Positions 1 to 64,000 of a stretch of DNA of 64,000 nucleotides are shown here, piece by piece. The stretch is taken from positions 1-64,000 of the forward strand of contig NZ_JAKGGD010000002.1 in NCBI RefSeq assembly GCF_021556615.1, given 5' to 3'. Positions within the stretch are counted from its first letter, which is position 1. Each line of letters begins with the position of its first letter. The DNA comes from Paracoccus salsus (GTDB lineage: Bacteria > Pseudomonadota > Alphaproteobacteria > Rhodobacterales > Rhodobacteraceae). The notes under the pieces are model-generated. The model had not been told where the DNA came from, did not search any database, and saw only the letters and a program-made list of their open reading frames with translations. Made by a program: the position numbers and the translations under genes.

Positions 1-397
1 CGAAACAGCAAAACCAAGTCCCGCTATCCCGTCCCTCACAGCGTCTCCCGCCGTTCGGTGAAGCGGTATTTACGGACCAGAACCAAAACCCGCAAGAGGA
101 AAATTGGGCCATCTGGTCATTTTTCGCACAAGCACATGAACTGTATGTATAAATTTACGACACTCATGTGACGTGCTGCGTCGCTGTCTTCGCCGGCGGC
201 GCGGGATTCGCGCCTCACCCGGGCCATGATCGACCGAATCCGGATGGAATCACGCCCTCTTCAATCCCGATTCCGGCACCACGCACGCTGATCCGGTGGC
301 GTTCCGCCACCGCATGGGTGCGCCTTTCCATCCGGCGCCCCTTGCCCCTGGCCCCTCCTCAAGCCGGTATCGGTTCTGGTTCGACGACGCGCCATGC
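1..397. other. Left-edge stretch without an assignable gene
   Basis: No convincing gene begins and ends here. Frames entering from the left edge stop at about 58-60, 148-150 and 169-171, so the 3' end of an upstream plus-strand gene is possible but cannot be identified. A 7-bp inverted repeat (CACATGA at 133-139, TCATGTG at 164-170) flanks an AT-rich segment containing TATAAA, which could be a regulatory site. Open frames reading rightward over 168-1006 run antisense to rpsI/rplM and are treated as shadows. Confidence 0.4.
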
Positions 398-426
398 AAA
401 AGGCGCGACCCAACGGGCCGCGCCTT
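398..426 (-). terminator. Rho-independent terminator after rpsI
   Basis: On the minus strand a GC-rich hairpin with AAGGCGCG / CGCGCCTT arms ends in a short T run (TTTT). It starts about 26 bases beyond the rpsI stop codon and closes the rplM-rpsI transcript. Confidence 0.75.
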
Positions 427-451
427 CCACGAGAATCGACAAGCGCAGGGA

Positions 452-943
452 TCAGCGCTTCGAGAACTGGAAGCTGCGGCGCGCTTTCGCCCGGCCGTAT
501 TTCTTCCGCTCGACGACGCGGCTGTCGCGGGTCAGGAAACCGGCGGCCTTGAGCGCGGCCCGCAGGCTGGGCTCGTGCAGCTGAAGGGCCTGGCTGATGC
601 CATGCTTGACCGCGCCGGCCTGACCCGACAGGCCGCCGCCCTTGACGGTCGCCTGCACGTCGTATTGTCCGGCGACGCCAGCCACGTCGAAGGGCTGCTT
701 CAGGATCATCTGCAGCACCGGACGGGCGAAGTAATCGTTGATGTCCTTGCCGTTCACGGTGACCTTGCCAGAGCCTGGCTTGACCCAGACGCGGGCAACG
801 GCGTCCTTGCGCTTGCCGGTCGCATAGGCGCGGCCGTGCTGGTCGCGCTGCGGCTCGCGGCTGATCGCGGCCTCGGGCGCTGCCGCCTCGATGCCCGGTA
901 CTGCCGACTTCAGGTCGTCGAGTGTTTTGATGTCTTCAGCCAT
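452..943 (-). CDS. rpsI: 30S ribosomal protein S9
   Basis: Small-subunit ribosomal protein S9, whose basic C-terminal tail reaches the P-site tRNA in the decoding region. The 163-residue product has the S9 core ([13 protein letters not shown] near residue 42) and the invariant basic C-terminus ending FQFSKR. A leader of about 35 residues before the core is common in alphaproteobacteria. The ATG at 943 is preferred because [11 protein letters not shown] is the usual start and a GGAG lies 9 bases upstream. A GTG at 949 forming a GTGA overlap with the rplM stop is the alternative. It is the second gene of the rplM-rpsI operon. Confidence 0.97.
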
Positions 944-945
944 AA

Positions 946-1410
946 TCACGCGCTCCGGGTGTTCTTGGCGTTCAGGACCTTGACGTCCAGAACTTCGGGC
1001 TGCTGAGCCTCGTGCGGGTGTTCGGTGCCCGCATAGACGCGCAGATGGGTCATCTGCTGCTTGCCCAGCTTGTTGCGGGTGATCATGCGTTCGACCGCCT
1101 TGATCACCACGCGCTCGGGATGCGCGCCTTCCAGCACCTGACGCGCGGTGCGGTGCTTGATGCCGCCCGGATGGCCGGTGTGCCAGAAGTATTTCTTGTC
1201 ATCGCGCTTGCTGCCGGTCATCTGCACCTTGTCGGCGTTGATGACGATCACATTGTCGCCCATGTCCATGTGCGGCGTGAACGTCGGCTTGTGCTTGCCG
1301 CGCAGGCGGTTGGCGACGATCGTGGCGAGGCGACCCAGAACGACGCCCTCGGCGTCGATCAGGATCCACTTCTTCTCGATCTCCGCCGGTTTCGCGGTAT
1401 AGGTCTTCAT
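946..1410 (-). CDS. rplM: 50S ribosomal protein L13
   Basis: L13 is an early-assembling large-subunit ribosomal protein. The 154-residue product matches the family in length and in motifs: [17 protein letters not shown] near the N-terminus, [11 protein letters not shown] around residue 52, and the [11 protein letters not shown] segment. It is followed immediately by rpsI with a stop/start overlap, the conserved bacterial arrangement. Two promoter-like sequences lie in the leader at 1452-1525. Confidence 0.97.
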
Positions 1411-1451
1411 CTTTCGTCCCTTCAGGGTCGGTTTGCTGTTCGAGATGAGGG

Positions 1452-1480
1452 TATATCGAAAATCGCGCGCGCCGGGTCAA
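1452..1480 (-). promoter_or_regulatory. Candidate proximal promoter of rplM-rpsI
   Basis: On the minus strand TTGACC (1475-1480) is followed after 17 bases by GATATA (1452-1457). Spacing is ideal for a housekeeping sigma factor, and the site is about 40 bases upstream of the rplM start. Confidence 0.5.
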
Positions 1481-1497
1481 GAGGTATCATCTCGATT

Positions 1498-1525
1498 TTT
1501 ATAAATACAATCAGGTGCTTGACAA
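1498..1525 (-). promoter_or_regulatory. Candidate distal promoter of rplM-rpsI
   Basis: On the minus strand TTGTCA (1520-1525) is followed after 16 bases by TATAAA (1498-1503), in an AT-rich island just downstream of the thioesterase gene. Tandem promoters are common upstream of ribosomal protein operons. Confidence 0.5.
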
Positions 1526-1566
1526 ATAGGTATTAAGATACCCCCGCACAAGCCGCCGGAATTCCG

Positions 1567-1986
1567 TTATTTCGGCGGAATCGCGTAGGTCATCGAACAG
1601 CGCGCAACCGGTTCGGACGCCCCGTCCGAGCCGATCAGTGCTTCGGCCACGGCAAGGACCCTGCCCAGCTTCAGGACACGGCATCGGGCGATCAGGTCCT
1701 TGCCCGCTTGCGGCTTGCGCATGAAATCGATCGAGGCGTTCGTCGTCACCGCCAGCGCGACCGGTCCGATCCGCGCGAGGATCGCGCAATAGACCGCCAG
1801 ATCGGCCAGCGCGAAGATTGATGGTCCGCTGACGGTACCGCCGGGCCGCAGATGGGATTCGTCCACGATCAGTCGCGCCTGCAATCCGTCCTCATCCACG
1901 CTATCGACACGGTACTGACCCGCCACCTGCGGAAAATCGCGGGCCAGAAAGGCGTTCAGTGCGTCGGCATCCATCGCGATCGTCAT
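1567..1986 (-). CDS. PaaI/YdiI-type hotdog-fold thioesterase
   Basis: A 139-residue single hotdog-domain protein of the PaaI thioesterase family, which hydrolyses acyl-CoA thioesters in the cytoplasm. The family pattern is visible: HLRPGGTVSGPSIFALADLAVY (a variant of the usual HxNxxGxxHGG), then TTNASIDFMRKP and a core strand with RVLKLGR. The usual GGxx(F/L)xLaD element reads SGPSIFALAD, so the active-site region is conservative but not canonical. The ATG at 1986 has an AGGGG element just upstream; a start 39 bases earlier is possible. It lies upstream of rplM in the same direction with its own gap. The substrate is unknown. Confidence 0.75.
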   Translation of the reverse strand: MTIAMDADALNAFLARDFPQVAGQYRVDSVDEDGLQARLIVDESHLRPGGTVSGPSIFALADLAVYCAILARIGPVALAVTTNASIDFMRKPQAGKDLIARCRVLKLGRVLAVAEALIGSDGASEPVARCSMTYAIPPK

Positions 1987-2433
1987 GTTTTTCCCCTGCT
2001 CAGTGGCGCCCCACGTTTCAGGCAAAGAGGGAGGAGATCAAGATGCAGCACAGTCTTACGCAGCGACAATGCGTTTGTCGGGAGGCAGAGCCCGGCACCG
2101 AAAAGACCGTCGAATCGGGCTGCGGGCGTCATCGTCATGCAGGCCCGCATGACGCACACCGCAACTTGCGCGGCATCGCAGCGACGTCCGGCAGCTTGAG
2201 GTCACGCAGCACCCGGACGAGGTCTGCGCGCGGATGAAAGCAGCGAAGTCCGGGCCCAACGCCCGCGCATCAACCTTGTGCCCCGTCGCGGGCTTGATGC
2301 CGCGATGGGCCCCTTCCCGGATCCGATAGCCGATCCGCAGGTCAAGCGTGGGATTGGGGAGTCTTCGCAAGACGGGCAGATCTGCCTGACCCGAGGGCCG
2401 TCCCGAGAAACATCAGGGAATTGCAGGGTGCGA
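1987..2433. other. Intergenic stretch between thioesterase and tRNA-Met
   Basis: About 450 bases with no recognisable gene. A minus-strand open frame at 2056-2370 encodes a Cys/Arg-rich peptide with no domain pattern or convincing ribosome-binding site, and is not annotated. The region presumably carries the thioesterase promoter and the 3' flank of tRNA-Met. Confidence 0.4.
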
Positions 2434-2510
2434 TGGTAGCGGAGGAGGGATTTGAACCCCCGACACAAGGATTATGATTCCTCTGCTCTAACCAACTGAG
2501 CTACTCCGCC
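2434..2510 (-). tRNA. tRNA-Met (anticodon CAT)
   Basis: A complete cloverleaf on the minus strand. Its acceptor stem GGCGGAG pairs with CTCCGCT through one G-U pair. It has a GCTC...GAGC D arm, an anticodon loop with CAT at 2474-2476, a TTCAAAT T-loop and an encoded 3' CCA. The D-loop AGTTGGTTA and paired position 1-72 fit elongator Met better than initiator Met. A lysidine-modified Ile2 tRNA cannot be strictly excluded by anticodon alone. Confidence 0.93.
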
Positions 2511-2613
2511 ACGAGTGCTGGGCGATTTAAGGGGTGGCGCCGGGGGCGTCAAGCGGTTTTCTTGACGCTCTGACCGCCAGCCTTCCGGCGAAGCGGAACA
2601 CGAAGGAGTCGCG

Positions 2614-4794
2614 ATGAAACTCGACATTCCCGCCTCTCGCGATCTGGTGCTGGTCGGCGGTGGCCACAGCCACGCGCTGCTGCTGCGCATGTGGGGGATG
2701 CAACCCCTGGCGGGCGCGCGCGTCACGCTGATAAACCCGCACCCGGTGGCCGAGTATTCGGGAATGCTGCCGGGCTTCGTGGCCGGACTTTATGATCGCG
2801 ACCTGCTGACGATCGATCTCGTGAAGCTGGCGCGGCATGCCGGGGCGCGCCTGATCCTCGACCGTGCGACCGGCCTCGACACGGCTTCCGGCCAGGTGCA
2901 ACTGGCCGGGCGCGGGCCGGTCGCATACGACATCGCGTCGCTGGACGTCGGCGTCGCGACGATTCCGCCGGATCTGCCGGGCTTTGCCCAGCACGCGCTG
3001 CCCCTCAAGCCCACTTCGCAATTCGTCGAACGCTGGCAGGATTTCGCGGCCTCGGGCGGCGGCAGGATCGTGATCATCGGCGGCGGCCTTGCGGGGGTCG
3101 AGATCGCCCTTGCCGCCAGGCGCCGCCTGCCCCACGCGCCCGTCACGGTCATCGAGGCCGACGCAACCCCCCTGCGCGAACTGTCCACGCCCGCACGTCG
3201 ACATGTGCTGGTGCGCGCGGCTGCCGCGAGGATCGACCTGATCTGTGGAAGCCCCGTCACCGAAATCTCCGCGAGGTCCGTTCAGCTTGCCGACGGCCGG
3301 ACGCTGCCCGCGCAGCTCATCGTGGGCGCTGCCGGAGGCTGGACTCCCGACTGGCTTGGCGCGACCGGGTTGAGGATGCAGGGCGACCGAATCCTCGTCG
3401 ACGACAGGCTGGCGACCTCGGACGGGCAGGTCTTCGCGACCGGCGATTGCGCGATCCTGTCTGACGCTCCCAGGCCGCAGGCCGGCGTCTTTGCGGTCAG
3501 GCAGGCACCCGTGCTGGCCGCGAATCTGCGGGCCGCGCTGACGGGGCGAGGGCGGCAGCGCCGCTTCCGGCCCCAGAGGGACTGGCTGCGGCTGATCGCT
3601 GCCGGGGGGGACGCGGTCGCGGACAAGTGGGGACTGGGCGTTGGCGGAGGCTGGGTCTGGCACTGGAAGGACCGGATCGACCGTCGATTCATGGCCATGC
3701 TGCACGACCTGCCGAAAATGCCCCCTCCCGCCCTGCCCCGGCAGATGGCGCTCGGGGCGCGCGACGCCATGGGCGACAAGCCGCTCTGCGGAGGATGTGG
3801 CGCCAAGATGGGCCGGGCGGCGCTGCAGCGCGTTCTGCTTGCACAAGCCTCGCCGCGTCGGCACGACATCCTGACCGGTCCGGGCGACGACGCCGCAGTC
3901 ATCCAGATGGGCGATCTGCGACAGGTGTTGACCACCGACCACCTGCGCGCCTTCGTCCTGGACCCTGCATTGATGGCCCGCATCGCGGCGCTGCATGCGC
4001 TGGGGGATATCCGGGCAATGGGTGCCCAGCCGCAATCGGCGCTGATCCAGGTGACACTGCCGCGCCTGTCCGAACCCTTGCAGGAGCGGACCCTGACGGA
4101 AATCATGGACGCAGCGGCGCAGGTGCTGGACGCGGCAGGCGCGCCGATCGTGGGTGGACACAGCTCGACCGGGGCCGAGATGACCATCGGCTTCTCGCTG
4201 ACCGGAACGGCCCGCGACCCGATCGGCCAGACCGCAAGACCCGGCGACGTGCTCATCCTGACCAAGCCGATAGGAACCGGGGTGGTGCTCGCCGCCGAGA
4301 TGATCGGGGCCGCACCCGGCAGGGCCGTCGCCGCGGCCTGGGACTGGATGTCGCGCGATCAGGCCCATGCGGCCCGCATCCTCGGCCAGGACCCGAGCGA
4401 CCTGCGCGCCCGGGCGATGACCGATCTGACCGGCTTCGGGCTGGCCGGCCACCTGGCCGGCATCGCCGAGGCGTCCGGCGCGCGCATCACGATCGCGCTC
4501 GACCGGTTGCCGCTGATCGACGGGGCAGAGACATTGTCAGCGGCCGGACATCACAGCTCGCTTTACGCCGCCAACCGTTCCGCCACGCTTGGCCTGGTTC
4601 AGGTCCCCGCGACCGCGCGCGGCCGGCTGGTCTTCGACCCTCAGACCTCGGGCGGCCTTATTGCCGCCCTGCCGGCCGCGCGGGCCGAAGCGGCGCTTGC
4701 CGCAATTCACGCGGCAGGCGACGACGCCTGGATCGTCGGCGAGGTCGGGCACGGTCCCGCCGAAGTCCTGTTCCGCCAGCATGAACCTGACTGA
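2614..4794 (+). CDS. selD: NADH-dehydrogenase-like flavoprotein fused to selenide, water dikinase (SelD)
   Basis: A two-domain protein of 726 residues. Residues 8-375 are a pyridine-nucleotide-disulfide oxidoreductase domain with dinucleotide-binding motifs VLVGGGHSH (12-20) and IVIIGGGLAGVE (152-163), and FATGDCA near 275. Residues 388-726 are SelD, which makes selenophosphate from selenide and ATP for selenouridine or selenocysteine. CGGCGAK (392-398) aligns with the catalytic segment: C395 matches E. coli Cys17, K398 matches Lys20, and Ala397 replaces Cys19. GPGDDAAV follows as the metal/ATP motif. The start is fixed by AAGGAG 5 bases upstream of ATG. The gene is monocistronic and divergent from tRNA-Met. 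The fusion is known in some bacteria; the flavoprotein domain may help deliver reduced selenium, which is inference. Confidence 0.92.
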   Translation: MKLDIPASRDLVLVGGGHSHALLLRMWGMQPLAGARVTLINPHPVAEYSGMLPGFVAGLYDRDLLTIDLVKLARHAGARLILDRATGLDTASGQVQLAGRGPVAYDIASLDVGVATIPPDLPGFAQHALPLKPTSQFVERWQDFAASGGGRIVIIGGGLAGVEIALAARRRLPHAPVTVIEADATPLRELSTPARRHVLVRAAAARIDLICGSPVTEISARSVQLADGRTLPAQLIVGAAGGWTPDWLGATGLRMQGDRILVDDRLATSDGQVFATGDCAILSDAPRPQAGVFAVRQAPVLAANLRAALTGRGRQRRFRPQRDWLRLIAAGGDAVADKWGLGVGGGWVWHWKDRIDRRFMAMLHDLPKMPPPALPRQMALGARDAMGDKPLCGGCGAKMGRAALQRVLLAQASPRRHDILTGPGDDAAVIQMGDLRQVLTTDHLRAFVLDPALMARIAALHALGDIRAMGAQPQSALIQVTLPRLSEPLQERTLTEIMDAAAQVLDAAGAPIVGGHSSTGAEMTIGFSLTGTARDPIGQTARPGDVLILTKPIGTGVVLAAEMIGAAPGRAVAAAWDWMSRDQAHAARILGQDPSDLRARAMTDLTGFGLAGHLAGIAEASGARITIALDRLPLIDGAETLSAAGHHSSLYAANRSATLGLVQVPATARGRLVFDPQTSGGLIAALPAARAEAALAAIHAAGDDAWIVGEVGHGPAEVLFRQHEPD

Positions 4795-4963
4795 AGACCG
4801 CATCACGGCCGTCCCACTGACCGCAGCCCGATGAAAGCCGGGCAATCGACCGCCCGGCCATGCCGCTCGTCTTCGGTCTGGAAATATCTCCGGAGGTCCG
4901 GGGGCGGGCAGCCCCCGGGGCGGCGCGGGACGCAAACCCGGCGCCTCGGCCGGCCGCGTCCGC

Positions 4964-6286
4964 TCAGCCGCGTGCCTTCACGACGCGCAGCAGCGGCATC
5001 AGCTCGGACATGTCCGGTCCGTGCGCCTGCCCGGTCACGGCCTTGCGCAAGGGCATGAACAGCGACTTGCCCTTCCGGCCGGTCGCCTGTTTCACCCGCC
5101 CGGTCCAGTCAGACCAGCTCGTGTCATCATAGGGCGGAGGCGGCAACAGGGTCATCGCCTCGGCAACGAAGCCGGCGTCCTCGGGGTCGATCTGCGGCTC
5201 GGCGCCCTCGCTGATGATCCTCCACCAGCCGGCGAGATCGTCCATGGTGGTGATGTTCCCCGACGCCACCCGCCAGAAACGCTCGGCCTGGTCCTGCGGC
5301 ACGCCCAGGCCCGCGATCCTGTCGCGGACCGCCTCGAAGGGCTGGGACTGGTTCTGCTCGCGGGTCAGGGGCCACAGATCCTCGGCATCGAACTTCGTCG
5401 GCGAGGCACCGAACTGCGACAGCTCGAACCGGGCCGCCAATTCGTCAAGGCTGGCCAGCGTGACCGGCTGGCCCGACCCCAGGCGCGCCATCAGCGACAG
5501 CAGCGCCTCGGGCGCGACGCCGGCCTCGCGCAGGTCCTTGAGCGACAGCGCGCCGATGCGCTTCGACAGCTCTTCGCCCCTGGCGCCCGTCAGCAGGCTG
5601 TGATGCGCGAAGGCCGGAGGCGTGCCGCCGATCGCACGGATGATCTGGATCTGCGTCGCGGTGTTCGTGACATGGTCCGATCCGCGCACGATATCGGTCA
5701 CGCCCATGTCGGTATCGTCGACGCTGCTGGCAAAGGTATAAAGAACCTGCCCGTCCGCGCGGATCAGCACCGGATCGCTGACCGAGGCCGCGTCGATCGA
5801 GATGTCGCCCAGGATGCCATCGACCCATTCGATCCGCTCGTGATCCAGCCGAAAGCGCCAGTAACCTTCGCGCCCCTCCGCCCGCAGCCGGTCGCGATCG
5901 GCATCGGACAGATGCAGCCCGGTGCGGTCATAGACCGGCGGCTTGCCCATGTTCAGCTGTTTCTTGCGCTTCAGGTCCAGTTCGGTCGGGGTCTCGAAGA
6001 CCTCGTAAAGCCGGCCTGTCGCCTTCAGTTCGTCGGCCATCTCGGCATAGCGGTCGAGCCGCAGCGACTGCCGCTCGACCCGGTCCCAATGCAGGCCAAG
6101 CCAGTCCAGATCGCGCTTGATGCCGTCGACATATTCCTCTTTCGAGCGTTCCCGGTCGGTGTCGTCCAGCCGCAGAATGAACGTGCCGCCCGCCTTTCGC
6201 GCGATCAGGAAGTTGAACAGCGCAGTCCGAAGATTGCCGACATGGATATGTCCGGTGGGCGACGGGGCGAAACGGGTGGTGGTCAT
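4964..6286 (-). CDS. gltX: Glutamyl-tRNA synthetase
   Basis: Class Ib aminoacyl-tRNA synthetase that charges tRNA-Glu (and, in bacteria lacking GlnRS, tRNA-Gln). It is 440 residues, normal for the shorter alphaproteobacterial form. The HIGH-type motif is PTGHIHVG (10-17) and the KMSKS-type motif is EELSKR near 240. IVRGSDHVTNT and the YTFASSVDD segment complete the Rossmann fold. The start is preceded by AGGAGAT. Many alphaproteobacteria carry two GltX paralogues, so this could be either one. Confidence 0.95.
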   Translation of the reverse strand: MTTTRFAPSPTGHIHVGNLRTALFNFLIARKAGGTFILRLDDTDRERSKEEYVDGIKRDLDWLGLHWDRVERQSLRLDRYAEMADELKATGRLYEVFETPTELDLKRKKQLNMGKPPVYDRTGLHLSDADRDRLRAEGREGYWRFRLDHERIEWVDGILGDISIDAASVSDPVLIRADGQVLYTFASSVDDTDMGVTDIVRGSDHVTNTATQIQIIRAIGGTPPAFAHHSLLTGARGEELSKRIGALSLKDLREAGVAPEALLSLMARLGSGQPVTLASLDELAARFELSQFGASPTKFDAEDLWPLTREQNQSQPFEAVRDRIAGLGVPQDQAERFWRVASGNITTMDDLAGWWRIISEGAEPQIDPEDAGFVAEAMTLLPPPPYDDTSWSDWTGRVKQATGRKGKSLFMPLRKAVTGQAHGPDMSELMPLLRVVKARG

Positions 6287-6366
6287 GGCGGATCTCCTGT
6301 TGCCGATGCTCTTTCACAGCCGGCGTTTTTTGTCCATATCGGGGTGGCAACCCCTGGGAGGTGCGG

Positions 6367-6774
6367 ATGACGGACTGGGAAGGGCTTCGCGCCCCCGATG
6401 CCACCGAGATCGAGGTGATGGCACGCGCCGCGCTGGCGACGTTGCCGGCCCGGTTCGCCGGCCACGCGCATGACGTGGCGATCCGGGTCGCCGAATTCGC
6501 GTCCGAGGAGGTGCTGGACGAGTTGCAGATCGACGATCCGTTCGAACTGACCGGGCTTTATGACGGAATCCCGGTGACCGAGAAATCCGTCGGCGACCAG
6601 CCCGGCGGGCCCGACATCGTCTGGCTGTATCGTCGGCCGCTTCTGGATGAATGGGCCGCGCGCGGCGATGTCACGCTGGGGCAGCTTGTCGCGCATGTCG
6701 TCACGCATGAGCTGGCCCACCATTTCGGCTGGTCCGACGATGATATCGCGCGGATCGACAGGTGGTGGGAATGA
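6367..6774 (+). CDS. Zincin-like metallopeptidase (MppA-type, minimal)
   Basis: A small 135-residue cytoplasmic protein of the zincin-like metallopeptidase family common next to central genes in alphaproteobacteria. The C-terminus has HELAHHFGWSDDDI, the extended HExxHxxGxxD zinc site with two histidines, a catalytic Glu and a third ligand. The ATG at 6367 is chosen because GGGAGG sits just upstream; a GTG at 6361 overlaps that element. Its TGA overlaps the ATG of the next gene by 4 bases, so the two are translationally coupled. Its substrate is unknown. Confidence 0.8.
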   Translation: MTDWEGLRAPDATEIEVMARAALATLPARFAGHAHDVAIRVAEFASEEVLDELQIDDPFELTGLYDGIPVTEKSVGDQPGGPDIVWLYRRPLLDEWAARGDVTLGQLVAHVVTHELAHHFGWSDDDIARIDRWWE

Positions 6775-7739
6775 GCCCCGACCCGGTCGCTGCGCAGGCG
6801 CCGATCCTGACCGTCACGCTCAACCCGGCCCTGGACCTTTCGACCGCCGCCGAGCAGGTGCGCCCCGGCCTGAAGCTGCGCTGCGACAAGCCGGTGGTCG
6901 ATCCGGGCGGCGGCGGCATCAATGTCAGTCGCGCGATCAAGATCATGGGCGGGTCTTCGACCGCGATGGTGGCTCTGGGCGGCGCGACCGGCACCCGCAT
7001 CGCCGAGATGCTGAAATCCGACGGCCTGTCGCTGGTGCGCCTGACCGCGCCGGGCGAGACCCGGCAATCGCTGGCCGTCACCGACCGCTCGACCGGCGAA
7101 CAGTATCGCTTCGTGCTTCCGGGCCCGGAATGGCACACAACCCATGTCGCGGACATGATGTCGGCGATCACCGAAAAGGCGCGAGCCGGCGGCTGGGTCG
7201 TCGTGTCGGGATCGAACCCGCCCGGCGTTGCGCCGGGTTTTGAACAGATGCTGACGGTGCGCCTGAAGGACGGGCGCGCGAAGCTGTTGGTCGATACTTC
7301 GGGCGAGGCGCTGCGGCTGCTGGCCGGATCGTCGATTCCGGTGGACGTGCTGCGGATGGACAGCCACGAAGCCGAGGAGCTGGCGGGCCGCAGCCTGCCG
7401 CTGCGCAGTGACAGCGCAGCATTCGCGGCGGGCCTGGTCAAGGATGGCGCAGCGAAGTCGGTGATCGTGGCGCGCGGCGCCGATGGCTCGGTCATCGCCG
7501 GACCGGGGGGGGCCTGGCATGCCGAGGCGGCGCGGGTCCCGGTGGTCAGTGCCGTCGGCGCGGGCGACAGCTTCGTGGCGGGCTTCGTGCTGGCGATGGC
7601 CCGCGACTGGCCGGTACAGGAGGCCCTGGCGATGGGCGCTTCGGCGGCTGCGGCCGCAGTCATGACCCCGGCCACCGAACTGTGCCATGCCCATGACGTC
7701 GATCGCCTGTTCGCGGACCGGCTCATCACCCGGCTGTAA
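6771..7739 (+). CDS. pfkB: PfkB-family hexose-phosphate kinase (1-phosphofructokinase type)
   Basis: A 322-residue ribokinase-like sugar kinase. It starts with LTVTLNPALDLS, typical of the 1-phosphofructokinase/6-phosphofructokinase-2/tagatose-6-P kinase group. DPGGGGINVSRAIKIMGG (about 46-63) binds substrate, and VSAVGAGDSFVAGF near residue 260 carries the catalytic Asp and anion hole. The reaction is ATP-dependent phosphorylation of a hexose phosphate. No fructose PTS gene is adjacent, so fructose-6-P versus fructose-1-P cannot be decided. It overlaps the upstream metallopeptidase gene (ATGA) and is followed by a strong hairpin. Confidence 0.85.
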   Translation: MSPDPVAAQAPILTVTLNPALDLSTAAEQVRPGLKLRCDKPVVDPGGGGINVSRAIKIMGGSSTAMVALGGATGTRIAEMLKSDGLSLVRLTAPGETRQSLAVTDRSTGEQYRFVLPGPEWHTTHVADMMSAITEKARAGGWVVVSGSNPPGVAPGFEQMLTVRLKDGRAKLLVDTSGEALRLLAGSSIPVDVLRMDSHEAEELAGRSLPLRSDSAAFAAGLVKDGAAKSVIVARGADGSVIAGPGGAWHAEAARVPVVSAVGAGDSFVAGFVLAMARDWPVQEALAMGASAAAAAVMTPATELCHAHDVDRLFADRLITRL

Positions 7740-7754
7740 CGTCGCGAAATCAGA

Positions 7755-7779
7755 AAGGCCGCCCCGAACGGGCGGCCTT
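7755..7779. terminator. Bidirectional-looking hairpin between pfkB and the 108-residue gene
   Basis: A perfect 10-bp stem (AAGGCCGCCC / GGGCGGCCTT) with a 5-base loop lies between two convergent genes. The T-rich ends on both strands are short, so it may serve both transcripts. Confidence 0.7.
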
Positions 7780-7802
7780 GCAGCGCCTTGCGGCACGATC
7801 TG

Positions 7803-8129
7803 TCAGGCGGCTTCGGCTTCCTCGGCCTCGGCGGCCATGCGGCGTTCGCTTTCCTCGCGCGACAGCGCCACCGAGGTGCGTACGCCCTTGGACACGAAAT
7901 CCATCAATCCCTTGACGACCCGTTCGTTCGGATCGATTCCGGCGCAGCTGAGAACCTCGCGGCCATCACGCGACCGCGCCCAGCGGGCGATCTGCTCGGG
8001 GCCGTTGCCGTATTTCTTGTCGTCGGCGATGGCATCGTCCAGCGCCGCCAGAACCACCGCAGCGAACAGCTTGCGGGCACGCTGGCCTTGTTCGAAGTTG
8101 AAAGCTGAGCCGTCTACAAAATCGCGCAT
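7803..8129 (-). CDS. Conserved small protein (DUF6280-like)
   Basis: A 108-residue soluble, charged protein with no signal peptide or membrane segment. The sequence (MRDFVDGSAFNFEQGQRAR..., ARSRDGREVLSCAGIDP) resembles a highly conserved rhodobacterial family that I associate with DUF6280, though I recall this rather than computed it. The C-terminus is Glu/Ala-rich. It converges on pfkB and shares a long upstream region with efp. The function is unknown; strong conservation of such short proteins usually implies a core role. Confidence 0.7.
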   Translation of the reverse strand: MRDFVDGSAFNFEQGQRARKLFAAVVLAALDDAIADDKKYGNGPEQIARWARSRDGREVLSCAGIDPNERVVKGLMDFVSKGVRTSVALSREESERRMAAEAEEAEAA

Positions 8130-8148
8130 TACATCCGTCCATATATTG

Positions 8149-8169
8149 GGCCCGGGAGTCGCCCGGGCC
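8149..8169. repeat. GC-rich hairpin upstream of the 108-residue gene
   Basis: GGCCCGGG (8149-8156) and CCCGGGCC (8162-8169) form an 8-bp stem with a 5-base loop. It lies 20 bases upstream of the start at 8129, where it could affect the 5' leader of that gene. Confidence 0.4.
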
Positions 8170-8269
8170 TTGCGGGGCTACATCGCCAGAACCCGCATCG
8201 TTTATTTCCGTTTCTCCGACGGTGCAGCCTGACTAGACCAGTTCGACACCGATTCGATATTGCCTCGAC

Positions 8270-8286
8270 TGCATGGCTGCCATGCA
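8270..8286. promoter_or_regulatory. Perfect palindrome, possible operator
   Basis: TGCATGGC-T-GCCATGCA is a 17-base perfect inverted repeat in the efp upstream region. A second perfect palindrome lies 26 bases downstream. No regulator family is recognisable from the sequence. Confidence 0.4.
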
Positions 8287-8311
8287 TAACCTGCATTACA
8301 GGAAAAACTCA

Positions 8312-8324
8312 GGTAAATTTTACC
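8312..8324. promoter_or_regulatory. AT-rich perfect palindrome, possible operator
   Basis: GGTAAA-T-TTTACC, a perfect 13-base inverted repeat about 80 bases upstream of the candidate efp promoter. Confidence 0.35.
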
Positions 8325-8392
8325 ACTTCATCGTTGGTTCGTCGGGATTTGTCCTCGGCTCCCGCCTTGACAACGTGCAAAACCCGTTTCGG

Positions 8393-8421
8393 TTGCCTCT
8401 GTCCGCAGCCCCCGATATAGG
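8393..8421 (+). promoter_or_regulatory. Candidate efp promoter
   Basis: TTGCCT (8393-8398), 17-base spacer, TATAGG (8416-8421), ending about 70 bases upstream of the efp start. Confidence 0.5.
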
Positions 8422-8489
8422 GGCGCGGCAGCGTCGTTCAACGCCCGGACGGCCCGATTTCCCGAAACATCCCCAACGAGTTTTCCCCC

Positions 8490-9053
8490 ATGCCCAAGAT
8501 CAACGGCAACGAAATCCGCCCCGGCAACGTGCTGGAGCATGACGGTGGCCTGTGGGCCGCCGTCAAGGTCAACCACGTCAAGCCCGGCAAGGGTGGCGCC
8601 TTCGCCCAGGTCGAGATGAAGAACCTGCGCGATGGCCGCAAGCTGAACGAACGCTTCCGCAGCGAAGACAAGGTGGAACGGGTCCGACTGGACCAGAAGG
8701 ACCAGCAATTCCTGTATGAAAGCGACGGCAAGCTGGTCTTCATGGACAGCGAGACCTTCGAGCAGACCGAGCTTGACGCCGAATTGCTGGGCGATCGCCG
8801 CCCGTTCCTGCAGGACGGCATGACCGCCACGATCGAGTATTACGGCGACGAGGCGCTGTCGGTGTCGATCCCGCAGAAAGTCACCTGCAAGGTCACCGAG
8901 ACCGAGCCGGTGGTGAAGGGCCAGACGGCCGCCAACAGCTACAAGCCCGCCATCCTCGACAACGGCGTCCGCATCATGATCCCGCCCTTCGTGGGCGAGG
9001 GCGAGGATATCGTCGTCAACACCGAACTGTTCGAGTACAGCGAACGCGCCTGA
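8490..9053 (+). CDS. efp: Elongation factor P
   Basis: EF-P binds next to the P-site tRNA and relieves stalling at polyproline stretches. The 187-residue protein has the KOW-like N-domain with the modification loop VKPGKGGAF, whose Lys34-equivalent lies between the two glycines and may be beta-lysylated. Two OB-fold domains follow, ending [13 protein letters not shown]. No epmA or epmB homologue is nearby. The gene is monocistronic and followed by a hairpin. Confidence 0.96.
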
Positions 9054-9072
9054 GCGCCACTTGCGCGACAGA

Positions 9073-9103
9073 GGAACCCCCGCGGCCGCGTGTCGCGGGG
9101 TTC
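9073..9103 (+). terminator. Hairpin terminator after efp
   Basis: GAACCCCCGCG pairs with CGCGGGGTTC through one bulge, followed by TTC. It begins about 20 bases after the efp stop codon. Confidence 0.65.
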
Positions 9104-9353
9104 TTCATGTCGAAACGGGCGCCGCAACGGGCCGCGCGTTGCATCGGCTGTGCGCGCACCCCCCGGATCGCCCGGCTTTGCGATCTGGCCAGCAAATGCT
9201 GGCAAGAACCGGCGCACAAAGCGTGCACTGCGGATGCACCGGACAGGCACAGCCTGTACACCGCTTGCGGGCGTTGCGCGGCTGCCGTTGCATCGCCATT
9301 GACCCGATGCAGCCCCAAGGGCGATTCTGCAGGCAGGCAGGAGGGAGGACGCG
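9104..9353. other. Intergenic region before the fatty-acid-hydroxylase gene
   Basis: No gene recognised. One compact inverted repeat (ACAGGC-ACA-GCCTGT, 9243-9257) may be an operator or RNA hairpin. A GGAGG-like element sits just before the downstream ATG at 9354. Confidence 0.4.
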
Positions 9354-10076
9354 ATGATTCCGACATTGCGGGTGCTGATCCACATGGGCGCGCTGCAAAG
9401 GCTGGCGCCGTTCTTCATCGCCGGGCTGGTGCTGATGCTGTGGCATTTCGATGTCTGGCTGCTGCTGGCCGTGGCCTATGGCATCGTCGCGCAGTTCGGC
9501 GTCGAATACGCGATGCACCGGTTCCTGCTGCATCGGCCGCCGCCCGCCGAGCAAGGCCCCTTCAACGAGCTTTACCGCAGCCATATCGGCCATCACGAAT
9601 TTCCCGCCGAGGCCGAGTTCTTCACCGGCGGCGACCACTGGTATGCGATCCGCTTCGGCCTGATCTCGGTCGGACTGCACATGCTGGTCCTGCTGCCCTT
9701 CGCGGGGCTGGGTGCGGCGTTCCTGTGGTCCTGGGTCGCGGTCTTCGTGGGGTCGGTCGCGGCCTTCGCCTTCTATGAATACTGCCACACGCTGGCGCAT
9801 CTGGACGTGCCGAAGGAATGGTTCGGCAGGCAGGTGACCCATGCCCATCTGCGCCACCATTTCAACGACCACGAAACGAATTTCCACGTCAGCTTCGGCA
9901 CCGGCTGGATCGACCGCCTGTTCGGCACCGCCTATGACAAGGACACCGCCCGGGCGCGGTTCGACCGCAAGACGATCCTGTCGATGGGCATGGACCCCGA
10001 GGACCTGCGGCTGGTCACCGCGCGCAAGGCCTATGGCCTGCCGCCGCGTCCCGCAGCCGGTCATGCCCGGCGATAG
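9354..10076 (+). CDS. Fatty acid hydroxylase/sterol desaturase-family membrane protein
   Basis: A 240-residue integral membrane di-iron oxygenase-like protein. Hydrophobic segments near residues 18-52 and 105-135 flank the His clusters: EYAMHRFLLH (about 56-65), HIGHHEF (78-84), HTLAHLD and THAHLRHHF (around 162). These fit the multi-His iron site of the family. Homologues hydroxylate or desaturate lipids, sterols or carotenoids; the substrate here is not predictable and no carotenoid genes are adjacent. It converges on dinB with a 14-base gap. Confidence 0.8.
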   Translation: MIPTLRVLIHMGALQRLAPFFIAGLVLMLWHFDVWLLLAVAYGIVAQFGVEYAMHRFLLHRPPPAEQGPFNELYRSHIGHHEFPAEAEFFTGGDHWYAIRFGLISVGLHMLVLLPFAGLGAAFLWSWVAVFVGSVAAFAFYEYCHTLAHLDVPKEWFGRQVTHAHLRHHFNDHETNFHVSFGTGWIDRLFGTAYDKDTARARFDRKTILSMGMDPEDLRLVTARKAYGLPPRPAAGHARR

Positions 10077-10090
10077 CGGCGCGCAGCGGA

Positions 10091-11197
10091 TCAGCCGAAC
10101 AGGTCCAGCTGCGCGTCGTCCCGGCGATCGTCATGGTCGAAGCCGGACAGGGTGATCCCCAGCAGGCGCGCACCACGCGGATCGGGCAGCACCGTCGCGG
10201 CAAGCGCGCGCGCGATGGCCAGCATCTCGGCCTCGCCGGCCACCGGCCGGTTCAGGGTCCGGGCGCGGGTGATCTGCTGAAAATCCGAGAACTTGACCTT
10301 GAGCGTGACCGTCCGGCCCTGCAATTCATGCTTGCCGACATGGCGCCAGACCTTGTCGGCCAGCGCCGCCAGCGCCTCGTCCGCCTGATCCAGGGTCATC
10401 AGGTCGGCGTGATAGGTGTTCTCGGCCCCGACCGATTTGCGGATCCGGTCGGGGCGCACCTGCCGGTGATCGATGCCGCGCGAGATGTTCCAGTAATAGC
10501 GCCCCGACTTGCCGAAGCGCCGGGTCAGGAAATCCAGGTCCTGGGCGCGCAGATCGGCGCCGGTCAGGATGCCCATGGCGTTCATCCTGGCCGCGGTCGC
10601 GGGACCGATGCCGTGGAACCGGCCGACCGGCAGCGTCAACACGAAGTCGGGCCCCCGGTCGGGGGTGATGACGCACAGCCCGTCGGGCTTGTTCTGGTCC
10701 GAGGCCAGCTTGGCCAGGAACTTGTTGTAGCTGACGCCGGCGCTGGCCGTCAGCCCGGTCGCCTGGCGGATGCGCGCGCGGATGTCGCGGGCGACCTGCG
10801 TCGCGGTCTGGCCGGGCCACAGATGGTCGGTGACATCCAGATAGGCCTCGTCCAGCGACAGCGGCTCGATCAGCGGCGTATAATCGGCGAAGATGTCGCG
10901 GATCTGGGCGCTGACGGCGCGATAGACGTCAAAACGGTGCCGCACGAAGATCAGGTCGGGGCACAGCCGCGAAGCGGTGACCGACGGCATCGCCGAGCGG
11001 ACGCCGAAGACCCGCGCCTCGTAGCTGGCGGCCGCGACCACGCCGCGCAGGGACGAGCCGCCGACCGCGACCGGCTTGCCGCGCAGATCGGGATTGTCGC
11101 GCTGTTCGACCGAAGCATAGAACGCGTCCATGTCGATATGGATGATCTTGCGCAGCACCGGCTGCGCATCGGGGGCCATGTCGGCCCCTGCGCTCAT
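10091..11197 (-). CDS. dinB: DNA polymerase IV (Y-family translesion polymerase)
   Basis: A 368-residue Y-family polymerase for translesion synthesis. Catalytic motifs: HIDMDAFYASVEQ near residue 20 (first Asp) and PLSLDEAYLDVT around 120 (Asp-Glu pair). GIGPATAARMNAMGI is the helix-hairpin-helix. The protein ends AQLDLFG, resembling the QLxLF beta-clamp-binding peptide at the extreme C-terminus. It is the last gene of an ABC exporter-ygfZ-dinB operon, each junction an ATGA overlap. No LexA box is evident within the operon. Confidence 0.95.
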   Translation of the reverse strand: MSAGADMAPDAQPVLRKIIHIDMDAFYASVEQRDNPDLRGKPVAVGGSSLRGVVAAASYEARVFGVRSAMPSVTASRLCPDLIFVRHRFDVYRAVSAQIRDIFADYTPLIEPLSLDEAYLDVTDHLWPGQTATQVARDIRARIRQATGLTASAGVSYNKFLAKLASDQNKPDGLCVITPDRGPDFVLTLPVGRFHGIGPATAARMNAMGILTGADLRAQDLDFLTRRFGKSGRYYWNISRGIDHRQVRPDRIRKSVGAENTYHADLMTLDQADEALAALADKVWRHVGKHELQGRTVTLKVKFSDFQQITRARTLNRPVAGEAEMLAIARALAATVLPDPRGARLLGITLSGFDHDDRRDDAQLDLFG

Positions 11198-11913
11198 TCG
11201 GTGAAGACGCGGGCCGGTCCGGCCTCCATCCCCTCGCCCAGCCGGTCGAAGCGGACATGGGCGATGCCCCGGCCGCCCGACTGGGTGTAGAGCACGCCGA
11301 CATCGCGGCCCTCGCGGGTGATCTTCGTGCCGACCGGGGCCTCGCCGGTCACGCCCAGAACGGTCAGGCCCTTGCGCAGTTCGGTCTTGTGCTTCATCCG
11401 CGCCGTGACCTCTTGTCCGACATAACAGCCCTTGCGGAAATCGACGCCGTGCAGCCGTTCGAACCCGGTTTCAAGGATGAAGCTGTCGTTGGGGATCAGT
11501 TCGACCAGGGTTTCGGGGATGCAGTGTTCGACGCGGATCGCATCCCAGTCGCTGCCGTCATCGCCCGCCTGGCCGTAAAGCCGCCAGCCAAGGGCCGGAT
11601 GGCGCGGGTCCGCGATCGCGCCGTCGGGGGCCGGGCCGGTCCCGCGCGCCACGGGCAGGTCGGTCGGATGCAGTTCGACCTTGGAACGCAGCTTGTACAT
11701 CGACAGGCGCCGCAGCAGGTCGTCGGCCAGGCCGGCGTGGACATCCAGCAGCAGCGCGTCATCATCGGGCACGATCAGGAAATCGGCCAGATACTTGCCC
11801 TGCGGGGTCAGCATCGCGGCCCAGCAGGGTGCGCGGTTCACGTCGTTGGTGACCAGGCCTTGCAGGAATTCGACGCGGTCCTCGCCGCTGACGCGGATGA
11901 TCTGGCGGGTCAT
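11194..11913 (-). CDS. ygfZ: Folate-binding protein YgfZ (iron-sulfur cluster assembly factor)
   Basis: A 239-residue GcvT-like protein that uses tetrahydrofolate to help build or repair [4Fe-4S] clusters in certain enzymes. The signature KGCYVGQEVTARMKHK, with its essential Cys, is around residue 160. The first half shows the GcvT fold entry RVEFLQGLVTNDV. Start and stop overlap the neighbouring genes by 4 bases each. Confidence 0.93.
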   Translation of the reverse strand: MTRQIIRVSGEDRVEFLQGLVTNDVNRAPCWAAMLTPQGKYLADFLIVPDDDALLLDVHAGLADDLLRRLSMYKLRSKVELHPTDLPVARGTGPAPDGAIADPRHPALGWRLYGQAGDDGSDWDAIRVEHCIPETLVELIPNDSFILETGFERLHGVDFRKGCYVGQEVTARMKHKTELRKGLTVLGVTGEAPVGTKITREGRDVGVLYTQSGGRGIAHVRFDRLGEGMEAGPARVFTE

Positions 11914-13658
11914 GTCTGTTCTCCGAATTGCAGGTCGACGAGGCGGGCATAAGCCGCGCCGTTTGCCATCAACTGGTCATGGCTGCCCTGCTCGACAACC
12001 CTTCCGGCCTCGATCACCACGATCTTGTCGGCGTTGCGGATGGTCGACAGCCGGTGCGCGATCACCAGCGTGGTGCGACCTCGCGACAGCCGGTCCAGCG
12101 CCTGCTGCACCAGCCGTTCGCTGACCGTATCCAGCGCGCTGGTCGCCTCGTCCAGCAGCAGCACGGGCGCGTCGCGCAGGACCGCGCGGGCGATCGCGAT
12201 CCGCTGACGCTGGCCGCCCGACAAGGACGAGCCGCGCGGCCCGGCGGCACTGTCCAGCCCGTTCGCCAGCCCGGCGAGGAATTCGCTGACATGGGCGGTT
12301 TCCAGCGCCTCTGCCAGTGCGGACGGGTCGGCGTCGGGGCGGCCCATGGTGATGTTGTCGCGCAGCGATTCGTCGAACAGCGCGGATTCCTGGGCGACGG
12401 TCGAGAACTGGTCGCGCAGCACCGCCAGATCGTATTCGGCCACCGGCACGCCGCCCATCAGGACCTGGCCGCGATCCGGATCGACCATCCGCGTCAGCAG
12501 GTTGAAGACCGTCGACTTGCCTGCCCCCGACGGTCCGACCAGCGCGGTGGTCCGCCCCGCCTCGGCCGTGAACTGCAAGCCGCGCAGCACCGGCTGGCCG
12601 TCATAGGACAGCCAGACATCGCGCAGCACGATCGAGGTGTCGGTCGGCGGCTCACGGCGCGGGCCGGACAGGATCGTGGGCTGCGTGTCGAATACCTCGT
12701 AGATCCGTTCGAGGCTGGCTGCGGCGGTCTGCCAGATGCCGGCCATGCTGCCCAGCCGCCGCATCGGCTGGAAGGCCAGCGCCAGCGCGGTGAAGAAGGA
12801 CATGAAATCCCCGATGCTGCGCTCGCCCTGCATGACCTCGTTGCCGCCCAGCGCCAGCACGGCGACGAACCCGATCCCGGTCACGATGTCGGTCAGCGCC
12901 GGAATGACGCTGCTGGTCGCTGCGACCTTGACCTGGGCCTTGCGGATGTTTTCCACGATCGCGCCGAAGCGCCGTGTCTGGTCGGCCTCGGCGCGGTTCA
13001 GCCTGATCGAGACGATGCCGTGCAGCACCTCGTCAAGGCGGGTGGCGCGCTGGCTGGCGTTCAAGCGATTCTGGCGCATCTTGCGACGGATATAACGCTG
13101 CACCAGCGCGGCGGGCGCGATCAGCAGCGGCGCGCCGATCATCGCGCCCAGCGTCCAGACCGGATCGACGGTCAGCGCCACCCCGAACAGCATCACCAGC
13201 GAGATCGCGTCCCGCGTGGCGCCGGTCAGCAGGGTCGCCCAGATGCCCTGCACGGCGGCCGTGTCGCCCTGGATGCGCTCGATCAGCGCGCCGGGAGAGT
13301 TGTCGCGGAAGAACCGACCGTCCAGCGTCAGGATATGGGCCAGCAGATCGACCTGCATCCGCGTCGCGATCGACAGCGAGATCTTGGTCAGCAACGACCG
13401 GCTGGCGACCAGCGTGACGGCCCGCAACAGGAAGATCCCGAAGATCGCCCCGCCGACCCACCAGATCGCGCCCGGCTGCTTGCCGACGAACACCAGATCG
13501 AACAGCGGCTTCAACATCCACGAAATCAGCGCCAGCGTCGAACCTTCCAGCGCCATCAGCACGAAGGCCAGCATCATCGCCGCGCGATGACGGCGCAGGT
13601 AGTCCGACCACAGCCTGCGGAACAGCGAGGGCATGGGCGAGGGATCTGTCTGGGCCAT
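11910..13658 (-). CDS. ABC exporter, fused permease and ATPase (MsbA/lipid-exporter type)
   Basis: A 582-residue half-transporter that would act as a homodimer in the inner membrane. An N-terminal six-helix domain (about 20-320) is followed by an ATPase with Walker A GPSGAGKST, signature LSGGQRQRIAIARA, Walker B VLLLDEATSALD and the H-loop VIAHRLST. The start at 13658 is chosen from the MAQTDPSPMP N-terminus and an AAGGAGG element 11 bases upstream; an open frame extends 72 codons further but looks non-coding. It leads the operon with ygfZ and dinB. Lipid A or phospholipid flipping is likely by family, not shown. Confidence 0.87.
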   Translation of the reverse strand: MAQTDPSPMPSLFRRLWSDYLRRHRAAMMLAFVLMALEGSTLALISWMLKPLFDLVFVGKQPGAIWWVGGAIFGIFLLRAVTLVASRSLLTKISLSIATRMQVDLLAHILTLDGRFFRDNSPGALIERIQGDTAAVQGIWATLLTGATRDAISLVMLFGVALTVDPVWTLGAMIGAPLLIAPAALVQRYIRRKMRQNRLNASQRATRLDEVLHGIVSIRLNRAEADQTRRFGAIVENIRKAQVKVAATSSVIPALTDIVTGIGFVAVLALGGNEVMQGERSIGDFMSFFTALALAFQPMRRLGSMAGIWQTAAASLERIYEVFDTQPTILSGPRREPPTDTSIVLRDVWLSYDGQPVLRGLQFTAEAGRTTALVGPSGAGKSTVFNLLTRMVDPDRGQVLMGGVPVAEYDLAVLRDQFSTVAQESALFDESLRDNITMGRPDADPSALAEALETAHVSEFLAGLANGLDSAAGPRGSSLSGGQRQRIAIARAVLRDAPVLLLDEATSALDTVSERLVQQALDRLSRGRTTLVIAHRLSTIRNADKIVVIEAGRVVEQGSHDQLMANGAAYARLVDLQFGEQT

Positions 13659-13947
13659 GGCTGCGCTTGCCTCCTTGGGCGGATCGTCCTGACGCCCAGC
13701 CATAGCCCGTGCCGTCCATCGCGGGCAAGGCACCGGCAGCCCTGGGCGGGCGGCGACGGGCTGCCAGACCGATCGCGCGACCAGCGTGGCCGCGCATATC
13801 TCGCCGGTTCGCGCGGCGATGGCCGGGCACCCCGCGCTGCTGGTCGTGAACGCGATCGCGTCACCGGGATGCACGCCGATGATGATGGACGACCGGGGCC
13901 TCGACCAGCGGATCGCGGCCAGCCAGAAGGGCGGCGCGCCCGGGGGG

Positions 13948-14343
13948 CTATCGGGACGGCGCGTTGGTCGAAAGCCAGTCCTGCAGGAACCGGATTTCGG
14001 ATTGCTGGGCCTCGATCACCTGTTCGGCCAGATGGCGGATCTGCGGATCGTCGCCGTGTTCCAGCACCTCGCGCGCCATGTCGATCGCGCCCTCGTGATG
14101 CGGGATCATGCCGCGGGCGAAATCCACGTCGGCATCGCCGCTGGGTTCGATCGCCATGCCGTGCCGCATGCGTGCCATCGCCTCGGACATGGCATGGGTC
14201 GCGGCGGTATCGGCGGCGTGATCGGCGGCGTGGTCGTGCTGGGCCGCCGAATCGGTGGCCTGCGCGGCCGGCGCATAGGCGCCGAAGGCAAGGGCGAACA
14301 GGATCGGGCTGAGACTTGCGGCGCTGCGGGTCGAACGGGTCAT
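13948..14343 (-). CDS. Secreted DUF305 protein
   Basis: A 131-residue exported protein. Residues 1-29 look like a Sec signal peptide ending in AQA. A His/Ala/Asp-rich linker (AAQHDHAADHAAD) follows. The DUF305 core FARGMIPHHEGAIDMAREVLEHG is at about 75-97 and EAQQSEIRFLQDWL near the end. DUF305 proteins are ferritin-like helical bundles often found with copper-resistance genes, and the His-rich linker suggests metal binding. No copper genes adjoin it. About 290 bases between it and the ABC exporter start hold no recognised gene. Confidence 0.82.
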   Translation of the reverse strand: MTRSTRSAASLSPILFALAFGAYAPAAQATDSAAQHDHAADHAADTAATHAMSEAMARMRHGMAIEPSGDADVDFARGMIPHHEGAIDMAREVLEHGDDPQIRHLAEQVIEAQQSEIRFLQDWLSTNAPSR

Positions 14344-14467
14344 GGTTTTCTTCCGGATGGTTTCTGGCGAGGGTCGGGTGAGCCCAGATGTGACTGCACG
14401 GCCCGAAGCCGCAACCCAAGGCTGCCGCGCCGGTCATCACGATCCGGCGACGTCGCCCCGGCTCGGG

Positions 14468-15037
14468 TCAGTCCGCCGCCGGCATCCGCGCCAGGGTGAC
14501 CACGCTGCCGCCGTAACGGCGCTGGTCGATCCGCACCAGCGGTGGCGGAACCGGGACGGGCTGGGCGTCCTCCCACACGATGATGGCGCCGGGCGCGACC
14601 CAGCCGCCGTCCAGCGCCGAGGCGACGGCACGCTGGCCCAGGCCCTTGCCGTAAGGCGGGTCGAGAAAGATCAGACCGTAGGGCGCGTCGCGGTTCGGAC
14701 CCAGTCGCGTGGCGTCGCGCCGCCAGATATCGGTCGCTCCCATGGCCCGGGCGCGTTCGACATTGGCCCGGATCAGGGCCCGCGCCGTCACCCCGTCATC
14801 GACGAAGACCGCCCGCGCCGCGCCACGCGACAGCGCCTCGAGCCCCAGCGCGCCGGTGCCCGCGAACAGGTCCAGCACCCGGGCGCCCGGCACCGGATCG
14901 CCATGCGTGCCGTTGATCAGCAGGTTGAAGATCGCCTCGCGGACCCGGTCGGTGGTCGGGCGCAGATGCGCCGCCGCGTCGCCCGCGGCCAAGTCGGCGA
15001 GTTTCAGGCCGCGCAGGCTGCCGCCGACGATCCTCAT
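14468..15037 (-). CDS. rsmD: 16S rRNA (guanine966-N2)-methyltransferase
   Basis: A 189-residue SAM-dependent methyltransferase that modifies G966 of 16S rRNA in the small-subunit head. MRIVGGSLRGLKL is the typical start, TDRVREAIFNLL follows, VLDLFAGTGALGLEALSRG is the SAM site, and FLDPPYGKGL is the catalytic (N/D)PPY motif. It runs in the same direction as the upstream flavoprotein gene, 88 bases away. Confidence 0.93.
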   Translation of the reverse strand: MRIVGGSLRGLKLADLAAGDAAAHLRPTTDRVREAIFNLLINGTHGDPVPGARVLDLFAGTGALGLEALSRGAARAVFVDDGVTARALIRANVERARAMGATDIWRRDATRLGPNRDAPYGLIFLDPPYGKGLGQRAVASALDGGWVAPGAIIVWEDAQPVPVPPPLVRIDQRRYGGSVVTLARMPAAD

Positions 15038-15125
15038 GGATGCGTCCCGCGGCCGAGCGGGGCTGTCTGCCCCCCATCCGGCTGACGCCGGCTTCCCGCC
15101 AAGGATCGTTCCCGACCGAAGATCC

Positions 15126-16325
15126 TCACAGCAGCGCCTTGAGATCGGGTGTTTCGGCGAGGGTTTGCGGATCGGGCGAGCGGCCGGCCTCGATCAGGCG
15201 CTTGCCGATCATGTAGGCGCGGGCGTCGTTCAGCGCGTCCACGGCGATCAGCCGGTCGCGCCGATAATACCAGACCGAGCCGCCATGCCGGCCGTCGCCC
15301 GGTCGGGTGACGATGCGATCATGGCCGGCGCCCAGCCCGGCGATCTGCAACTTGGCGTCGAACTGGTCGGACCAGAACCACGGCTTCGCGACATAGGCAC
15401 GATCCGCGCCGAGCATGTTGTCGGCCACGGTCTCGGCCATGTCGATGGCGCCGCCGACGCTTTCCAGCCGGATCCGCTCGCCCTCGAACGGAAAGCTGGC
15501 GCAGTCGCCGGCCGCCCAGATCGCCGGATCGGAGCTGCGACCCCGGTCATCGGTGAGGATGCCGTTATCGATGGCCAGCCCGGCCTCGTGCGCCAGCCGG
15601 GTCTCGGGCAGGACTCCGATGCCGGTCACGATCAGGTCGGCCGGCAATTCGCGCCCGTCCGCCAGCGCGACGCCGGTGGCGCGGTCGGTCCCGGTGATCC
15701 GTTGCAGGCTGGCCGATTCCATGATGGTCACGCCGTGCGCCTGATGCAGCGCGCGGATCATGTCGGCCGTTTCCGTGGCGGCGACGCGGCCAAGGATGCG
15801 CGGCGCGGATTCGAGCACCGTCACCTCGAGGTCCAGCTTGCGCGCGACCGCCGCGGCCTCCAGCCCGATATAGCCGCCGCCGATCACGATCAGCCGGCGG
15901 CCGGGTCGCATCGAAGGGGCCAGCGCATCGACATCGGCAAGGCTGCGGATCACATACACCCCGGAAAGATGTCCGCCCGCCGCCTCGGGCAGGCGGCGCG
16001 GGCGGGCCCCGAGCGTCAGCGCCAGCGCGTCATAGGCCAGGCTGCCACGATCGGTCGTGACCAGCCGGGACGCCGTGTCGATGGCGGTGGCCGTCTCGGA
16101 CAGGCGCAGGTCTATCCGCTGGTCGGTCCACCATTCGGGGGCGCGCAGCAGCAGCCGCTCCAGCCCCATCTGCCCAAGCAGGTAGGCCTTGGACAGCGGC
16201 GGGCGCTGATAGGGCGCCACGGGCTCGGCCCCGACCACGGTCAGCGGGCCGTCATGCCCCCGGGCCCGCAGCCGCGCCGCCATCGAGGCCGCCGCCTGCC
16301 CTGCCCCTAGGATCACGATACGCAT
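15126..16325 (-). CDS. Ferredoxin/rubredoxin reductase-like FAD oxidoreductase
   Basis: A 399-residue class A ferredoxin-NAD reductase-like protein, as found with dioxygenases and P450s. The FAD-binding site is VILGAGQAAASMAARLR (4-20), the NAD site is LIVIGGGYIGLEAAAVARKL (about 148), and IWAAGDCASF is the second FAD motif. A C-terminal reductase domain contains WFWSDQFDAKLQIAG. The start at 16325 follows the family N-terminus (MRIVILGAG); an in-frame extension of 79 codons has no homology. No ferredoxin or oxygenase gene is adjacent, so its redox partner is unknown. It is divergent from the peroxiredoxin gene by 81 bases. Confidence 0.88.
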   Translation of the reverse strand: MRIVILGAGQAAASMAARLRARGHDGPLTVVGAEPVAPYQRPPLSKAYLLGQMGLERLLLRAPEWWTDQRIDLRLSETATAIDTASRLVTTDRGSLAYDALALTLGARPRRLPEAAGGHLSGVYVIRSLADVDALAPSMRPGRRLIVIGGGYIGLEAAAVARKLDLEVTVLESAPRILGRVAATETADMIRALHQAHGVTIMESASLQRITGTDRATGVALADGRELPADLIVTGIGVLPETRLAHEAGLAIDNGILTDDRGRSSDPAIWAAGDCASFPFEGERIRLESVGGAIDMAETVADNMLGADRAYVAKPWFWSDQFDAKLQIAGLGAGHDRIVTRPGDGRHGGSVWYYRRDRLIAVDALNDARAYMIGKRLIEAGRSPDPQTLAETPDLKALL

Positions 16326-16406
16326 CAGCTGTTCCCGCCGCTGGCCTGTCTTCGGGACCCAGCCTATAGTCGCGGCGAATCCGTTGCAATTCATGGAGAA
16401 CGCGCG

Positions 16407-16892
16407 ATGAGCATCCAGGCTGGAGAGAGTTTCCCCGAAGGCAATCTGCTGCGGGCCGGCGAGAACGGCCCCGAGACCGTGCCGACCGCCGAACTGGCCA
16501 CCGGCCGGGTGGCGATCTTCGGCCTGCCGGGCGCCTTTACCGGCACCTGCACCAACGCCCACATGCCCAGCTTTGTCCGCACCGCCTCGCAGTTTCGCGA
16601 CAAGGGCATCAGCCGGATCGTCTGCCTGACCGTGAACGATCCCTTCGTCTGCGCGACCTGGGCGCAGTCCACCGGCGCGACCGAGGCCGGAATCGAGGTG
16701 CTGGCTGACGCCGATGGCAGTGTGACCCGCGCCCTGGGACTTGATTTCGACGCGCCTCCGGCCGGGCTTTTCGGCCGCTGCAAGCGCTTTGCCGCGCTGC
16801 TTCAGGACGGCAGGGTCGAAGTCATCGAGATCGAGGATTCGCCCGGCGCATGCAGCGTCAGTGCCGGCGAGGCGCTGCTGGAGAAAGCCTGA
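16407..16892 (+). CDS. Peroxiredoxin of the Prx5 group
   Basis: A 161-residue thiol peroxidase that reduces peroxides in the cytoplasm. The peroxidatic Cys lies in PGAFTGTCTNAHMPSF (the family form is PGAFTPxCSxxHLP), near residue 49. CLTVNDPFVCATWA matches the second conserved segment, with one further Cys that could act in recycling. Hybrid Prx5-glutaredoxin fusions exist, but this one is a single domain. It ends 12 bases before a GC-rich repeat region. Confidence 0.9.
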   Translation: MSIQAGESFPEGNLLRAGENGPETVPTAELATGRVAIFGLPGAFTGTCTNAHMPSFVRTASQFRDKGISRIVCLTVNDPFVCATWAQSTGATEAGIEVLADADGSVTRALGLDFDAPPAGLFGRCKRFAALLQDGRVEVIEIEDSPGACSVSAGEALLEKA

Positions 16893-16920
16893 GGGCGGCG
16901 CGGCGGCTGGCGCGCCGATC

Positions 16921-16947
16921 CGCGCGGCCCGGTTTGCGGGCCGCGCG
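16921..16947. terminator. Strong hairpin between peroxiredoxin and guaB
   Basis: An 11-bp perfect stem (CGCGCGGCCCG / CGGGCCGCGCG) with a GTTTG loop lies between two convergent genes. No T-tract follows on either strand, so termination may be weak or Rho-assisted. Confidence 0.55.
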
Positions 16948-16970
16948 CTGTCCCGGTGACGCCGCCGCGG

Positions 16971-18461
<1,491 letters not shown>

Positions 18462-18622
18462 TCACGCGTGCAGGGGATTGTCCAGACCGCAGACGCCGTT
18501 TTCGCGGCCCGCAAGGCCAGACCGCGGGCCGCCCGGGACGCAAGCGACCGGAACGCGTTGCGACAATGTCACGATGCCGCAGGGTCACGGCCGCGTTTTT
18601 GCCTACAACCTTACGCTGTGAA

Positions 18623-18650
18623 TTGATTCGGTGCGGGCGCGGCGTAATCT
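18623..18650 (+). promoter_or_regulatory. Candidate promoter of the FadL-like gene
   Basis: TTGATT (18623-18628), 16-base spacer, TAATCT (18645-18650), about 45 bases upstream of the ATG at 18694. It lies in the 270-base region divergent from guaB. Confidence 0.4.
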
Positions 18651-18693
18651 GAACTCAAGGGTCAACCCCGGACCCGGGAGAGGGAGGATTTCC

Positions 18694-19854
18694 ATGAAAA
18701 GAGTCATTACCGGTGCCGCGACCCTGCTGATCAGCACGTCGCCGCTGCTGGCCGGCGGGATCGAGCGCGCGCCGCAATCGCTGGCCGCGCTGTTCGAAGC
18801 GGGCAACTATGCCGAACTGAGCTTTGGCGGCGTCGACCCAACCGTCACAGGCACGGACAGCCGGGGCTTTCGGACCGGCGACGTGGCGCAGGGCTATGGC
18901 TTTGTCGGCCTCGCCTACAAGCAACAGTTCACCCCGGAATTCTCGGGCGTGCTGATCATCGAACAGCCCTTCGGCGCCGATATCCGCTATCCGACCCAGC
19001 CCGGGCCGGTGCCGAGCCCGGCCGAGGACGGATCGGTGCTGCTGGGCGGCACGGCCGCGCGTGTCGATTCGACCACCTTCAGCGCGCTGGGTCGCTACAC
19101 GTTTCCCAACAACTTCTCGGCCCATGGCGGCATCCGCGGATCGCGTGCCGAGGGCAACGTGACGCTGAACGGCGCCGCCTACGGCCCGGTCGCGGGCTAC
19201 AATGTCGATCTGGATTCGGCATTCGGCGTCGGCTGGGTCGCGGGCGTGGCCTGGGAAAGACCCGAGATCGCCGCCCGTGTTTCGCTGACCTACAACTCTG
19301 CGGTCGAACATGATTTCGATACGACCGAAACCGGTCCGCTGATCCCGACCCCGGTCGGCCCCCTGCCCCTGCTGGCGGGCGAGTCGACGACCACGGTCAA
19401 GACGCCGGAAAGCTGGAACCTCGAATTCCAGAGCGGCGTGGCCCCGGGAACGCTTGTCTTCGGCTCGATCCGTTGGGTGAACTGGTCCGAATTCAGGGTC
19501 GATCCCGATCGCTTCGTGGCGGTGACCGGCGGCGGACTGGTCGACCTGGAAGACACCACCACCTACACGTTGGGTGTCGGGCGCAAGTTCACCGAGAACT
19601 GGTCCGGCTCGGCGTCGTTCACCTATGAGAAGGCGGGCGACGATCTCGTCTCGCCGCTGGCGCCGACCAATGGCCGCAAGGGCATCACGCTGGCCGCGAT
19701 CTATACCCGCGACAACATGAAGATCACCACCGGCGTGAACTACACCAAGCTGGGCGATGCCCGCCCGGAAACCGGAACACCGGACACCGAGCGCGCCCAG
19801 ATGACCGACAGCGATGCGTGGGGCTTCGGCGTGAGGATCGGCTACAGCTTCTGA
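18694..19854 (+). CDS. OmpP1/FadL-family outer-membrane channel
   Basis: A 386-residue outer-membrane beta-barrel predicted to import hydrophobic compounds such as fatty acids. A signal peptide (MKRVITGAATLLISTSPLLA) precedes GGIERAPQSLAALFEAGNYAE, which resembles the FadL N-terminal hatch region. Alternating-strand repeats follow, and the chain ends GVRIGYSF with the C-terminal Phe expected for BAM recognition. The start at 18694 has GGAGG 7 bases upstream. It stands alone, divergent from guaB. Confidence 0.85.
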   Translation: MKRVITGAATLLISTSPLLAGGIERAPQSLAALFEAGNYAELSFGGVDPTVTGTDSRGFRTGDVAQGYGFVGLAYKQQFTPEFSGVLIIEQPFGADIRYPTQPGPVPSPAEDGSVLLGGTAARVDSTTFSALGRYTFPNNFSAHGGIRGSRAEGNVTLNGAAYGPVAGYNVDLDSAFGVGWVAGVAWERPEIAARVSLTYNSAVEHDFDTTETGPLIPTPVGPLPLLAGESTTTVKTPESWNLEFQSGVAPGTLVFGSIRWVNWSEFRVDPDRFVAVTGGGLVDLEDTTTYTLGVGRKFTENWSGSASFTYEKAGDDLVSPLAPTNGRKGITLAAIYTRDNMKITTGVNYTKLGDARPETGTPDTERAQMTDSDAWGFGVRIGYSF

Positions 19855-19876
19855 ACCGATCGCGCGAGGACGTCAG

Positions 19877-19906
19877 CCAAGGCCCCGCCCTCGGGCGGGG
19901 CCTTGG
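19877..19906 (+). terminator. Hairpin terminator after the FadL-like gene
   Basis: CCAAGGCCCCGCC and its complement form a 13-bp stem closed by CTCG. It lies about 20 bases after the stop codon. The T-tract is weak. Confidence 0.6.
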
Positions 19907-19986
19907 CGCGCTGCGGACCGGTTCCGAAGGTCTTTCCTCTTGATGATCCGCGCATTACCTATGCGGCGGTCAGGAAGGGAAGCAAG

Positions 19987-20850
19987 ATGATCTATCACAG
20001 CGGCAGCGCGTGGCGACATGCGGCGAACAAGCGCGTGGTGCTGTTCGGCATGTCCGGCCTTGGCAAGACCTACCTGTCCAACATGCTGCGGGCGGCCGGC
20101 GACTGGTTTCACTATTCCATCGATTACCGGATCGGCACCCGCTACATGGGCGAATACATCGCCGACAACTTCAAGCGCGAGGCGATGAAGGTTCCGCTGC
20201 TGCGCGAGTTGCTTCTGTCGGACAGCGTCTATATCGCCAGCAACATCACCTTTGAAAACCTTGCGCCGCTGTCCACCTATCTGGGCAAGCCCGGCAGCCC
20301 CTCGCGCGGGGGCCTGCCCTTCGACGAATACTGCCTGCGCCAGAACCGCCACAGGCGGGCCGAGATCGCCGCCCTTCTGGACACGCCCGATTTCATGAAA
20401 CGCGCCATCGACATCTACGGCATCCCGCATTTCGTCTGCGACAGCGGCGGCTCGATCTGCGAGGTTGTCGATCCCGACGACCCCGATGACCCGGTGCTGT
20501 CCGCGCTGGAGCGCGACTTGCTGATGGTCTGGATCAAGGGGTCGGACATGCATACCGCCGAGCTGGTGCGGCGTTTCGACCGCGCCCCGAAGCCAATGTA
20601 TTACCAGCCGGAATTCCTTGAAAAATCCTGGGTGGCCTATCGCGTCGAGAAGGGTTTGCAGGGCGATGAGGTCAATCCCGACGACTTCATCCGCTGGACC
20701 TATGCCCGCGCGCTGGCCCACCGGCAGCCGCGCTACGAGGCGATGGCCCGGCGCGGCGTCACCGTTCTGGCCGAGGAGGTCGCCGCGGTCAGTTCACCCT
20801 CCGACTTTACCGACCTGATCGCCCGCGCCATCGACCGCAAGGAAGGCTGA
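19987..20850 (+). CDS. P-loop ATPase-like protein upstream of metA
   Basis: A 287-residue soluble protein with a clear Walker A, GMSGLGKT (21-28), straight after a first beta strand (RVVLFGMS). Later features include [17 protein letters not shown] (about 46-62), an acidic DPDDPDDPV stretch near 167, and a helical C-terminus. No DNA-binding or membrane segment is visible. I recognise it only as a conserved rhodobacterial P-loop family of unknown function. It is 2 bases upstream of metA, so co-transcription and coupled translation are likely. A ribosome-binding GGAAGGGAAG lies before the ATG. Confidence 0.75.
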
Positions 20851-20852
20851 CG

Positions 20853-21779
20853 ATGCCCATTACCCTGAACGAGAACCTTCCCGCCTTCCGCATCCTGTCG
20901 GAAGAGGGCGTGATGGTGATGTCGCCGGGGCGCGCGGCCATGCAGGACATCCGGCCGTTGCGGATCGGGCTGCTGAACCTGATGCCCAAGAAGATCCAGA
21001 CCGAGAACCAGTTCGCCCGGCTGATCGGCGCCACGCCGCTGCAGATCGATTTCCAGTTGATCCGCATGTCCGACCATGAAAGCCGCAACACCGCAGCCGA
21101 CCACATGGAAAGCTTCTATCGTCCGTTCCGCGATGTCCATGCGACGGGCGAGAAATTCGACGGGCTGGTGATCACCGGGGCCCCGATCGAGCATCTTCCC
21201 TTCGAGCAGGTCACCTACTGGGACGAGCTGACCCGGGTCTTCGACTGGACCCGGACGCATGTCCATTCCACCCTCGGCGTGTGCTGGGGGGGGATGGCGA
21301 TGGCGTGGCATCTGCACGGGTTGGAAAAGCACCTGCTGGATCGCAAGGCCTTCGGCTGCTTCCGCCACCAGAACCGGGTGCCGGCCTCGCCCTATCTGCG
21401 CGGCTTCTCGGACGACGTGCTGATCCCGGTAAGCCGCTGGACCGAGGTCCGGCAGCCCGAGGTGGATGCCCGCCCCGGCCTCGTCACGCTGCTGGCCAGC
21501 GACGAGGTCGGCCCCTGTCTTGTCGAGGACCCGGGCCACCGCGCGCTGTATATCTTCAACCATCTGGAATATGACAGCACGACGCTGAAGGAAGAATACG
21601 ACCGCGATGTCGCGATGGGCAAGTCGATCAACGTGCCCCGCAACTACTATCCCGACGACGATCCCTCGCGCGCGCCGTCGAACCGCTGGCGCAGTCACGC
21701 GCATCTGCTTTATGGCAACTGGATCAACGAGATCTACCAGACCACCGAATATGACTTGACAAGGATCGGAAGCATCTGA
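20853..21779 (+). CDS. metA: Homoserine O-acyltransferase (MetA fold, predicted acetyl-CoA specific)
   Basis: Activates homoserine in methionine synthesis. The 308-residue protein has the MetA glutamine-amidotransferase-like fold with nucleophile Cys144 in GVCWGG and the His-x-Glu pair in FNHLEYDS. At the position where E. coli MetA has Gly111 (TGAPLG) this one has Glu113 (TGAPIE). In characterised enzymes Glu there goes with acetyl-CoA use, so homoserine O-acetyltransferase activity is predicted despite the usual succinyltransferase name. Its stop codon overlaps the ppk2 start (TGATG). Confidence 0.92.
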
Positions 21780-22672
21780 TGCCCAGGTCGAAACCCGCCA
21801 TGCCGGAACTGCCGCTGGTCGGACGGATCACCGACTATCTCGACCACGGCGCCCCCGAGGAGATCCGCAGGATCATCGACAAGGCGCGCAAGGATGACAT
21901 CCTCGATGCAGGTTTTCCCTATCGCGAGGAAATGGGCAAGGACGCCTACGAAAAGCATCTGGAACAACTGCAACTGCAACTGGTGCGGATGATGCATGAC
22001 GTGGTCGCGACCGGCAAGCGGGTGGTGGTGCTGTTCGAGGGCCGCGACGCCGCCGGCAAGGGCGGCACGATCGAACGCATGCGCGAGAACCTGAACCCGC
22101 GATCCTGCTACATCGTCGCCCTGCCCAAGCCCACCGAGCGCGAGGCCACGCAATGGTATTTCCAGCGCTATGTGGACTGGCTGCCGGCCGCCGGCGAAAT
22201 CGCCCTGTTCGACCGCAGCTGGTACAATCGCGGCGTGGTCGAGCGCGTGTTCGGGTTCTCGACCGTCGCGCAGCGAAACGCCTTCTTCCGCCAGTTGCCC
22301 GGCTTTGAACAGACGCTGGTCGATGATGGCATCGTGCTGGTCAAGCTGTGGCTGAATGTCGGCCGGGCCGAGCAGTTGAAGCGCTTCCTGGACCGCGAAC
22401 AGGACCCGCTGAAGCAGTGGAAGCTGTCCTCGATCGATGTCGACGGGCTGGCCAGATGGGACGACTACACCGACGCGATCCACGACACGCTGAACCTGTC
22501 GCACTCGCCGATCGCGCCATGGACGGTAATCCGGTCGGACGACAAGCGGCGCGCGCGCATCGCCGCGATCCAGACGGTGCTGAGCGCGGTCGACTATGCC
22601 GGCCGGGACCGCAAGGCCATCGGCCAGATCGACCCCCTGATCGCGGGCGGCCCCGACCTGTTGCTGGCGTGA
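21779..22672 (+). CDS. ppk2: Polyphosphate kinase 2
   Basis: Transfers phosphate between polyphosphate and nucleotides, typically making ATP or GTP from the diphosphates. The 297-residue single-domain protein has Walker [12 protein letters not shown] (near 84), the lid arginines in [10 protein letters not shown], and Walker [20 protein letters not shown] (about 142-160). Length and sequence fit a one-domain PPK2 of class I. It lies between metA and a TPM protein with overlapping codons on both sides. Confidence 0.93.
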
Positions 22673-23514
22673 TCCGCGTCGCGTTCCTGTGGCTGGCGCT
22701 TGCGCTGCCGCTGGCGGCGCAGGACCTGCCGGACTGGCAGCATACCAGCATCAACGATTTCGCCCGGATGCTGGGCAATGACGACACCCGCATTCTGGAC
22801 CAGGCGCTGATCGCGCTGAATGAGCAAACGGGAATCGAGGGCACCGTCGTCACGCTGGAAGACCGCGCACGCCATGGCGGCAGCGACGGGCTGGAGCCGT
22901 TCGCGACGCGTTTGTTCAACGACTGGGGCTTGGGCGACCCGCGCCGCAACGACGGCTTCATGATCCTGGTCCTGAGGGATGACCGCGAGGCCCGGATCGA
23001 GCTTGGCGCGGGCTATCCCGGGACCGCTGATGCCGTTGCCCGCGACATCATGGACAGAACCATTCTGCCGCCTTTCCGCGACGGGCGCATGTCCGACGGC
23101 ATCCGCGAGGGCACGCTGGCCGTGATCGACCGGATCGCGCGTCCCTTGGCCGAGGGGCGCGCGCCCGAGCGGTCACCGGACGACCTTGCCGGGCGGGTCC
23201 TGCCGCTGCTGGTCCTCGCTGTGTTCGGCCTTGTGCTGTTCCGGGTCCTTCGCAACCTGATCTCCCGCCTGCGGCACGCGCGTCGCCCCTGCCCGGCCTG
23301 CGGCGGCCGCGGACTGGTCGAGGAGATTGCCCCGGTCGAGGCGACCGATGTCGAAGGCCGGCCGCTGCCGCGCCAGTCGATCTGGACCCGTTGTCCACGC
23401 TGCGGCTGGAGCAGCCATTCCACCCGGCGGGAGCCGCGCGCCGGCACGCGGAAGCGCAGTGGCCGGTTCGGCGGCGGCAGGTCCTCGGGTGGCGGGTCGT
23501 CGGGGCGCTGGTGA
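22669..23514 (+). CDS. TPM-domain membrane protein with C-terminal zinc ribbon
   Basis: A 281-residue envelope protein translated from a GTG that overlaps the ppk2 stop (GTGA). A short signal or anchor (about 1-16) is followed by a TPM (TLP18.3/Psb32/MOLO-1) domain: [40 protein letters not shown] membrane segment ([18 protein letters not shown], about 182-199) leads to a cytoplasmic tail with CPACGGRG and CPRCGWSS, a likely zinc ribbon, and a Gly/Ser tail ending GGGSSGRW. Relatives are linked to envelope or photosystem maintenance; the role here is unknown. Confidence 0.78.
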
Positions 23515-23560
23515 CCCGGGCATCCGGCGCCGGGGCCGCCGCATGGCGATCGCGTCACAC

Positions 23561-23589
23561 TTGCACGCCTGCCGCAGCCGGGCTAGCGT
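23561..23589 (+). promoter_or_regulatory. Candidate promoter of the solute-binding protein gene
   Basis: TTGCAC (23561-23566), 17-base spacer, TAGCGT (23584-23589), 35 bases upstream of the ATG at 23625. Confidence 0.35.
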
Positions 23590-23624
23590 TTCCCAAAACA
23601 GACCAACAGGAAGGCCCCAGAACC

Positions 23625-24665
23625 ATGCGCTTGATGACAACCACCATGCTGGTATCCGCCCTCGCGGCGCCGGCCTTCGCCGCCGACCCGGAACTGACCG
23701 TGTTCGACTGGGCCGGGTTCGAGGAGCCATCCATCTTCCAGGCCTATATCGACAAGCACGGCACGGGACCGACCTACGCGTTCTTCGGCGACGACGACGA
23801 GGCGTTCCAGAAGGTTGCTTCGGGCTTCAAGGCCGACCTGGTGCATCCGTGCAGCCAGATGGTCAGCAAGTATCGCGACGCCGGCCTGATCGAGACCTGG
23901 GACACATCGAAGATCCCGAACTTCGACAAGATCGATCCCAAATTCCTCGACTCCGAGGTGTTCCAGGACGATCAGGGCGTCTGGTATATTCCCACCGACT
24001 GGGGCGCGACCGCGGTGGCCTACAACACCGAAACCGTCCCTGTGGAGGATGTCTCGACTCTGCAGGTGTTCGTCGATCCGAAATACCAGAACCGCACTTC
24101 GCTGCCGGACAGTTCGGACGATGTCTGGGCTCTTGCCTATCTTGCCACCGGAACCACCGACTGGACCGAAGTCACCGACGAGCAGTTCGACGCCGCAGCC
24201 GCGTGGCTGCGCAAGGCGCATCAGAACGTCGCGGCCTATTGGGCGGACCCGTCCGAACAGGCGCAGCTGATGGCCTCGGGTGCGGTCGATATCGCCTGGT
24301 CCTGGAACGACGGCGTTACCTATCTCAGGGACGACAACCATCCGGTCGGTTTCCAGCGGGCGGCGACCGAGGGGTCTTCGACCTTCTTCTGCGGCTTCGT
24401 CAACCTGAAGGACGGGCCGGGCAACGAGGACAAGGCCTATGACTTCATCAATGCCTGGCTGGAACCTTCGGCCGGCAAGGCGCTGCTGGACACGATCGGC
24501 TATGGCCACACCTCGACCGAGGCGATGGCCACGATCGAGGACGAGCCGGCCGTGAAGGAAGGCCTGGGCCCGGTCGATGTGCCGATCCTGGACCAGACCC
24601 CGAATTCGCCCGAACAGCGCGAGAAGCAACTGGCCGAGTTCGAGAAGATCAAGGCCGGTTTCTGA
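23625..24665 (+). CDS. Periplasmic spermidine/putrescine-type solute-binding protein
   Basis: A 346-residue PotD/PotF-like ABC transporter receptor. A signal peptide (residues 1-19, ending AFA) precedes DPELTVFDWAGFEEPSIFQAY, the typical entry of the polyamine group. YIPTDWGATAVAYNTE is the hinge-region motif and IAWSWNDGV lines the pocket. AGGAAG lies upstream of the ATG. No permease or ATPase gene is adjacent, so it is an orphan receptor that must work with a transporter encoded elsewhere. Ligand identity is a family-level inference. Confidence 0.85.
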   Translation: MRLMTTTMLVSALAAPAFAADPELTVFDWAGFEEPSIFQAYIDKHGTGPTYAFFGDDDEAFQKVASGFKADLVHPCSQMVSKYRDAGLIETWDTSKIPNFDKIDPKFLDSEVFQDDQGVWYIPTDWGATAVAYNTETVPVEDVSTLQVFVDPKYQNRTSLPDSSDDVWALAYLATGTTDWTEVTDEQFDAAAAWLRKAHQNVAAYWADPSEQAQLMASGAVDIAWSWNDGVTYLRDDNHPVGFQRAATEGSSTFFCGFVNLKDGPGNEDKAYDFINAWLEPSAGKALLDTIGYGHTSTEAMATIEDEPAVKEGLGPVDVPILDQTPNSPEQREKQLAEFEKIKAGF

Positions 24666-24734
24666 CCGGACCACCGGGCCGGGGGGCGGGGCCCCTCGGC
24701 CAGCACCCGGTTCAGGCGCCCGGGCTCGGCGGCG

Positions 24735-25088
24735 TCACGACGCGATCCGCAGCATCCCGTCCACGACCGTCACCGGGACCGCATCAAGCCCGCAATCGGC
24801 ACCGCTGACCACCGCCCCGGTGTGGATGTCGAACCGCGCCCCATGGCCCGTGCAGAGCAGCATCGTGCCATCCGCCGACAGCAGCCTGTCGCCGCGATAA
24901 TTCAGCGGCAGATACTGATGCGGGCAGGCGTTGACATAGGCGCGGAAAATCCCGTCCGCGCGCAGCACGAGCAGCGGAAATTCGCCCTTCCCGGTGGTCA
25001 CGCTCAGGGCATGGACGCCGGTCACCTCGTCGCTGTGGCAGATGACGGTCCCGGGTTCCGGCGCGGTCGAATAGTCGGTCCAGGCCAT
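24735..25088 (-). CDS. Small Rieske [2Fe-2S] protein
   Basis: A 117-residue single-domain Rieske ferredoxin-like protein. Cluster ligands are visible: C55-x-H57 in NACPHQY and C79-x-x-H82 in LLCTGHGARF, the spacing of the Rieske fold. The sequence FDIHTGAVVSGADCG completes the second loop. No oxygenase alpha subunit is adjacent. A weak GGGTGG precedes the ATG, and the start is 2 bases after the stop of a 26-codon open frame that has a much better ribosome-binding site, so translation may depend on coupling. Confidence 0.85.
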   Translation of the reverse strand: MAWTDYSTAPEPGTVICHSDEVTGVHALSVTTGKGEFPLLVLRADGIFRAYVNACPHQYLPLNYRGDRLLSADGTMLLCTGHGARFDIHTGAVVSGADCGLDAVPVTVVDGMLRIAS

Positions 25089-25090
25089 CG

Positions 25091-25171
25091 CTACGCCACC
25101 CGCACGGTCTGCGCGCGGCCGGCCGCGCGGCGGATCGCCTGTTTCCGAATGCTGCGCGGGAAAGAGTTCAT
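25091..25171 (-). CDS. Candidate 26-residue Arg-rich leader peptide upstream of the Rieske gene
   Basis: A short open frame from ATG (25169-25171) to TAG (25091-25093) encoding a basic peptide that starts MNSFPRSIRKQAIRR. The ACAGGAGGACGC sequence in front is a near-perfect Shine-Dalgarno element, stronger than that of the Rieske gene 2 bases downstream. It may be a real small protein or a translational coupler. There is no independent evidence of expression. Confidence 0.5.
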   Translation of the reverse strand: MNSFPRSIRKQAIRRAAGRAQTVRVA

Positions 25172-25206
25172 GCGTCCTCCTGTCGGGCAAGGTTCGTGCG
25201 ATAATC

Positions 25207-25235
25207 ACTCTAGGCCTGCGCATGTTGCTTGCGAA
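25207..25235 (-). promoter_or_regulatory. Candidate promoter of the leader peptide/Rieske unit
   Basis: On the minus strand TTCGCA (25230-25235), 17-base spacer, TAGAGT (25207-25212), about 36 bases upstream of the 26-codon frame. Confidence 0.35.
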
Positions 25236-25401
25236 GCTGGCGAGGCATCGCAGGATTGCTGCACGAAAGCGGCATCGTCGTCCACAGCGCCGCGCCGGAG
25301 ATGCGTCGCGCAGCGCGATGGCAGCGGGCAACTGCGGGGGCTGGACCGATCCAGGGTCACGATTATCTAATTCACTCATGATCTTTTCGAATATTATGAA
25401 T

Positions 25402-25430
25402 TTGCGGACGGCACGCGCTGTGCCTATGGT
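25402..25430 (+). promoter_or_regulatory. Candidate promoter of split metH
   Basis: TTGCGG (25402-25407), 17-base spacer, TATGGT (25425-25430), 27 bases upstream of the metH N-terminal gene. An AT-rich block lies immediately before it. I see no recognisable SAM, SAH or cobalamin riboswitch in this leader, and its shortness argues against one. Confidence 0.45.
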
Positions 25431-25457
25431 GCGGGCTTCGCGAGCAAGGACAGGATC

Positions 25458-26493
25458 ATGACCGGCGCACTTCCCCCCTCTGCCGCCTTTGCGGTGCTGA
25501 ACCGGCTGGCGGCCGAACGCATTCTGATCCTGGACGGCGCGATGGGCACGCAGATCCAGCAACTGGGCCTGGACGAGGCCGGCTATGGCGGTCACGGGTC
25601 GGGGCATGTCTGCCGCCACCACAGCGACCTGCCGCAAAAGGGCAACAACGACCTGCTGATCCTGACCCAGCCGCAGGCGGTCGAGGACATCCATTATCGC
25701 TATGCCCGGGCCGGGGCCGATATCGTCGAGACGAACACGTTTTCCGCCACGACCATCGCGCAAGCCGATTACGGGCTTCAAGCGGCTGTCCACGACCTGA
25801 ATGTCGAGGGCGCGCGCGTCGTCCGCCGGGCACTGGACCGCGCCACCGCCGAGGACGGCCGTCCGCGCTTTGTCGCCGGCGCGCTTGGGCCGACGAACCG
25901 CACCGCCTCGATCAGTCCCGATGTGAACAACCCGGGCTATCGCGCCGTCAGCTTCGACGACCTGCGTGTCGCCTACCTGCAGCAGGCGAACGGGCTGATC
26001 GAGGGCGGCGCCGACATCCTGCTGATCGAAACCATCTTCGACACGCTGAACGCCAAGGCCGCGATCTTCGCCTGCCTGCAGGCCATGGAGGCGCATGGAC
26101 TGCGCCTGCCGGTGATGATCTCGGGGACGATCACCGATGCGTCGGGGCGCACCCTGTCCGGGCAGACCCCGACCGCGTTCTGGCATTCGATCCGCCATGC
26201 GCGGCCATGGACCGTCGGCCTGAACTGCGCGCTGGGGGCCTCGGCGATGCGGCCCCATCTGGCCGAGCTTTCGGGCGTCGCGGACACGCTGATCTGCGCC
26301 TATCCGAATGCCGGATTGCCCAATGCCTTCGGCGCCTACGACGAGGGTCCGCAGGATACCGCCCGGCAGATCGCCGACTTCGCCCGCGAGGGGCTGGTGA
26401 ATGTCGTCGGCGGGTGCTGCGGCACCACCCCCGACCATATCCGCGCCATCGCCGACGCGGTGGCCGAGTTCAGCCCGCGAAAGGTTCCCGAAT

Positions 26494-26501
<8 letters not shown>
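25458..26501 (+). CDS. metH1: Methionine synthase, homocysteine-binding half (split MetH, N-terminal part)
   Basis: A 347-residue homocysteine S-methyltransferase domain corresponding to the first module of cobalamin-dependent MetH. It starts with [19 protein letters not shown] and has [19 protein letters not shown]. The zinc-binding cysteines are in VGLNCALG (near 255) and [11 protein letters not shown] (near 318). In most bacteria this module is fused to the rest of MetH. Here it ends and the second part starts 8 bases before its stop. A free-standing betaine-homocysteine methyltransferase would look similar, but the overlap with the remaining MetH modules argues for a split enzyme. Confidence 0.9.
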
Positions 26502-29202
<2,701 letters not shown>

Positions 29203-29277
29203 GGCCGCACGTCCCGGCGGAAGGCGCGGGCCGGCCGGCTTGCGGCCGTGGCGTTCGCGGCCGTAGCCGTCGCAGCT

Positions 29278-30711
29278 TCAGTCCTTGCTGTCGCGGGCAT
29301 AGACATCCTCATAGCGGATGATGTCGTCCTCGCCCAGATAGGACCCGGTCTGCACCTCGATCAGCACCATGGGGACCTTGCCGGGATTCTCCATCCGGTG
29401 GACCGCGCCCAGGGGCACGTAGATCGACTGGTTCTCGGTCACCAGCGTCACGCTGTCGTCCACCGTCACGCGCGCGGTGCCGCTGACCACGATCCAGTGT
29501 TCGGACCTGTGCACATGGCTTTGCAGGGACAGCGCGGCGCCGGGCTTGACCACGATGCGCTTGACCTGGAACCGGTCGGCGAGCGCCAGAGTCTCGAACC
29601 AGCCCCACGGGCGATGATCGCGCGGAAAGGCCACGGCCTGCTTGCGGTTCTTCTTTTTCAGCGCCGTGACGGCCTGGCGCACGTCCTGCGCGCGCGACTT
29701 GTCGGCAACCAGCACGGCATCGCCCGTGGCCACCACCATCACGTCATGCAGCCCGATGCCGACCACCTGCAGATCCTCGCTGTCGGAACGCAGCAGCACG
29801 TCATGGCAGTCGATCGCGGTCGAGTTCGGGTCCGCGACCACCCCGTCGCCGTTCGGGTGACGCCCCAGCTCTTCGCGCCAGACGGCATCCCATCCGCCCA
29901 GATCCGACCATCGCCCCGAGAACCGCACGACGGTCAGGTTGTCGGCTTTTTCCATGACCGCATAGTCGATGGAGTTGTCGGGCAGGCTTTCCCAGGGTTG
30001 GCGCGCCAGCCGCAGGAACCCGATATCGGTCCTGGCCTGCGCCAGCGATGCCTGAACCGGGTCCAGATATTCCGGTGCATGGCTGCGAAACGCCTGGATC
30101 ATCGCCGCGGCGCTGAACAGGAAGATGCCGGCGTTCCAGAGGAAGTTAACCTGCGCCAGCATTTCCGCAGCACGCCCGGAATCGGGCTTCTCGATGAAGC
30201 GCGCCAGGGGCTGAGGCCCCTCTGCCCGGCCGGCCAGTTCCAAATAGCCATAGCCCGTCTCGGGACGGTCCGGTGTGATCCCGAAGGTCACGATCCGGCC
30301 TTCGCGCGCCGGCCCGCTGCCGGCCTCGACCGCGGCGTCAAACGCCTCGGCATCGGGAATGACATGATCCGAGGGCGCGACCAGAAGCAGCCTGTCGGGA
30401 TCCTCGCTGGCCACCATCAGCGCCGCGGCCAGGATCGCCGGCGCCGTGTTGCGGCCCGCGGGTTCGATCGCGATGGCGCTGGCCTCGATGCCGATCTGTT
30501 CAAGCTGTTCGGCCACGATAAAGCGGAAATCGGCGTTCGTCATCACCACCGGGGCGGTGTAGCCTGGACCCGACAGCCGGCGCGCCGAGGCCTGGAACAA
30601 TGTCTCATCGCCGATCAGCGGGGCGAACTGCTTGGGAAAGCTCTTGCGAGAGACCGGCCACAGCCGCGTGCCTGAACCGCCCGCCATCAGTACCGGTGTA
30701 ATCATGCTCAT
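29278..30711 (-). CDS. manC: Mannose-1-phosphate guanylyltransferase / mannose-6-phosphate isomerase
   Basis: A bifunctional type II enzyme of 477 residues. The N-terminal nucleotidyltransferase has GGSGTRLWPVSRKSFPKQF (about 9-27) and FIEKPDSGRA, and makes GDP-mannose. The C-terminal cupin domain (RPWGWFETL, LSLQSHVHRSEHWIVVSG, ENQSIYVPLGAVHRMEN) is the phosphomannose isomerase. GDP-mannose feeds surface polysaccharide, but no glycosyltransferase genes adjoin. The start at 30711 is chosen over an upstream extension that lacks family similarity; 30705 is nearly equivalent. Confidence 0.92.
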   Translation of the reverse strand: MSMITPVLMAGGSGTRLWPVSRKSFPKQFAPLIGDETLFQASARRLSGPGYTAPVVMTNADFRFIVAEQLEQIGIEASAIAIEPAGRNTAPAILAAALMVASEDPDRLLLVAPSDHVIPDAEAFDAAVEAGSGPAREGRIVTFGITPDRPETGYGYLELAGRAEGPQPLARFIEKPDSGRAAEMLAQVNFLWNAGIFLFSAAAMIQAFRSHAPEYLDPVQASLAQARTDIGFLRLARQPWESLPDNSIDYAVMEKADNLTVVRFSGRWSDLGGWDAVWREELGRHPNGDGVVADPNSTAIDCHDVLLRSDSEDLQVVGIGLHDVMVVATGDAVLVADKSRAQDVRQAVTALKKKNRKQAVAFPRDHRPWGWFETLALADRFQVKRIVVKPGAALSLQSHVHRSEHWIVVSGTARVTVDDSVTLVTENQSIYVPLGAVHRMENPGKVPMVLIEVQTGSYLGEDDIIRYEDVYARDSKD

Positions 30712-30830
30712 CGCTGGACCCCAAGCTGCGGCGGACAGGCCGTCATGTCGCAAGGGCCACCGGCCCTCATTGTTCAAAGGGATAGCCGATGGGCCGCCAT
30801 CCGCCAAGAGTCAGGCGTGCGGGATTTGAC

Positions 30831-32114
30831 CTAAAGCGGCGCCTTCATCGGCCGCCCGGCGACATAAGTCTGCGCGATGGCGCGGTCGTCGCCCATGATC
30901 TGCAGGATGAACAGCTCTTCCGCCAGCGTCTCGGCCCGCTCGGCACGCAGCGCCATCGCGGGCGTGGCGCGCATGTCCAGCACCACCAGATCCGCGTCGC
31001 TGCCCGGCGCCAGCGTGCCGATCCGATCGGCCATTCCCAGCACAACGGCGTTGCCCCGCGTGGCCCAGTGGAAGGCGGTCAGCGGATGCAGCTTCTGGCC
31101 GCGCAGTTGCAGGATCTTGTAGCCCTCGTTCAGGGTCTGCAGCATCGAATAGCTGCTGCCGCCCCCGACATCCGTGGCGATGCCGCTGGTGACGCCCGCG
31201 GCGCGCAACCCGGCCTCGTCGAACAGCCCCGATCCCAGAAACAGGTTCGAGGTCGGGCAGAACACCGCGCGGCTGCCGGTCTCGGCCATCCGGGCGATCT
31301 CGCGATCGCGCAGATGGATGCAGTGGCCCAGCAGAAGCCGTTCGGACAAGAGCCCGTAGGTTTCGTAAACATCCAGGTAATCCCGCGCCCCCGGATACAG
31401 GCTCAGGGTAAATTCGATCTCGGCCAGGTTCTCGCTCAGATGGGTCTGGATGTGGCAGTCGGGATGTTCGCGCGCAAGCTGGCCGGTCGCCCGCATCTGC
31501 TCGGGCGTCGAGGTGATCGCAAAGCGCGGCGTGATCGCGTAGCGTTGCCGGCCGCGACCGTGCCAGGCGTCGATCAGCCGCTTGCTGTCGTCGTAGCCCT
31601 GCTGCGCGGTATCCTGGACCTCGGGGATGGCGTTGCGGTCCATCAGCACCTTGCCCGCCACCACCGCCATGCTGCGCGCCTCGGCGGCGGCGAACAGCGC
31701 CTCGACCGAGTTGGCATGAACCGAACAGAAGGCGACGGCGGTGGTCGTGCCATGCGCGGTCAACTGGTCGAGGAACAGCCCGGCCATGCGGGTGGCGTGA
31801 TCGGGATCGGCGAAGCGCGCCTCTTCGGGGAAAGTATAGGTGTTCAGCCAGTCCAGCAGTTGCGCGCCCCAGCTGGCGATCACCTGCACTTGCGGGAAAT
31901 GGATATGCGGGTCGATGAAGCCCGGCAGGATCAGGTGCGGACGGTGATCGATCACCGTCAGGTCCGGGCGCGCGAGGCGGGCGTAGTCATCCACCGCGAC
32001 GATCCGGCCATCCTCGATCAGGATCGCCCCGTCCTCGATATGGCGGTGGTTGTCCTCGGTCAGGGCCGGATCGGCGTGAAAGTCGAGCACGCGGCCGCGG
32101 ATCAGCTGTTGCAT
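30831..32114 (-). CDS. guaD: Guanine deaminase
   Basis: Zinc amidohydrolase converting guanine to xanthine and ammonia. The 427-residue protein has the HxH metal motif PGFIDPHIHFPQVQV (about 71) and LLDWLNTYTFPEEARF, diagnostic of guanine deaminases. The later metal ligands are HTHLSEN-like (IQTHLSENLAEI) and GHCIHL, and the Asp is in GIATDVGGGSS. It overlaps the 3' end of xdhC by 13 bases and is the last gene of an xdhA-xdhB-xdhC-guaD operon, so guanine enters the pathway as the xanthine oxidised by the neighbouring enzyme. Confidence 0.94.
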   Translation of the reverse strand: MQQLIRGRVLDFHADPALTEDNHRHIEDGAILIEDGRIVAVDDYARLARPDLTVIDHRPHLILPGFIDPHIHFPQVQVIASWGAQLLDWLNTYTFPEEARFADPDHATRMAGLFLDQLTAHGTTTAVAFCSVHANSVEALFAAAEARSMAVVAGKVLMDRNAIPEVQDTAQQGYDDSKRLIDAWHGRGRQRYAITPRFAITSTPEQMRATGQLAREHPDCHIQTHLSENLAEIEFTLSLYPGARDYLDVYETYGLLSERLLLGHCIHLRDREIARMAETGSRAVFCPTSNLFLGSGLFDEAGLRAAGVTSGIATDVGGGSSYSMLQTLNEGYKILQLRGQKLHPLTAFHWATRGNAVVLGMADRIGTLAPGSDADLVVLDMRATPAMALRAERAETLAEELFILQIMGDDRAIAQTYVAGRPMKAPL

Positions 32115-32845
32115 GGGGCTCTTTTCGATGACGAGGAGGTTGCGGTCAGCCGCGCGATCAGTTCGGCGGCGGTGGTCGCTGCGATCACGGCGGGACGCTT
32201 GTCTCGGGCAGGGCCCGCGCCGATCGGGCAGATCAGCGGCCCGGTATCGACACCACGCGCCTCTGCGAAGCGCAGGAACTGGGCGCGTTTGGTCCGGCTG
32301 CCGATCATCCCGACATAGGCAAGATCGCCGCGCGTCAGCGCCTCGGCCGCCAGCAGGAAGTCAAGCGCGTGGTCATGCGTGACGATGACCACGGCACTGC
32401 CTGGCCGGGCGGCGCGGATCAGGGCCTCGGGCAACGGGGTCAGGCGGGTCTTGACGCCCGGCGCCGCCTGAGCCAGTTCCTCGGGCCGGGAATCGATCAG
32501 CGCCGTGCGGACCGGCAACGGATGCAGCGCCAGCGCCAGCGCGCGGCCGACATGCCCGGCGCCGAAGATCAGCACATCGGGACGATCCTCGGGGGTCGGT
32601 CCCTTCCGGTCCAGATGCAGCCGCACCCGGCCGCCGCAGCATTGGCCGATCTCGGGGCCGAGGGGAATGTCCATGTCCGCCTCGGCCTCGTTCCGGGCCA
32701 GCATCTGCCGGGCGCGGTCGATCGCCATGTATTCCAGCTGGCCACCGCCGATCGTGCCGGTCACGCGATCGGGACCGACAAACATCTCGGCGCCCGCGTC
32801 GCGAGGGGTCGAGCCCTTCGCCGATATGACGCGGACCCGGATCAT
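32102..32845 (-). CDS. xdhC: Xanthine dehydrogenase accessory factor XdhC
   Basis: A 247-residue chaperone that binds molybdenum cofactor and supports its sulfuration before insertion into xanthine dehydrogenase. Conserved segments: ISAKGSTPRDAGAEMFVG near the N-terminus, GTIGGGQLEY, CCGG in IGQCCGGRV, and a Rossmann-like VLIFGAGHVGRALA near 112. The start at 32845 makes an ATGA overlap with the xdhB stop. Confidence 0.93.
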   Translation of the reverse strand: MIRVRVISAKGSTPRDAGAEMFVGPDRVTGTIGGGQLEYMAIDRARQMLARNEAEADMDIPLGPEIGQCCGGRVRLHLDRKGPTPEDRPDVLIFGAGHVGRALALALHPLPVRTALIDSRPEELAQAAPGVKTRLTPLPEALIRAARPGSAVVIVTHDHALDFLLAAEALTRGDLAYVGMIGSRTKRAQFLRFAEARGVDTGPLICPIGAGPARDKRPAVIAATTAAELIARLTATSSSSKRAPCNS

Positions 32846-35154
32846 CCCCGCAGCCGGTTCACGGCCGCCAGAACCCGTTCGGGTGTGGCGGGTGCGTCCA
32901 GCCGTGCCGCCTCGCGATACCCGGCGACCGAGGCCACCGCCATGTTGATCGCCTCGAAGACCGAGATGCCCAGCATGAAAGGCGGCTCGCCCACGGCCTT
33001 GGACCGCTTGATGGTGCGCTCGCTGTTCTCGGACCAGTCGGCCAGCCGGACATTGAAGACGCGCGGCCTGTCCGAGGCCAGCGGGATCTTGTAGGTCGAT
33101 GGCGCATGGGTCCGCAACCGGCCCTTGTCGTCCCACCACAGCTCTTCGCAGGTCAGCCATCCGGCACCCTGGACAAAGGCGCCCTCGATCTGACCCTTGT
33201 CGATTGCCGGGTTCAGCGAGCGGCCGACATCATGCAGCACATCGGTCCGGTCGATGATATATTCCCCGGTCAGCGTATCGACCGACACCTCGGAGACCGC
33301 CGCACCATAGGCGAAATAGTAGAACGGTCGGCCCTTGCCTGTCGCCCGATCCCAGTGGATCTTCGGCGTCTTGTAGAAACCCGCCGCAGACAGGTGGATC
33401 CGCGCCATGTAGGCCGCCGCGATCACCTGATCGAAGGGGATGTCCTGCCCGCCCGCCCGGACATGGCCGGGCACGAAGGACACTTCGTCACGCGGCGCCT
33501 GCCAGCGTTCGGCAACGAAATCGATCAGCCGGGCCTTGATCTGCTCGGCCGCGTCCAGCGCCGCCATGCCGTTCAGGTCGGTGCCCGATGACGCCGCCGT
33601 GGCCGAGGTGTTCGGCACCTTTTCGGTCGTCGTGCGGGTGATCTTGATGCGGCCGATGTCGCATTGGAACGCCTCGGCCACGACCTGCGCGACCTTGGTG
33701 TTCAGCCCCTGCCCCATCTCGGTTCCGCCATGGTTCAGCGCGATCGAGCCGTCGGAATAGATGTGGATCAACGATCCGGCCTGATTGTACCAGGTGGCGG
33801 TAAAGCTGATGCCGAATTTCACCGGCGTCAGCGCGATGCCCTTGCGGATCACGCCGCCTCTGGCGTTCCAGTCCAGCACCGCCTGACGGCGGGCGTGGTA
33901 ATCGCTGCTGGCCTCGAGTTCCTCGAAGATGCGCGGCAGGATCTGGTCCTCGACCTGTTGGTGATAGGGGGTCAACTGGCCGTTCCGATACAGGTTCAGC
34001 TTGCGGATCTCCAGCGGATCGCGGCCAAGCGCATAGCCGATCTCCTCGACGATGCGTTCCGCCACGATCACCCCCTGCGGGCCGCCAAAGCCCCGAAAGG
34101 CGGTGTTGCTGACCGTGTTGGTGCGCATCGGATGGCTGCGCAGTTCGACATCGGGGTAGAAATAGGCGTTGTCGGCATGAAACAGCGCCCGGTCGGTGAC
34201 AGGGCCAGAGAGGTCGGCGGAAAAGCCGCAGCGCGCAAACCAGTCGCCCGAAACGGCGAGGATGCGGCCTTCATCGTCAAAGCCGACCTCGTAATCGACA
34301 ACGAAATCATGTCGCTTGCCGGTCGCGATCATGTCGTCGTCGCGGTCGGGGCGGATCTTGACGGCGCGGTTCCAGCGTTTCGCGGCGACGGCGGCCACGC
34401 AGGCGAACAGGTTCATCTGCGTTTCCTTGCCGCCGAATCCGCCGCCCATGCGCCGCACATTCACGACCACCGAATGGCTGGGCACGCCCAGCACATGGGC
34501 GACCATGTGCTGCACCTCGGTCGGATGCTGGGTCGAGACGTCGAGGACCACGTCCTCATCCTCGCCCGGCACCGCCACGGCGATCTGGCCTTCCAGATAG
34601 AAGTGGTCCTGACCGCCAATCTCGAAACGGCGCTTGATCCGGCGCGGTGCCCTGTCCATGGCCGAGGCCGGGTCGCCACGCCGCAAGGTCAGCGGATCGG
34701 TGACATAACCGTGTCCGGCATCGCGCGCGGCGACAGGGTCCAGGGCATGGGGCAGCGCCTCATAGTCGATCCTTGCCTTGTGCGCGCCCCTGCGGGCCTG
34801 GTCGCGGGTCTCGGCGATCACCGCGAAAACCGGCTGGCCCCAGAAATGCACCTCGTCCTCGGCAAAGACCGGGTCGTCATTCCTGCCGGCCGGTGAGACG
34901 TCGTTGACGCCCGGCAGGTCCCTGGCGGTCAACACCCCCAGCACGCCTGGCTGTGCCAGCGTGTCGGTGAAATCCATGGCCGTAATCCGGCCATGCGCGC
35001 ATTGCGACAGGCCCAGACAGGCATGGATCAGGCCCGCTGGCTCGGACATGTCGTCGGTGTATTCGGCCCGTCCGGTGACATGCTTGATGGCGCTGTCATG
35101 GATCGTGTCACCATGGGCGAGGCCGCGGATGCTGGTATCGTCCTTCATGCTCAT
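32842..35154 (-). CDS. xdhB: Xanthine dehydrogenase, molybdopterin-binding subunit
   Basis: Large subunit (770 residues) of the molybdenum hydroxylase that oxidises hypoxanthine to xanthine and then urate. Family segments include GGQDHFYLEGQIAVAVP, RRMGGGFGGKE for cofactor binding, FRGFGGPQG with an active-site Arg, and GGTEMGQGLNTKVAQV. The active-site Glu is expected in the C-terminal VGEPPFMLGIS region, which is intact. Both ends overlap neighbouring genes by 4 bases. It forms a heterodimer or dimer of heterodimers with XdhA. Confidence 0.96.
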   Translation of the reverse strand: MSMKDDTSIRGLAHGDTIHDSAIKHVTGRAEYTDDMSEPAGLIHACLGLSQCAHGRITAMDFTDTLAQPGVLGVLTARDLPGVNDVSPAGRNDDPVFAEDEVHFWGQPVFAVIAETRDQARRGAHKARIDYEALPHALDPVAARDAGHGYVTDPLTLRRGDPASAMDRAPRRIKRRFEIGGQDHFYLEGQIAVAVPGEDEDVVLDVSTQHPTEVQHMVAHVLGVPSHSVVVNVRRMGGGFGGKETQMNLFACVAAVAAKRWNRAVKIRPDRDDDMIATGKRHDFVVDYEVGFDDEGRILAVSGDWFARCGFSADLSGPVTDRALFHADNAYFYPDVELRSHPMRTNTVSNTAFRGFGGPQGVIVAERIVEEIGYALGRDPLEIRKLNLYRNGQLTPYHQQVEDQILPRIFEELEASSDYHARRQAVLDWNARGGVIRKGIALTPVKFGISFTATWYNQAGSLIHIYSDGSIALNHGGTEMGQGLNTKVAQVVAEAFQCDIGRIKITRTTTEKVPNTSATAASSGTDLNGMAALDAAEQIKARLIDFVAERWQAPRDEVSFVPGHVRAGGQDIPFDQVIAAAYMARIHLSAAGFYKTPKIHWDRATGKGRPFYYFAYGAAVSEVSVDTLTGEYIIDRTDVLHDVGRSLNPAIDKGQIEGAFVQGAGWLTCEELWWDDKGRLRTHAPSTYKIPLASDRPRVFNVRLADWSENSERTIKRSKAVGEPPFMLGISVFEAINMAVASVAGYREAARLDAPATPERVLAAVNRLRG

Positions 35155-36602
35155 GCCTCCACCGCATGGCTCAGCCGGACCGGCAGCCCGGGTGCGGAAT
35201 TCTCCAGCCAGAAGCGCCTGAACAGGTTCGCAGCGACCGCGCTGCGGTATTCGGCGCTGGCCCGCCAGTCGGAGAGCGGCTTGAAATCCTCGGCCACGGC
35301 GCGCGCGGCGGCATCAAAGCTTTCCGCCGCGAAGGGCTGGCCGTTCAGCGCGGCCTCGGCCCGGGCTGCCCGCTTCGGGGTCGCCGCCATGCCGCCAAAG
35401 GCGATGCGCGCATCGGTGATCCGGTCGCCCTCGACCGTCACGCAGAAGCCGGCCGCGACCGCCGAGATGTCGCTGTCGCGGCGCTTGCTGATCTTGTAGG
35501 CCGCGATCCGCGCGTCTTGCCGGACCGGCATGATGACCCGCTCGACGAATTCGCCCGGCGCGCGGTCCTGCTTGCCGTAATCGATGAAGAAATCCTCCAG
35601 CGCCACCTCGCGCCGCGCCTTGCCCTTGCGCAGCACGATCCGCGCGCCAAGCGCGATCAGCAGCGGCGGCGTGTCGCCTATGGGCGAGCCATTGGCGATA
35701 TTGGCACCAATGGTTCCCATGTTGCGGACCTGCCAGCCGCCGATCCGCAACCAGTAGTCGAGGGCGGACGGAACATGTTCGGCGATCAGCGGCGCGGCCT
35801 CGCTGTAGGTGACGCCGGCGCCCAGGCGGATCTCGCCATCCCGGACCTCGACATCTTTCATCAGATGCCCGATGAACACCGCCGGAGAGATGTCGCGCAT
35901 GAATTTCGTCACCCACAGACCGACATCGGTCGCGCCCGCGACGATGGTGGCACTGGGGTGGTCGGCCAGCAGCTCGGCCAGATCATCGACATCGGCCGGA
36001 ATGATCGCGCGCTGGTCGCCCCGGGTCAGCTCGACCCGCTGGCCCTGCATGTCGCGCAGCCGCGCCGCGACGGTCTCGCGTTCGATCATCAGGGCATCGC
36101 GGGCCTGGCCGCCGGCGCGGCCCGCGGCCAGCGCGGCCTTGATGATCGGCTCGTATCCGGTGCAGCGGCACAGATTGCCCTGCAACGCCTCTTCGATCTG
36201 GGTCACGCCGGCATCGGGCCTGGTCATCCACAGCCCGTAGAGCGACATCACGATGCCGGGTGTGCAGAACCCGCACTGGCTGCCATGATGCTCGACCATC
36301 GCCGCCTGGACCGGATGCAGCCCGCCATCGGGATGCCGCAGATGCTCCACGGTGACGACATGACAGCCATGGCACGACGCCAGAAAGCGGATGCAGGCAT
36401 TGATCGGTTCGTACACAAGCCCCCGGTCGGTCAGCCGGCCCATCAGGACGGTGCAGGCCCCGCAATCGCCCTCGGCACAGCCTTCCTTGGTGCCGGTCAG
36501 GCGGCGGGCAATGCGCAGATGATCCAGCAGCGTATCGGATGCGCCAACTTCGGTCAGGCGAATTTCCCGATCGTTCAGCAGAAACCGCAGCTCGGGCGTC
36601 AT
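35151..36602 (-). CDS. xdhA: Xanthine dehydrogenase, FeS/FAD subunit
   Basis: Small subunit of 483 residues carrying both FeS clusters and FAD. The plant-ferredoxin cluster uses GCAEGDCGACTVL (about 43) plus a later Cys. The second cluster uses CGFCTPGIVMSL and CRCTGYEPI. The FAD domain spans about 190-480 with ATDVGLW and GTIGANIANGSPIGD. It passes electrons from the Mo site to NAD. The start at 36602 has an AGGAGG 6 bases upstream, deciding against a start 30 bases earlier. It is the first gene of the operon, divergent from a LysR gene. Confidence 0.95.
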   Translation of the reverse strand: MTPELRFLLNDREIRLTEVGASDTLLDHLRIARRLTGTKEGCAEGDCGACTVLMGRLTDRGLVYEPINACIRFLASCHGCHVVTVEHLRHPDGGLHPVQAAMVEHHGSQCGFCTPGIVMSLYGLWMTRPDAGVTQIEEALQGNLCRCTGYEPIIKAALAAGRAGGQARDALMIERETVAARLRDMQGQRVELTRGDQRAIIPADVDDLAELLADHPSATIVAGATDVGLWVTKFMRDISPAVFIGHLMKDVEVRDGEIRLGAGVTYSEAAPLIAEHVPSALDYWLRIGGWQVRNMGTIGANIANGSPIGDTPPLLIALGARIVLRKGKARREVALEDFFIDYGKQDRAPGEFVERVIMPVRQDARIAAYKISKRRDSDISAVAAGFCVTVEGDRITDARIAFGGMAATPKRAARAEAALNGQPFAAESFDAAARAVAEDFKPLSDWRASAEYRSAVAANLFRRFWLENSAPGLPVRLSHAVEA

Positions 36603-36678
36603 GGCAATCCTCCTGGCTGTGAACCCTTCCACACGTTAGGCTGGAAAAAGAGATTGCGAAATCGGTGACCACACGGAA

Positions 36679-36700
36679 GACTTTACACGAAGCATTGAAA
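36679..36700. promoter_or_regulatory. Purine-gene motif copy 1 (xdhA-lysR intergenic)
   Basis: A 22-base element resembling copies at 41227 and 49674. On the plus strand it reads GA then CTTTACACGAAG then CATTGAAA. Fixed positions are GA at the start and CATTGA near the end. It lies 13 bases upstream of the LysR gene and 77 bases upstream of xdhA, suitable for binding by a regulator that controls both. Confidence 0.45.
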
Positions 36701-36713
36701 GCGGCCCAGCAAC

Positions 36714-37607
36714 ATGTCCTATCTGGAAAGCCTGCGCGTCTTCGTGCGCGTCGTCGAACTGGGCTCGATCACGGCGGGCGGAAGGGATCTGCGGCTGTCG
36801 CCGGCCGTGGCCTCGAACCGTATCAAGGATCTTGAAAATCGCTTCGGCGTGCGGCTGTTGAACCGCACCACCCGCAAGCTGACCGCGACCGAGATCGGAC
36901 GCGCCTTCTATGACCATGCGCGCCGCGTCATCGACACGCTGGACGAGGCCGAGGCGCTGGTCAGCAGCTTTTCGGGCAAGCCGCAGGGGGTAATCCGGCT
37001 GACCGCGCCGCTGGGGCTGGGTCGACGGCTGATCGCGCCTTTGATCCCGCCGTTCTGCGCGGCCAATCCCGGCGTGGACGTGCGCCTTCGCCTGTCGGAT
37101 CGCAACGTGAATATCGTCGAGGATGCCATTGATCTGGCTTTCTTTCTGGGCGAACCGGCCGATTCCGCGCTGAAGTGGCGCAAGATCGCCGACGCGCCGC
37201 GCGTGCTGGTCGCCTCGCCCGGATATCTGGCCGCCCATGGCACGCCCAGGAAGCCCGACGATCTGACCGGCCACAACTGCCTGCTGCTGCGATACCCGCG
37301 CAGCCCCGAATATTTCTGGGTCCTGCAGACCGAGGAAGGGCACCAGAAGATGATGGTGACCGGACGCTATGATACCGATGACGGCGACGTGCTGCGAAGC
37401 TGGGCCCTTGGCGGACACGGGATCGCGAACCGGCCGCTTTACGAGGTGGCGGAGGATCTGCGCACCGGGCAGCTTGTGAATGTCCTGCCCGATAGCCCGC
37501 CGCTGCCGGCGCAGTTCGGTTGCCTGACGCCGCATCGCAGGTTGCAGGATCCCAAGGTCCGCATGTTCGCGGATTTCGCGGTTCGCGAGTTGAAGAAGGT
37601 GTTCTAG
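36714..37607 (+). CDS. LysR-family transcriptional regulator, likely of purine catabolism
   Basis: A 297-residue LysR protein with an N-terminal winged HTH (MSYLESLRVFVRVVELGSITAGGRDLRLSPAVASNRI) and a C-terminal ligand-binding domain. The HTH contains the usual LSPAVASNRIKDLENRFGVRLLNRTTR. It is divergent from xdhA with 111 bases between, the standard layout of a LysR regulator and its target. Urate, xanthine or a related purine is a plausible effector, by position only. Confidence 0.85.
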   Translation: MSYLESLRVFVRVVELGSITAGGRDLRLSPAVASNRIKDLENRFGVRLLNRTTRKLTATEIGRAFYDHARRVIDTLDEAEALVSSFSGKPQGVIRLTAPLGLGRRLIAPLIPPFCAANPGVDVRLRLSDRNVNIVEDAIDLAFFLGEPADSALKWRKIADAPRVLVASPGYLAAHGTPRKPDDLTGHNCLLLRYPRSPEYFWVLQTEEGHQKMMVTGRYDTDDGDVLRSWALGGHGIANRPLYEVAEDLRTGQLVNVLPDSPPLPAQFGCLTPHRRLQDPKVRMFADFAVRELKKVF

Positions 37608-37643
37608 CCCTGGCCGGGGCGATGACCCCGGCCAGGGCTGGTA

Positions 37644-39050
37644 TCAGCCGAAGGCGCGCTTGATTCCTGGCAGCCGCGACAGCAGCAGCAGATCGGCCAG
37701 CAGCACCACGGCCAGTGTCAGCCCCGCCATCGGGAAGGCCAGCGACACGACCAGCCCGACCGCCACGGCGCCTTTCCAGAACGGCATGTCGGCCGGCATC
37801 GGCGGCGCAACAAGGCGCACCTGACCGGCGGGGCGGCGCTTCCACCACATCACCATGCCCGACACGCAGAGAAAAATCACCGACAGGCAGAAGACCGTGT
37901 TGGCCAGCACGCTCCACAGCCCCAGCGTCCCCATGTGCAGGGCGATGCCCACGGCCATCGCCTTGCCCATCAGCGAATAATCCTGGTAGCGGATATCGGC
38001 GAGGATCCTGCCCGAATGACGGTCCACATGAACGACCCGGTCGCCGGTCGGATTTGAGCTGTCCGTGCTCATCGAATCGCGGCTCATCGTCCAGACGCCG
38101 GTGTCGGATTGCGGCAGGTTCAGCTGATAGCGGGCGTCATAGCCGATCCGCCGGGCCAGCGCGTCGACGCTGTCCAGATCCACCGGGCCCACGACGCCAT
38201 CAAGCCCCGCCTCCGATCCCGATGCCGGCATCGGGGTCTGTTCCAGCGCCCAGGGCACTTCCTTGGCGCCATGGTTCATGGTCGCGTGCACGTCGTCGGA
38301 CAGCGGAATGTTGTCGTATTTCCCCGCCGGAAAGCTGGACCAGGCCTGCACCAGCTTTTCGCCCCAGACGCCCGACCAGGAAAGCCCCGAGATCAGGAAG
38401 AACAGCAGAAAGACCGAGATCCAGACGCCGATCGTGGCGTGCAGAGACTTCCACAGCCCGCGCCCGCGCGCCGACAGCCGGGGCACGAAGGCCCGCAGAA
38501 CGCCGCCCTCGCGTGGCCACCACAGATAGATCCCGGTGGCCAGCAGCACGACGCCAAGCGAGGCGGCGATCTCGATCATCCGGTCGCCGGTCACGCCCAG
38601 CATCAGGCTGCCATGAAAGTTGTCGGCCCAGTCATACCAGCCGCTGCGGCGCGGGAACTGGTCCAGAACGGTGGCGCGATAGGGATCGACCACGACCATC
38701 TGCGCTGCACCCTCGGCATCGTCGACGCGGAAGATCGCGGCCAGATCCACGGCGCGCGGGGCCACATACTGGATCAGCGTGCCACCCGGAACCGCCGCCA
38801 GCGCGGCCTCGGCCTGCGCCGAGACGGCCAGGGCCGATTCGGTCGGAACGACGGCGGTGCGTTCCCCGTCGCGCCCGTCGATCCAGGCGATCCACAGCAT
38901 CATCATGCCGGTCACGGCAAGGATCAGGAAGAACGGGACGACGAAGATCCCCGCATAGAAATGCCAGCGCCAGGCGGCGCGATACAGTTTTGCGCCACGG
39001 CCCGGATCGACCGGGCGGGTGGCGTCGAAATTGCCGTCAGTGATGGCCAT
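37644..39050 (-). CDS. PepSY-associated membrane protein (PiuB-like)
   Basis: A 468-residue inner-membrane protein of the PepSY-associated TM family. The first helix region WHFYAGIFVVPFFLILAVTGMMMLW (about 34-58) is characteristic, and later TM segments occur near 195, 240, 385 and 435. PepSY-like extracytoplasmic segments lie between. Relatives are found beside TonB siderophore receptors and are thought to act in iron reduction or uptake, some binding haem through the conserved His. No receptor gene is nearby. The start at 39050 has AGGAGG 6 bases upstream. Confidence 0.85.
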   Translation of the reverse strand: MAITDGNFDATRPVDPGRGAKLYRAAWRWHFYAGIFVVPFFLILAVTGMMMLWIAWIDGRDGERTAVVPTESALAVSAQAEAALAAVPGGTLIQYVAPRAVDLAAIFRVDDAEGAAQMVVVDPYRATVLDQFPRRSGWYDWADNFHGSLMLGVTGDRMIEIAASLGVVLLATGIYLWWPREGGVLRAFVPRLSARGRGLWKSLHATIGVWISVFLLFFLISGLSWSGVWGEKLVQAWSSFPAGKYDNIPLSDDVHATMNHGAKEVPWALEQTPMPASGSEAGLDGVVGPVDLDSVDALARRIGYDARYQLNLPQSDTGVWTMSRDSMSTDSSNPTGDRVVHVDRHSGRILADIRYQDYSLMGKAMAVGIALHMGTLGLWSVLANTVFCLSVIFLCVSGMVMWWKRRPAGQVRLVAPPMPADMPFWKGAVAVGLVVSLAFPMAGLTLAVVLLADLLLLSRLPGIKRAFG

Positions 39051-39159
39051 CGGGGCCTCCTGCGGCGACAGGTATTGCATGAAGGGTCATCGAAATTCTC
39101 CGGTTGCACCATCGACCGCGGCGCGCGGCAGGTGCGGGTTTCGCGTGTCGGTGACGGGA

Positions 39160-39176
39160 CGCGGCCAAGGGCCGCG
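39160..39176. terminator. Small hairpin between the DUF2946-like and PepSY genes
   Basis: CGCGGCC-AAG-GGCCGCG, a perfect 7-bp stem just past the DUF2946-like stop codon. It could attenuate transcription into the PepSY gene. No T-tract follows. Confidence 0.3.
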
Positions 39177-39179
39177 CGG

Positions 39180-39542
39180 TCAGGCGCGCGGTGGCGCGCG
39201 GGCGAAACGGGTCCGGGACGGGGTCTCGACATGCGCCATGGCGATGTCGGACGGCATGAATGCGGCATGGGCCAGGGCCAGCCAATGCGGCGATGGCGGG
39301 GCCAGCGCCCCATCCAGCGCATGGACCAGCAGGCAAAGCGGCTCGTCATGCGAGGGCGCGGGGGCATGATGCGGACCGTGACCGGGTTTCAGGTCAACCC
39401 GTTGCATCCCGTGCCCGGTGCAGATCAGCACACTGCGCGCGTTCGACAATCCCAGACCGGCAAGTGCCGCCGACGCTTTCGGCAGAACAACCCCAAGGAT
39501 AACCCCAAGGACAACCAGCAATCTGAGGATGCGCGCGATCAT
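39180..39542 (-). CDS. Small secreted or anchored protein (DUF2946-like)
   Basis: A 120-residue protein with a hydrophobic N-terminus (about 5-28, signal or anchor) followed by SVLICTGHGMQRVD, and a His/Pro-rich middle (GHGPHHAPAPSHDEPLC). The Cys-Thr-x-x-Gly-Met arrangement and position next to a PepSY protein resemble DUF2946 proteins near copper or TonB-linked genes. The family call is tentative. It lies 129 bases upstream of the PepSY gene in the same direction. Confidence 0.6.
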   Translation of the reverse strand: MIARILRLLVVLGVILGVVLPKASAALAGLGLSNARSVLICTGHGMQRVDLKPGHGPHHAPAPSHDEPLCLLVHALDGALAPPSPHWLALAHAAFMPSDIAMAHVETPSRTRFARAPPRA

Positions 39543-39601
39543 CGCGAGTCTGTTACCGCGATCTGCGCCTTGCGTTAAGCAAAAAGAATCGTGGCTGGCG
39601 G

Positions 39602-40855
39602 TTACATGCCGGCCAGATCGGCGCCGCCCGCCTGCCGGAACCAGCGGATGACGCGGGCGCGTTCCTCGTCCTCCATGAAGCTGACATTGGCGGGCGGCAT
39701 GGCGTCGGTCAGCCCCGACTGGACATAGATCTCGCGCGCGGCGCGGGCGATGTCGGCGGGGGTTTCGAGAAAGACCCCTTTCGGTGCGTGATGGATGCCC
39801 TCATAGACGGGTTCGCGCGCATGGCACATCGAACAGCGGCCCATGATGACGTCGCTGACATCCTCGAAACCCACGGCATCGGCATAGCGCTGTTCCACCG
39901 GCGACAGCGTGCGGGCCTCGGCCTCTTCATAGCGGTCCTGGTTGAGACCCATCGAACTGAGCCACATGATCAGGATGAACAGCACGGTGGTCACCGCCCA
40001 GGTCCACCACAGATTCCCCTCGCGGGCATGCATGGTGTTGAAGAAATGCCGGATGGTGACCCCCATCAGGAAGATCAGCGCGGCGATCAGCCAGTTGTAT
40101 TCGCTGGCGAAGGCCAGCGGGTAATGGTTCGACAGCATCAGGAACACGACCGGCAGGGTCAGGTAGTTGTTATGCGTCGAGCGCAGCTTGGCGATCTTGC
40201 CGTATTTCGGATCCGGCGCGCGTCCGGCCTTGAGATCGGCGACCACGATGCGCTGGTTGGGCATGATGACCAGAAACACGTTGGCGGTCATGATCGTCGC
40301 GGTGAAGGCACCCAGATGCAGCAGCGCGGCACGGCCGGTGAAGACCTGGTCATAGCCCCAGCCCATGATGACCAGCGCCACGAACAGCAGCAGCATCAGG
40401 ACGGTCGGCGTCTCGCCCAGCCCGGACTTGCACAGCGTGTCATAGATCAGCCAGCCGATCGCCAGCGAACCGCCCGAAATGACGATCGCCTGCCAGATGG
40501 CCAGATCCATCTTGGCCGGATCGATCAGATAGAGATTCGCGCCCGCCCAGTAGGTGACCATCAGCAGCGCGGCGCCCGACAGCCAGGTGGCATAGCTTTC
40601 CCATTTGAACCAGGTCAGGTGCTCGGGCATGCGCTCGGGCGCGACCAGATATTTCTGGATGTGATAGAAGCCGCCACCATGGACCTGCCATTCCTCGCCA
40701 TGCGCGCCCATGGGCATGTTCGGAGCCTTGGTCAGGCCCAGATCCAGCGCGACGAAATAGAAGGACGAGCCGATCCAGGCGATGGCGGTGATGACATGCA
40801 GCCAGCGGGTTGCAAAGGCCAGCCATTCCCAGATGACGACATAATCGGGGATCAT
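39602..40855 (-). CDS. puuD: Urate hydroxylase PuuD (membrane urate oxidase with cytochrome c domain)
   Basis: Oxidises urate to 5-hydroxyisourate using a membrane-bound electron chain instead of oxygen-dependent uricase. It has 417 residues. The first 310 hold several hydrophobic helices starting WLAFATRWLHVITAIAWIGSSFYFV, with IRHFFNTMHAREGNLWW near 275. The C-terminus is a cytochrome c-like domain with a haem motif in GRCSMCHARE. It is immediately downstream of hiuH (3 bases apart), so the product is passed to the next enzyme in the same operon. Confidence 0.94.
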   Translation of the reverse strand: MIPDYVVIWEWLAFATRWLHVITAIAWIGSSFYFVALDLGLTKAPNMPMGAHGEEWQVHGGGFYHIQKYLVAPERMPEHLTWFKWESYATWLSGAALLMVTYWAGANLYLIDPAKMDLAIWQAIVISGGSLAIGWLIYDTLCKSGLGETPTVLMLLLFVALVIMGWGYDQVFTGRAALLHLGAFTATIMTANVFLVIMPNQRIVVADLKAGRAPDPKYGKIAKLRSTHNNYLTLPVVFLMLSNHYPLAFASEYNWLIAALIFLMGVTIRHFFNTMHAREGNLWWTWAVTTVLFILIMWLSSMGLNQDRYEEAEARTLSPVEQRYADAVGFEDVSDVIMGRCSMCHAREPVYEGIHHAPKGVFLETPADIARAAREIYVQSGLTDAMPPANVSFMEDEERARVIRWFRQAGGADLAGM

Positions 40856-40858
40856 CGC

Positions 40859-41212
40859 TCAACTCCCGCGATAGGTCGAGAATCCGAACGGCGAGATCAG
40901 CAGCGGCACGTGATAATGGTCCTGCTGCGACATGCCGAAGCGGATCGGGATGATGTCGAGGAAACGCGGGCTCTCGGCCGGCACGCCGCTGGCGTCCATC
41001 CAGGCGCCGGCGTGGAATTCCAGCTCGTAGGTGCCGGTCCGGAACTCTGCCTCGGGCAGGATCTGCCGGTCCGTGCGGCCGTCCGCGTTGGTGCGCAGTC
41101 GCGCAAGCTCGGTCCGCTGGCCCTCGTGCAACCTGAAAAGCACCACCTCCATGCCTTCGGCAGGTCGCCCACGCGCGGTGTCCAGAACATGTGTCGTCAG
41201 GTATCCTGGCAT
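40859..41212 (-). CDS. hiuH: 5-Hydroxyisourate hydrolase
   Basis: A transthyretin-related protein of 117 residues converting 5-hydroxyisourate to OHCU. Family hallmarks are LTTHVLDTARGRPA at the N-terminus, the catalytic His and Arg in this and the central strand, and the C-terminal YHVPLLISPFGFSTYRGS with the YRGS tetrapeptide. It is encoded upstream of puuD in the same operon. AGGAGG lies before the ATG. Confidence 0.96.
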   Translation of the reverse strand: MPGYLTTHVLDTARGRPAEGMEVVLFRLHEGQRTELARLRTNADGRTDRQILPEAEFRTGTYELEFHAGAWMDASGVPAESPRFLDIIPIRFGMSQQDHYHVPLLISPFGFSTYRGS

Positions 41213-41226
41213 CCTCGATCCCTCCT

Positions 41227-41248
41227 GATTATCCCTGTTTCATTGATA
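41227..41248. promoter_or_regulatory. Purine-gene motif copy 2 (hiuH-puuD promoter)
   Basis: A 22-base element on the plus strand: GA then TTATCCCTGTTT then CATTGATA. It shares TTCATTGATA with the copy at 49674 and CATTGA with the copy at 36679. It lies 15-36 bases upstream of the hiuH start. Confidence 0.45.
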
Positions 41249-41335
41249 ACCGATCCTCGCGCGCACGCGAGAGGCGCGGATCGCAAGGCAGTCTCAAGCG
41301 GTGGTGTATAATCGGCCCTGTCACCGCGGAATGCC

Positions 41336-41368
41336 AAAGGGGGCAGCCGCGCTGCCCCCCCCCCCTTT
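41336..41368 (-). terminator. Terminator of the bhc-permease operon
   Basis: On the minus strand GGGGGCAGC-GCG-GCTGCCCCC is followed by TTT. A run of 11 C residues on the plus strand lies on its upstream side (41355-41365). It is 37 bases past the permease stop codon. Confidence 0.65.
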
Positions 41369-41395
41369 CATGTCGTGATCGCCACGCAGGCCGCA

Positions 41396-42862
41396 TCAAT
41401 GCCGGGTTCCGCCTTCCCGCAATCCCGCGCCGTGCCCCTGAAGCCCGCCCGAGACTTCCTCGGTCGATTCCTCGGCCAGTGCTTCGGGCAGCACCAGGTT
41501 CAGGATGATGGCGATCAGCGCCGCCGGCAGGATGCCCGACGCACCCAGGATGCGCAGCGTATCGGGCAGATGCTGCAACGCGTCGGGTTGGCCCGCCCCG
41601 GTGCCCATCGCCTCAAGCTGAAGGCCCAGCCCGACCGACAGCGCGACCGCGAAGATGACCATGTTGCGCCGGTTCCAGATCACGTCCGACAGCATCGAGA
41701 TGCCAGAAGCCACGACCATGCCGAACATCACGATGACACCGCCGCCCAGGACCTCGATCGGTATGGTGAGGATGACACCGCCGATCTTCGGCACGAGGCC
41801 GCAGACGATTAGGAAGGCGGCGCCGATCGTGACGACGTGACGGCTCATCACCCCGGTCATGGCGATCAGCCCGACATTCTGGCTGAACGATGTGTTGGGC
41901 AGACCCCCAAAGACACCGGCGATGGCCGTGCCGACCCCGTCGGCATAGGTCGCCCCGGTGATCTCCTTGTCGGTCGCCTCGCGGCCAGCGCCGCCCTTGG
42001 TGATCCCCGACACGTCGCCGACCGTCTCGACCGCCGACACGAAGGCCATCAGGCAGAAGCCGATCACGGCCGCCATGGTAAACTCGAACCCGTATTTGAA
42101 GGGCACGGGCAGGGCGAACGCCGCGGCATTCTCCCAGCTGCCGGTGATCGCCGCGACCGGCAGCTTTCCGACCGCCATGCAGTAGAAATAGCCGACCAGG
42201 ATGCCGATCAGCACCGCCGAGATGGACAGCATGCCGCGCGCAAAGAATTTCAGCCCCAGCGTCACGAAGATCACCACAAGCGCCGCCGACCAGCTGGCAA
42301 GATCACCATAGGCGGCCGAGCCCTGCGCCTTCAGCGGCACGCCGCCCGCCGCATATTCGATGCCCACCTTGACCAGCGCCAGGCCGATCATCATCACCAC
42401 AAGCCCGGTGACCAGCGGCGGCAGGGCGAAGCGGATCTTGCCGATCACCGTCCCCAGCGCGGCGTGGAAGATGCCCCCGATCAGCACGCCCGCGAACAGC
42501 GCGGCCAGGCCATCGACACCCTTGCCCGCAACCAGCGGGATCATGATCGGGATGAAGGCGAACGAGGTGCCCTGCACGATCGGCAGCTTGGCGCCAACCG
42601 GACCGATGGTCAGCGACTGGAAAAGCGTCGCGACGCCTGCAAAAAGCATCGACATCTGGATCAGATACAGCAGTTCCGGGAAATCAGGGCTGTTTGACCC
42701 GAAGCCGAATCCGGCCGCACCCGCAACGATGATGGCCGGCGTCACATTGGACACGAACATGGCCAGAACATGCTGGATCCCCAGCGGCACCGCCTTCCAC
42801 AGCGGCGGCATGTAATCGGGATCACGCAGTTGTTCCGGCGTGCCGATGCTTGAAGAAGTCAT
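41396..42862 (-). CDS. NCS2-family nucleobase (xanthine/urate/uracil) permease
   Basis: A 488-residue inner-membrane nucleobase:cation symporter of the NAT/NCS2 family, with about 12-14 hydrophobic segments. The signature SQNVGLIAMTG (about 333) matches QNxGxxxxTG. The N-terminus (PLGIQHVLAMFVSNVTPAIIV) and the acidic FCLMAFVSAVETVGD of TM8 are typical of xanthine/urate members. It begins 42 bases after the bhcD stop in the same direction and ends before a terminator, so it can share the bhc transcript. Urate or xanthine uptake fits the neighbouring degradation genes. Confidence 0.88.
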   Translation of the reverse strand: MTSSSIGTPEQLRDPDYMPPLWKAVPLGIQHVLAMFVSNVTPAIIVAGAAGFGFGSNSPDFPELLYLIQMSMLFAGVATLFQSLTIGPVGAKLPIVQGTSFAFIPIMIPLVAGKGVDGLAALFAGVLIGGIFHAALGTVIGKIRFALPPLVTGLVVMMIGLALVKVGIEYAAGGVPLKAQGSAAYGDLASWSAALVVIFVTLGLKFFARGMLSISAVLIGILVGYFYCMAVGKLPVAAITGSWENAAAFALPVPFKYGFEFTMAAVIGFCLMAFVSAVETVGDVSGITKGGAGREATDKEITGATYADGVGTAIAGVFGGLPNTSFSQNVGLIAMTGVMSRHVVTIGAAFLIVCGLVPKIGGVILTIPIEVLGGGVIVMFGMVVASGISMLSDVIWNRRNMVIFAVALSVGLGLQLEAMGTGAGQPDALQHLPDTLRILGASGILPAALIAIILNLVLPEALAEESTEEVSGGLQGHGAGLREGGTRH

Positions 42863-42904
42863 CACCCTATCCTCCCCTTGGTGATATGCGCCCGCAGGCA
42901 TCGC

Positions 42905-43867
42905 TCAGATCGGCACATCGATTGCGATTCCCGCCTCGATTGCCCGCTGAACGACGCTGCCGGCCACGGCGAGGTCCTGAAGACCGACGCCCGTGCCGTC
43001 AAAAATCGTGACTTCCGCATCGCCGCGTCCCTCGTGATCGCCGATGATAACCCGGCCTATCGCGATGACATCGCTTTCGGAAATCGCTTTCTGCGCCGCG
43101 GCATGCTGGAATTCACCGATGCTGACCGATTGGGCAACCTCATCGGTGAAAAGCCGGGCACGTCCGACCAGCGCCGGGTCAAGTTCCTGCTTGCCTCTGG
43201 TGTCGGTGCCCATCGCGGCGATATGGGTCCGACCGGTCACATGCCCGTCCATGAGCAGCGGCGAGAACGCCGAGGTGATCGAGATGATCACGTCGGCATC
43301 GGCCCCCAGCCGGTCCAGTTCGACCGCCTCGAAGGGCAGGTCCAGATCGGCGGCGGTCTCGGCCAGGCGGGTCAGCATCTCGGGATGCGGGTTCCAGCCG
43401 ATGACCTTTTCAAAGCCTCCCAGCCGCGCGGCGGCGCGCATCTGGAAGGCGGATTGATGCCCCGCGCCGATCATGCCCAGCACCTTCGCGCCCCTGGGCG
43501 CCAGATGCCTGATCGAGACGGCGCTGGCGGCGGCCGTACGCAACGCCGTCAGCAGGTTGCCTCCGACCGCTGCCGCGAGACGCCCGGTATCGGGATCGAA
43601 CAGGAAGACCGTGGACTGGTGATTGATCAGCCCGTGCTTCTGGTTGTTCGGCCAGTAGCCACCCGCCTTCAGCCCCAGATTCAGCGCCGCCTTGTCGAAA
43701 CCGCCCTTGAAGCCATACAGCGCATCCTCGTATCCGATCGCCTCACGGACCACCGGGAAATTGCGGGCGTCGCCCTTGGCCATCGAGGCAAAGACCGCCT
43801 CGACCGCATCGAATGCCGCCTCGGGCGTCATAAGCCCGGCGATTTCCGTCTCGGGAACGACCCACAT
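42905..43867 (-). CDS. bhcD: Iminosuccinate reductase BhcD
   Basis: The last enzyme of the beta-hydroxyaspartate cycle: NADH-dependent reduction of iminosuccinate to L-aspartate. The 320-residue protein belongs to the ornithine cyclodeaminase/mu-crystallin family. It has the substrate-binding GFKGGFDKAALNLGLKAGGYW region and the dinucleotide motif VLGMIGAGHQSAFQMRAA near 130. The function rests on its place as the fourth gene after bhcA, bhcB and bhcC, because related family members act on ornithine or alanine. The ATG shares its A with the bhcC stop (TGATG). Confidence 0.9.
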   Translation of the reverse strand: MWVVPETEIAGLMTPEAAFDAVEAVFASMAKGDARNFPVVREAIGYEDALYGFKGGFDKAALNLGLKAGGYWPNNQKHGLINHQSTVFLFDPDTGRLAAAVGGNLLTALRTAAASAVSIRHLAPRGAKVLGMIGAGHQSAFQMRAAARLGGFEKVIGWNPHPEMLTRLAETAADLDLPFEAVELDRLGADADVIISITSAFSPLLMDGHVTGRTHIAAMGTDTRGKQELDPALVGRARLFTDEVAQSVSIGEFQHAAAQKAISESDVIAIGRVIIGDHEGRGDAEVTIFDGTGVGLQDLAVAGSVVQRAIEAGIAIDVPI

Positions 43868-45030
43868 CAGTAGGCCTTCCCGCGCGCGCTGACCGGCCAC
43901 AGCGTTTCGACCTTGCCGTTCCGCACGCCGACATACCAGTCATGGACATTGCAGGTCGGGTCGCAATGACCCGGCACCAGCCGCAGCTTGTCATTCACCT
44001 TCAGCACGCCCTGCGGGTCGTCGATGACGCCATGCTCGTCGCTGCACTTGACGTATTTCACGTCCTCGCGGCCATGGATGAACGGCAGGCCGCTATCGAC
44101 CGACTGCGCCTTGAGGCCGGCGTCGCAAATCGCCTTGTCGGCTTTCGCGTGGCTCATGACCGAGGTCAGGATGAACAGCGCGTTTTCCCATTCGCCCTGG
44201 TCGATACGGTTGCCGTCCTTGTCCAGGATGCGCCCGTAATCGGCGTCCATGAAAGCGTAGCTGCCGCACTGCAATTCGTTGTAAACGCCCGAATTGCTTT
44301 CGAAATAGTAGCTGCCGGTGCCACCGCCCGAAACCAGTTCCGGCTCCAGTCCGGCCTCTTTCAGCGCGTCAACGGCCTCTTGAACCTGGGCGATGGCCGC
44401 GTCGAGTTTTGCCTTGCGGTCCTCATAGCTGTCCATGTGCTGCATGGCGCCCTGATAGGCCTGGATTCCGGTGAATTTCAGCCCCGGCGCCGCATCGGTG
44501 GCACGGGCGATCTCGACCACCGCCTCGGCGGTCTTGACGCCGCAGCGACCCGCGCCGCAGTCGATTTCGACGAAGACCTCAAGCTGGGTGCCGTGCTTTT
44601 CGGCGGCCGCCGACAGGTCGGCCACGTTCGCCACGTCGTCCACGCAGACGATGATGCGCGAGCCATGTTTGGGCAATTGCGCCAGACGGTCGATCTTCTT
44701 CGGGTCGCGGACCTGGTTGCTGACGAGCACGTCCTTGATGCCGCCGCGCACGAAGACCTCGGCCTCGCTGACCTTCTGACAGCAGACGCCGACCGCGCCG
44801 CCCAGGGATTCCTGCAATTTCTGCACATCGACCGATTTGTGCATCTTGCCGTGGCTGCGATGGCGCATCCCGTGGGCCCTGGCGTAATCGCCCATTTTCC
44901 TGATGTTGCGTTCCAGCGCATCCAGGTCGAGGATCAGGCACGGGGTCTGGATGTCCTTTTCGTCCATTCCCGGCAGCGCGGGCACGTCGAAGCCGACTTC
45001 CAGCCCTTCAAAGGTGGTCGGTGCGTTCAT
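43867..45030 (-). CDS. bhcC: Beta-hydroxyaspartate aldolase BhcC
   Basis: Condenses glycine with glyoxylate to give (2R,3S)-beta-hydroxyaspartate. It is a 387-residue PLP enzyme of the D-threonine aldolase/alanine racemase fold III class. The PLP Lys is in RHRSHGKMHKSVDVQ (about residues 56-70). The metal ligands are His and Cys in PGHCDPTCNVHDW near the C-terminus. Length and surroundings match the cycle enzyme described in Paracoccus denitrificans. Confidence 0.93.
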   Translation of the reverse strand: MNAPTTFEGLEVGFDVPALPGMDEKDIQTPCLILDLDALERNIRKMGDYARAHGMRHRSHGKMHKSVDVQKLQESLGGAVGVCCQKVSEAEVFVRGGIKDVLVSNQVRDPKKIDRLAQLPKHGSRIIVCVDDVANVADLSAAAEKHGTQLEVFVEIDCGAGRCGVKTAEAVVEIARATDAAPGLKFTGIQAYQGAMQHMDSYEDRKAKLDAAIAQVQEAVDALKEAGLEPELVSGGGTGSYYFESNSGVYNELQCGSYAFMDADYGRILDKDGNRIDQGEWENALFILTSVMSHAKADKAICDAGLKAQSVDSGLPFIHGREDVKYVKCSDEHGVIDDPQGVLKVNDKLRLVPGHCDPTCNVHDWYVGVRNGKVETLWPVSARGKAY

Positions 45031-45041
45031 GATGCCTCTCC

Positions 45042-45989
45042 TCAGGTCCAGGGCAGCGTGTCGAGATCGACATTGCCGCCGGTGATGATGATGCCGACGC
45101 GCTTGCCGGCGAATGCGTCGCGGTTCTTCAGGATCGTGGCCAGAGGCACGGCGCTGCTGGGTTCCATCACCACGCGCAGATGCTTCCAGGTCAGTTTCAT
45201 CGCGTCGATGATGTCCTGTTCCGTGGCGGTATAGATCTCGGACACGTGGTTGCTGACGAAATGCCAGGTCAGATCCTTCAGCGGCACCAGCAGCCCGTCC
45301 GCGATGGTTTTCGGGGCGTCGTCCGCGATGATGTGACCGGCCTTGAAGCTGCGATAGGCGTCATCGGCCTGCTCGGGTTCGGCCGCGATCACTTTGGTTT
45401 CGGGCGCCAGGGTGGACAGCGTCAGGCAGGTGCCCGAGATCATGCCGCCGCCGCCGATCGGGGCCACGACCATGTCCAGCCCGTCGGTCTGTTCGATGAA
45501 CTCCCTGGCACAGGTGCCCTGCCCCGCGATCACGCGCGGATCATTGTAGGGGTGGACGAAATCGCCGCCGGTTTCGGCCTGCACCCTGGCGAAGGTCTCT
45601 TCGCGCGATGAGGTCGAGGGATCGCATTCGGTGATCTTGCCCCCATAGCGCGCGACCGTATCCTTCTTGGCTTGCGGGGCCGTGCGCGGCATCACCACGT
45701 TGCAGGGAATCCCGCGCCGCATGGCCGCATAGGACAGGCAGGACGCATGGTTGCCCGAGGAATGCGTCGCCACGCCCCTGGCCGCCTGCGCCTCGTCCAG
45801 CCCGAAGACCGCATTGCTGGCGCCGCGAACCTTGAACGCCCCCGGCTCCTGGAAATTCTCGCATTTGAAGAACAGCCGAGCGCCGGTCAGATCATCGAGA
45901 TAATCCGAGGTGCGGATGGGTGTCCGCCGGATATGCGGCTTGATCCGCTTATGCGCGTCCAGCATGTCCTGGTAGGTCGGGATTTGCAT
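45042..45989 (-). CDS. bhcB: Beta-hydroxyaspartate dehydratase BhcB
   Basis: Dehydrates beta-hydroxyaspartate to iminosuccinate. The 315-residue PLP enzyme has the serine/threonine dehydratase fold. The PLP Lys is in CENFQEPGAFKVRGASNAV, the phosphate-binding loop is SSGNHASCLSYAA, and the Gly-rich segment is APIGGGGMISG. The start at 45989 is preferred because GAAGGG is 7 bases upstream; an ATG at 46004 overlapping the bhcA stop would add 5 residues. Generic dehydratases look alike, so the bhcA and bhcC neighbours decide the assignment. Confidence 0.92.
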   Translation of the reverse strand: MQIPTYQDMLDAHKRIKPHIRRTPIRTSDYLDDLTGARLFFKCENFQEPGAFKVRGASNAVFGLDEAQAARGVATHSSGNHASCLSYAAMRRGIPCNVVMPRTAPQAKKDTVARYGGKITECDPSTSSREETFARVQAETGGDFVHPYNDPRVIAGQGTCAREFIEQTDGLDMVVAPIGGGGMISGTCLTLSTLAPETKVIAAEPEQADDAYRSFKAGHIIADDAPKTIADGLLVPLKDLTWHFVSNHVSEIYTATEQDIIDAMKLTWKHLRVVMEPSSAVPLATILKNRDAFAGKRVGIIITGGNVDLDTLPWT

Positions 45990-46003
45990 CTGGGTGCCCT
46001 TCA

Positions 46004-47194
46004 TCACGCGGCGGCCTGCTGGGCGCTGGCGGCGCTTTGGCGATAATGTTCCTGCGCGGCGGCGACACCGCTGCCAAGCGTGACGGGCAGGCCCAGATCG
46101 GCCATGACCATTTCCGCCGTGGCGATCCCCGACAGCGCCATCACGTCGGTCAGCATGCCCAGATGCCCGATGCGGAACACCTTGCCGGCGACATCGCCCA
46201 GCCCGGTGCCGAAGGCCACGTCATAGGTGTTCAGCGCGTGGCTGACGATCCTGTTGGCATCGAAACCCTCGGGCACCCGGATCGCGCTGACGCTGTCGGA
46301 ATACAGCTCTGGCCGCCGCGCGCAAAGGCTGAGGCCCCAGGCGTCGACCGCCTTGCGCACGCCTTCGGCGATGCGTTTGTGACGGGCAAAGACGTTCTCG
46401 AGCCCCTCGTCCAGCAGCATCTGGCAGGCGACATTCAGCCCGTTCAGCAAGCCGACCGGCGGCGTGTAGGGAAAACCGTTTGCGGCATAGCCCCTGGCCA
46501 TGTCGCGGATGTCGAAGAAGGTGCGCGGCAGGCTGGCGGTCTCGACCGCCGCCATCGCCTTCGGCGAGAAGCCGACAATGGCCAGACCGGGCGGCAACAT
46601 GAAGCCCTTCTGGCTGCCGGTGACGGCGATATCGACGCCCCATTCGTCCATGCGGAAATCGTAGCAGGCGATCGAGCTGACGCCGTCCACGAACAGCAGC
46701 GCCGGGTGGCCGGCGGCGTCCAGCGCGCGACGGACGGCGCCGATGTCCGATTTTACCCCAGTCGCGGTCTCGTTATGCGTGGCCAGAACGACCTTGATCT
46801 CGTGTCCCTTGTCGGCGGCCAGGATTTCCTCGAAACGGTCGGCCGGAACGCCGTCGCCCCATGCCTGCATGACGACCTGCACATCCAGCCCGTGACGCTG
46901 GCACATGTCGATCCAGCGCTGGCTGAACATGCCGTTGCGCGTGGCCAGAACCTTGTCGCCCGCCGACAGCGTGTTGGTAATCGCGGTCTCCCAGCCGCCC
47001 GTGCCGGTCGAGGGGAACACGAAAACCTGCCCGTCGATGGTCTTCAGCACCTTCTTGACGCCGTCCAGCGCAGGATGAAGGATCTTGCCGAAGACAGGGC
47101 TGCGATGGTCGATAGTAGGCATGTCCACGGCCTTGCGCAGCACCTCGGGGATGTTGGTCGGGCCGGGGATGAAAACGGGGTTCTGGCTGGTCAT
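46004..47194 (-). CDS. bhcA: L-aspartate:glyoxylate aminotransferase BhcA
   Basis: Transfers the amino group from aspartate to glyoxylate, giving oxaloacetate and glycine and starting the beta-hydroxyaspartate cycle. It is a 396-residue class V PLP aminotransferase of the serine-glyoxylate type. FIPGPTNIPEVLR opens the protein, PSTGTGGWE binds the cofactor, FVDGVSSIACYDF contains the PLP Asp, and VTGSQKGFMLPPG holds the PLP Lys (K196). AGGAGG lies 6 bases before the ATG. It is the first gene of the bhcABCD operon, divergent from bhcR. Confidence 0.93.
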   Translation of the reverse strand: MTSQNPVFIPGPTNIPEVLRKAVDMPTIDHRSPVFGKILHPALDGVKKVLKTIDGQVFVFPSTGTGGWETAITNTLSAGDKVLATRNGMFSQRWIDMCQRHGLDVQVVMQAWGDGVPADRFEEILAADKGHEIKVVLATHNETATGVKSDIGAVRRALDAAGHPALLFVDGVSSIACYDFRMDEWGVDIAVTGSQKGFMLPPGLAIVGFSPKAMAAVETASLPRTFFDIRDMARGYAANGFPYTPPVGLLNGLNVACQMLLDEGLENVFARHKRIAEGVRKAVDAWGLSLCARRPELYSDSVSAIRVPEGFDANRIVSHALNTYDVAFGTGLGDVAGKVFRIGHLGMLTDVMALSGIATAEMVMADLGLPVTLGSGVAAAQEHYRQSAASAQQAAA

Positions 47195-47221
47195 GGCGAC
47201 TCCTCCTGCGGGTTATTGACG

Positions 47222-47250
47222 AGATTACGCCCCGCGACACAATGACACAA
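47222..47250 (-). promoter_or_regulatory. Candidate bhcA promoter
   Basis: On the minus strand TTGTGT (47245-47250), 17-base spacer, TAATCT (47222-47227), 28 bases upstream of the bhcA start. An IclR-type palindrome abuts the -35 side. Confidence 0.55.
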
Positions 47251-47256
47251 TTTTTC

Positions 47257-47271
47257 TGGAAACGTTTTCCG
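47257..47271. promoter_or_regulatory. IclR-type operator, probable BhcR site
   Basis: T-GGAAA-CGT-TTTCC-G is a 5-bp inverted repeat with 3-base spacing. It has the same architecture as the Y-GGAAA-TNA-TTTCC-R consensus described for E. coli IclR. It lies immediately upstream of the bhcA -35, a position suited to activation. Further TGGAAAAC (47288) and GTTTTTCCA (47317-47325) half sites lie nearer bhcR. Confidence 0.6.
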
Positions 47272-47287
47272 ATAAGCGGACAGACTC

Positions 47288-47325
47288 TGGAAAACCGCGT
47301 CGAAACATGGGCTTGTGTTTTTCCA
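47288..47325. promoter_or_regulatory. Second pair of IclR-type half sites
   Basis: TGGAAAAC at 47288-47295 and its inverted form GTTTTTCCA at 47317-47325 are separated by about 21 bases. They may mediate cooperative BhcR binding or autoregulation of bhcR. Confidence 0.4.
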
Positions 47326-47381
47326 CTTGCAGCCAGCAATTTTCGCTGGAATCAGGATGCATTGTTAACCGGGGGGATAAA

Positions 47382-48182
47382 ATGGCTGAGCCGCAACGCA
47401 AGCGGGGGCGTCCGCGCAGCGCACCGGAAAACGCCGGAACCATTCAGGCGCTGGACAGGGCACTGGACATTCTGGACCTGCTGGCTGCCCATCCCGGCCT
47501 GACGCTGTCGGAAGTGGCCGAGAGGATGGAGCAGTCGCCCTCGACCGTGCATCGCGTCCTGCACACGCTGGCCTCACGCGGTGTCGCGGAAAGCGACCCG
47601 GCCACCCAGAGCTGGCATATCGGCCCTGCGACCTTCCGGCTGGGATCCGCCTTCATGCGCCGATCGGGTATCGTCGAGCGCGCGCGCCCGATCCTGCGGG
47701 CGCTGATGGAACATACCGGAGAGACGGCGAATCTTGGCATTCTGAATGGCGACGCGGTGCTTTTCGTCAGCCAGGCCGAGACACAGGAAACGATCCGCGC
47801 CTTCTTTCCGCCCGGCACAAGATCGCCGCTGCATTGCTCGGGGATCGGCAAGGCGCTTCTGGCGTTTGGACGGCCCGAAACGCTAGCCGCGCTGGTCGAG
47901 CACACGCCGCTGAAGCGGTTCACCGACAAGACCCTGACCACTGCCGAGGCGCTGAAAGAGGACCTTGCACGCATCCGTCACCGCGGCTTCGCCTTCGACG
48001 ACGAGGAAAAATCCCGCGGCATGCGCTGCATTGCCGCGCCGGTCTTCGACCTGACGGGAGAAGCGGTCGCCGGCATCAGCGTCAGCGGCCCCAGCCATCG
48101 GATCGGACATGAACATGTCAAGACGCTGGGGGCCGTGGTCGCGGCGGCGGCCCAGGATCTGTCGCAGGCGATGGGGGCCTGA
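47382..48182 (+). CDS. bhcR: IclR-family regulator BhcR of the beta-hydroxyaspartate cycle
   Basis: A 266-residue IclR regulator. A basic N-terminal tail (PQRKRGRPRSAP) precedes the winged HTH (LTLSEVAERMEQSPSTVHRVLHTLASRG, about 44-71). The C-terminal effector domain has GETANLGILNGDAVLFV, SPLHCSGIGKALLAF and GMRCIAAPVFD. It is divergent from bhcA, as in known bhc clusters, where the regulator senses glyoxylate. The start at 47382 has GGGGGG 5 bases upstream; an in-frame start 75 bases earlier would run through the half-site region. Confidence 0.92.
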   Translation: MAEPQRKRGRPRSAPENAGTIQALDRALDILDLLAAHPGLTLSEVAERMEQSPSTVHRVLHTLASRGVAESDPATQSWHIGPATFRLGSAFMRRSGIVERARPILRALMEHTGETANLGILNGDAVLFVSQAETQETIRAFFPPGTRSPLHCSGIGKALLAFGRPETLAALVEHTPLKRFTDKTLTTAEALKEDLARIRHRGFAFDDEEKSRGMRCIAAPVFDLTGEAVAGISVSGPSHRIGHEHVKTLGAVVAAAAQDLSQAMGA

Positions 48183-48254
48183 TGGCCGAACGGGCAGGAA
48201 CGGCGACGGCCGCCACTCGCGGCGGCTGTCGTCAGGCGTCGGCGCCTGCGCGCA

Positions 48255-49556
48255 TCAATGCCCGCCAAGGAAGCCGAACTTGATCACGAACAGGCCGGCG
48301 ACGATCCACGTGGCCAGATGCACCTGCCGTGCCTTGCCGGTCAGCAGCTTGATCAGTGCATAGCTGATGAACCCGAAGGCCAGGCCATTGGCGATCGAAT
48401 AGGTGAACGGCATGGCCAGCGCGGTCAGCACGGCCGGCGCGCTTTCGGTCACGTCGCCCCATTCGATGTCTGCCATTTCGCGAAGCATCAGCGTGGCGAC
48501 ATACAGCAGCGCCGGCGCGGTCGCGTAGGCGGGAACCGATCCGGCCAGCGGCGCAAAGAACATCGCCAGCAGGAACAGCACGGCGACGACCAGCGCGGTC
48601 AGTCCGGTGCGCCCGCCCGCCTGCACACCCGACGCGCTTTCGACATAGGCGGTCGTGGACGAGGTGCCCAGCAGCGAACCCGCGGTGATCGCGGTCGAGT
48701 CCGCCAGCAAGGCGCGGCCAAGGCCCTTGTTCTTGTGCGCCGGACCTTCGGTCAGCAGGCCGGCGCGCTTGGCGACGCCGATCAATGTGCCGGTTGCATC
48801 GAAGACCTCGACCAGCACCATGACCAGGATCACCTGGAAGATGCCGTAGGTCAGCGCACGCGCCAGATCGAGCTGCAGGAAGGTCGGCGCGATCGAGGGC
48901 GGCATGGACATGACACCGCCGAACTCGCTGACCCCCAGAAGGATCGCGGCGACTGTGACGACCAGAATGCCGATCAGAATGGCCCCCGTCACCTTCATGG
49001 CGTCCAGCGCGATGATGATGAAGAAGCCGGCGATGGTCAGCAATGTGCCCGTTGCCGTCAGATCGCCAAGCGCGATCAGCGTGGCCGGGCTGTCAACCAC
49101 CAGGCCCGAGCTTTGCATGGCAATGATCGCAAGGAACATGCCGATACCCGCGGCGATTCCGCTGCGCATCGAATGCGGGATGCCGGCGATCAGCCACCGC
49201 CGCAGGCCGGTCACCGTCATGATCAGGAAGATCACGCCCGAAATGAACACCGCGCCCAGTGCCTGTTGCCAGGTAAACCCCATCGCCCCGACCACGGTGA
49301 ACGCGAAAAACGCGTTCAGCCCCATCCCCGGCGCCATGGCGATCGGCCAGTTCGCCCACAGCCCCATGATGGCCGAGCCGATGGCGGCGGCAAGGCAGGT
49401 CGCGACGAAGACGGCGTTGCGGTCCATGCCGGTGCTGGACAGGATCTCCGGGTTCACGAAGATGATATAGGCCATCGTCAGGAAGGTGGTGATGCCGGCG
49501 ATGACCTCGGTCCGGACCGTGCTGCCATGGTCGGACAGCTTGAAGAAGCGTTCCAT
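48255..49556 (-). CDS. AzgA-family adenine/guanine/hypoxanthine permease
   Basis: A 433-residue inner-membrane purine:H+ symporter of the NCS2 AzgA branch. Typical segments are TEVIAGITTFLTMAYIIFVNPEIL at the N-terminus, MAPGMGLNAFFAFTVV in TM3, LVMVLVEVFDATGTLIGVAKRAGLL in TM8, and GSLLGTSSTTAYVESASGVQAGGRTGLTA. The start at 49556 (MERFFKLSDHG) follows GGAGGAA. It is divergent from puuE across a 223-base intergenic region holding the third motif copy. It likely feeds guanine and hypoxanthine into guaD and xdh. Confidence 0.9.
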   Translation of the reverse strand: MERFFKLSDHGSTVRTEVIAGITTFLTMAYIIFVNPEILSSTGMDRNAVFVATCLAAAIGSAIMGLWANWPIAMAPGMGLNAFFAFTVVGAMGFTWQQALGAVFISGVIFLIMTVTGLRRWLIAGIPHSMRSGIAAGIGMFLAIIAMQSSGLVVDSPATLIALGDLTATGTLLTIAGFFIIIALDAMKVTGAILIGILVVTVAAILLGVSEFGGVMSMPPSIAPTFLQLDLARALTYGIFQVILVMVLVEVFDATGTLIGVAKRAGLLTEGPAHKNKGLGRALLADSTAITAGSLLGTSSTTAYVESASGVQAGGRTGLTALVVAVLFLLAMFFAPLAGSVPAYATAPALLYVATLMLREMADIEWGDVTESAPAVLTALAMPFTYSIANGLAFGFISYALIKLLTGKARQVHLATWIVAGLFVIKFGFLGGH

Positions 49557-49673
49557 GAAATTCCTCCGCGCGGCTCTCCTCGGCCGCCATGCGGGAAGGT
49601 TAGCGGCGGCCGGTCGATCGCAACAATCAGGCAGAGGCCGGAAGTCTTTCAACGGGCAATTGAAACCGCCGGT

Positions 49674-49695
49674 GATCTTTGCCGATTCATTGATA
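49674..49695. promoter_or_regulatory. Purine-gene motif copy 3 (azgA-puuE intergenic)
   Basis: A 22-base element: GA then TCTTTGCCGATT then CATTGATA, matching the 41227 copy in 16 of 22 positions. It lies between the divergent permease and puuE genes. CAGAATTCTG (a perfect 10-base palindrome) follows at once. Confidence 0.45.
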
Positions 49696-49779
49696 CAGAA
49701 TTCTGCTATTCCCGGCTTGCCGGGCAGGCCGGCACGCGGTCTTCTGTTCCCGAACCAGCCACGCCGGAGGACAGGCACG

Positions 49780-51186
49780 ATGCGCTACAGCCGCGACATG
49801 CGAGGATATGGCGAAACGACCCCCGACCCGCAATGGCCCGGCGGCGCCAGGATCGCCGTGCAGATCGTCGTGAACTACGAGGAAGGCGGCGAGAACAGCA
49901 TCGAGCATGGCGACGCCGCCTCCGAGGCGTTCCTGTCCGAGATCATCGGCGCGCAGCCCTGGCCGGGCAAGCGGCATTGGAACATGGAATCGATCTATGA
50001 TTATGGCGCGCGTTCGGGGTTCTGGCGCCTGCACCGGCTGCTGAAGGACGTCCCGGTGACGGTCTATGGCGTGGCGACGGCGCTCGAGCGCTGCCCCGAA
50101 CAGGTCGCCGCGATGCAGCAGGCTGGCTGGGAAATCGCCACGCACGGGCTGAAATGGATCGACTACCGCGACATTCCGCGTGAGGTCGAGGCCGAGCATA
50201 TCGCCCAGGCCATCGCACTGCACACGCGCGTGACCGGAGAGCGGCCCTACGGGTTCTACCAGGGCCGCACCTCGATGAACACGGTCGAGCTGGGCTGCGA
50301 GGAAGGCGGCTTTGCCTATCTGGCCGACACGATTGCGGACGAGCTTCCCTACTGGCATGTCCATCAGGGGCGCCCGCAACTGATGGTGCCCTATACGATG
50401 GACGCCAACGACATGCGGTTCTCCAGCGGACAGGGCTTCGGCACGGGCACTGACTTCTTCGACTATCTGCGCGACAGCTTCGACATGCTTTATGCCGAAG
50501 GACAGGCCGGCGCCCCGAAGATGATGTCGGTCGGACTGCATTGCCGCCTCGCCGGTCGCCCAGGCCGCGCGATGGCGATCCAGCGGTTCCTGGATCATGC
50601 GCGCGCGCATGAGGGCGTGTGGTTCGCCAGCCGACTCGACATCGCCCGCCACTGGGCACAGCATCACCCCCATGTCCCGACCGACCGGCCGTCGCAGATG
50701 GAGCGCGAGGCGTTCGTCAAACGGTTCGGCGGCATCTATGAACATTCGCCGTTCATCGCCGAACGGGTCTGGGACGCCGAGATGGGCGCCGTCCATGACA
50801 GCGCAGCCGGACTGGCAGGGCGCATGGCGCAGGTCTTTCGCAGCGCAAGCGACGCCGAGCGGCTCGGTATTCTGGTGGCGCATCCCGATCTGGCCGGCAA
50901 GCTGGCCGCCGCGAAAAGGCTGACGGCGGAAAGCACGCACGAACAGGCCAGTGCCGGCCTCGACGCGCTGACTGATGCCGAACGGGCCGAGTTCACGCGG
51001 CTGAACGACGCCTATACCGCCAAGCATGGTTTTCCCTTCATTATCGCCGTCCGCGATCACGACAAGGCCGGCATCCTCGCGGCCATGCAGGCTCGCGTCG
51101 AGAACGACACCGCCACCGAGCGCGCCGAGGCCGAACGCCAGGTGATGCGGATCGCCGAACTTCGCCTGAATGAGGTGCTCAAATGA
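49780..51186 (+). CDS. puuE: Allantoinase PuuE fused to OHCU decarboxylase UraD
   Basis: A 468-residue bifunctional protein covering two steps of urate degradation. Residues 1-300 are a cofactor-independent polysaccharide-deacetylase-type allantoinase (RYSRDMRGYGETTPDPQWP, EIATHGLKWIDYRD, GLHCRLAGRPGR). Residues 304-468 are OHCU decarboxylase, giving S-allantoin: FVKRFGGIYEHSPFIAERVW with catalytic His322, AHPDLAGKLA, TLNDAYxxKHGFPFI-type end. GGAGG precedes the ATG. The next gene, ureidoglycine aminohydrolase, overlaps by 4 bases. Confidence 0.94.
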   Translation: MRYSRDMRGYGETTPDPQWPGGARIAVQIVVNYEEGGENSIEHGDAASEAFLSEIIGAQPWPGKRHWNMESIYDYGARSGFWRLHRLLKDVPVTVYGVATALERCPEQVAAMQQAGWEIATHGLKWIDYRDIPREVEAEHIAQAIALHTRVTGERPYGFYQGRTSMNTVELGCEEGGFAYLADTIADELPYWHVHQGRPQLMVPYTMDANDMRFSSGQGFGTGTDFFDYLRDSFDMLYAEGQAGAPKMMSVGLHCRLAGRPGRAMAIQRFLDHARAHEGVWFASRLDIARHWAQHHPHVPTDRPSQMEREAFVKRFGGIYEHSPFIAERVWDAEMGAVHDSAAGLAGRMAQVFRSASDAERLGILVAHPDLAGKLAAAKRLTAESTHEQASAGLDALTDAERAEFTRLNDAYTAKHGFPFIIAVRDHDKAGILAAMQARVENDTATERAEAERQVMRIAELRLNEVLK

Positions 51187-52076
51187 ACGACCTGCCCCCC
51201 GCCGGTGCCCCGACCGGCGATGTCGCCACCGTCAGGGATGGCCAATCGACCACCGGCCGCTATGCCGGTCCGGTCGCGGGCCTGCCGCCGCAGACCGGCC
51301 TGACCACCGACACGGCGGTGTTCACCGAAGCCTACGCCGTCGTGCCCCGAACCGTCATGCGCGACATCGTCACCTCTTACCTGCCCGGCTGGGAGGGCAT
51401 GCGGATGTGGATGCTGGCCCGCCCCCTGTCCGGCTTCGCCGAGACCTTCAGCCAGTATATCGTCGAACTGGCGGAAGGTGGGGGCTGCGACACCCCGGAC
51501 GAGGATCCCGAGATCGAACACGCCATGTTCGTTACCGGCGGCACGCTGCGCGTGACCATCGACGGCACCGATCACAGCCTGACGCCCGGCGGCTTCGCCT
51601 ATGTTCCGCCCGGCATCGAATGGTCGCTGCGGAACGTGACGCCGGGCGAGGCCGGCTTTCACTGGTGGCGCAAGCGGTGGCAACCGGTCAAGGGCGTCAG
51701 CCGCCCCGATCCCATCGTCGCCCAGGAACAGGACATCTCGCCCTCGCCCATGCCCGACACCGACGGCGCCTGGGCGACGACGCGCTTCATGAATCCCGCA
51801 GATCTGCGCCACGACATGCACATCACCGTCGTGACCTTCAAACCGGGCGGATCGATCCCCTTTGCCGAAACCCATGTGATGGAGCACGGCCTGTTCGTGC
51901 TGGAAGGAAAGGCCGTCTACCGCCTCAACCGCGACTGGGTCGAGGTGGGGCCCGGAGACTTCATGTGGCTGCGCGCATTTTGCCCGCAAGCGTGTTATGC
52001 GGGCGGTCCCGGTCCGTTCCGCTACCTTCTCTACAAGGACGTCAATCGTCACGCCGCCCTCTGGCCAAATCGCTGA
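51183..52076 (+). CDS. allE: (S)-ureidoglycine aminohydrolase
   Basis: Releases ammonia from (S)-ureidoglycine to give (S)-ureidoglycolate. The 297-residue bicupin is a manganese enzyme. The first cupin is around 70-150 (EIEHAMFVTGGTLRVTIDG) and the second around 215-285 (METHVMEH-type FAETHVMEHGLFVLEGKAVYRL with the metal His/Glu ligands; then GDFMWLRAFCPQACYAGG). The start overlaps the puuE stop (ATGA). Ureidoglycine is made by allantoate amidohydrolase, which is not in the window. Confidence 0.93.
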   Translation: MNDLPPAGAPTGDVATVRDGQSTTGRYAGPVAGLPPQTGLTTDTAVFTEAYAVVPRTVMRDIVTSYLPGWEGMRMWMLARPLSGFAETFSQYIVELAEGGGCDTPDEDPEIEHAMFVTGGTLRVTIDGTDHSLTPGGFAYVPPGIEWSLRNVTPGEAGFHWWRKRWQPVKGVSRPDPIVAQEQDISPSPMPDTDGAWATTRFMNPADLRHDMHITVVTFKPGGSIPFAETHVMEHGLFVLEGKAVYRLNRDWVEVGPGDFMWLRAFCPQACYAGGPGPFRYLLYKDVNRHAALWPNR

Positions 52077-52543
52077 GCGCGGTTCGCATCGCCAGGCCCG
52101 TCCTGGCCTGGCGGGGGATCCTGTGTGCCCGCCTGACGGGCGGGCTGCGGATATGCCGGCCAAACCGGGCCCGATGCGCCGACATCAACCGCCGTCCGAT
52201 GCGGCCGTGGTCTCTCTATCCGATCGCGTCATGGACTGGTTCAGGCGGACATCGCCGGCCTCGCGCATTCCGAACACGCCGGTCGCCCGGACCCTGCCCC
52301 GAAGCGGGGATACGTGCCTGAACTGCCCCGTTCTCGCCCCCCCGTCACAGGTCGTCGCCCTGCGTGATCGCCCTCGAAATTCGTGAAACCTGGGATCGTG
52401 AAACCTGCCTCGGGCGCAAGACAGGCCTGAAGCCTCGCCCCGCGCGAAGCCCCCAGCCGGCAGCACGACGAAGCGCCGGCCGGGGACGTTCGCGTCCGGC
52501 GTCATGCAGCCGGTTCCGAAAGAGACGCAACCGCGAGGTCACG
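52077..52543. other. Gene-poor stretch after allE
   Basis: No gene recognised. Several open frames exist on both strands but encode low-complexity Arg/Pro/Ala-rich peptides without domain patterns or ribosome-binding sites. No T-rich hairpin stands out after allE. Confidence 0.4.
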
Positions 52544-52852
52544 TTATCTGCGGACAGGAGGCTGGCCGCCTTTCGAACTGGGTAGTGATCCCCAAACGTC
52601 GCCATGATCCTCGGAGTTCATGGCTGTCTGGGTCAGCAGCCGCGCGTCAGTGGCAAAGCAAGCCTGCAGCGTTTCGTCAAATGCCACGAGATCGTTCTGC
52701 CGCCGCCCGGTCGCTCCGGGACCGGCACGAACCGACTTTCGAAACCCGCCCTCGCGTTTCCAACGGCAAACCGTATCGGTCGGCACGCCATGGCGGGCTG
52801 CGCCCTCCTCGACTGTCCTGAATGTGGAGATGGAACCAGATACTTCGGTCAA
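52544..52852 (-). pseudogene. Excisionase/AlpA-like HTH fragment
   Basis: A 102-codon frame opening at TTG directly after an in-frame stop, with no ribosome-binding site. Residues 15-50 (GAARHGVPTDTVCRWKREGGFRKSVRAGPGATGRR) resemble the MerR-like HTH of AlpA/excisionase proteins. The rest shows no family. The lack of a proper start and the barren surroundings suggest a decayed mobile-element gene. A transposase HTH is the alternative. Confidence 0.4.
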
Positions 52853-53069
52853 TCAATCGGCAGCAATATCATCGTCTCGGGTGAAACACCCGGTCAGCTC
52901 CGCAACCCGGTCCGAGCCAGTCCATTGAGCCAATGATCGGTTGGGGTGCTAGACTGTGTCGACCAAAGCTGGATCCTGGAGATCTTGGGTCCGCTTCCGT
53001 CAACAGCGGTCTGACCAAAGGCATCGGGCGAAGATCAGGTCCACATCGTGACAGAAGCGGGCGCGTACT
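52853..53069. other. Non-coding flank between HTH fragment and tandem 11-mer
   Basis: No gene seen. It is relatively AT-rich compared with the rest of the window in its middle part, and contains no tRNA-Phe-like duplicate. Confidence 0.35.
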
Positions 53070-53091
53070 GTAGCCCAGAAGTAGCCCAGAT
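53070..53091. repeat. Tandem 11-mer near tRNA-Phe
   Basis: GTAGCCCAGAA is followed directly by GTAGCCCAGAT, two copies differing at one base with 11-base periodicity. Such direct repeats beside a tRNA 3' end recall integrase arm-type sites. No integrase gene remains. Confidence 0.45.
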
Positions 53092-53167
53092 GCGTCCGAA
53101 ACAGAGCCAAGCGCGGGATCAACCAGGCGCCCTGCACGTAAATTTTTCATTTTCAATGGCTTGTAAG

Positions 53168-53243
53168 TGGTGCCCGGAGACGGATTTGAACCGCCGACAC
53201 GCGGATTTTCAATCCGCTGCTCTACCAACTGAGCTATCCGGGC
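53168..53243 (-). tRNA. tRNA-Phe (anticodon GAA)
   Basis: A complete cloverleaf on the minus strand. Acceptor stem GCCCGGA/TCCGGGC, D arm GCTC...GAGC, anticodon stem GCGGA/TCCGC with a GAA anticodon, T-loop TTCAAAT, and an encoded CCA. It is 83 bases downstream of yacG in the same direction. Confidence 0.95.
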
Positions 53244-53326
53244 GCCGGACGCGCCGGTCAGGCGCTGGCTGTGCGGTGGTTTCTACGGGCGGCGGCGCGA
53301 CGTGTCCAGACCCAAAAACCGATTCT

Positions 53327-53491
53327 TCACTCGCCCTTGTCCTCATCCGAGGCGATGTCGTCCAGCGGCGGGCCGGGGATGACATAGTCTCCGCGCAGCC
53401 AGTGTGCCAGATCGACATCGGCGCAGCGTTTCGAACAGAAAGGTCGGTAATCGGACACACTCTCCTTGCCGCAGATCGGACAGGCCGCCAT
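53327..53491 (-). CDS. yacG: Zinc-binding DNA gyrase inhibitor YacG
   Basis: A 54-residue protein of the YacG family, small zinc-ribbon proteins that bind gyrase subunit B. Its four cysteines are placed as CPICGK near the start and [14 protein letters not shown], giving CxxC-x(n)-CxxxC. It ends in an acidic tail ([11 protein letters not shown]). The ATG shares its A with the stop of the upstream RNase gene (TGATG). It is the last gene of the maf-rng-yacG operon. Confidence 0.9.
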
Positions 53492-54543
53492 CACGCCCCC
53501 CCGGCATTCCGCAGACGCAGCAGCGGTATGCGATCGCGCTTGCGGCTGATCTCGTACAGGCCCATGGCGGTCCAGCCAATCAAGGTCGTCTCGGTGCCGT
53601 CACCCTTGAAAGCGGCGCGCAGCACCTGATCCAGCGTGGCGCGATCACGCTTGGGCATCGGCGCGAAATCAACCACGACCTGGCCACCGAAGCCGCGCAA
53701 TCGCAACTGCCGGGGCAGGTCGCGGGCCAATGCGATATTGGCCTTCAGCGCGGCGGCGGGCGAAACATCGCGCCCCGTGTTCACGTCGATCGCGGTCAGC
53801 GCGCGGGTGTTTTCGATACAAGCGCTGGCACCTGCCGGCAGATCGATGCGCGGCGACAGAAGCGCGTCCACCGCATCGCTGACACCGCAGCGCTCAAAGC
53901 TGTCCTCGCCCTCCTCGATCGCGTCGGGCTCGGGCTCTGCCCAATCCAGCCAGGATTGCTCCCACGGATCGGGGGCGTCCAGAAGAAGCTCGGGCTCGCC
54001 CGTGGTTTCAGCCATGATCCGGTCGGCAAGTTCGATCAGCGGCCCCAGCTCGGCCGCAATGGCCTCGGCACCGGCGAACGCCGAGGCGCTACGCAGGATC
54101 AAGCCATGGTCGCGCCCGTCAAGCGCCGTCCGGCCAATCTCATCCAATGCTGCGCGCCGTTCGGAATCGCGGATCCGGCGCGAGACGTTCACTCCGGGAA
54201 CACCCGGCGTCACGAGGCCGTAGCGGCCCCGGAACAGAAGCCGTGATGACAGCGGTATCGCCTTTCCCGCCTCGGCGACGCCGGCAATCTGCACCAGGAT
54301 CGGCTGGCCCTCGCGCAGGCCGGTCCGGTCCCGCAGAAAGCCGCGTTCGCCGTCGGGAAGGCGCACAAACACGCCACCCTGCCCCTTCATCAGGCGATCG
54401 GTCACCCCGCGGCAGATCGCCCCCGGCGCCAGGGGTGCAAGCGCACTGGAATCGACGATCAGATCGACCAGTGCGCCATCGATCACAAGCGCCGCGGCCC
54501 GGGCATCAAACAAATGGCCAAGGACAATCTGACGACCCTTCAT
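53491..54543 (-). CDS. rng: Short RNase E/G-family ribonuclease
   Basis: A 350-residue endoribonuclease of the RNase E/G family. The S1-like segment is [17 protein letters not shown], the 5'-sensor region is [15 protein letters not shown], and the catalytic core contains TAIDVNTG with the metal-binding Asp and [11 protein letters not shown]. It is much shorter than E. coli RNase G (489). The C-terminal zinc-link CPxC and dimerisation part are missing, which fits a shortened alphaproteobacterial form next to maf. Starts with an ATGA overlap on the maf stop. Confidence 0.88.
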
Positions 54544-55145
54544 GCGACGCCTCCCTCATGCTGGCCATGAAGCCCGACCGCAGCCAGCATCGCGGCGGTT
54601 TCGGACAGGGGAAGTCCGACTACCGCGGAGAACGACCCCTGGATCCACGGTATATAGGCTGCGGCGGCACCCTGGATCGCATAGCCTCCAGCCTTGCCTT
54701 GCCAGTCGCCGGCGTCAAGATAGCGCTGCAATTCCGCCTCTGACAAGGGGCGCATCCTCACCTTCGTCTGGACAAGCCTGTGCCGTGTCCGGCCGTCATG
54801 GCGCAGTGCCACCGCCGTCAGGACAAGGTGACGCCGGCCCGACATGAGCCGCATGAATTGCGCGGCCTCGAGCCGATCCCGGGGCTTTCCCAGGATCCGA
54901 CGACCCACCGCAACGGTCGTGTCGGCCGTCAGCAGGGCCTCGCCATCAGCCACGTGGACCGCCTTGGCCTTGTCCACCGCCATGCGGCGGACATAATCGC
55001 GCGGTGTTTCGGCCTTGCGGGGCGTCTCGTCGATATCGGCAGGCCGCAGCGCGGCCGGCACGATGCCGATCTGTGCCAGAAGTTCCAGCCTGCGCGGGCT
55101 GGCGGAACCCAGCACCAGCAAGGGTGGAGGACTGCTTGCCGTCAC
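54540..55145 (-). CDS. maf: Maf-family nucleotide pyrophosphatase
   Basis: A 201-residue house-cleaning pyrophosphatase acting on non-canonical or modified nucleoside triphosphates. The family entry LVLGSASPRRLELLAQIG is at about 9-26, and DIDETPR, ADTTVAVGRRILGKP and GKAGGYAIQG are the conserved blocks. It lies between infA and rng, a conserved alphaproteobacterial order (infA-maf-rng-yacG). Confidence 0.94.
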   Translation of the reverse strand: MTASSPPPLLVLGSASPRRLELLAQIGIVPAALRPADIDETPRKAETPRDYVRRMAVDKAKAVHVADGEALLTADTTVAVGRRILGKPRDRLEAAQFMRLMSGRRHLVLTAVALRHDGRTRHRLVQTKVRMRPLSEAELQRYLDAGDWQGKAGGYAIQGAAAAYIPWIQGSFSAVVGLPLSETAAMLAAVGLHGQHEGGVA

Positions 55146-55173
55146 GCCGAGATGCGGCGCTGAGGGCGCCGGA

Positions 55174-55392
55174 TCATTTGAAACGATAATTGATACGTCC
55201 CTTGGTCAGGTCGTAGGTGTTCATCTCGACCTGCACCTTGTCGCCAGCCAGAACCCGGATGCGGTTCTTGCGCATCTTGCCTGCCATATGCGCGATGATC
55301 TCATGGCCGTTTTCCAGCTCGACCCTGAACGTCGCATTCGGCAGGAGTTCCTTCACGACGCCGGGGAATTCGAGCATTTCTTCCTTGGCCAT
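55174..55392 (-). CDS. infA: Translation initiation factor IF-1
   Basis: A 72-residue OB-fold factor that binds the 30S A site. The sequence [20 protein letters not shown]...[23 protein letters not shown] is close to IF-1 throughout. The ATG at 55392 gives the family N-terminus; another ATG 6 bases upstream exists. It is the first gene of the infA-maf-rng-yacG set. Confidence 0.97.
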
Positions 55393-55478
55393 GGTCACTC
55401 CGTTGCAATCGCCCCGCAGGATTCGGGACGGACGTTAGATGCGACCAAGATGCGCCGATTTCAAGGGAAAAGCGCGCG

Positions 55479-56693
55479 TCAGGCGCCGCCGACCGCTTTT
55501 GACGGCGCGGAAGCGGCATCGGGCGCGACTTCCCGCGCTGGCATCTTGTCCGTTGCCACGTCCCGTCGGAAGGGATCGGGACCGTTCAAGTCGGCGATCG
55601 GGGGCTCGTTCCGTCCCTCCTGCGGCGCCGGCTCGGACAGAGGCGCTTCCGCGATCGCCCCCGGATCGCTGAGCCGGATTGCGTGACATCCTTCGGCTTC
55701 GCCGAACTTGCCCACCGCAAGAAGCTGACCATCGCGTGTTTCCAGGCGGGATTGGGTCAGGCTGACCTTTGGCAGATGCAGCAGCTTGCCCTCGCCCAGA
55801 CCGCGCAATTCACCCAGTGTCATCCTGCGCCGGCACAATACGCCGACCATTTCGACGGGGGCATCGGCGACATGGGCCTGAAGCGTCGATGCCGCCGGCG
55901 CGCCAACGGGCTTCGCGCCGGCTGAGCCCGGCCCTGCCGCAGTTCTGCTTTTGGCCTGTGGGTCCTCACCTGCAGCCACGACCGACGACGCAGGCACTGA
56001 AGGTGCCGGTTTCTGCTTGCCCTCACCACGGGTCGGCAACGCCAGAAAGATGGTCGTGTCGCGCGTTTCTGCCCCGCCCAGCCGCACATTGAACGTGATG
56101 CTGCGATAAGGCTTGTCCTCCAGCATCAGCGACAAGGGCCGCGGATCATCCAGGTAGCTGGCATAGCGATAGCCCTTGATCCCCGCGAAACCTTCGACGT
56201 CGAGCATTTCGGTCGCCAGTTCGGCCATCAGCGCGTTGATGAAGTCAGCGCACATCATCGCATCGCTTCGCGTCGGCCGACGCGGTTCCGCCGTTCGCGC
56301 GGTGATGCGGCCAAGCGTCTGGACCTCGATCAGTGCGGTGACCGTCTCGGGGCACAGCGCCATCGCGCCGACCAGATCGCCCGGACCCTGCAGGATCGCC
56401 AGCAAGGCCGGCGCCGGCAGCAGTTCAGGCAGTTCGGCCAGCGTGAGCGCCCCGGGTGTCACCGAGATCGGCTGCACGCCGAGATGATACAGCCGGTCCG
56501 CGGCGCGACCGATCGCCGTGGCGGCGGCCCGCGACGCGGTCGGAGCTGCCGGTTGGGGAAGTTGCGGCGCGCGCCCCGCCCCCGACGCTGCCTGACTGCG
56601 CGCGGCAAGCAGGCGGCGCAGCACGCCCCCATCCGGTCCGTCCTGCCCGTCTTGCTGTTTCGCGACTGCTGTGCCGTCGTCTGCCATCGTCAA
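55479..56693 (-). CDS. FliM/FliN-domain (SpoA) protein of unknown role
   Basis: A 404-residue soluble protein. The N-terminal third (residues 1-60) is low complexity, followed by a FliM-like middle domain (PISVTPGALTLAELPELLPAP, DAMMCADFINALMAELATEML). A Pro/Ala linker precedes a C-terminal SpoA domain (LQAHVADAPVEMVGVLCRRRMTLGELRGLGEGKLLHLP). This layout is that of a switch-complex or type III C-ring protein. No flagellar or secretion genes are nearby, so it may be a stand-alone relative. It is divergent from infA? No: same strand, upstream of infA by 86 bases. Confidence 0.75.
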   Translation of the reverse strand: MTMADDGTAVAKQQDGQDGPDGGVLRRLLAARSQAASGAGRAPQLPQPAAPTASRAAATAIGRAADRLYHLGVQPISVTPGALTLAELPELLPAPALLAILQGPGDLVGAMALCPETVTALIEVQTLGRITARTAEPRRPTRSDAMMCADFINALMAELATEMLDVEGFAGIKGYRYASYLDDPRPLSLMLEDKPYRSITFNVRLGGAETRDTTIFLALPTRGEGKQKPAPSVPASSVVAAGEDPQAKSRTAAGPGSAGAKPVGAPAASTLQAHVADAPVEMVGVLCRRRMTLGELRGLGEGKLLHLPKVSLTQSRLETRDGQLLAVGKFGEAEGCHAIRLSDPGAIAEAPLSEPAPQEGRNEPPIADLNGPDPFRRDVATDKMPAREVAPDAASAPSKAVGGA

Positions 56694-56747
56694 TCCGAAT
56701 CACCTTGTGCCCTCAGCCAATCTGGCAAGAACAGGTTGAGAAAGGGT

Positions 56748-59420
56748 TTATGGGACAGCGTCCTCCTGGGTCGGCACCGCACCCGACGGCGGCCTGCGCG
56801 GCACTGTGATGCGGAACGCCGCACCGTCCTGACCCGGCAGATAGTCGATTTCGCCCCCAAGGGCCGCCATGATCTCGCGGCAGATTGCCAGCCCCAGCCC
56901 CGCCCCGCCTGCCCGAGCCGGATCGTTGAGGCGCGCGAATTTCTCGAAGATGAGCTTCTGCCGAGAGCCGTCGATCCCGGACCCGTTGTCGATGATATCG
57001 ATCGCGGCGCCGCCGGCGGCGGGTTGGCGCACCCTGATCTTGAGGACCGGCCGCGACGAGTCGCAGTATTTGCGCGAATTCGAGATCACGTTGATCAGCA
57101 CCTGCAACAAGCGGTCCGCATCCGTGATGACGGCCACATGTTCGGATGGCATGTCGCGATCCACCGTGAACACGCGTTCCGACCGCGTCGCCGACGCGGC
57201 CTGCAATGCACGCGAGATCAGGTCATGCAGATTGCTGGCCGAGACGTTCAACTGGGCGCGCCCGCTTTCCAGCACCGACAAATCCAGCAGGTCGTCCAGA
57301 AGGCGGGTGAGCCGCGCGGCCTCGTCATGGATGATGCCCGCAAAGCGCGCCCGCTCTTCCTCAGACAGGTCGGGTGTCATCAGGATCTCGGAGAACGCCC
57401 TGACCGAGGTCATCGGAGTCCGCAATTCATGGCTGATCTGGCTCAGGAACGCGTCCTTCTGCACCGAGAGGGCGGTCAGCTTGTCGTTCGCCTCGCGCAG
57501 CTGCGTGGCGGTGCGGGCCAGCTCGTTCGTTGCGTTTTCAAGCCGCTGCGCCTCTTCCTTGGCGCGATGCGCCTCGTCCGCCACCTGCAGCAGGTCCGAC
57601 ACGGTCAGGGCAACGCCGCCAGCCACCCGGTCGATCATCGCATGCGCGGTTGCGGCGCCGATCGATCCGGCCAGCCGCCGCTCGAGCCGGGTCAGGAAAT
57701 TCGGGGTCAGATCCGGCAGATAGCCGGTTTTTCCCTGTGCGGCCGCCTCGGCCTGAAAATAGCGCAGTGCGGAATCGGCGCCCCAGACCCGCCGCGTCAT
57801 CGCCAGCAACGGTTCGGCCCGGTCCTCGCCCCGGGTCGTCCGGCTGTAACGGATCGGTTCGACCGCGCTGACAAAGGACAGACCCTGCAGCCGCTCGACA
57901 GGGTCGGGAAAGCCGAAGATCGAAACCCCGATGAACGCCAGCGTGTTGACGGTCAACGAACTGAAGATGCTGAACGCCAGCGGATCGACGCCCGAAGGCA
58001 GCACCGGCGGATGCCCGATCCCGACCGAGGGCATGAAGATCAGCCCAAGCCACAGCGCAAACCCGACCCCCACGCCGGCATAGGCCCCCCGCCGGTTGGC
58101 GCCGCGCCACAGAAGCCCACCCAGCATCGCGGGCAGCACCTGCGCCATGCCGGTAAACGCCACCAGCCCCATCGCGGCCAGCGCGGCCGCCCCGCCCGAG
58201 GCCTCGTGATAGACCCAGCCGGCCGCAACGACGGCCAGGATCGCCAGACGGCGCGCGTTCAAGACGAAACCCCTCAGGTCCTCGGTGTCCTCGCGTGCGG
58301 GGCGGCGGCGCAGCGCCAGCCAGCCAGGCACGATCCAGTGGTTCGAAATCATCGTTGCCAGCGCGATCGCACAGACCACGACCATCGACGTGGCGGCCGA
58401 GAACCCTCCCAGAAACACCAGGAACGCCAGCATGTTCTGGCCTGCAGCCGCCGGCAGGGTCAGGACGTACAGATCGGGGTTCGATCCGGCCGGCAGCAAC
58501 TCGCGGCCCATCACGGCGATCGGCAGCACGAACAGTGACATCGCGAAGAGATAGGCGGGGAAAGCCCAGCCGGCCACGTGCAGGCGTTCCTCGTCCGCGG
58601 CCTCGACCACCATGACCTGAAACATCCGCGGCAGGGTCAGGATGGCCGCAGCCGAGACGACGATCAGCGCGGTCCAGCGATCGGGTCGCAGCACCCAGCC
58701 ATCGGCGACGGCGGGGTCGCGGCCCGCCCGTGCGATCCGCGACATCATGTCGGCCGGCCCGTCTGCCAGCCCCCAGACCACGAAAACCCCAAGCGCGAGA
58801 AAGGCCAGCAGCTTGACCAGCGCCTCAAGGGCGATGGCGGTGACGACGCCGTGGTGACGCTCATCGGCGGCAAGGTTCCGGGTGCCGAACAGGATCGTGA
58901 ACAGTGCCAACCCCGCCGCCACCCAGAGGCCGGTGCCACCTGTGGCGCCGTTCATGGCGGCGCCGGTGGGCGACTCGGTCGCGAACACCTCGAAGGACAG
59001 ACGCACCGACTGCAACTGCAGCGCGATATAGGGTGTGGCGGCGATCACCGCGATCAGCGTGACCAGTGCCGCCAGCGGGTTCGACTTGCCGAACCGCGCC
59101 GAGATCAGGTCCGCGATCGAGGTGACGTGATGCATCCGTGCGACCCGCACCAGTCGCCGCAAGCCCCACCAGGCCGCCGTGAAGACGATGGTCGGTCCCA
59201 GATAGATCGTGACGAACTCAAGTCCCGAGCGGCTGGCATAGCCGACCGCCCCGTAGAACGTCCACGCCGAGCAATAGACCGACAGGGACAAGGTGTAGAT
59301 CAACGGGTGGTCCAGCCAGCGCACCCGCCCGCGCGCGGCGGCGCGATCCGCCGCGAAGGCCACGCCGAACATCAGCACCACATAGGCCAGGCAACCCGCC
59401 ACGAGGGTTTCAAAGGGCAT
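56748..59420 (-). CDS. Sodium/solute symporter-fused sensor histidine kinase (CbrA-like)
   Basis: A 890-residue membrane sensor. Residues 1-510 form a sodium:solute-symporter-like domain with about 13 hydrophobic segments (YTLSLSVYCSAWTFYGAVGYAS, GFSAATSMVVVCAIALATMISN). A cytoplasmic linker and coiled coil lead to a HisKA domain with QISHELRTPMTSVRAFSEIL, then a HATPase with IDNGSGI, FEKFARLND and GAGLGLAI. The start at 59420 matches the symporter N-terminus. It overlaps a small membrane protein gene by 11 bases and is 3' to a lone receiver gene. The transported or sensed solute is unknown. Confidence 0.88.
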   Translation of the reverse strand: MPFETLVAGCLAYVVLMFGVAFAADRAAARGRVRWLDHPLIYTLSLSVYCSAWTFYGAVGYASRSGLEFVTIYLGPTIVFTAAWWGLRRLVRVARMHHVTSIADLISARFGKSNPLAALVTLIAVIAATPYIALQLQSVRLSFEVFATESPTGAAMNGATGGTGLWVAAGLALFTILFGTRNLAADERHHGVVTAIALEALVKLLAFLALGVFVVWGLADGPADMMSRIARAGRDPAVADGWVLRPDRWTALIVVSAAAILTLPRMFQVMVVEAADEERLHVAGWAFPAYLFAMSLFVLPIAVMGRELLPAGSNPDLYVLTLPAAAGQNMLAFLVFLGGFSAATSMVVVCAIALATMISNHWIVPGWLALRRRPAREDTEDLRGFVLNARRLAILAVVAAGWVYHEASGGAAALAAMGLVAFTGMAQVLPAMLGGLLWRGANRRGAYAGVGVGFALWLGLIFMPSVGIGHPPVLPSGVDPLAFSIFSSLTVNTLAFIGVSIFGFPDPVERLQGLSFVSAVEPIRYSRTTRGEDRAEPLLAMTRRVWGADSALRYFQAEAAAQGKTGYLPDLTPNFLTRLERRLAGSIGAATAHAMIDRVAGGVALTVSDLLQVADEAHRAKEEAQRLENATNELARTATQLREANDKLTALSVQKDAFLSQISHELRTPMTSVRAFSEILMTPDLSEEERARFAGIIHDEAARLTRLLDDLLDLSVLESGRAQLNVSASNLHDLISRALQAASATRSERVFTVDRDMPSEHVAVITDADRLLQVLINVISNSRKYCDSSRPVLKIRVRQPAAGGAAIDIIDNGSGIDGSRQKLIFEKFARLNDPARAGGAGLGLAICREIMAALGGEIDYLPGQDGAAFRITVPRRPPSGAVPTQEDAVP

Positions 59421-59739
59421 GATCGTCGTCCCCCTGATCGGGGCGCGCCGGCGCGGCAGCAGCCGGCGGCGCGAGGCTCTCGGCGACCGCGGATTCGGCG
59501 CGCAATGTCGCCGCCTCGGCGCGCAGCAGCGCACGGTGCAGCGCCCATATGGCAAGGATCAGCACTGCCCACAGGCCGAAGAGCCATCCGGCACCAGCCG
59601 CGAAGCTGAGCTGCCGGGGAATCCACCAGACCGGCGCAAGCGCCGCGATCGCCGCGACCACGGGCAGGATCCGGGCGGCGTCGCCCAGCCTGCGGCGCCT
59701 GAACGATGCCCGTTCCAGAAACAGCGGACGTTCCGGCAT
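59410..59739 (-). CDS. Small membrane protein upstream of the symporter-kinase
   Basis: A 109-residue protein with two hydrophobic stretches (about 24-41 and 50-66) and an Ala/Pro/Glu-rich tail. It has no named domain, but its place just before a symporter-fused kinase recalls small partner subunits of solute symporters. The start at 59739 has GAGAGG upstream. It overlaps the kinase start by 11 bases and lies 34 bases beyond the receiver gene. Confidence 0.65.
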   Translation of the reverse strand: MPERPLFLERASFRRRRLGDAARILPVVAAIAALAPVWWIPRQLSFAAGAGWLFGLWAVLILAIWALHRALLRAEAATLRAESAVAESLAPPAAAAPARPDQGDDDHAL

Positions 59740-59773
59740 CAGCGCCTCTCTTGAGGGGGCATGGTGATGGCGT

Positions 59774-60133
59774 TCATTCCAGCATCCTGCGCACCAGATC
59801 GCGCAGATCCTGGTTGGCAAAGGGCTTGGCCAGCACCGCGTCCGCCTGCTCGGCGGCGGCCGCCGTCTCGCCCCGCGCCGTCAGCATCAGGACCGGGGTC
59901 GAGGCCAGAGCCGGATCCGGGTCGGACCGCAACTCGGCCAGAATTTCGGTGCCGGAGCGGTTGGGCAGCATCAGGTCGAGGATGACCAGCCGCGGTCGGT
60001 TCTCGCGGATTGCCTCGATGCCGCCCTCGCCATCCGGATGCAGCCGCAGGCGCCAACCGTCTCGGCCGAGGATGAAACGCACGGCCTCGGCGATGTTCCG
60101 CTCGTCCTCGATCATCAGGATGTCCAGCATCAT
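59774..60133 (-). CDS. Single-domain response regulator
   Basis: A 119-residue CheY-like receiver without output domain. The acidic pair is EDE (about 9-11), the phospho-acceptor Asp is in VILDLMLPNRSG (near 53), the conserved Thr/Ser position is MLTARGE, and the Lys is in LAKPFAN. It is the first gene of an operon with the small membrane protein and the histidine kinase, so it is probably the kinase's phosphorylation partner. The output is unknown; it may act on a protein rather than on DNA. Confidence 0.88.
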   Translation of the reverse strand: MMLDILMIEDERNIAEAVRFILGRDGWRLRLHPDGEGGIEAIRENRPRLVILDLMLPNRSGTEILAELRSDPDPALASTPVLMLTARGETAAAAEQADAVLAKPFANQDLRDLVRRMLE

Positions 60134-60232
60134 CGGTTCTGACCGCCCCCCCCTCGCACACTGCGCCGATGATGTGACGGAAGCGCCACGGCTGTCAAAG
60201 CCGCATTGTGGGTCCCGCGGCGCACCAGGGGC

Positions 60233-61507
60233 CTAGCGGGCCAGAAGGATCGAGGGTTCGCGCCTGGCCGCACAATCGGCGCGAGGGCAGATCCGGCAGG
60301 AGGAACCGATCGGAATGGCAGCGGAGGCTGGCGACGCGGCCGCGCCATCGCCCGGCAGGATCAGCATCTGAGCGCGGCTGAGGACCGGCCCGCCAATCCC
60401 TGCGGGCTGGCTGCGGGTCGCGAAGCTGAGCGTCGAGAACCGCCGGTCCTCGGGCGTGACCACGACATGCGAGATCGCGGTCTGCGGCGCCCCCAGAGCC
60501 TGATAGAGCGGCCACAGGGGACAGGCATCGCCTGGCCGCGGCAGCGGAAAACCCGGCGCCGGGCGCCGCAGCGTCAACGCCCCCGAGCCGTCGCAGACCA
60601 GCAAACCGGCCCGCTCGAACCCCGGCGGGCGCAATGCCGCCAGCCGCCGCATGACAAGATCCAGCGGACAGCCCAGCCGCGCGGCGATGCGCAGGGGGTC
60701 CCCCTCCTCGCGGGCGGCCGGAGCCAGAACCGCGTCCGGCAGGGCCGCGGTTTCCTCGTCCAGACGCGCCAGATGCGTGCGGGCAAGAAGACGTCCCGCA
60801 TCCGAGGCCAGATCGCGCGCCGCCTCGATCGAGGGAGTCCCCGCCGCCATCCAGGCCTCGACCTCTTCCTGCGGGGTAAAGATCGCGCCATCCGCCTCGA
60901 AGCTGTCGAGATAGGCGACCAGCGCCTGGGCGGTGTTGGACAGCCGCAGGCTGTCTTCGTCGAGATTGGCGCGAAAACGATGCCGCCATTCGTCGGGAAC
61001 CTCGGATTCTTCCGCGAGGATCGAGGCGGTCGAGCGAACCGAGGTCACCGCCGACAGCACCTCATGCAGCGTGGTCAGAAGATAGGGATCCTGGGTCATG
61101 CGGTCGGACAGTGTGACCAGTTGACGCTCGAGCGCCTCGGAGCGGCGGGCGAGGGCGACGAGCGCAGCCGCCCAGCCCGGAAATCGCGCGAGGAACTCGG
61201 GCGCCTGGTCCAGTTCCGGTGCCGCATCAGGTCCGTCGTCAGCCAGCCGCGCGACGGCCTCGCGAAGCGTGGCGATCCGCGCCTCTTCGCGGCCCTCGGC
61301 AAGCTCGTCCGATGGCACCTCGAGAACCTTGGCCAGTCGTTGCACCAGCTCTGGCCCGACCGGGCGGCGGTTATGCTCGATCAGGTTCAGATAGGCAGGC
61401 GAGATCCCCGCCGCGCGGGCCACATCGGCCTGCCGACGCGACAGCGCCAGACGGCGTTCGCGGATGCGGGTTCCGGTCAGGACGTGGCTGAGGCTGCGAC
61501 GGTTCAT
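60233..61507 (-). CDS. XRE-family regulator of the short-chain-acyl-CoA (ScfR/PrpR-like) type
   Basis: A 424-residue transcription regulator. The N-terminal Cro/CI-like HTH is TGTRIRERRLALSRRQADVARAAGISPAYLNLIEHNRR (about 10-48). The middle carries an IrrE/peptidase-like segment without the zinc site, and the C-terminus ends in a Cys-rich block GSSCRICPRADCAARREPS typical of the family. Relatives (RamB, PrpR) respond to acyl-CoAs and control glyoxylate or methylcitrate genes; no such genes adjoin here. Start at 61507 by family alignment; an ATG 36 bases earlier is possible. Confidence 0.78.
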   Translation of the reverse strand: MNRRSLSHVLTGTRIRERRLALSRRQADVARAAGISPAYLNLIEHNRRPVGPELVQRLAKVLEVPSDELAEGREEARIATLREAVARLADDGPDAAPELDQAPEFLARFPGWAAALVALARRSEALERQLVTLSDRMTQDPYLLTTLHEVLSAVTSVRSTASILAEESEVPDEWRHRFRANLDEDSLRLSNTAQALVAYLDSFEADGAIFTPQEEVEAWMAAGTPSIEAARDLASDAGRLLARTHLARLDEETAALPDAVLAPAAREEGDPLRIAARLGCPLDLVMRRLAALRPPGFERAGLLVCDGSGALTLRRPAPGFPLPRPGDACPLWPLYQALGAPQTAISHVVVTPEDRRFSTLSFATRSQPAGIGGPVLSRAQMLILPGDGAAASPASAAIPIGSSCRICPRADCAARREPSILLAR

Positions 61508-61590
61508 GACCGTGATGAAAGCGCGAGCACGGTGCCAGCGCAAGCGGATTGCGTGACATGACCCGGCACCTGGCGCCAGGCAGGGGGTGT

Positions 61591-61607
61591 GCCGACCGAA
61601 GGTCGGC
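61591..61607. terminator. Hairpin between the DUF815 gene and the XRE regulator
   Basis: GCCGACC-GAA-GGTCGGC, a perfect 7-bp stem in the gap after the tat operon. No T-tract follows on the minus strand, so termination strength is doubtful. Confidence 0.35.
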
Positions 61608-61658
61608 GCGCTGCCGCCCGGCGGGTGCGCCGCTGATGCGGCGCGGTCACCGCCTTGC

Positions 61659-62522
61659 TCAGGGATGCAGCGACACGCCGTGGCGTCCGGCCAGATCGGT
61701 GAAGAACTGCCATGCCACCCGGCCGGAACGTCCGCCGCGCGTGGCCTGCCATTCGATCGCCTCGGCCCGCAGCGTCTGGGGCGCGATCGTCAGATCATAG
61801 GCGTCACAGTAACCCTGGACCATCGCCAGATACTCATCCTGCGAACAGGGATGAAAGCCCAGCCAAAGCCCGAACCGGTCCGACAGCGAGACCTTTTCCT
61901 CGACAGCCTCGCCCGGATGGATCGCGGTCGAACGTTCGTTGTCGATCATGTCACGCGGCATCAGGTGACGCCGGTTCGAGGTCGCATAGAGGAGCACGTT
62001 CCCGGGCCGCCCGCTGATGCCGCCATCCAGGACCGCCTTGAGAGACTTGTACTGGCTGTCATCGTGGCCGAACGACAGATCGTCCGCAAACAGCAGGAAT
62101 CGTCGATCCGTGGCGCGACCGAGGATCGCCAGAAGCCGTCCGACGGAGGCCAGATCCTCGCGCGCGATCTCGACCAGCACCAGCGGCAGCCCCTGGGCCA
62201 CGGCCTCGGCGTGGACGGCCTTGACCAGCGAGGACTTGCCCATGCCGCGGGCGCCCCAGAGAAGTGCATTGTTGGCCCCGTATCCGCGCGCGAACTGCAA
62301 GCTGTTGGCCAGCAGCGTCTGCTTGGCGCTTTCGATGCCGATCAGCTGCACCAGGTCGACACGGTCCACGGTCTGAACGGGCTCGAGCCGGTCGGGGTCG
62401 GGATGCCAGACATAGGCCGCGGCTTCGGTGAAGCGGGGCGCGTGGAACGGCGCCGGGGCCAGCCGCTCAAGCGCCGCCGCGATCCGCGTCAGCGCCTCGA
62501 GGCTGTCGCCCGGATCGCTCAT
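61659..62522 (-). CDS. DUF815 AAA-type ATPase
   Basis: A 287-residue P-loop ATPase of the DUF815 family. Walker A is [12 protein letters not shown] (about 90), Walker B is [11 protein letters not shown], and sensor-like [13 protein letters not shown] follows. C-terminal segments include [13 protein letters not shown] and [13 protein letters not shown]. It overlaps tatC by 4 bases, an arrangement common in alphaproteobacteria. The function is unknown; helicase-loader-like or membrane-related roles are guesses. Confidence 0.85.
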
Positions 62523-63412
62523 GCCTTGCCCTCGTCCTCGTCCTCGTCCTCGACCCATAGCCCCTGGGCGCGCAGTTCCGCCTCGCGGCGCTTCTCGATG
62601 CGGCGAACGAGATAGATCGAGATCTCGTAGAGGCCGTAGACGACCGTGAACAGCACCACCTGGCTGACGACATCCGGTGGCGTCGCGACAGCGGCCAGCA
62701 TCAGGATTGCCACGACGGCGTATTTGCGGACCGAGCCCAGCCCAACGGCGCTCACCAGCCCCGCCTTGCCCATCAGGGTCAGCAGGACCGGCAGCTGGAA
62801 ACTGAGCCCGAAGGCGAGGATGAACTTGGTGGTCAGCGAAAGATATTCGTCGACCGAACCCTGAAAGACGATCGCGGCCATCGGGTTGTCCGCGATCGCC
62901 TCGGCGGCAGGTTCAGCGCCGGTTCCGTCGTCGGGCAAGGCCAGCGGTCCCTGCTGGAAGCCCAGGAAAAAGTCATAGGCCAAAGGCAGGATGATGTAGT
63001 AGGCGAACGAGGCGCCCAGAAAGAACATGACCGGCGACGCGACCAGGAAGGGCAGGAATGCCTGTTTCTCGTTGCGGTAAAGCCCCGGCGCCACGAAACG
63101 CCACATCTGGTAGGCGATGATCGGAAAGGCCAGCACGAATCCGCCCAGCAGCGATATGCGGATCGCCACGAAGAAGCCTTCCTGCAATTTCAGCAGGATC
63201 AGTCCACATTCCTGATCCCGCGCCTCGAGCGCGTGGCAGATTGGCTGGGTCAGGAAGTTGTAGATCGGGTTCCAGACCGTATAGCACAAGACCATCGCCG
63301 AGACGAAGGCCAGCAAGGACCAGATGATGCGGGTCCGCAGCTCGGCCAGATGTTCGATCAGCGGGGCCGAGCTGTCATCAAGCTCGTCGTCCTTATCAGT
63401 CTTGCTGGCCAA
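62519..63412 (-). CDS. tatC: Sec-independent translocase subunit TatC
   Basis: A 297-residue core component of the twin-arginine translocase, which moves folded proteins across the inner membrane. Six hydrophobic helices are visible. The N-terminus reads [18 protein letters not shown], the conserved cytoplasmic Glu/Arg region for signal-peptide binding, and the first periplasmic loop follows. The C-terminus is acidic ([10 protein letters not shown]). It starts 1 base from the tatB stop and is followed by the DUF815 gene. Confidence 0.96.
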
Positions 63413-63413
63413 T

Positions 63414-63926
63414 TCAGGTGTCTTTCATGTCGCTGCGGCGCACGGCGTGCAGACGGCGTACACCGGCGGCCGATGCCTCGGGCGGCTCGGCCGACCCGTC
63501 CTCGCCGGCCGCGTCACCGGGCGTGGCGCTGGCAGGCTTGGGGCCGGCGGGCGTCGCGCTGGCGGGCGTGGCACCTTCGCCTGCGGGCTTCGGGGTCTGG
63601 CCCGGATCGGGCGTCGCCTTCTTGCGGGCGTCCGGTGACTTCGGGTCCCATTTCTCGAAGCGTTCCGTCGCGCGGTCCAGCGCGTCCAGTCCGAGCGATT
63701 TCTTCGAGGCCAGCGATTTCAGGTCACGCAGGCTTCCGGTCGCCTCGTCGATTCCCGAATCCTTGGCGGCATCCTCCATCGCCGAGGTGAATTCCCGCGC
63801 CATGCTGCGCGCCTTGGCGGTGAACCGCCCCAGCGAATGGAAAAGATGCGGCAGATCCTTGGGACCGACCACGATCAGCGCCACGACGCCGATCAGCAAC
63901 AGCTCGGTCCAGCCGATATCAAACAT
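63414..63926 (-). CDS. tatB: Sec-independent translocase subunit TatB
   Basis: A 170-residue protein with one N-terminal membrane helix ([34 protein letters not shown]) followed by an amphipathic helix and a long Ala/Pro-rich tail. TatB works with TatC in signal-peptide recognition. The GPKDLP hinge is typical of TatA/B. It is 21 bases downstream of tatA and 1 base from tatC. Confidence 0.95.
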
Positions 63927-63947
63927 GGTGCGCCGGGCCTTCCCCGC

Positions 63948-64000
63948 TCAGCCGCGGTCGGTGGTGTGCGGCGTCACGTCACGCGCCTTTTCGCCCGGCA
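63948..64000 (-). CDS. tatA: TatA 3' end (partial, runs off the right edge)
   Basis: Only the last 16 codons plus stop are visible, reading PGEKARDVTPHTTDRG. The Lys-Ala-x-Asp-Val-Thr-Pro run is typical of alphaproteobacterial TatA tails, and the position upstream of tatB fits a tatABC operon. The 5' part lies outside the window. Confidence 0.75.
   Translation of the reverse strand, partial: PGEKARDVTPHTTDRG

Follow-up and report, generated by a model that had tools for sequence, protein, structure and literature searches.

Organization of the Locus

The window analyzed here, a stretch of 64,000 nucleotides from Paracoccus salsus, carries on its minus strand the genes for a receiver, a small two-helix protein, and a symporter-like histidine kinase, together with the gene for an XRE/ScfR-type regulator, which lies on the same strand 99 nt upstream of the receiver gene (Table 1). 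Regulator residues are numbered without Met-1, such that residue n is n+1 when counted from the ATG.

Table 1. Features of the locus, in window coordinates
Feature	Position	Strand	Description
Regulator gene	60233..61507	-	XRE/ScfR-type, 424 aa; predicted system output
HTH_3 DNA-binding domain of regulator	61301..61465	-	Residues 14-68
DHp-like (HisKA-like) helical hairpin of regulator	60887..61171	-	Between HTH and ScfR domains
DHp-like histidine codon	61064..61066	-	H147 without Met-1; H148 from ATG
ScfR C-terminal domain of regulator	60248..60595	-	Holds C328, C403, C406, C411
Receiver gene	59774..60133	-	Single-domain, 119 aa; Response_reg 2.5e-19
Small-protein gene	59410..59739	-	109 aa, two-TM, CbrX-like in layout
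Overlap of small-protein and kinase genes	59410..59420	-	11 nt common to both
Kinase gene	56748..59420	-	SLC5-STAC histidine kinase, 890 aa
SLC5 transporter-like + STAC part of kinase	57633..59390	-	10ed_A match
DHp (HisKA) of kinase	57261..57458	-	1.7e-16; H664
HATPase_c (CA) of kinase	56793..57122	-	2.6e-20
FliM/FliN-like gene, possible fifth gene	55479..56687	-	FliMN_C 1.3e-7; downstream of kinase, 60-nt gap, same strand

An earlier note on this DNA had described a receiver lacking any DNA-binding domain, a two-helix protein of 109 residues whose gene overlaps its neighbor by 11 bases, and a CbrA-like symporter-kinase, in a layout unlike that of CbrA/CbrB. These descriptions hold. Response_reg is the only Pfam domain found in the receiver at E<=1, the small protein is hydrophobic over residues 22-40 and 46-64, the kinase joins a transporter-like region to HisKA and HATPase_c domains, and its partner is a single-domain receiver with an XRE/ScfR regulator rather than an NtrC-type protein. 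The note's further claim, that the operon has no output gene, must be dropped: the XRE/ScfR regulator starts the conserved unit and carries a domain resembling a kinase DHp. Its interpretation as a whole is partly supported.

Conservation of the Gene Order

A set of 80 loci was collected using the kinase alone as query, and in 78 of them the genes follow the order receiver, small two-TM ORF, kinase, a recurrence greater than chance. One of the two exceptions (L079) is a contig that begins at the kinase; in the other (L129), the small ORF was missed by the ORF rule and found by tblastn. The earlier note had proposed looking for the small gene in orthologous loci, its absence counting against the idea, and the gene proved to be present in 78/80. 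The receiver gene is present in 79 loci. The regulator gene lies directly upstream of it in 70; the others comprise three with a gap of more than 400 nt, three cut by a contig end, three in which the receiver, small protein, and kinase are present and the regulator is absent, and one that was untestable. At least four genes make up the conserved unit, the first being that of the XRE/ScfR regulator.

A second set of 40 loci (L039-L078), chosen from the best regulator matches, shares species with the first (e.g., L083/L055), so that counts from the two sets are not independent. In L078, the regulator gene is convergent with the kinase gene and outside the kinase operon. The regulator alignment (A2) holds the window and 71 of 76 loci, the short or cut rows L088, L101, L107, L129, and L153 being left out; the other alignments hold the window and 44 of those 71 loci (A3), 34 of 78 loci (A4), or 13 of 40 loci (A1).

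Kinase and Small Membrane Protein

Residues 11-596 of the kinase align with residues 15-588 of PDB 10ed_A, a histidine kinase chain, with E values of 1.5e-67 to 2.4e-67. We infer that 10ed is an SLC5-STAC construct and, judging by its size and by residue numbers consistent with the published account, that it is CbrA; on this match the kinase is assigned to the SLC5/STAC histidine kinase family. The solved-structure match was used in place of Pfam SSF, which gave no match at E<=1. Hydropathy analysis returned 21 overlapping stretches (13 TM segments are a feature of the family), and the 10ed match spans the whole region. No PAS domain was found between STAC and DHp, Pfam giving HisKA and HATPase_c alone at E<=1, nor does the kinase have the hybrid C-terminal REC and LuxR-type partner of the CrbS/RpuS type. 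The putative phosphorylation site, H664, is invariant in 14 aligned rows.

The small protein, a two-helix membrane peptide whose gene overlaps the start of the kinase gene, resembles CbrX in layout by this comparison. A profile search of PDB gave no relevant match at E<=10, in a searched set that may not include the CbrX chain; one apparent match (E 4e-12) was rejected as a sum over weak repeats. The overlap, which measures 11 nt in the window and, in 45 of 78 loci, either 1 or 4 nt, might mean that the small gene does no more than couple translation to the kinase gene, and in Pseudomonas putida, according to the accessible text of two reports, a frame-altered CbrX still yielded CbrA and CbrX was dispensable for growth on histidine (PMC6591292, PMC13022988). 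We regard such a role as unlikely, given that D20, P36, F54, and W57 are conserved in 79/79 rows, in keeping with the earlier suggestion of a third component, and that the same accounts describe CbrX as binding CbrA and staying bound, cryo-EM showing it packed against TM3 and TM8.

Domains of the Regulator

The regulator combines an XRE helix-turn-helix (HTH_3, 7e-12) with the C-terminal domain of ScfR regulators (ScfRs, 3.4e-16; both Pfam). Its cysteines C328 and C403-X2-C406-X4-C411 are all kept in 72/72 rows and are predicted from the sequence to be [4Fe-4S] ligands. Residues 209-423 of the regulator model match PrpR with a Z of about 17 (VIA-align), a comparison that covered mainly the HTH and the PrpR part and is uninformative on the hairpin discussed below. 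M78 gave no Pfam match at E<=1 in the window regulator; it is retained in the regulators of the divergent relatives L075-L078. The residues of the PrpR acyl-CoA pocket are likewise not found: F240 precedes the aligned part, and H319 aligns by hand with R286.

Helices are predicted at residues 109-138, 140-164, and 171-204 of the regulator, and the region forms a predicted two-helix hairpin of the DHp kind, with a conserved histidine near the start of helix 1. By profile comparison, this hairpin is homologous to the DHp domain of the operon kinase. A CreC match (NCBIfam, 5e-5) was found; hhalign pairs the hairpin with the cognate kinase DHp, histidine on histidine, at probability 96.7 and E 4.3e-10, and 11 control pairings all remained at <=1.7%. 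The hairpin profile listed 81/81 cognate kinases at 9.3-43.9 bits (median 28); of seven other kinases of the window's genome (7 of the 11 other kinase places), six were listed at <=1.1 bits and one was not listed. Ten column shuffles and a reversal of the profile gave medians of <=-0.3 and a best single score of 8.8. Paralogous SLC5 kinases that have a separate receiver, three in number, scored 23.6-27.3 bits; of three longer SLC5 kinases (1169-1188 aa), two scored 2.9 and 1.6 bits and one was not listed. By these scores the match is specific, and the hairpin is closest to the operon kinase's own subfamily.

The hairpin could alternatively be an ordinary coiled-coil dimerization element that has come to resemble DHp by convergence. 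The region is short and helical; a PDB profile search returned no histidine kinase at E<=1; and Foldseek matches to histidine kinases were not significant (E>=0.12). Pfam HisKA gave no match in the window regulator and matches below the cut-off in four relatives' regulators (0.0012, 0.021, 0.092, and 0.17), and the proline at +5 from the phospho-histidine is not kept. A coiled coil nevertheless appears very improbable to us, since the histidine-on-histidine match is specific to one kinase subfamily and is lost on shuffling, and since the histidine is nearly invariant (of 77 rows, 74 cover the position, with H in 73 and N in one; H in 41/41 in a further count).

The Receiver and Possible Routes to the Regulator

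The receiver has kept its active site, with D10, D53, and K103 in 80/80 rows and T85 in 78. Another way of linking the kinase to the hairpin would be direct action on the regulator, the CA domain phosphorylating the DHp-like histidine or the DHp domains pairing, with the receiver as a phosphate sink or brake. The closeness of the hairpin to the operon kinase's subfamily fits this, as do seven of the 40 relatives' loci, in which the in-operon receiver is missing and the regulator, its histidine (7/7), and the kinase are retained. The idea seems distinctly unlikely in view of a receiver present in nearly all kinase loci with its active site intact; moreover, all seven of those genomes have another receiver, 44-50% identical to that of the window, that by sequence could substitute for the missing one. 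In L188, a second receiver was placed from match coordinates.

CheY-type receivers act on FliM, and a FliM/FliN-like gene lies near the regulator gene in 35 of the 40 relatives' loci, which would suit a receiver whose output is elsewhere, in this downstream gene or another operon, with the regulator being only an autoregulated neighbor. That arrangement strikes us as improbable: it leaves the kinase-like DHp domain of the regulator unexplained, and L075-L078 keep the regulator, receiver, and kinase with no FliM/N-like match. The fifth locus of the 40 with no such match is L043, in which the contig ends at the kinase. Besides the FliM/FliN-like gene, the window's genome contains a single further FliMN_C place and a single flagellin, so this gene may simply be FliM.

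Candidate Operators and Targets

In 41 of the 80 kinase loci, the regulator gene and a gene for an ABC-importer binding protein are divergently arranged, and the four divergent relatives L075-L078 likewise have the importer's binding-protein gene beside the regulator. TGTAAA boxes occur in 39 of the 41 divergent promoters; same-strand pairs 30-34 nt apart occur in 26 of them and in none of 200 shuffled sets, and 27 pairs have a spacing of exactly 32 nt. As the box was chosen from the same promoters later tested, the spacing alone is an independent signal. The 32-nt pairs, seen in the relatives, are predicted from sequence to fit ScfR operators, which have two boxes with 18-bp spacers. Searches of the window's genome found no close relative of the importer binding protein (best 25% identity), no TGTAAA pair, and two TTGYAAA pairs with one mismatch (reversed control, 0). 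The absence of the importer and of a TGTAAA pair there counts against the mechanism proposed below.

SPO1017-1021 is presumably the lactate importer of Ruegeria pomeroyi. It is named a lactic acid transporter in the accessible text of two papers (PMC9870897, PMC9723723). That it is the ABC target is only a guess, and L114, L120, and L149, from the R. pomeroyi group, have no such importer gene beside the regulator.

A Proposed Signaling Mechanism

We consider it probable that the four genes form one signaling unit, consisting of the regulator (XRE-DHp-ScfR), the single-domain receiver, the CbrX-like small membrane subunit, and the SLC5-STAC histidine kinase, in which the signal passes from kinase to receiver to the regulator's DHp-like domain, by docking or phosphorelay, and so to DNA. 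Gene order, domain homology, conservation, and the operator-like pairs are observed; the signaling steps would run as follows. An external solute may be sensed or moved by the kinase's transporter-like region, against which the small protein would pack. The intact motifs suggest that the kinase would autophosphorylate at H664 and pass the phosphate to D53 of the receiver. The receiver, not itself DNA-binding, would recognize the regulator's hairpin as a mimic of the kinase DHp surface, and would either pass the phosphate to H147 or only dock. The predicted outcome is altered binding of the regulator to boxes paired 32 nt apart, as in relatives with the divergent importer gene.

More tentatively, and with doubt prevailing, the route may be a full phosphorelay ending in a His-phosphorylated transcription factor, from the SLC5 kinase histidine through the receiver aspartate to a kinase-derived DHp-like histidine, the regulator having given up its acyl-CoA-sensing lobe for two-component input. 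Divergent relatives with both lobes would then join outside solute and inside acyl-CoA signals in one protein.

Comparison with Known Systems

DHp-like phosphotransfer proteins that exchange phosphate with receivers are known from Spo0F-Spo0B and ChpT; unlike Spo0B and ChpT, the DHp-like domain here sits inside a DNA-binding transcription factor. Among open-licence PMC papers, as far as their accessible text extends (PMC10688885 included), no published description of this domain was found.

As described in the available portions of the CbrA papers (PMC6591292, PMC13022988), the Pseudomonas system shares with that of the window an SLC5-STAC kinase, an upstream gene that overlaps the kinase gene and encodes a two-helix membrane peptide, and a lysine at the Na2 site (CbrA K196, K203 here). 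It differs in that no PAS domain was found in the window kinase, a single-domain receiver and XRE/ScfR regulator replace the NtrC-type CbrB, and two of eight pocket residues, aligned by hand, are changed (A56 to T54, F248 to S256). Where their role is known, CrbS/CrbR and RpuS/RpuR, whose kinases belong to the same SLC5-STAC histidine kinase family, serve the use of acetate and pyruvate. Both Sinorhizobium fredii kinases are of the hybrid type, contain PAS and REC, and work with regulators of the LuxR type, none of which the window system has (PMC9100948, PMC5715377, in their accessible parts).

The regulator shares its XRE HTH and ScfR C-terminal domain with RamB, PccR, and MccR/PrpR, and its four-cysteine [4Fe-4S] pattern with MtPrpR (Cys363/447/450/455); the relatives' paired boxes likewise resemble paired ScfR operators, as these are given in the accessible text (PMC10370305, PMC6765138). 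Unlike these proteins, it has the DHp-like hairpin inserted, and unlike PrpR it has no match to M78, the lobe taking part in the acyl-CoA pocket. Pden_1785 of Paracoccus denitrificans, an ScfR-network protein whose gene is reported, in the part of the source available, to cluster with a two-component system (PMC10370305), is, judging by gene neighborhood, probably the ortholog of the window regulator. XrpA, the Cereibacter XRE repressor of ctrA, was considered as the same protein and rejected, being, by the accessible account, a different protein of 120 residues. A Cereibacter transposon study mentions PccR; the terms "histidine kinase" and "response regulator" are absent from its main text as available.

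Single-domain receivers often have no known output. For the conserved one described here an output can be tested, namely a transcription factor bearing a domain that resembles one of its kinase partner. Were the proposal true, it would reveal a means of coupling a receiver to DNA in the absence of any response regulator that itself binds DNA, extend the range of regulatory layouts in the transporter-kinase family, and account for the published observation of an ScfR regulator near a two-component system; the role of a CbrX-like subunit would also become testable in a second bacterial group.

Gene Layout

The earlier note described a receiver, a small membrane protein and a symporter-like histidine kinase in one operon with no output gene. 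The three genes are real, lie where it placed them and share the minus strand (see table), the small gene and the kinase gene having 11 nt in common. The absence of an output gene is refuted by the context: an XRE/ScfR regulator gene, missed before, is the next gene upstream of the receiver on the same strand, with 99 nt from its end to the receiver start. Regulator residues are numbered here from the second residue (start 61504); adding 1 gives numbering from the ATG.

Features of the regulator–kinase operon and its flanks
Feature	Coordinates	Strand	Remarks
FliM/FliN-like gene	55479-56687	minus	60 nt downstream of kinase
Kinase gene	56748-59420	minus	
Small two-segment protein, 109 aa	59410-59739	minus	hydrophobic stretches 22-40 and 46-64
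Receiver gene	59774-60133	minus	
XRE/ScfR regulator gene	60233-61507	minus	HTH_3 7e-12, ScfRs 3.4e-16
DUF815 AAA protein, TatC-like and TatB-like genes	61659-63926	minus	upstream of regulator; Tat names read from sequence

The FliM/FliN-like gene may encode a divergent FliM, since one more FliMN_C place and one flagellin are present in the genome; a relative's genome, G058, has no flagellin match, yet keeps the gene.

Conservation of the Unit

In 40 relatives' loci selected by the regulator and searched by tblastn within 9 kb, the kinase was found in all 40, the small gene in 38, the FliM/FliN-like gene in 35 and the receiver in 33; the DUF815 AAA, TatC-like and TatB-like genes were all near the regulator in 11. 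A second set came from scanning with no query but the kinase alignment; its 80 named loci are the best 80 among 594 confirmed, and most carry Rhodobacterales titles. Conservation of the three-gene unit was borne out among these best 80, with the receiver present in 79 and a two-TM ORF preceding the kinase in 78. The regulator is present in 76; in 70 of these it is full-length and immediately precedes the receiver, in three (L128, L129, L154) it lies across a gap of more than 400 nt, and in three (L088, L107, L153) it is cut by the contig end. L099, L111 and L136 gave no regulator match despite enough flank, and the receiver, small protein and kinase are all there; at L079 the contig starts at the kinase. 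In Paracoccus ferrooxidans the annotated order is identical: XRE regulator, response regulator, hypothetical protein, sodium:solute symporter (the kinase) and FliM/FliN family protein.

A Kinase-Like Domain in the Regulator

A weak kinase-type NCBIfam match (CreC, 5e-5) falls in the middle of the regulator. Pfam HisKA has no match in the window's regulator or in those of L077 and L145, and in four relatives' regulators its matches (0.0012, 0.021, 0.092, 0.17) are all below cut-off. When hhalign was run between the regulator domain and the operon kinases' DHp region, the probability was 96.7 (E 4.3e-10), histidine on histidine, and 11 control pairings all gave 1.7% or less. The domain profile lists 81 of 81 operon kinases at 9.3-43.9 bits (median 28); of seven other kinases from the same genome, six scored at most 1.1 bits and one, at L006, was unlisted. 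With the profile reversed or its columns shuffled (ten times), medians were -0.3 or lower and the best single score was 8.8.

Two further kinase orthologs match the profile (L189, 23.4 bits; L190, 28.6 bits), as do three SLC5 kinase paralogs that have separate receivers (L191-L193, 23.6-27.3 bits). Three longer SLC5 kinases (1169-1188 aa) are not matched (L195, 2.9; L196, 1.6; L194 unlisted) and are regarded as CrbS/RpuS-type hybrids in view of their length and, for L194, its annotation as a PAS-domain protein. As far as sequence profiles go, the domain resembles this kinase subfamily and not kinases at large, since a PDB search with the domain profile returned no kinase at E≤1.

The regulator's histidine (H147) is kept in 73 of 74 covering rows, the remaining row having N (77 rows, 3 truncated); all 41 rows of the other set have it. 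An AlphaFold2 model (mean pLDDT 86.9) has helices at 109-138, 140-164 and 171-204; the hairpin alone retrieved histidine-kinase chains at Foldseek ranks 1-4, not significantly (best E 0.12). In our reading, the receiver would act on this hairpin, by docking or phosphorelay, and thereby on DNA binding.

Receiver and Its Paralogs

Receiver residues D10, D53 and K103 are present in all 80 rows, T85 in 78 of them. A strict relay is opposed most strongly by seven relatives' loci, L064-L070, in which the in-operon receiver is absent and the regulator, its histidine and the kinase are kept. All seven genomes carry another receiver, 44-50% identical; a second receiver may therefore carry the relay there, or the receiver may be non-essential. 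In the two receiver-less genomes that were typed, this other receiver neighbors an SSF symporter, DUF294 and an exonuclease (L172), or acetyl-CoA synthetase, DUF485 and an SSF symporter (L176). Paralogs occur also in genomes retaining the in-operon receiver, including that of the window, whose second receiver (L188, contig C26) is 49% identical. Beside it are genes for acetyl-CoA synthetase, an SSF symporter without a kinase match, a DUF294/CBS protein and an RNase_T exonuclease.

Kinase Pocket and Small Protein

In Pfam at E≤1 the kinase has HisKA and HATPase_c domains, and neither PAS nor REC is matched. Residues 11-596 match PDB 10ed_A, named histidine kinase (E 2.4e-67). In size and residue numbers this entry fits the pocket residues given in PMC13022988, and on that ground we take it for the SLC5-STAC structure of CbrA. 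That paper places Y51, S53, W55, A56, F71, Y75, F248 and F406 in the CbrA pocket and K196 at the Na2 site. By hand alignment to 10ed, six of the eight (at Y49, S51, W53, F69, Y73 and F422) and the lysine (K203) are retained, whereas A56 becomes T54 and F248 becomes S256. Residue correspondence suggests a proton-coupled, CbrA-like pocket with a different ligand, perhaps a more polar one.

The small protein, proposed earlier as a possible third component, is probably a CbrX-like subunit. Its D20, P36, F54 and W57 are present in 79 of 79 rows, and among 78 loci its gene overlaps that of the kinase by 1 nt at 28, by 4 nt at 17 and by 11 nt at 6. CbrX is reported to be a 58-aa peptide with a 17-nt overlap with cbrA; CbrA production needed CbrX translation, not CbrX sequence. 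Even so, the peptide is bound to the SLC5 part, and growth on histidine does not require it (PMC6591292; PMC13022988). A paralogous Paracoccus system likewise has a small protein with hydrophobic segments, then a non-hybrid SLC5 kinase, then a single-domain receiver. On the Paracoccus plasmids at L191 and L193, whose kinases are among those matching the regulator's DHp-like profile, a DUF294-type protein precedes these three genes and an exonuclease follows.

Putative Operators

The regulator is divergent from an ABC-importer binding-protein gene (branched-chain/urea type) in 41 named loci; at L131, two permeases and an ATPase, read from sequence, come after it. In three Ruegeria-group loci (L114, L120, L149) a PAS-plus-LuxR-like regulator, also read from sequence, replaces the importer gene. 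TTGTAAA is enriched upstream of the regulator (50 of 111 regions), and the box [TC]TGTAAA, derived from such enriched words, occurs in 39 of the 41 divergent intergenic regions, a count that is partly circular as the box was chosen from these regions. Pair spacing is the independent signal: in 26 of the 41 regions, boxes on the same strand are paired at 30-34 nt. A few of the 41 regions are short, the divergent start having been set too close. In 200 Markov-shuffled sets, a mean of 4.1 loci (maximum 11) had the box and pairs never occurred. Counted over all loci, 27 pairs have a spacing of exactly 32. ScfR sites are described in PMC10370305 as two near-identical boxes with an 18-bp spacer; a 32-nt spacing would fit these if the box is 14 bp, making the pairs putative operators. 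The window's genome has no near relative of the importer binding protein (best 25% identity) and no TGTAAA pair; it has two candidate TTGYAAA pairs with one mismatch.

Ancestry of the Regulator

Over residues 209-423 the regulator model matches the ScfR-family protein PrpR (Z 16.9-17.3 with 210-214 residues aligned in the best three entries), and the four cluster cysteines are kept in the PrpR pattern in 72 of 72 regulator rows. In PrpR the M78 region is reported to contribute to the CoA pocket (PMC10370305; PMC6765138), whereas the window's regulator has no M78 match (Pfam, E≤1). Regulators at four divergent loci, L075-L077 from other families and L078 from a same-genus genome (G051), have the HTH, hairpin region, M78 match and ScfRs, with M78 over cut-off in three and just below in L075. 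The same binding-protein gene adjoins all four (60-73% identity), and three have boxes, arranged otherwise. At L078 the regulator lies outside the kinase operon, convergent with the kinase and divergent from the binding-protein gene. Four further same-genus genomes (G002, G028, G035, G054) have 34-36% regulator matches that may be the L078-like version. These domain patterns would fit a history in which a DHp domain was first inserted and the main group later lost its acyl-CoA lobe.

According to PMC10370305, Pden_1785 is clustered with a two-component system; in the open-licence PMC literature searched we found no account of a regulator that carries a docking domain of kinase type. What is new in this system, and can be tested, is a regulator bearing such a domain, for which a docking role is predicted.
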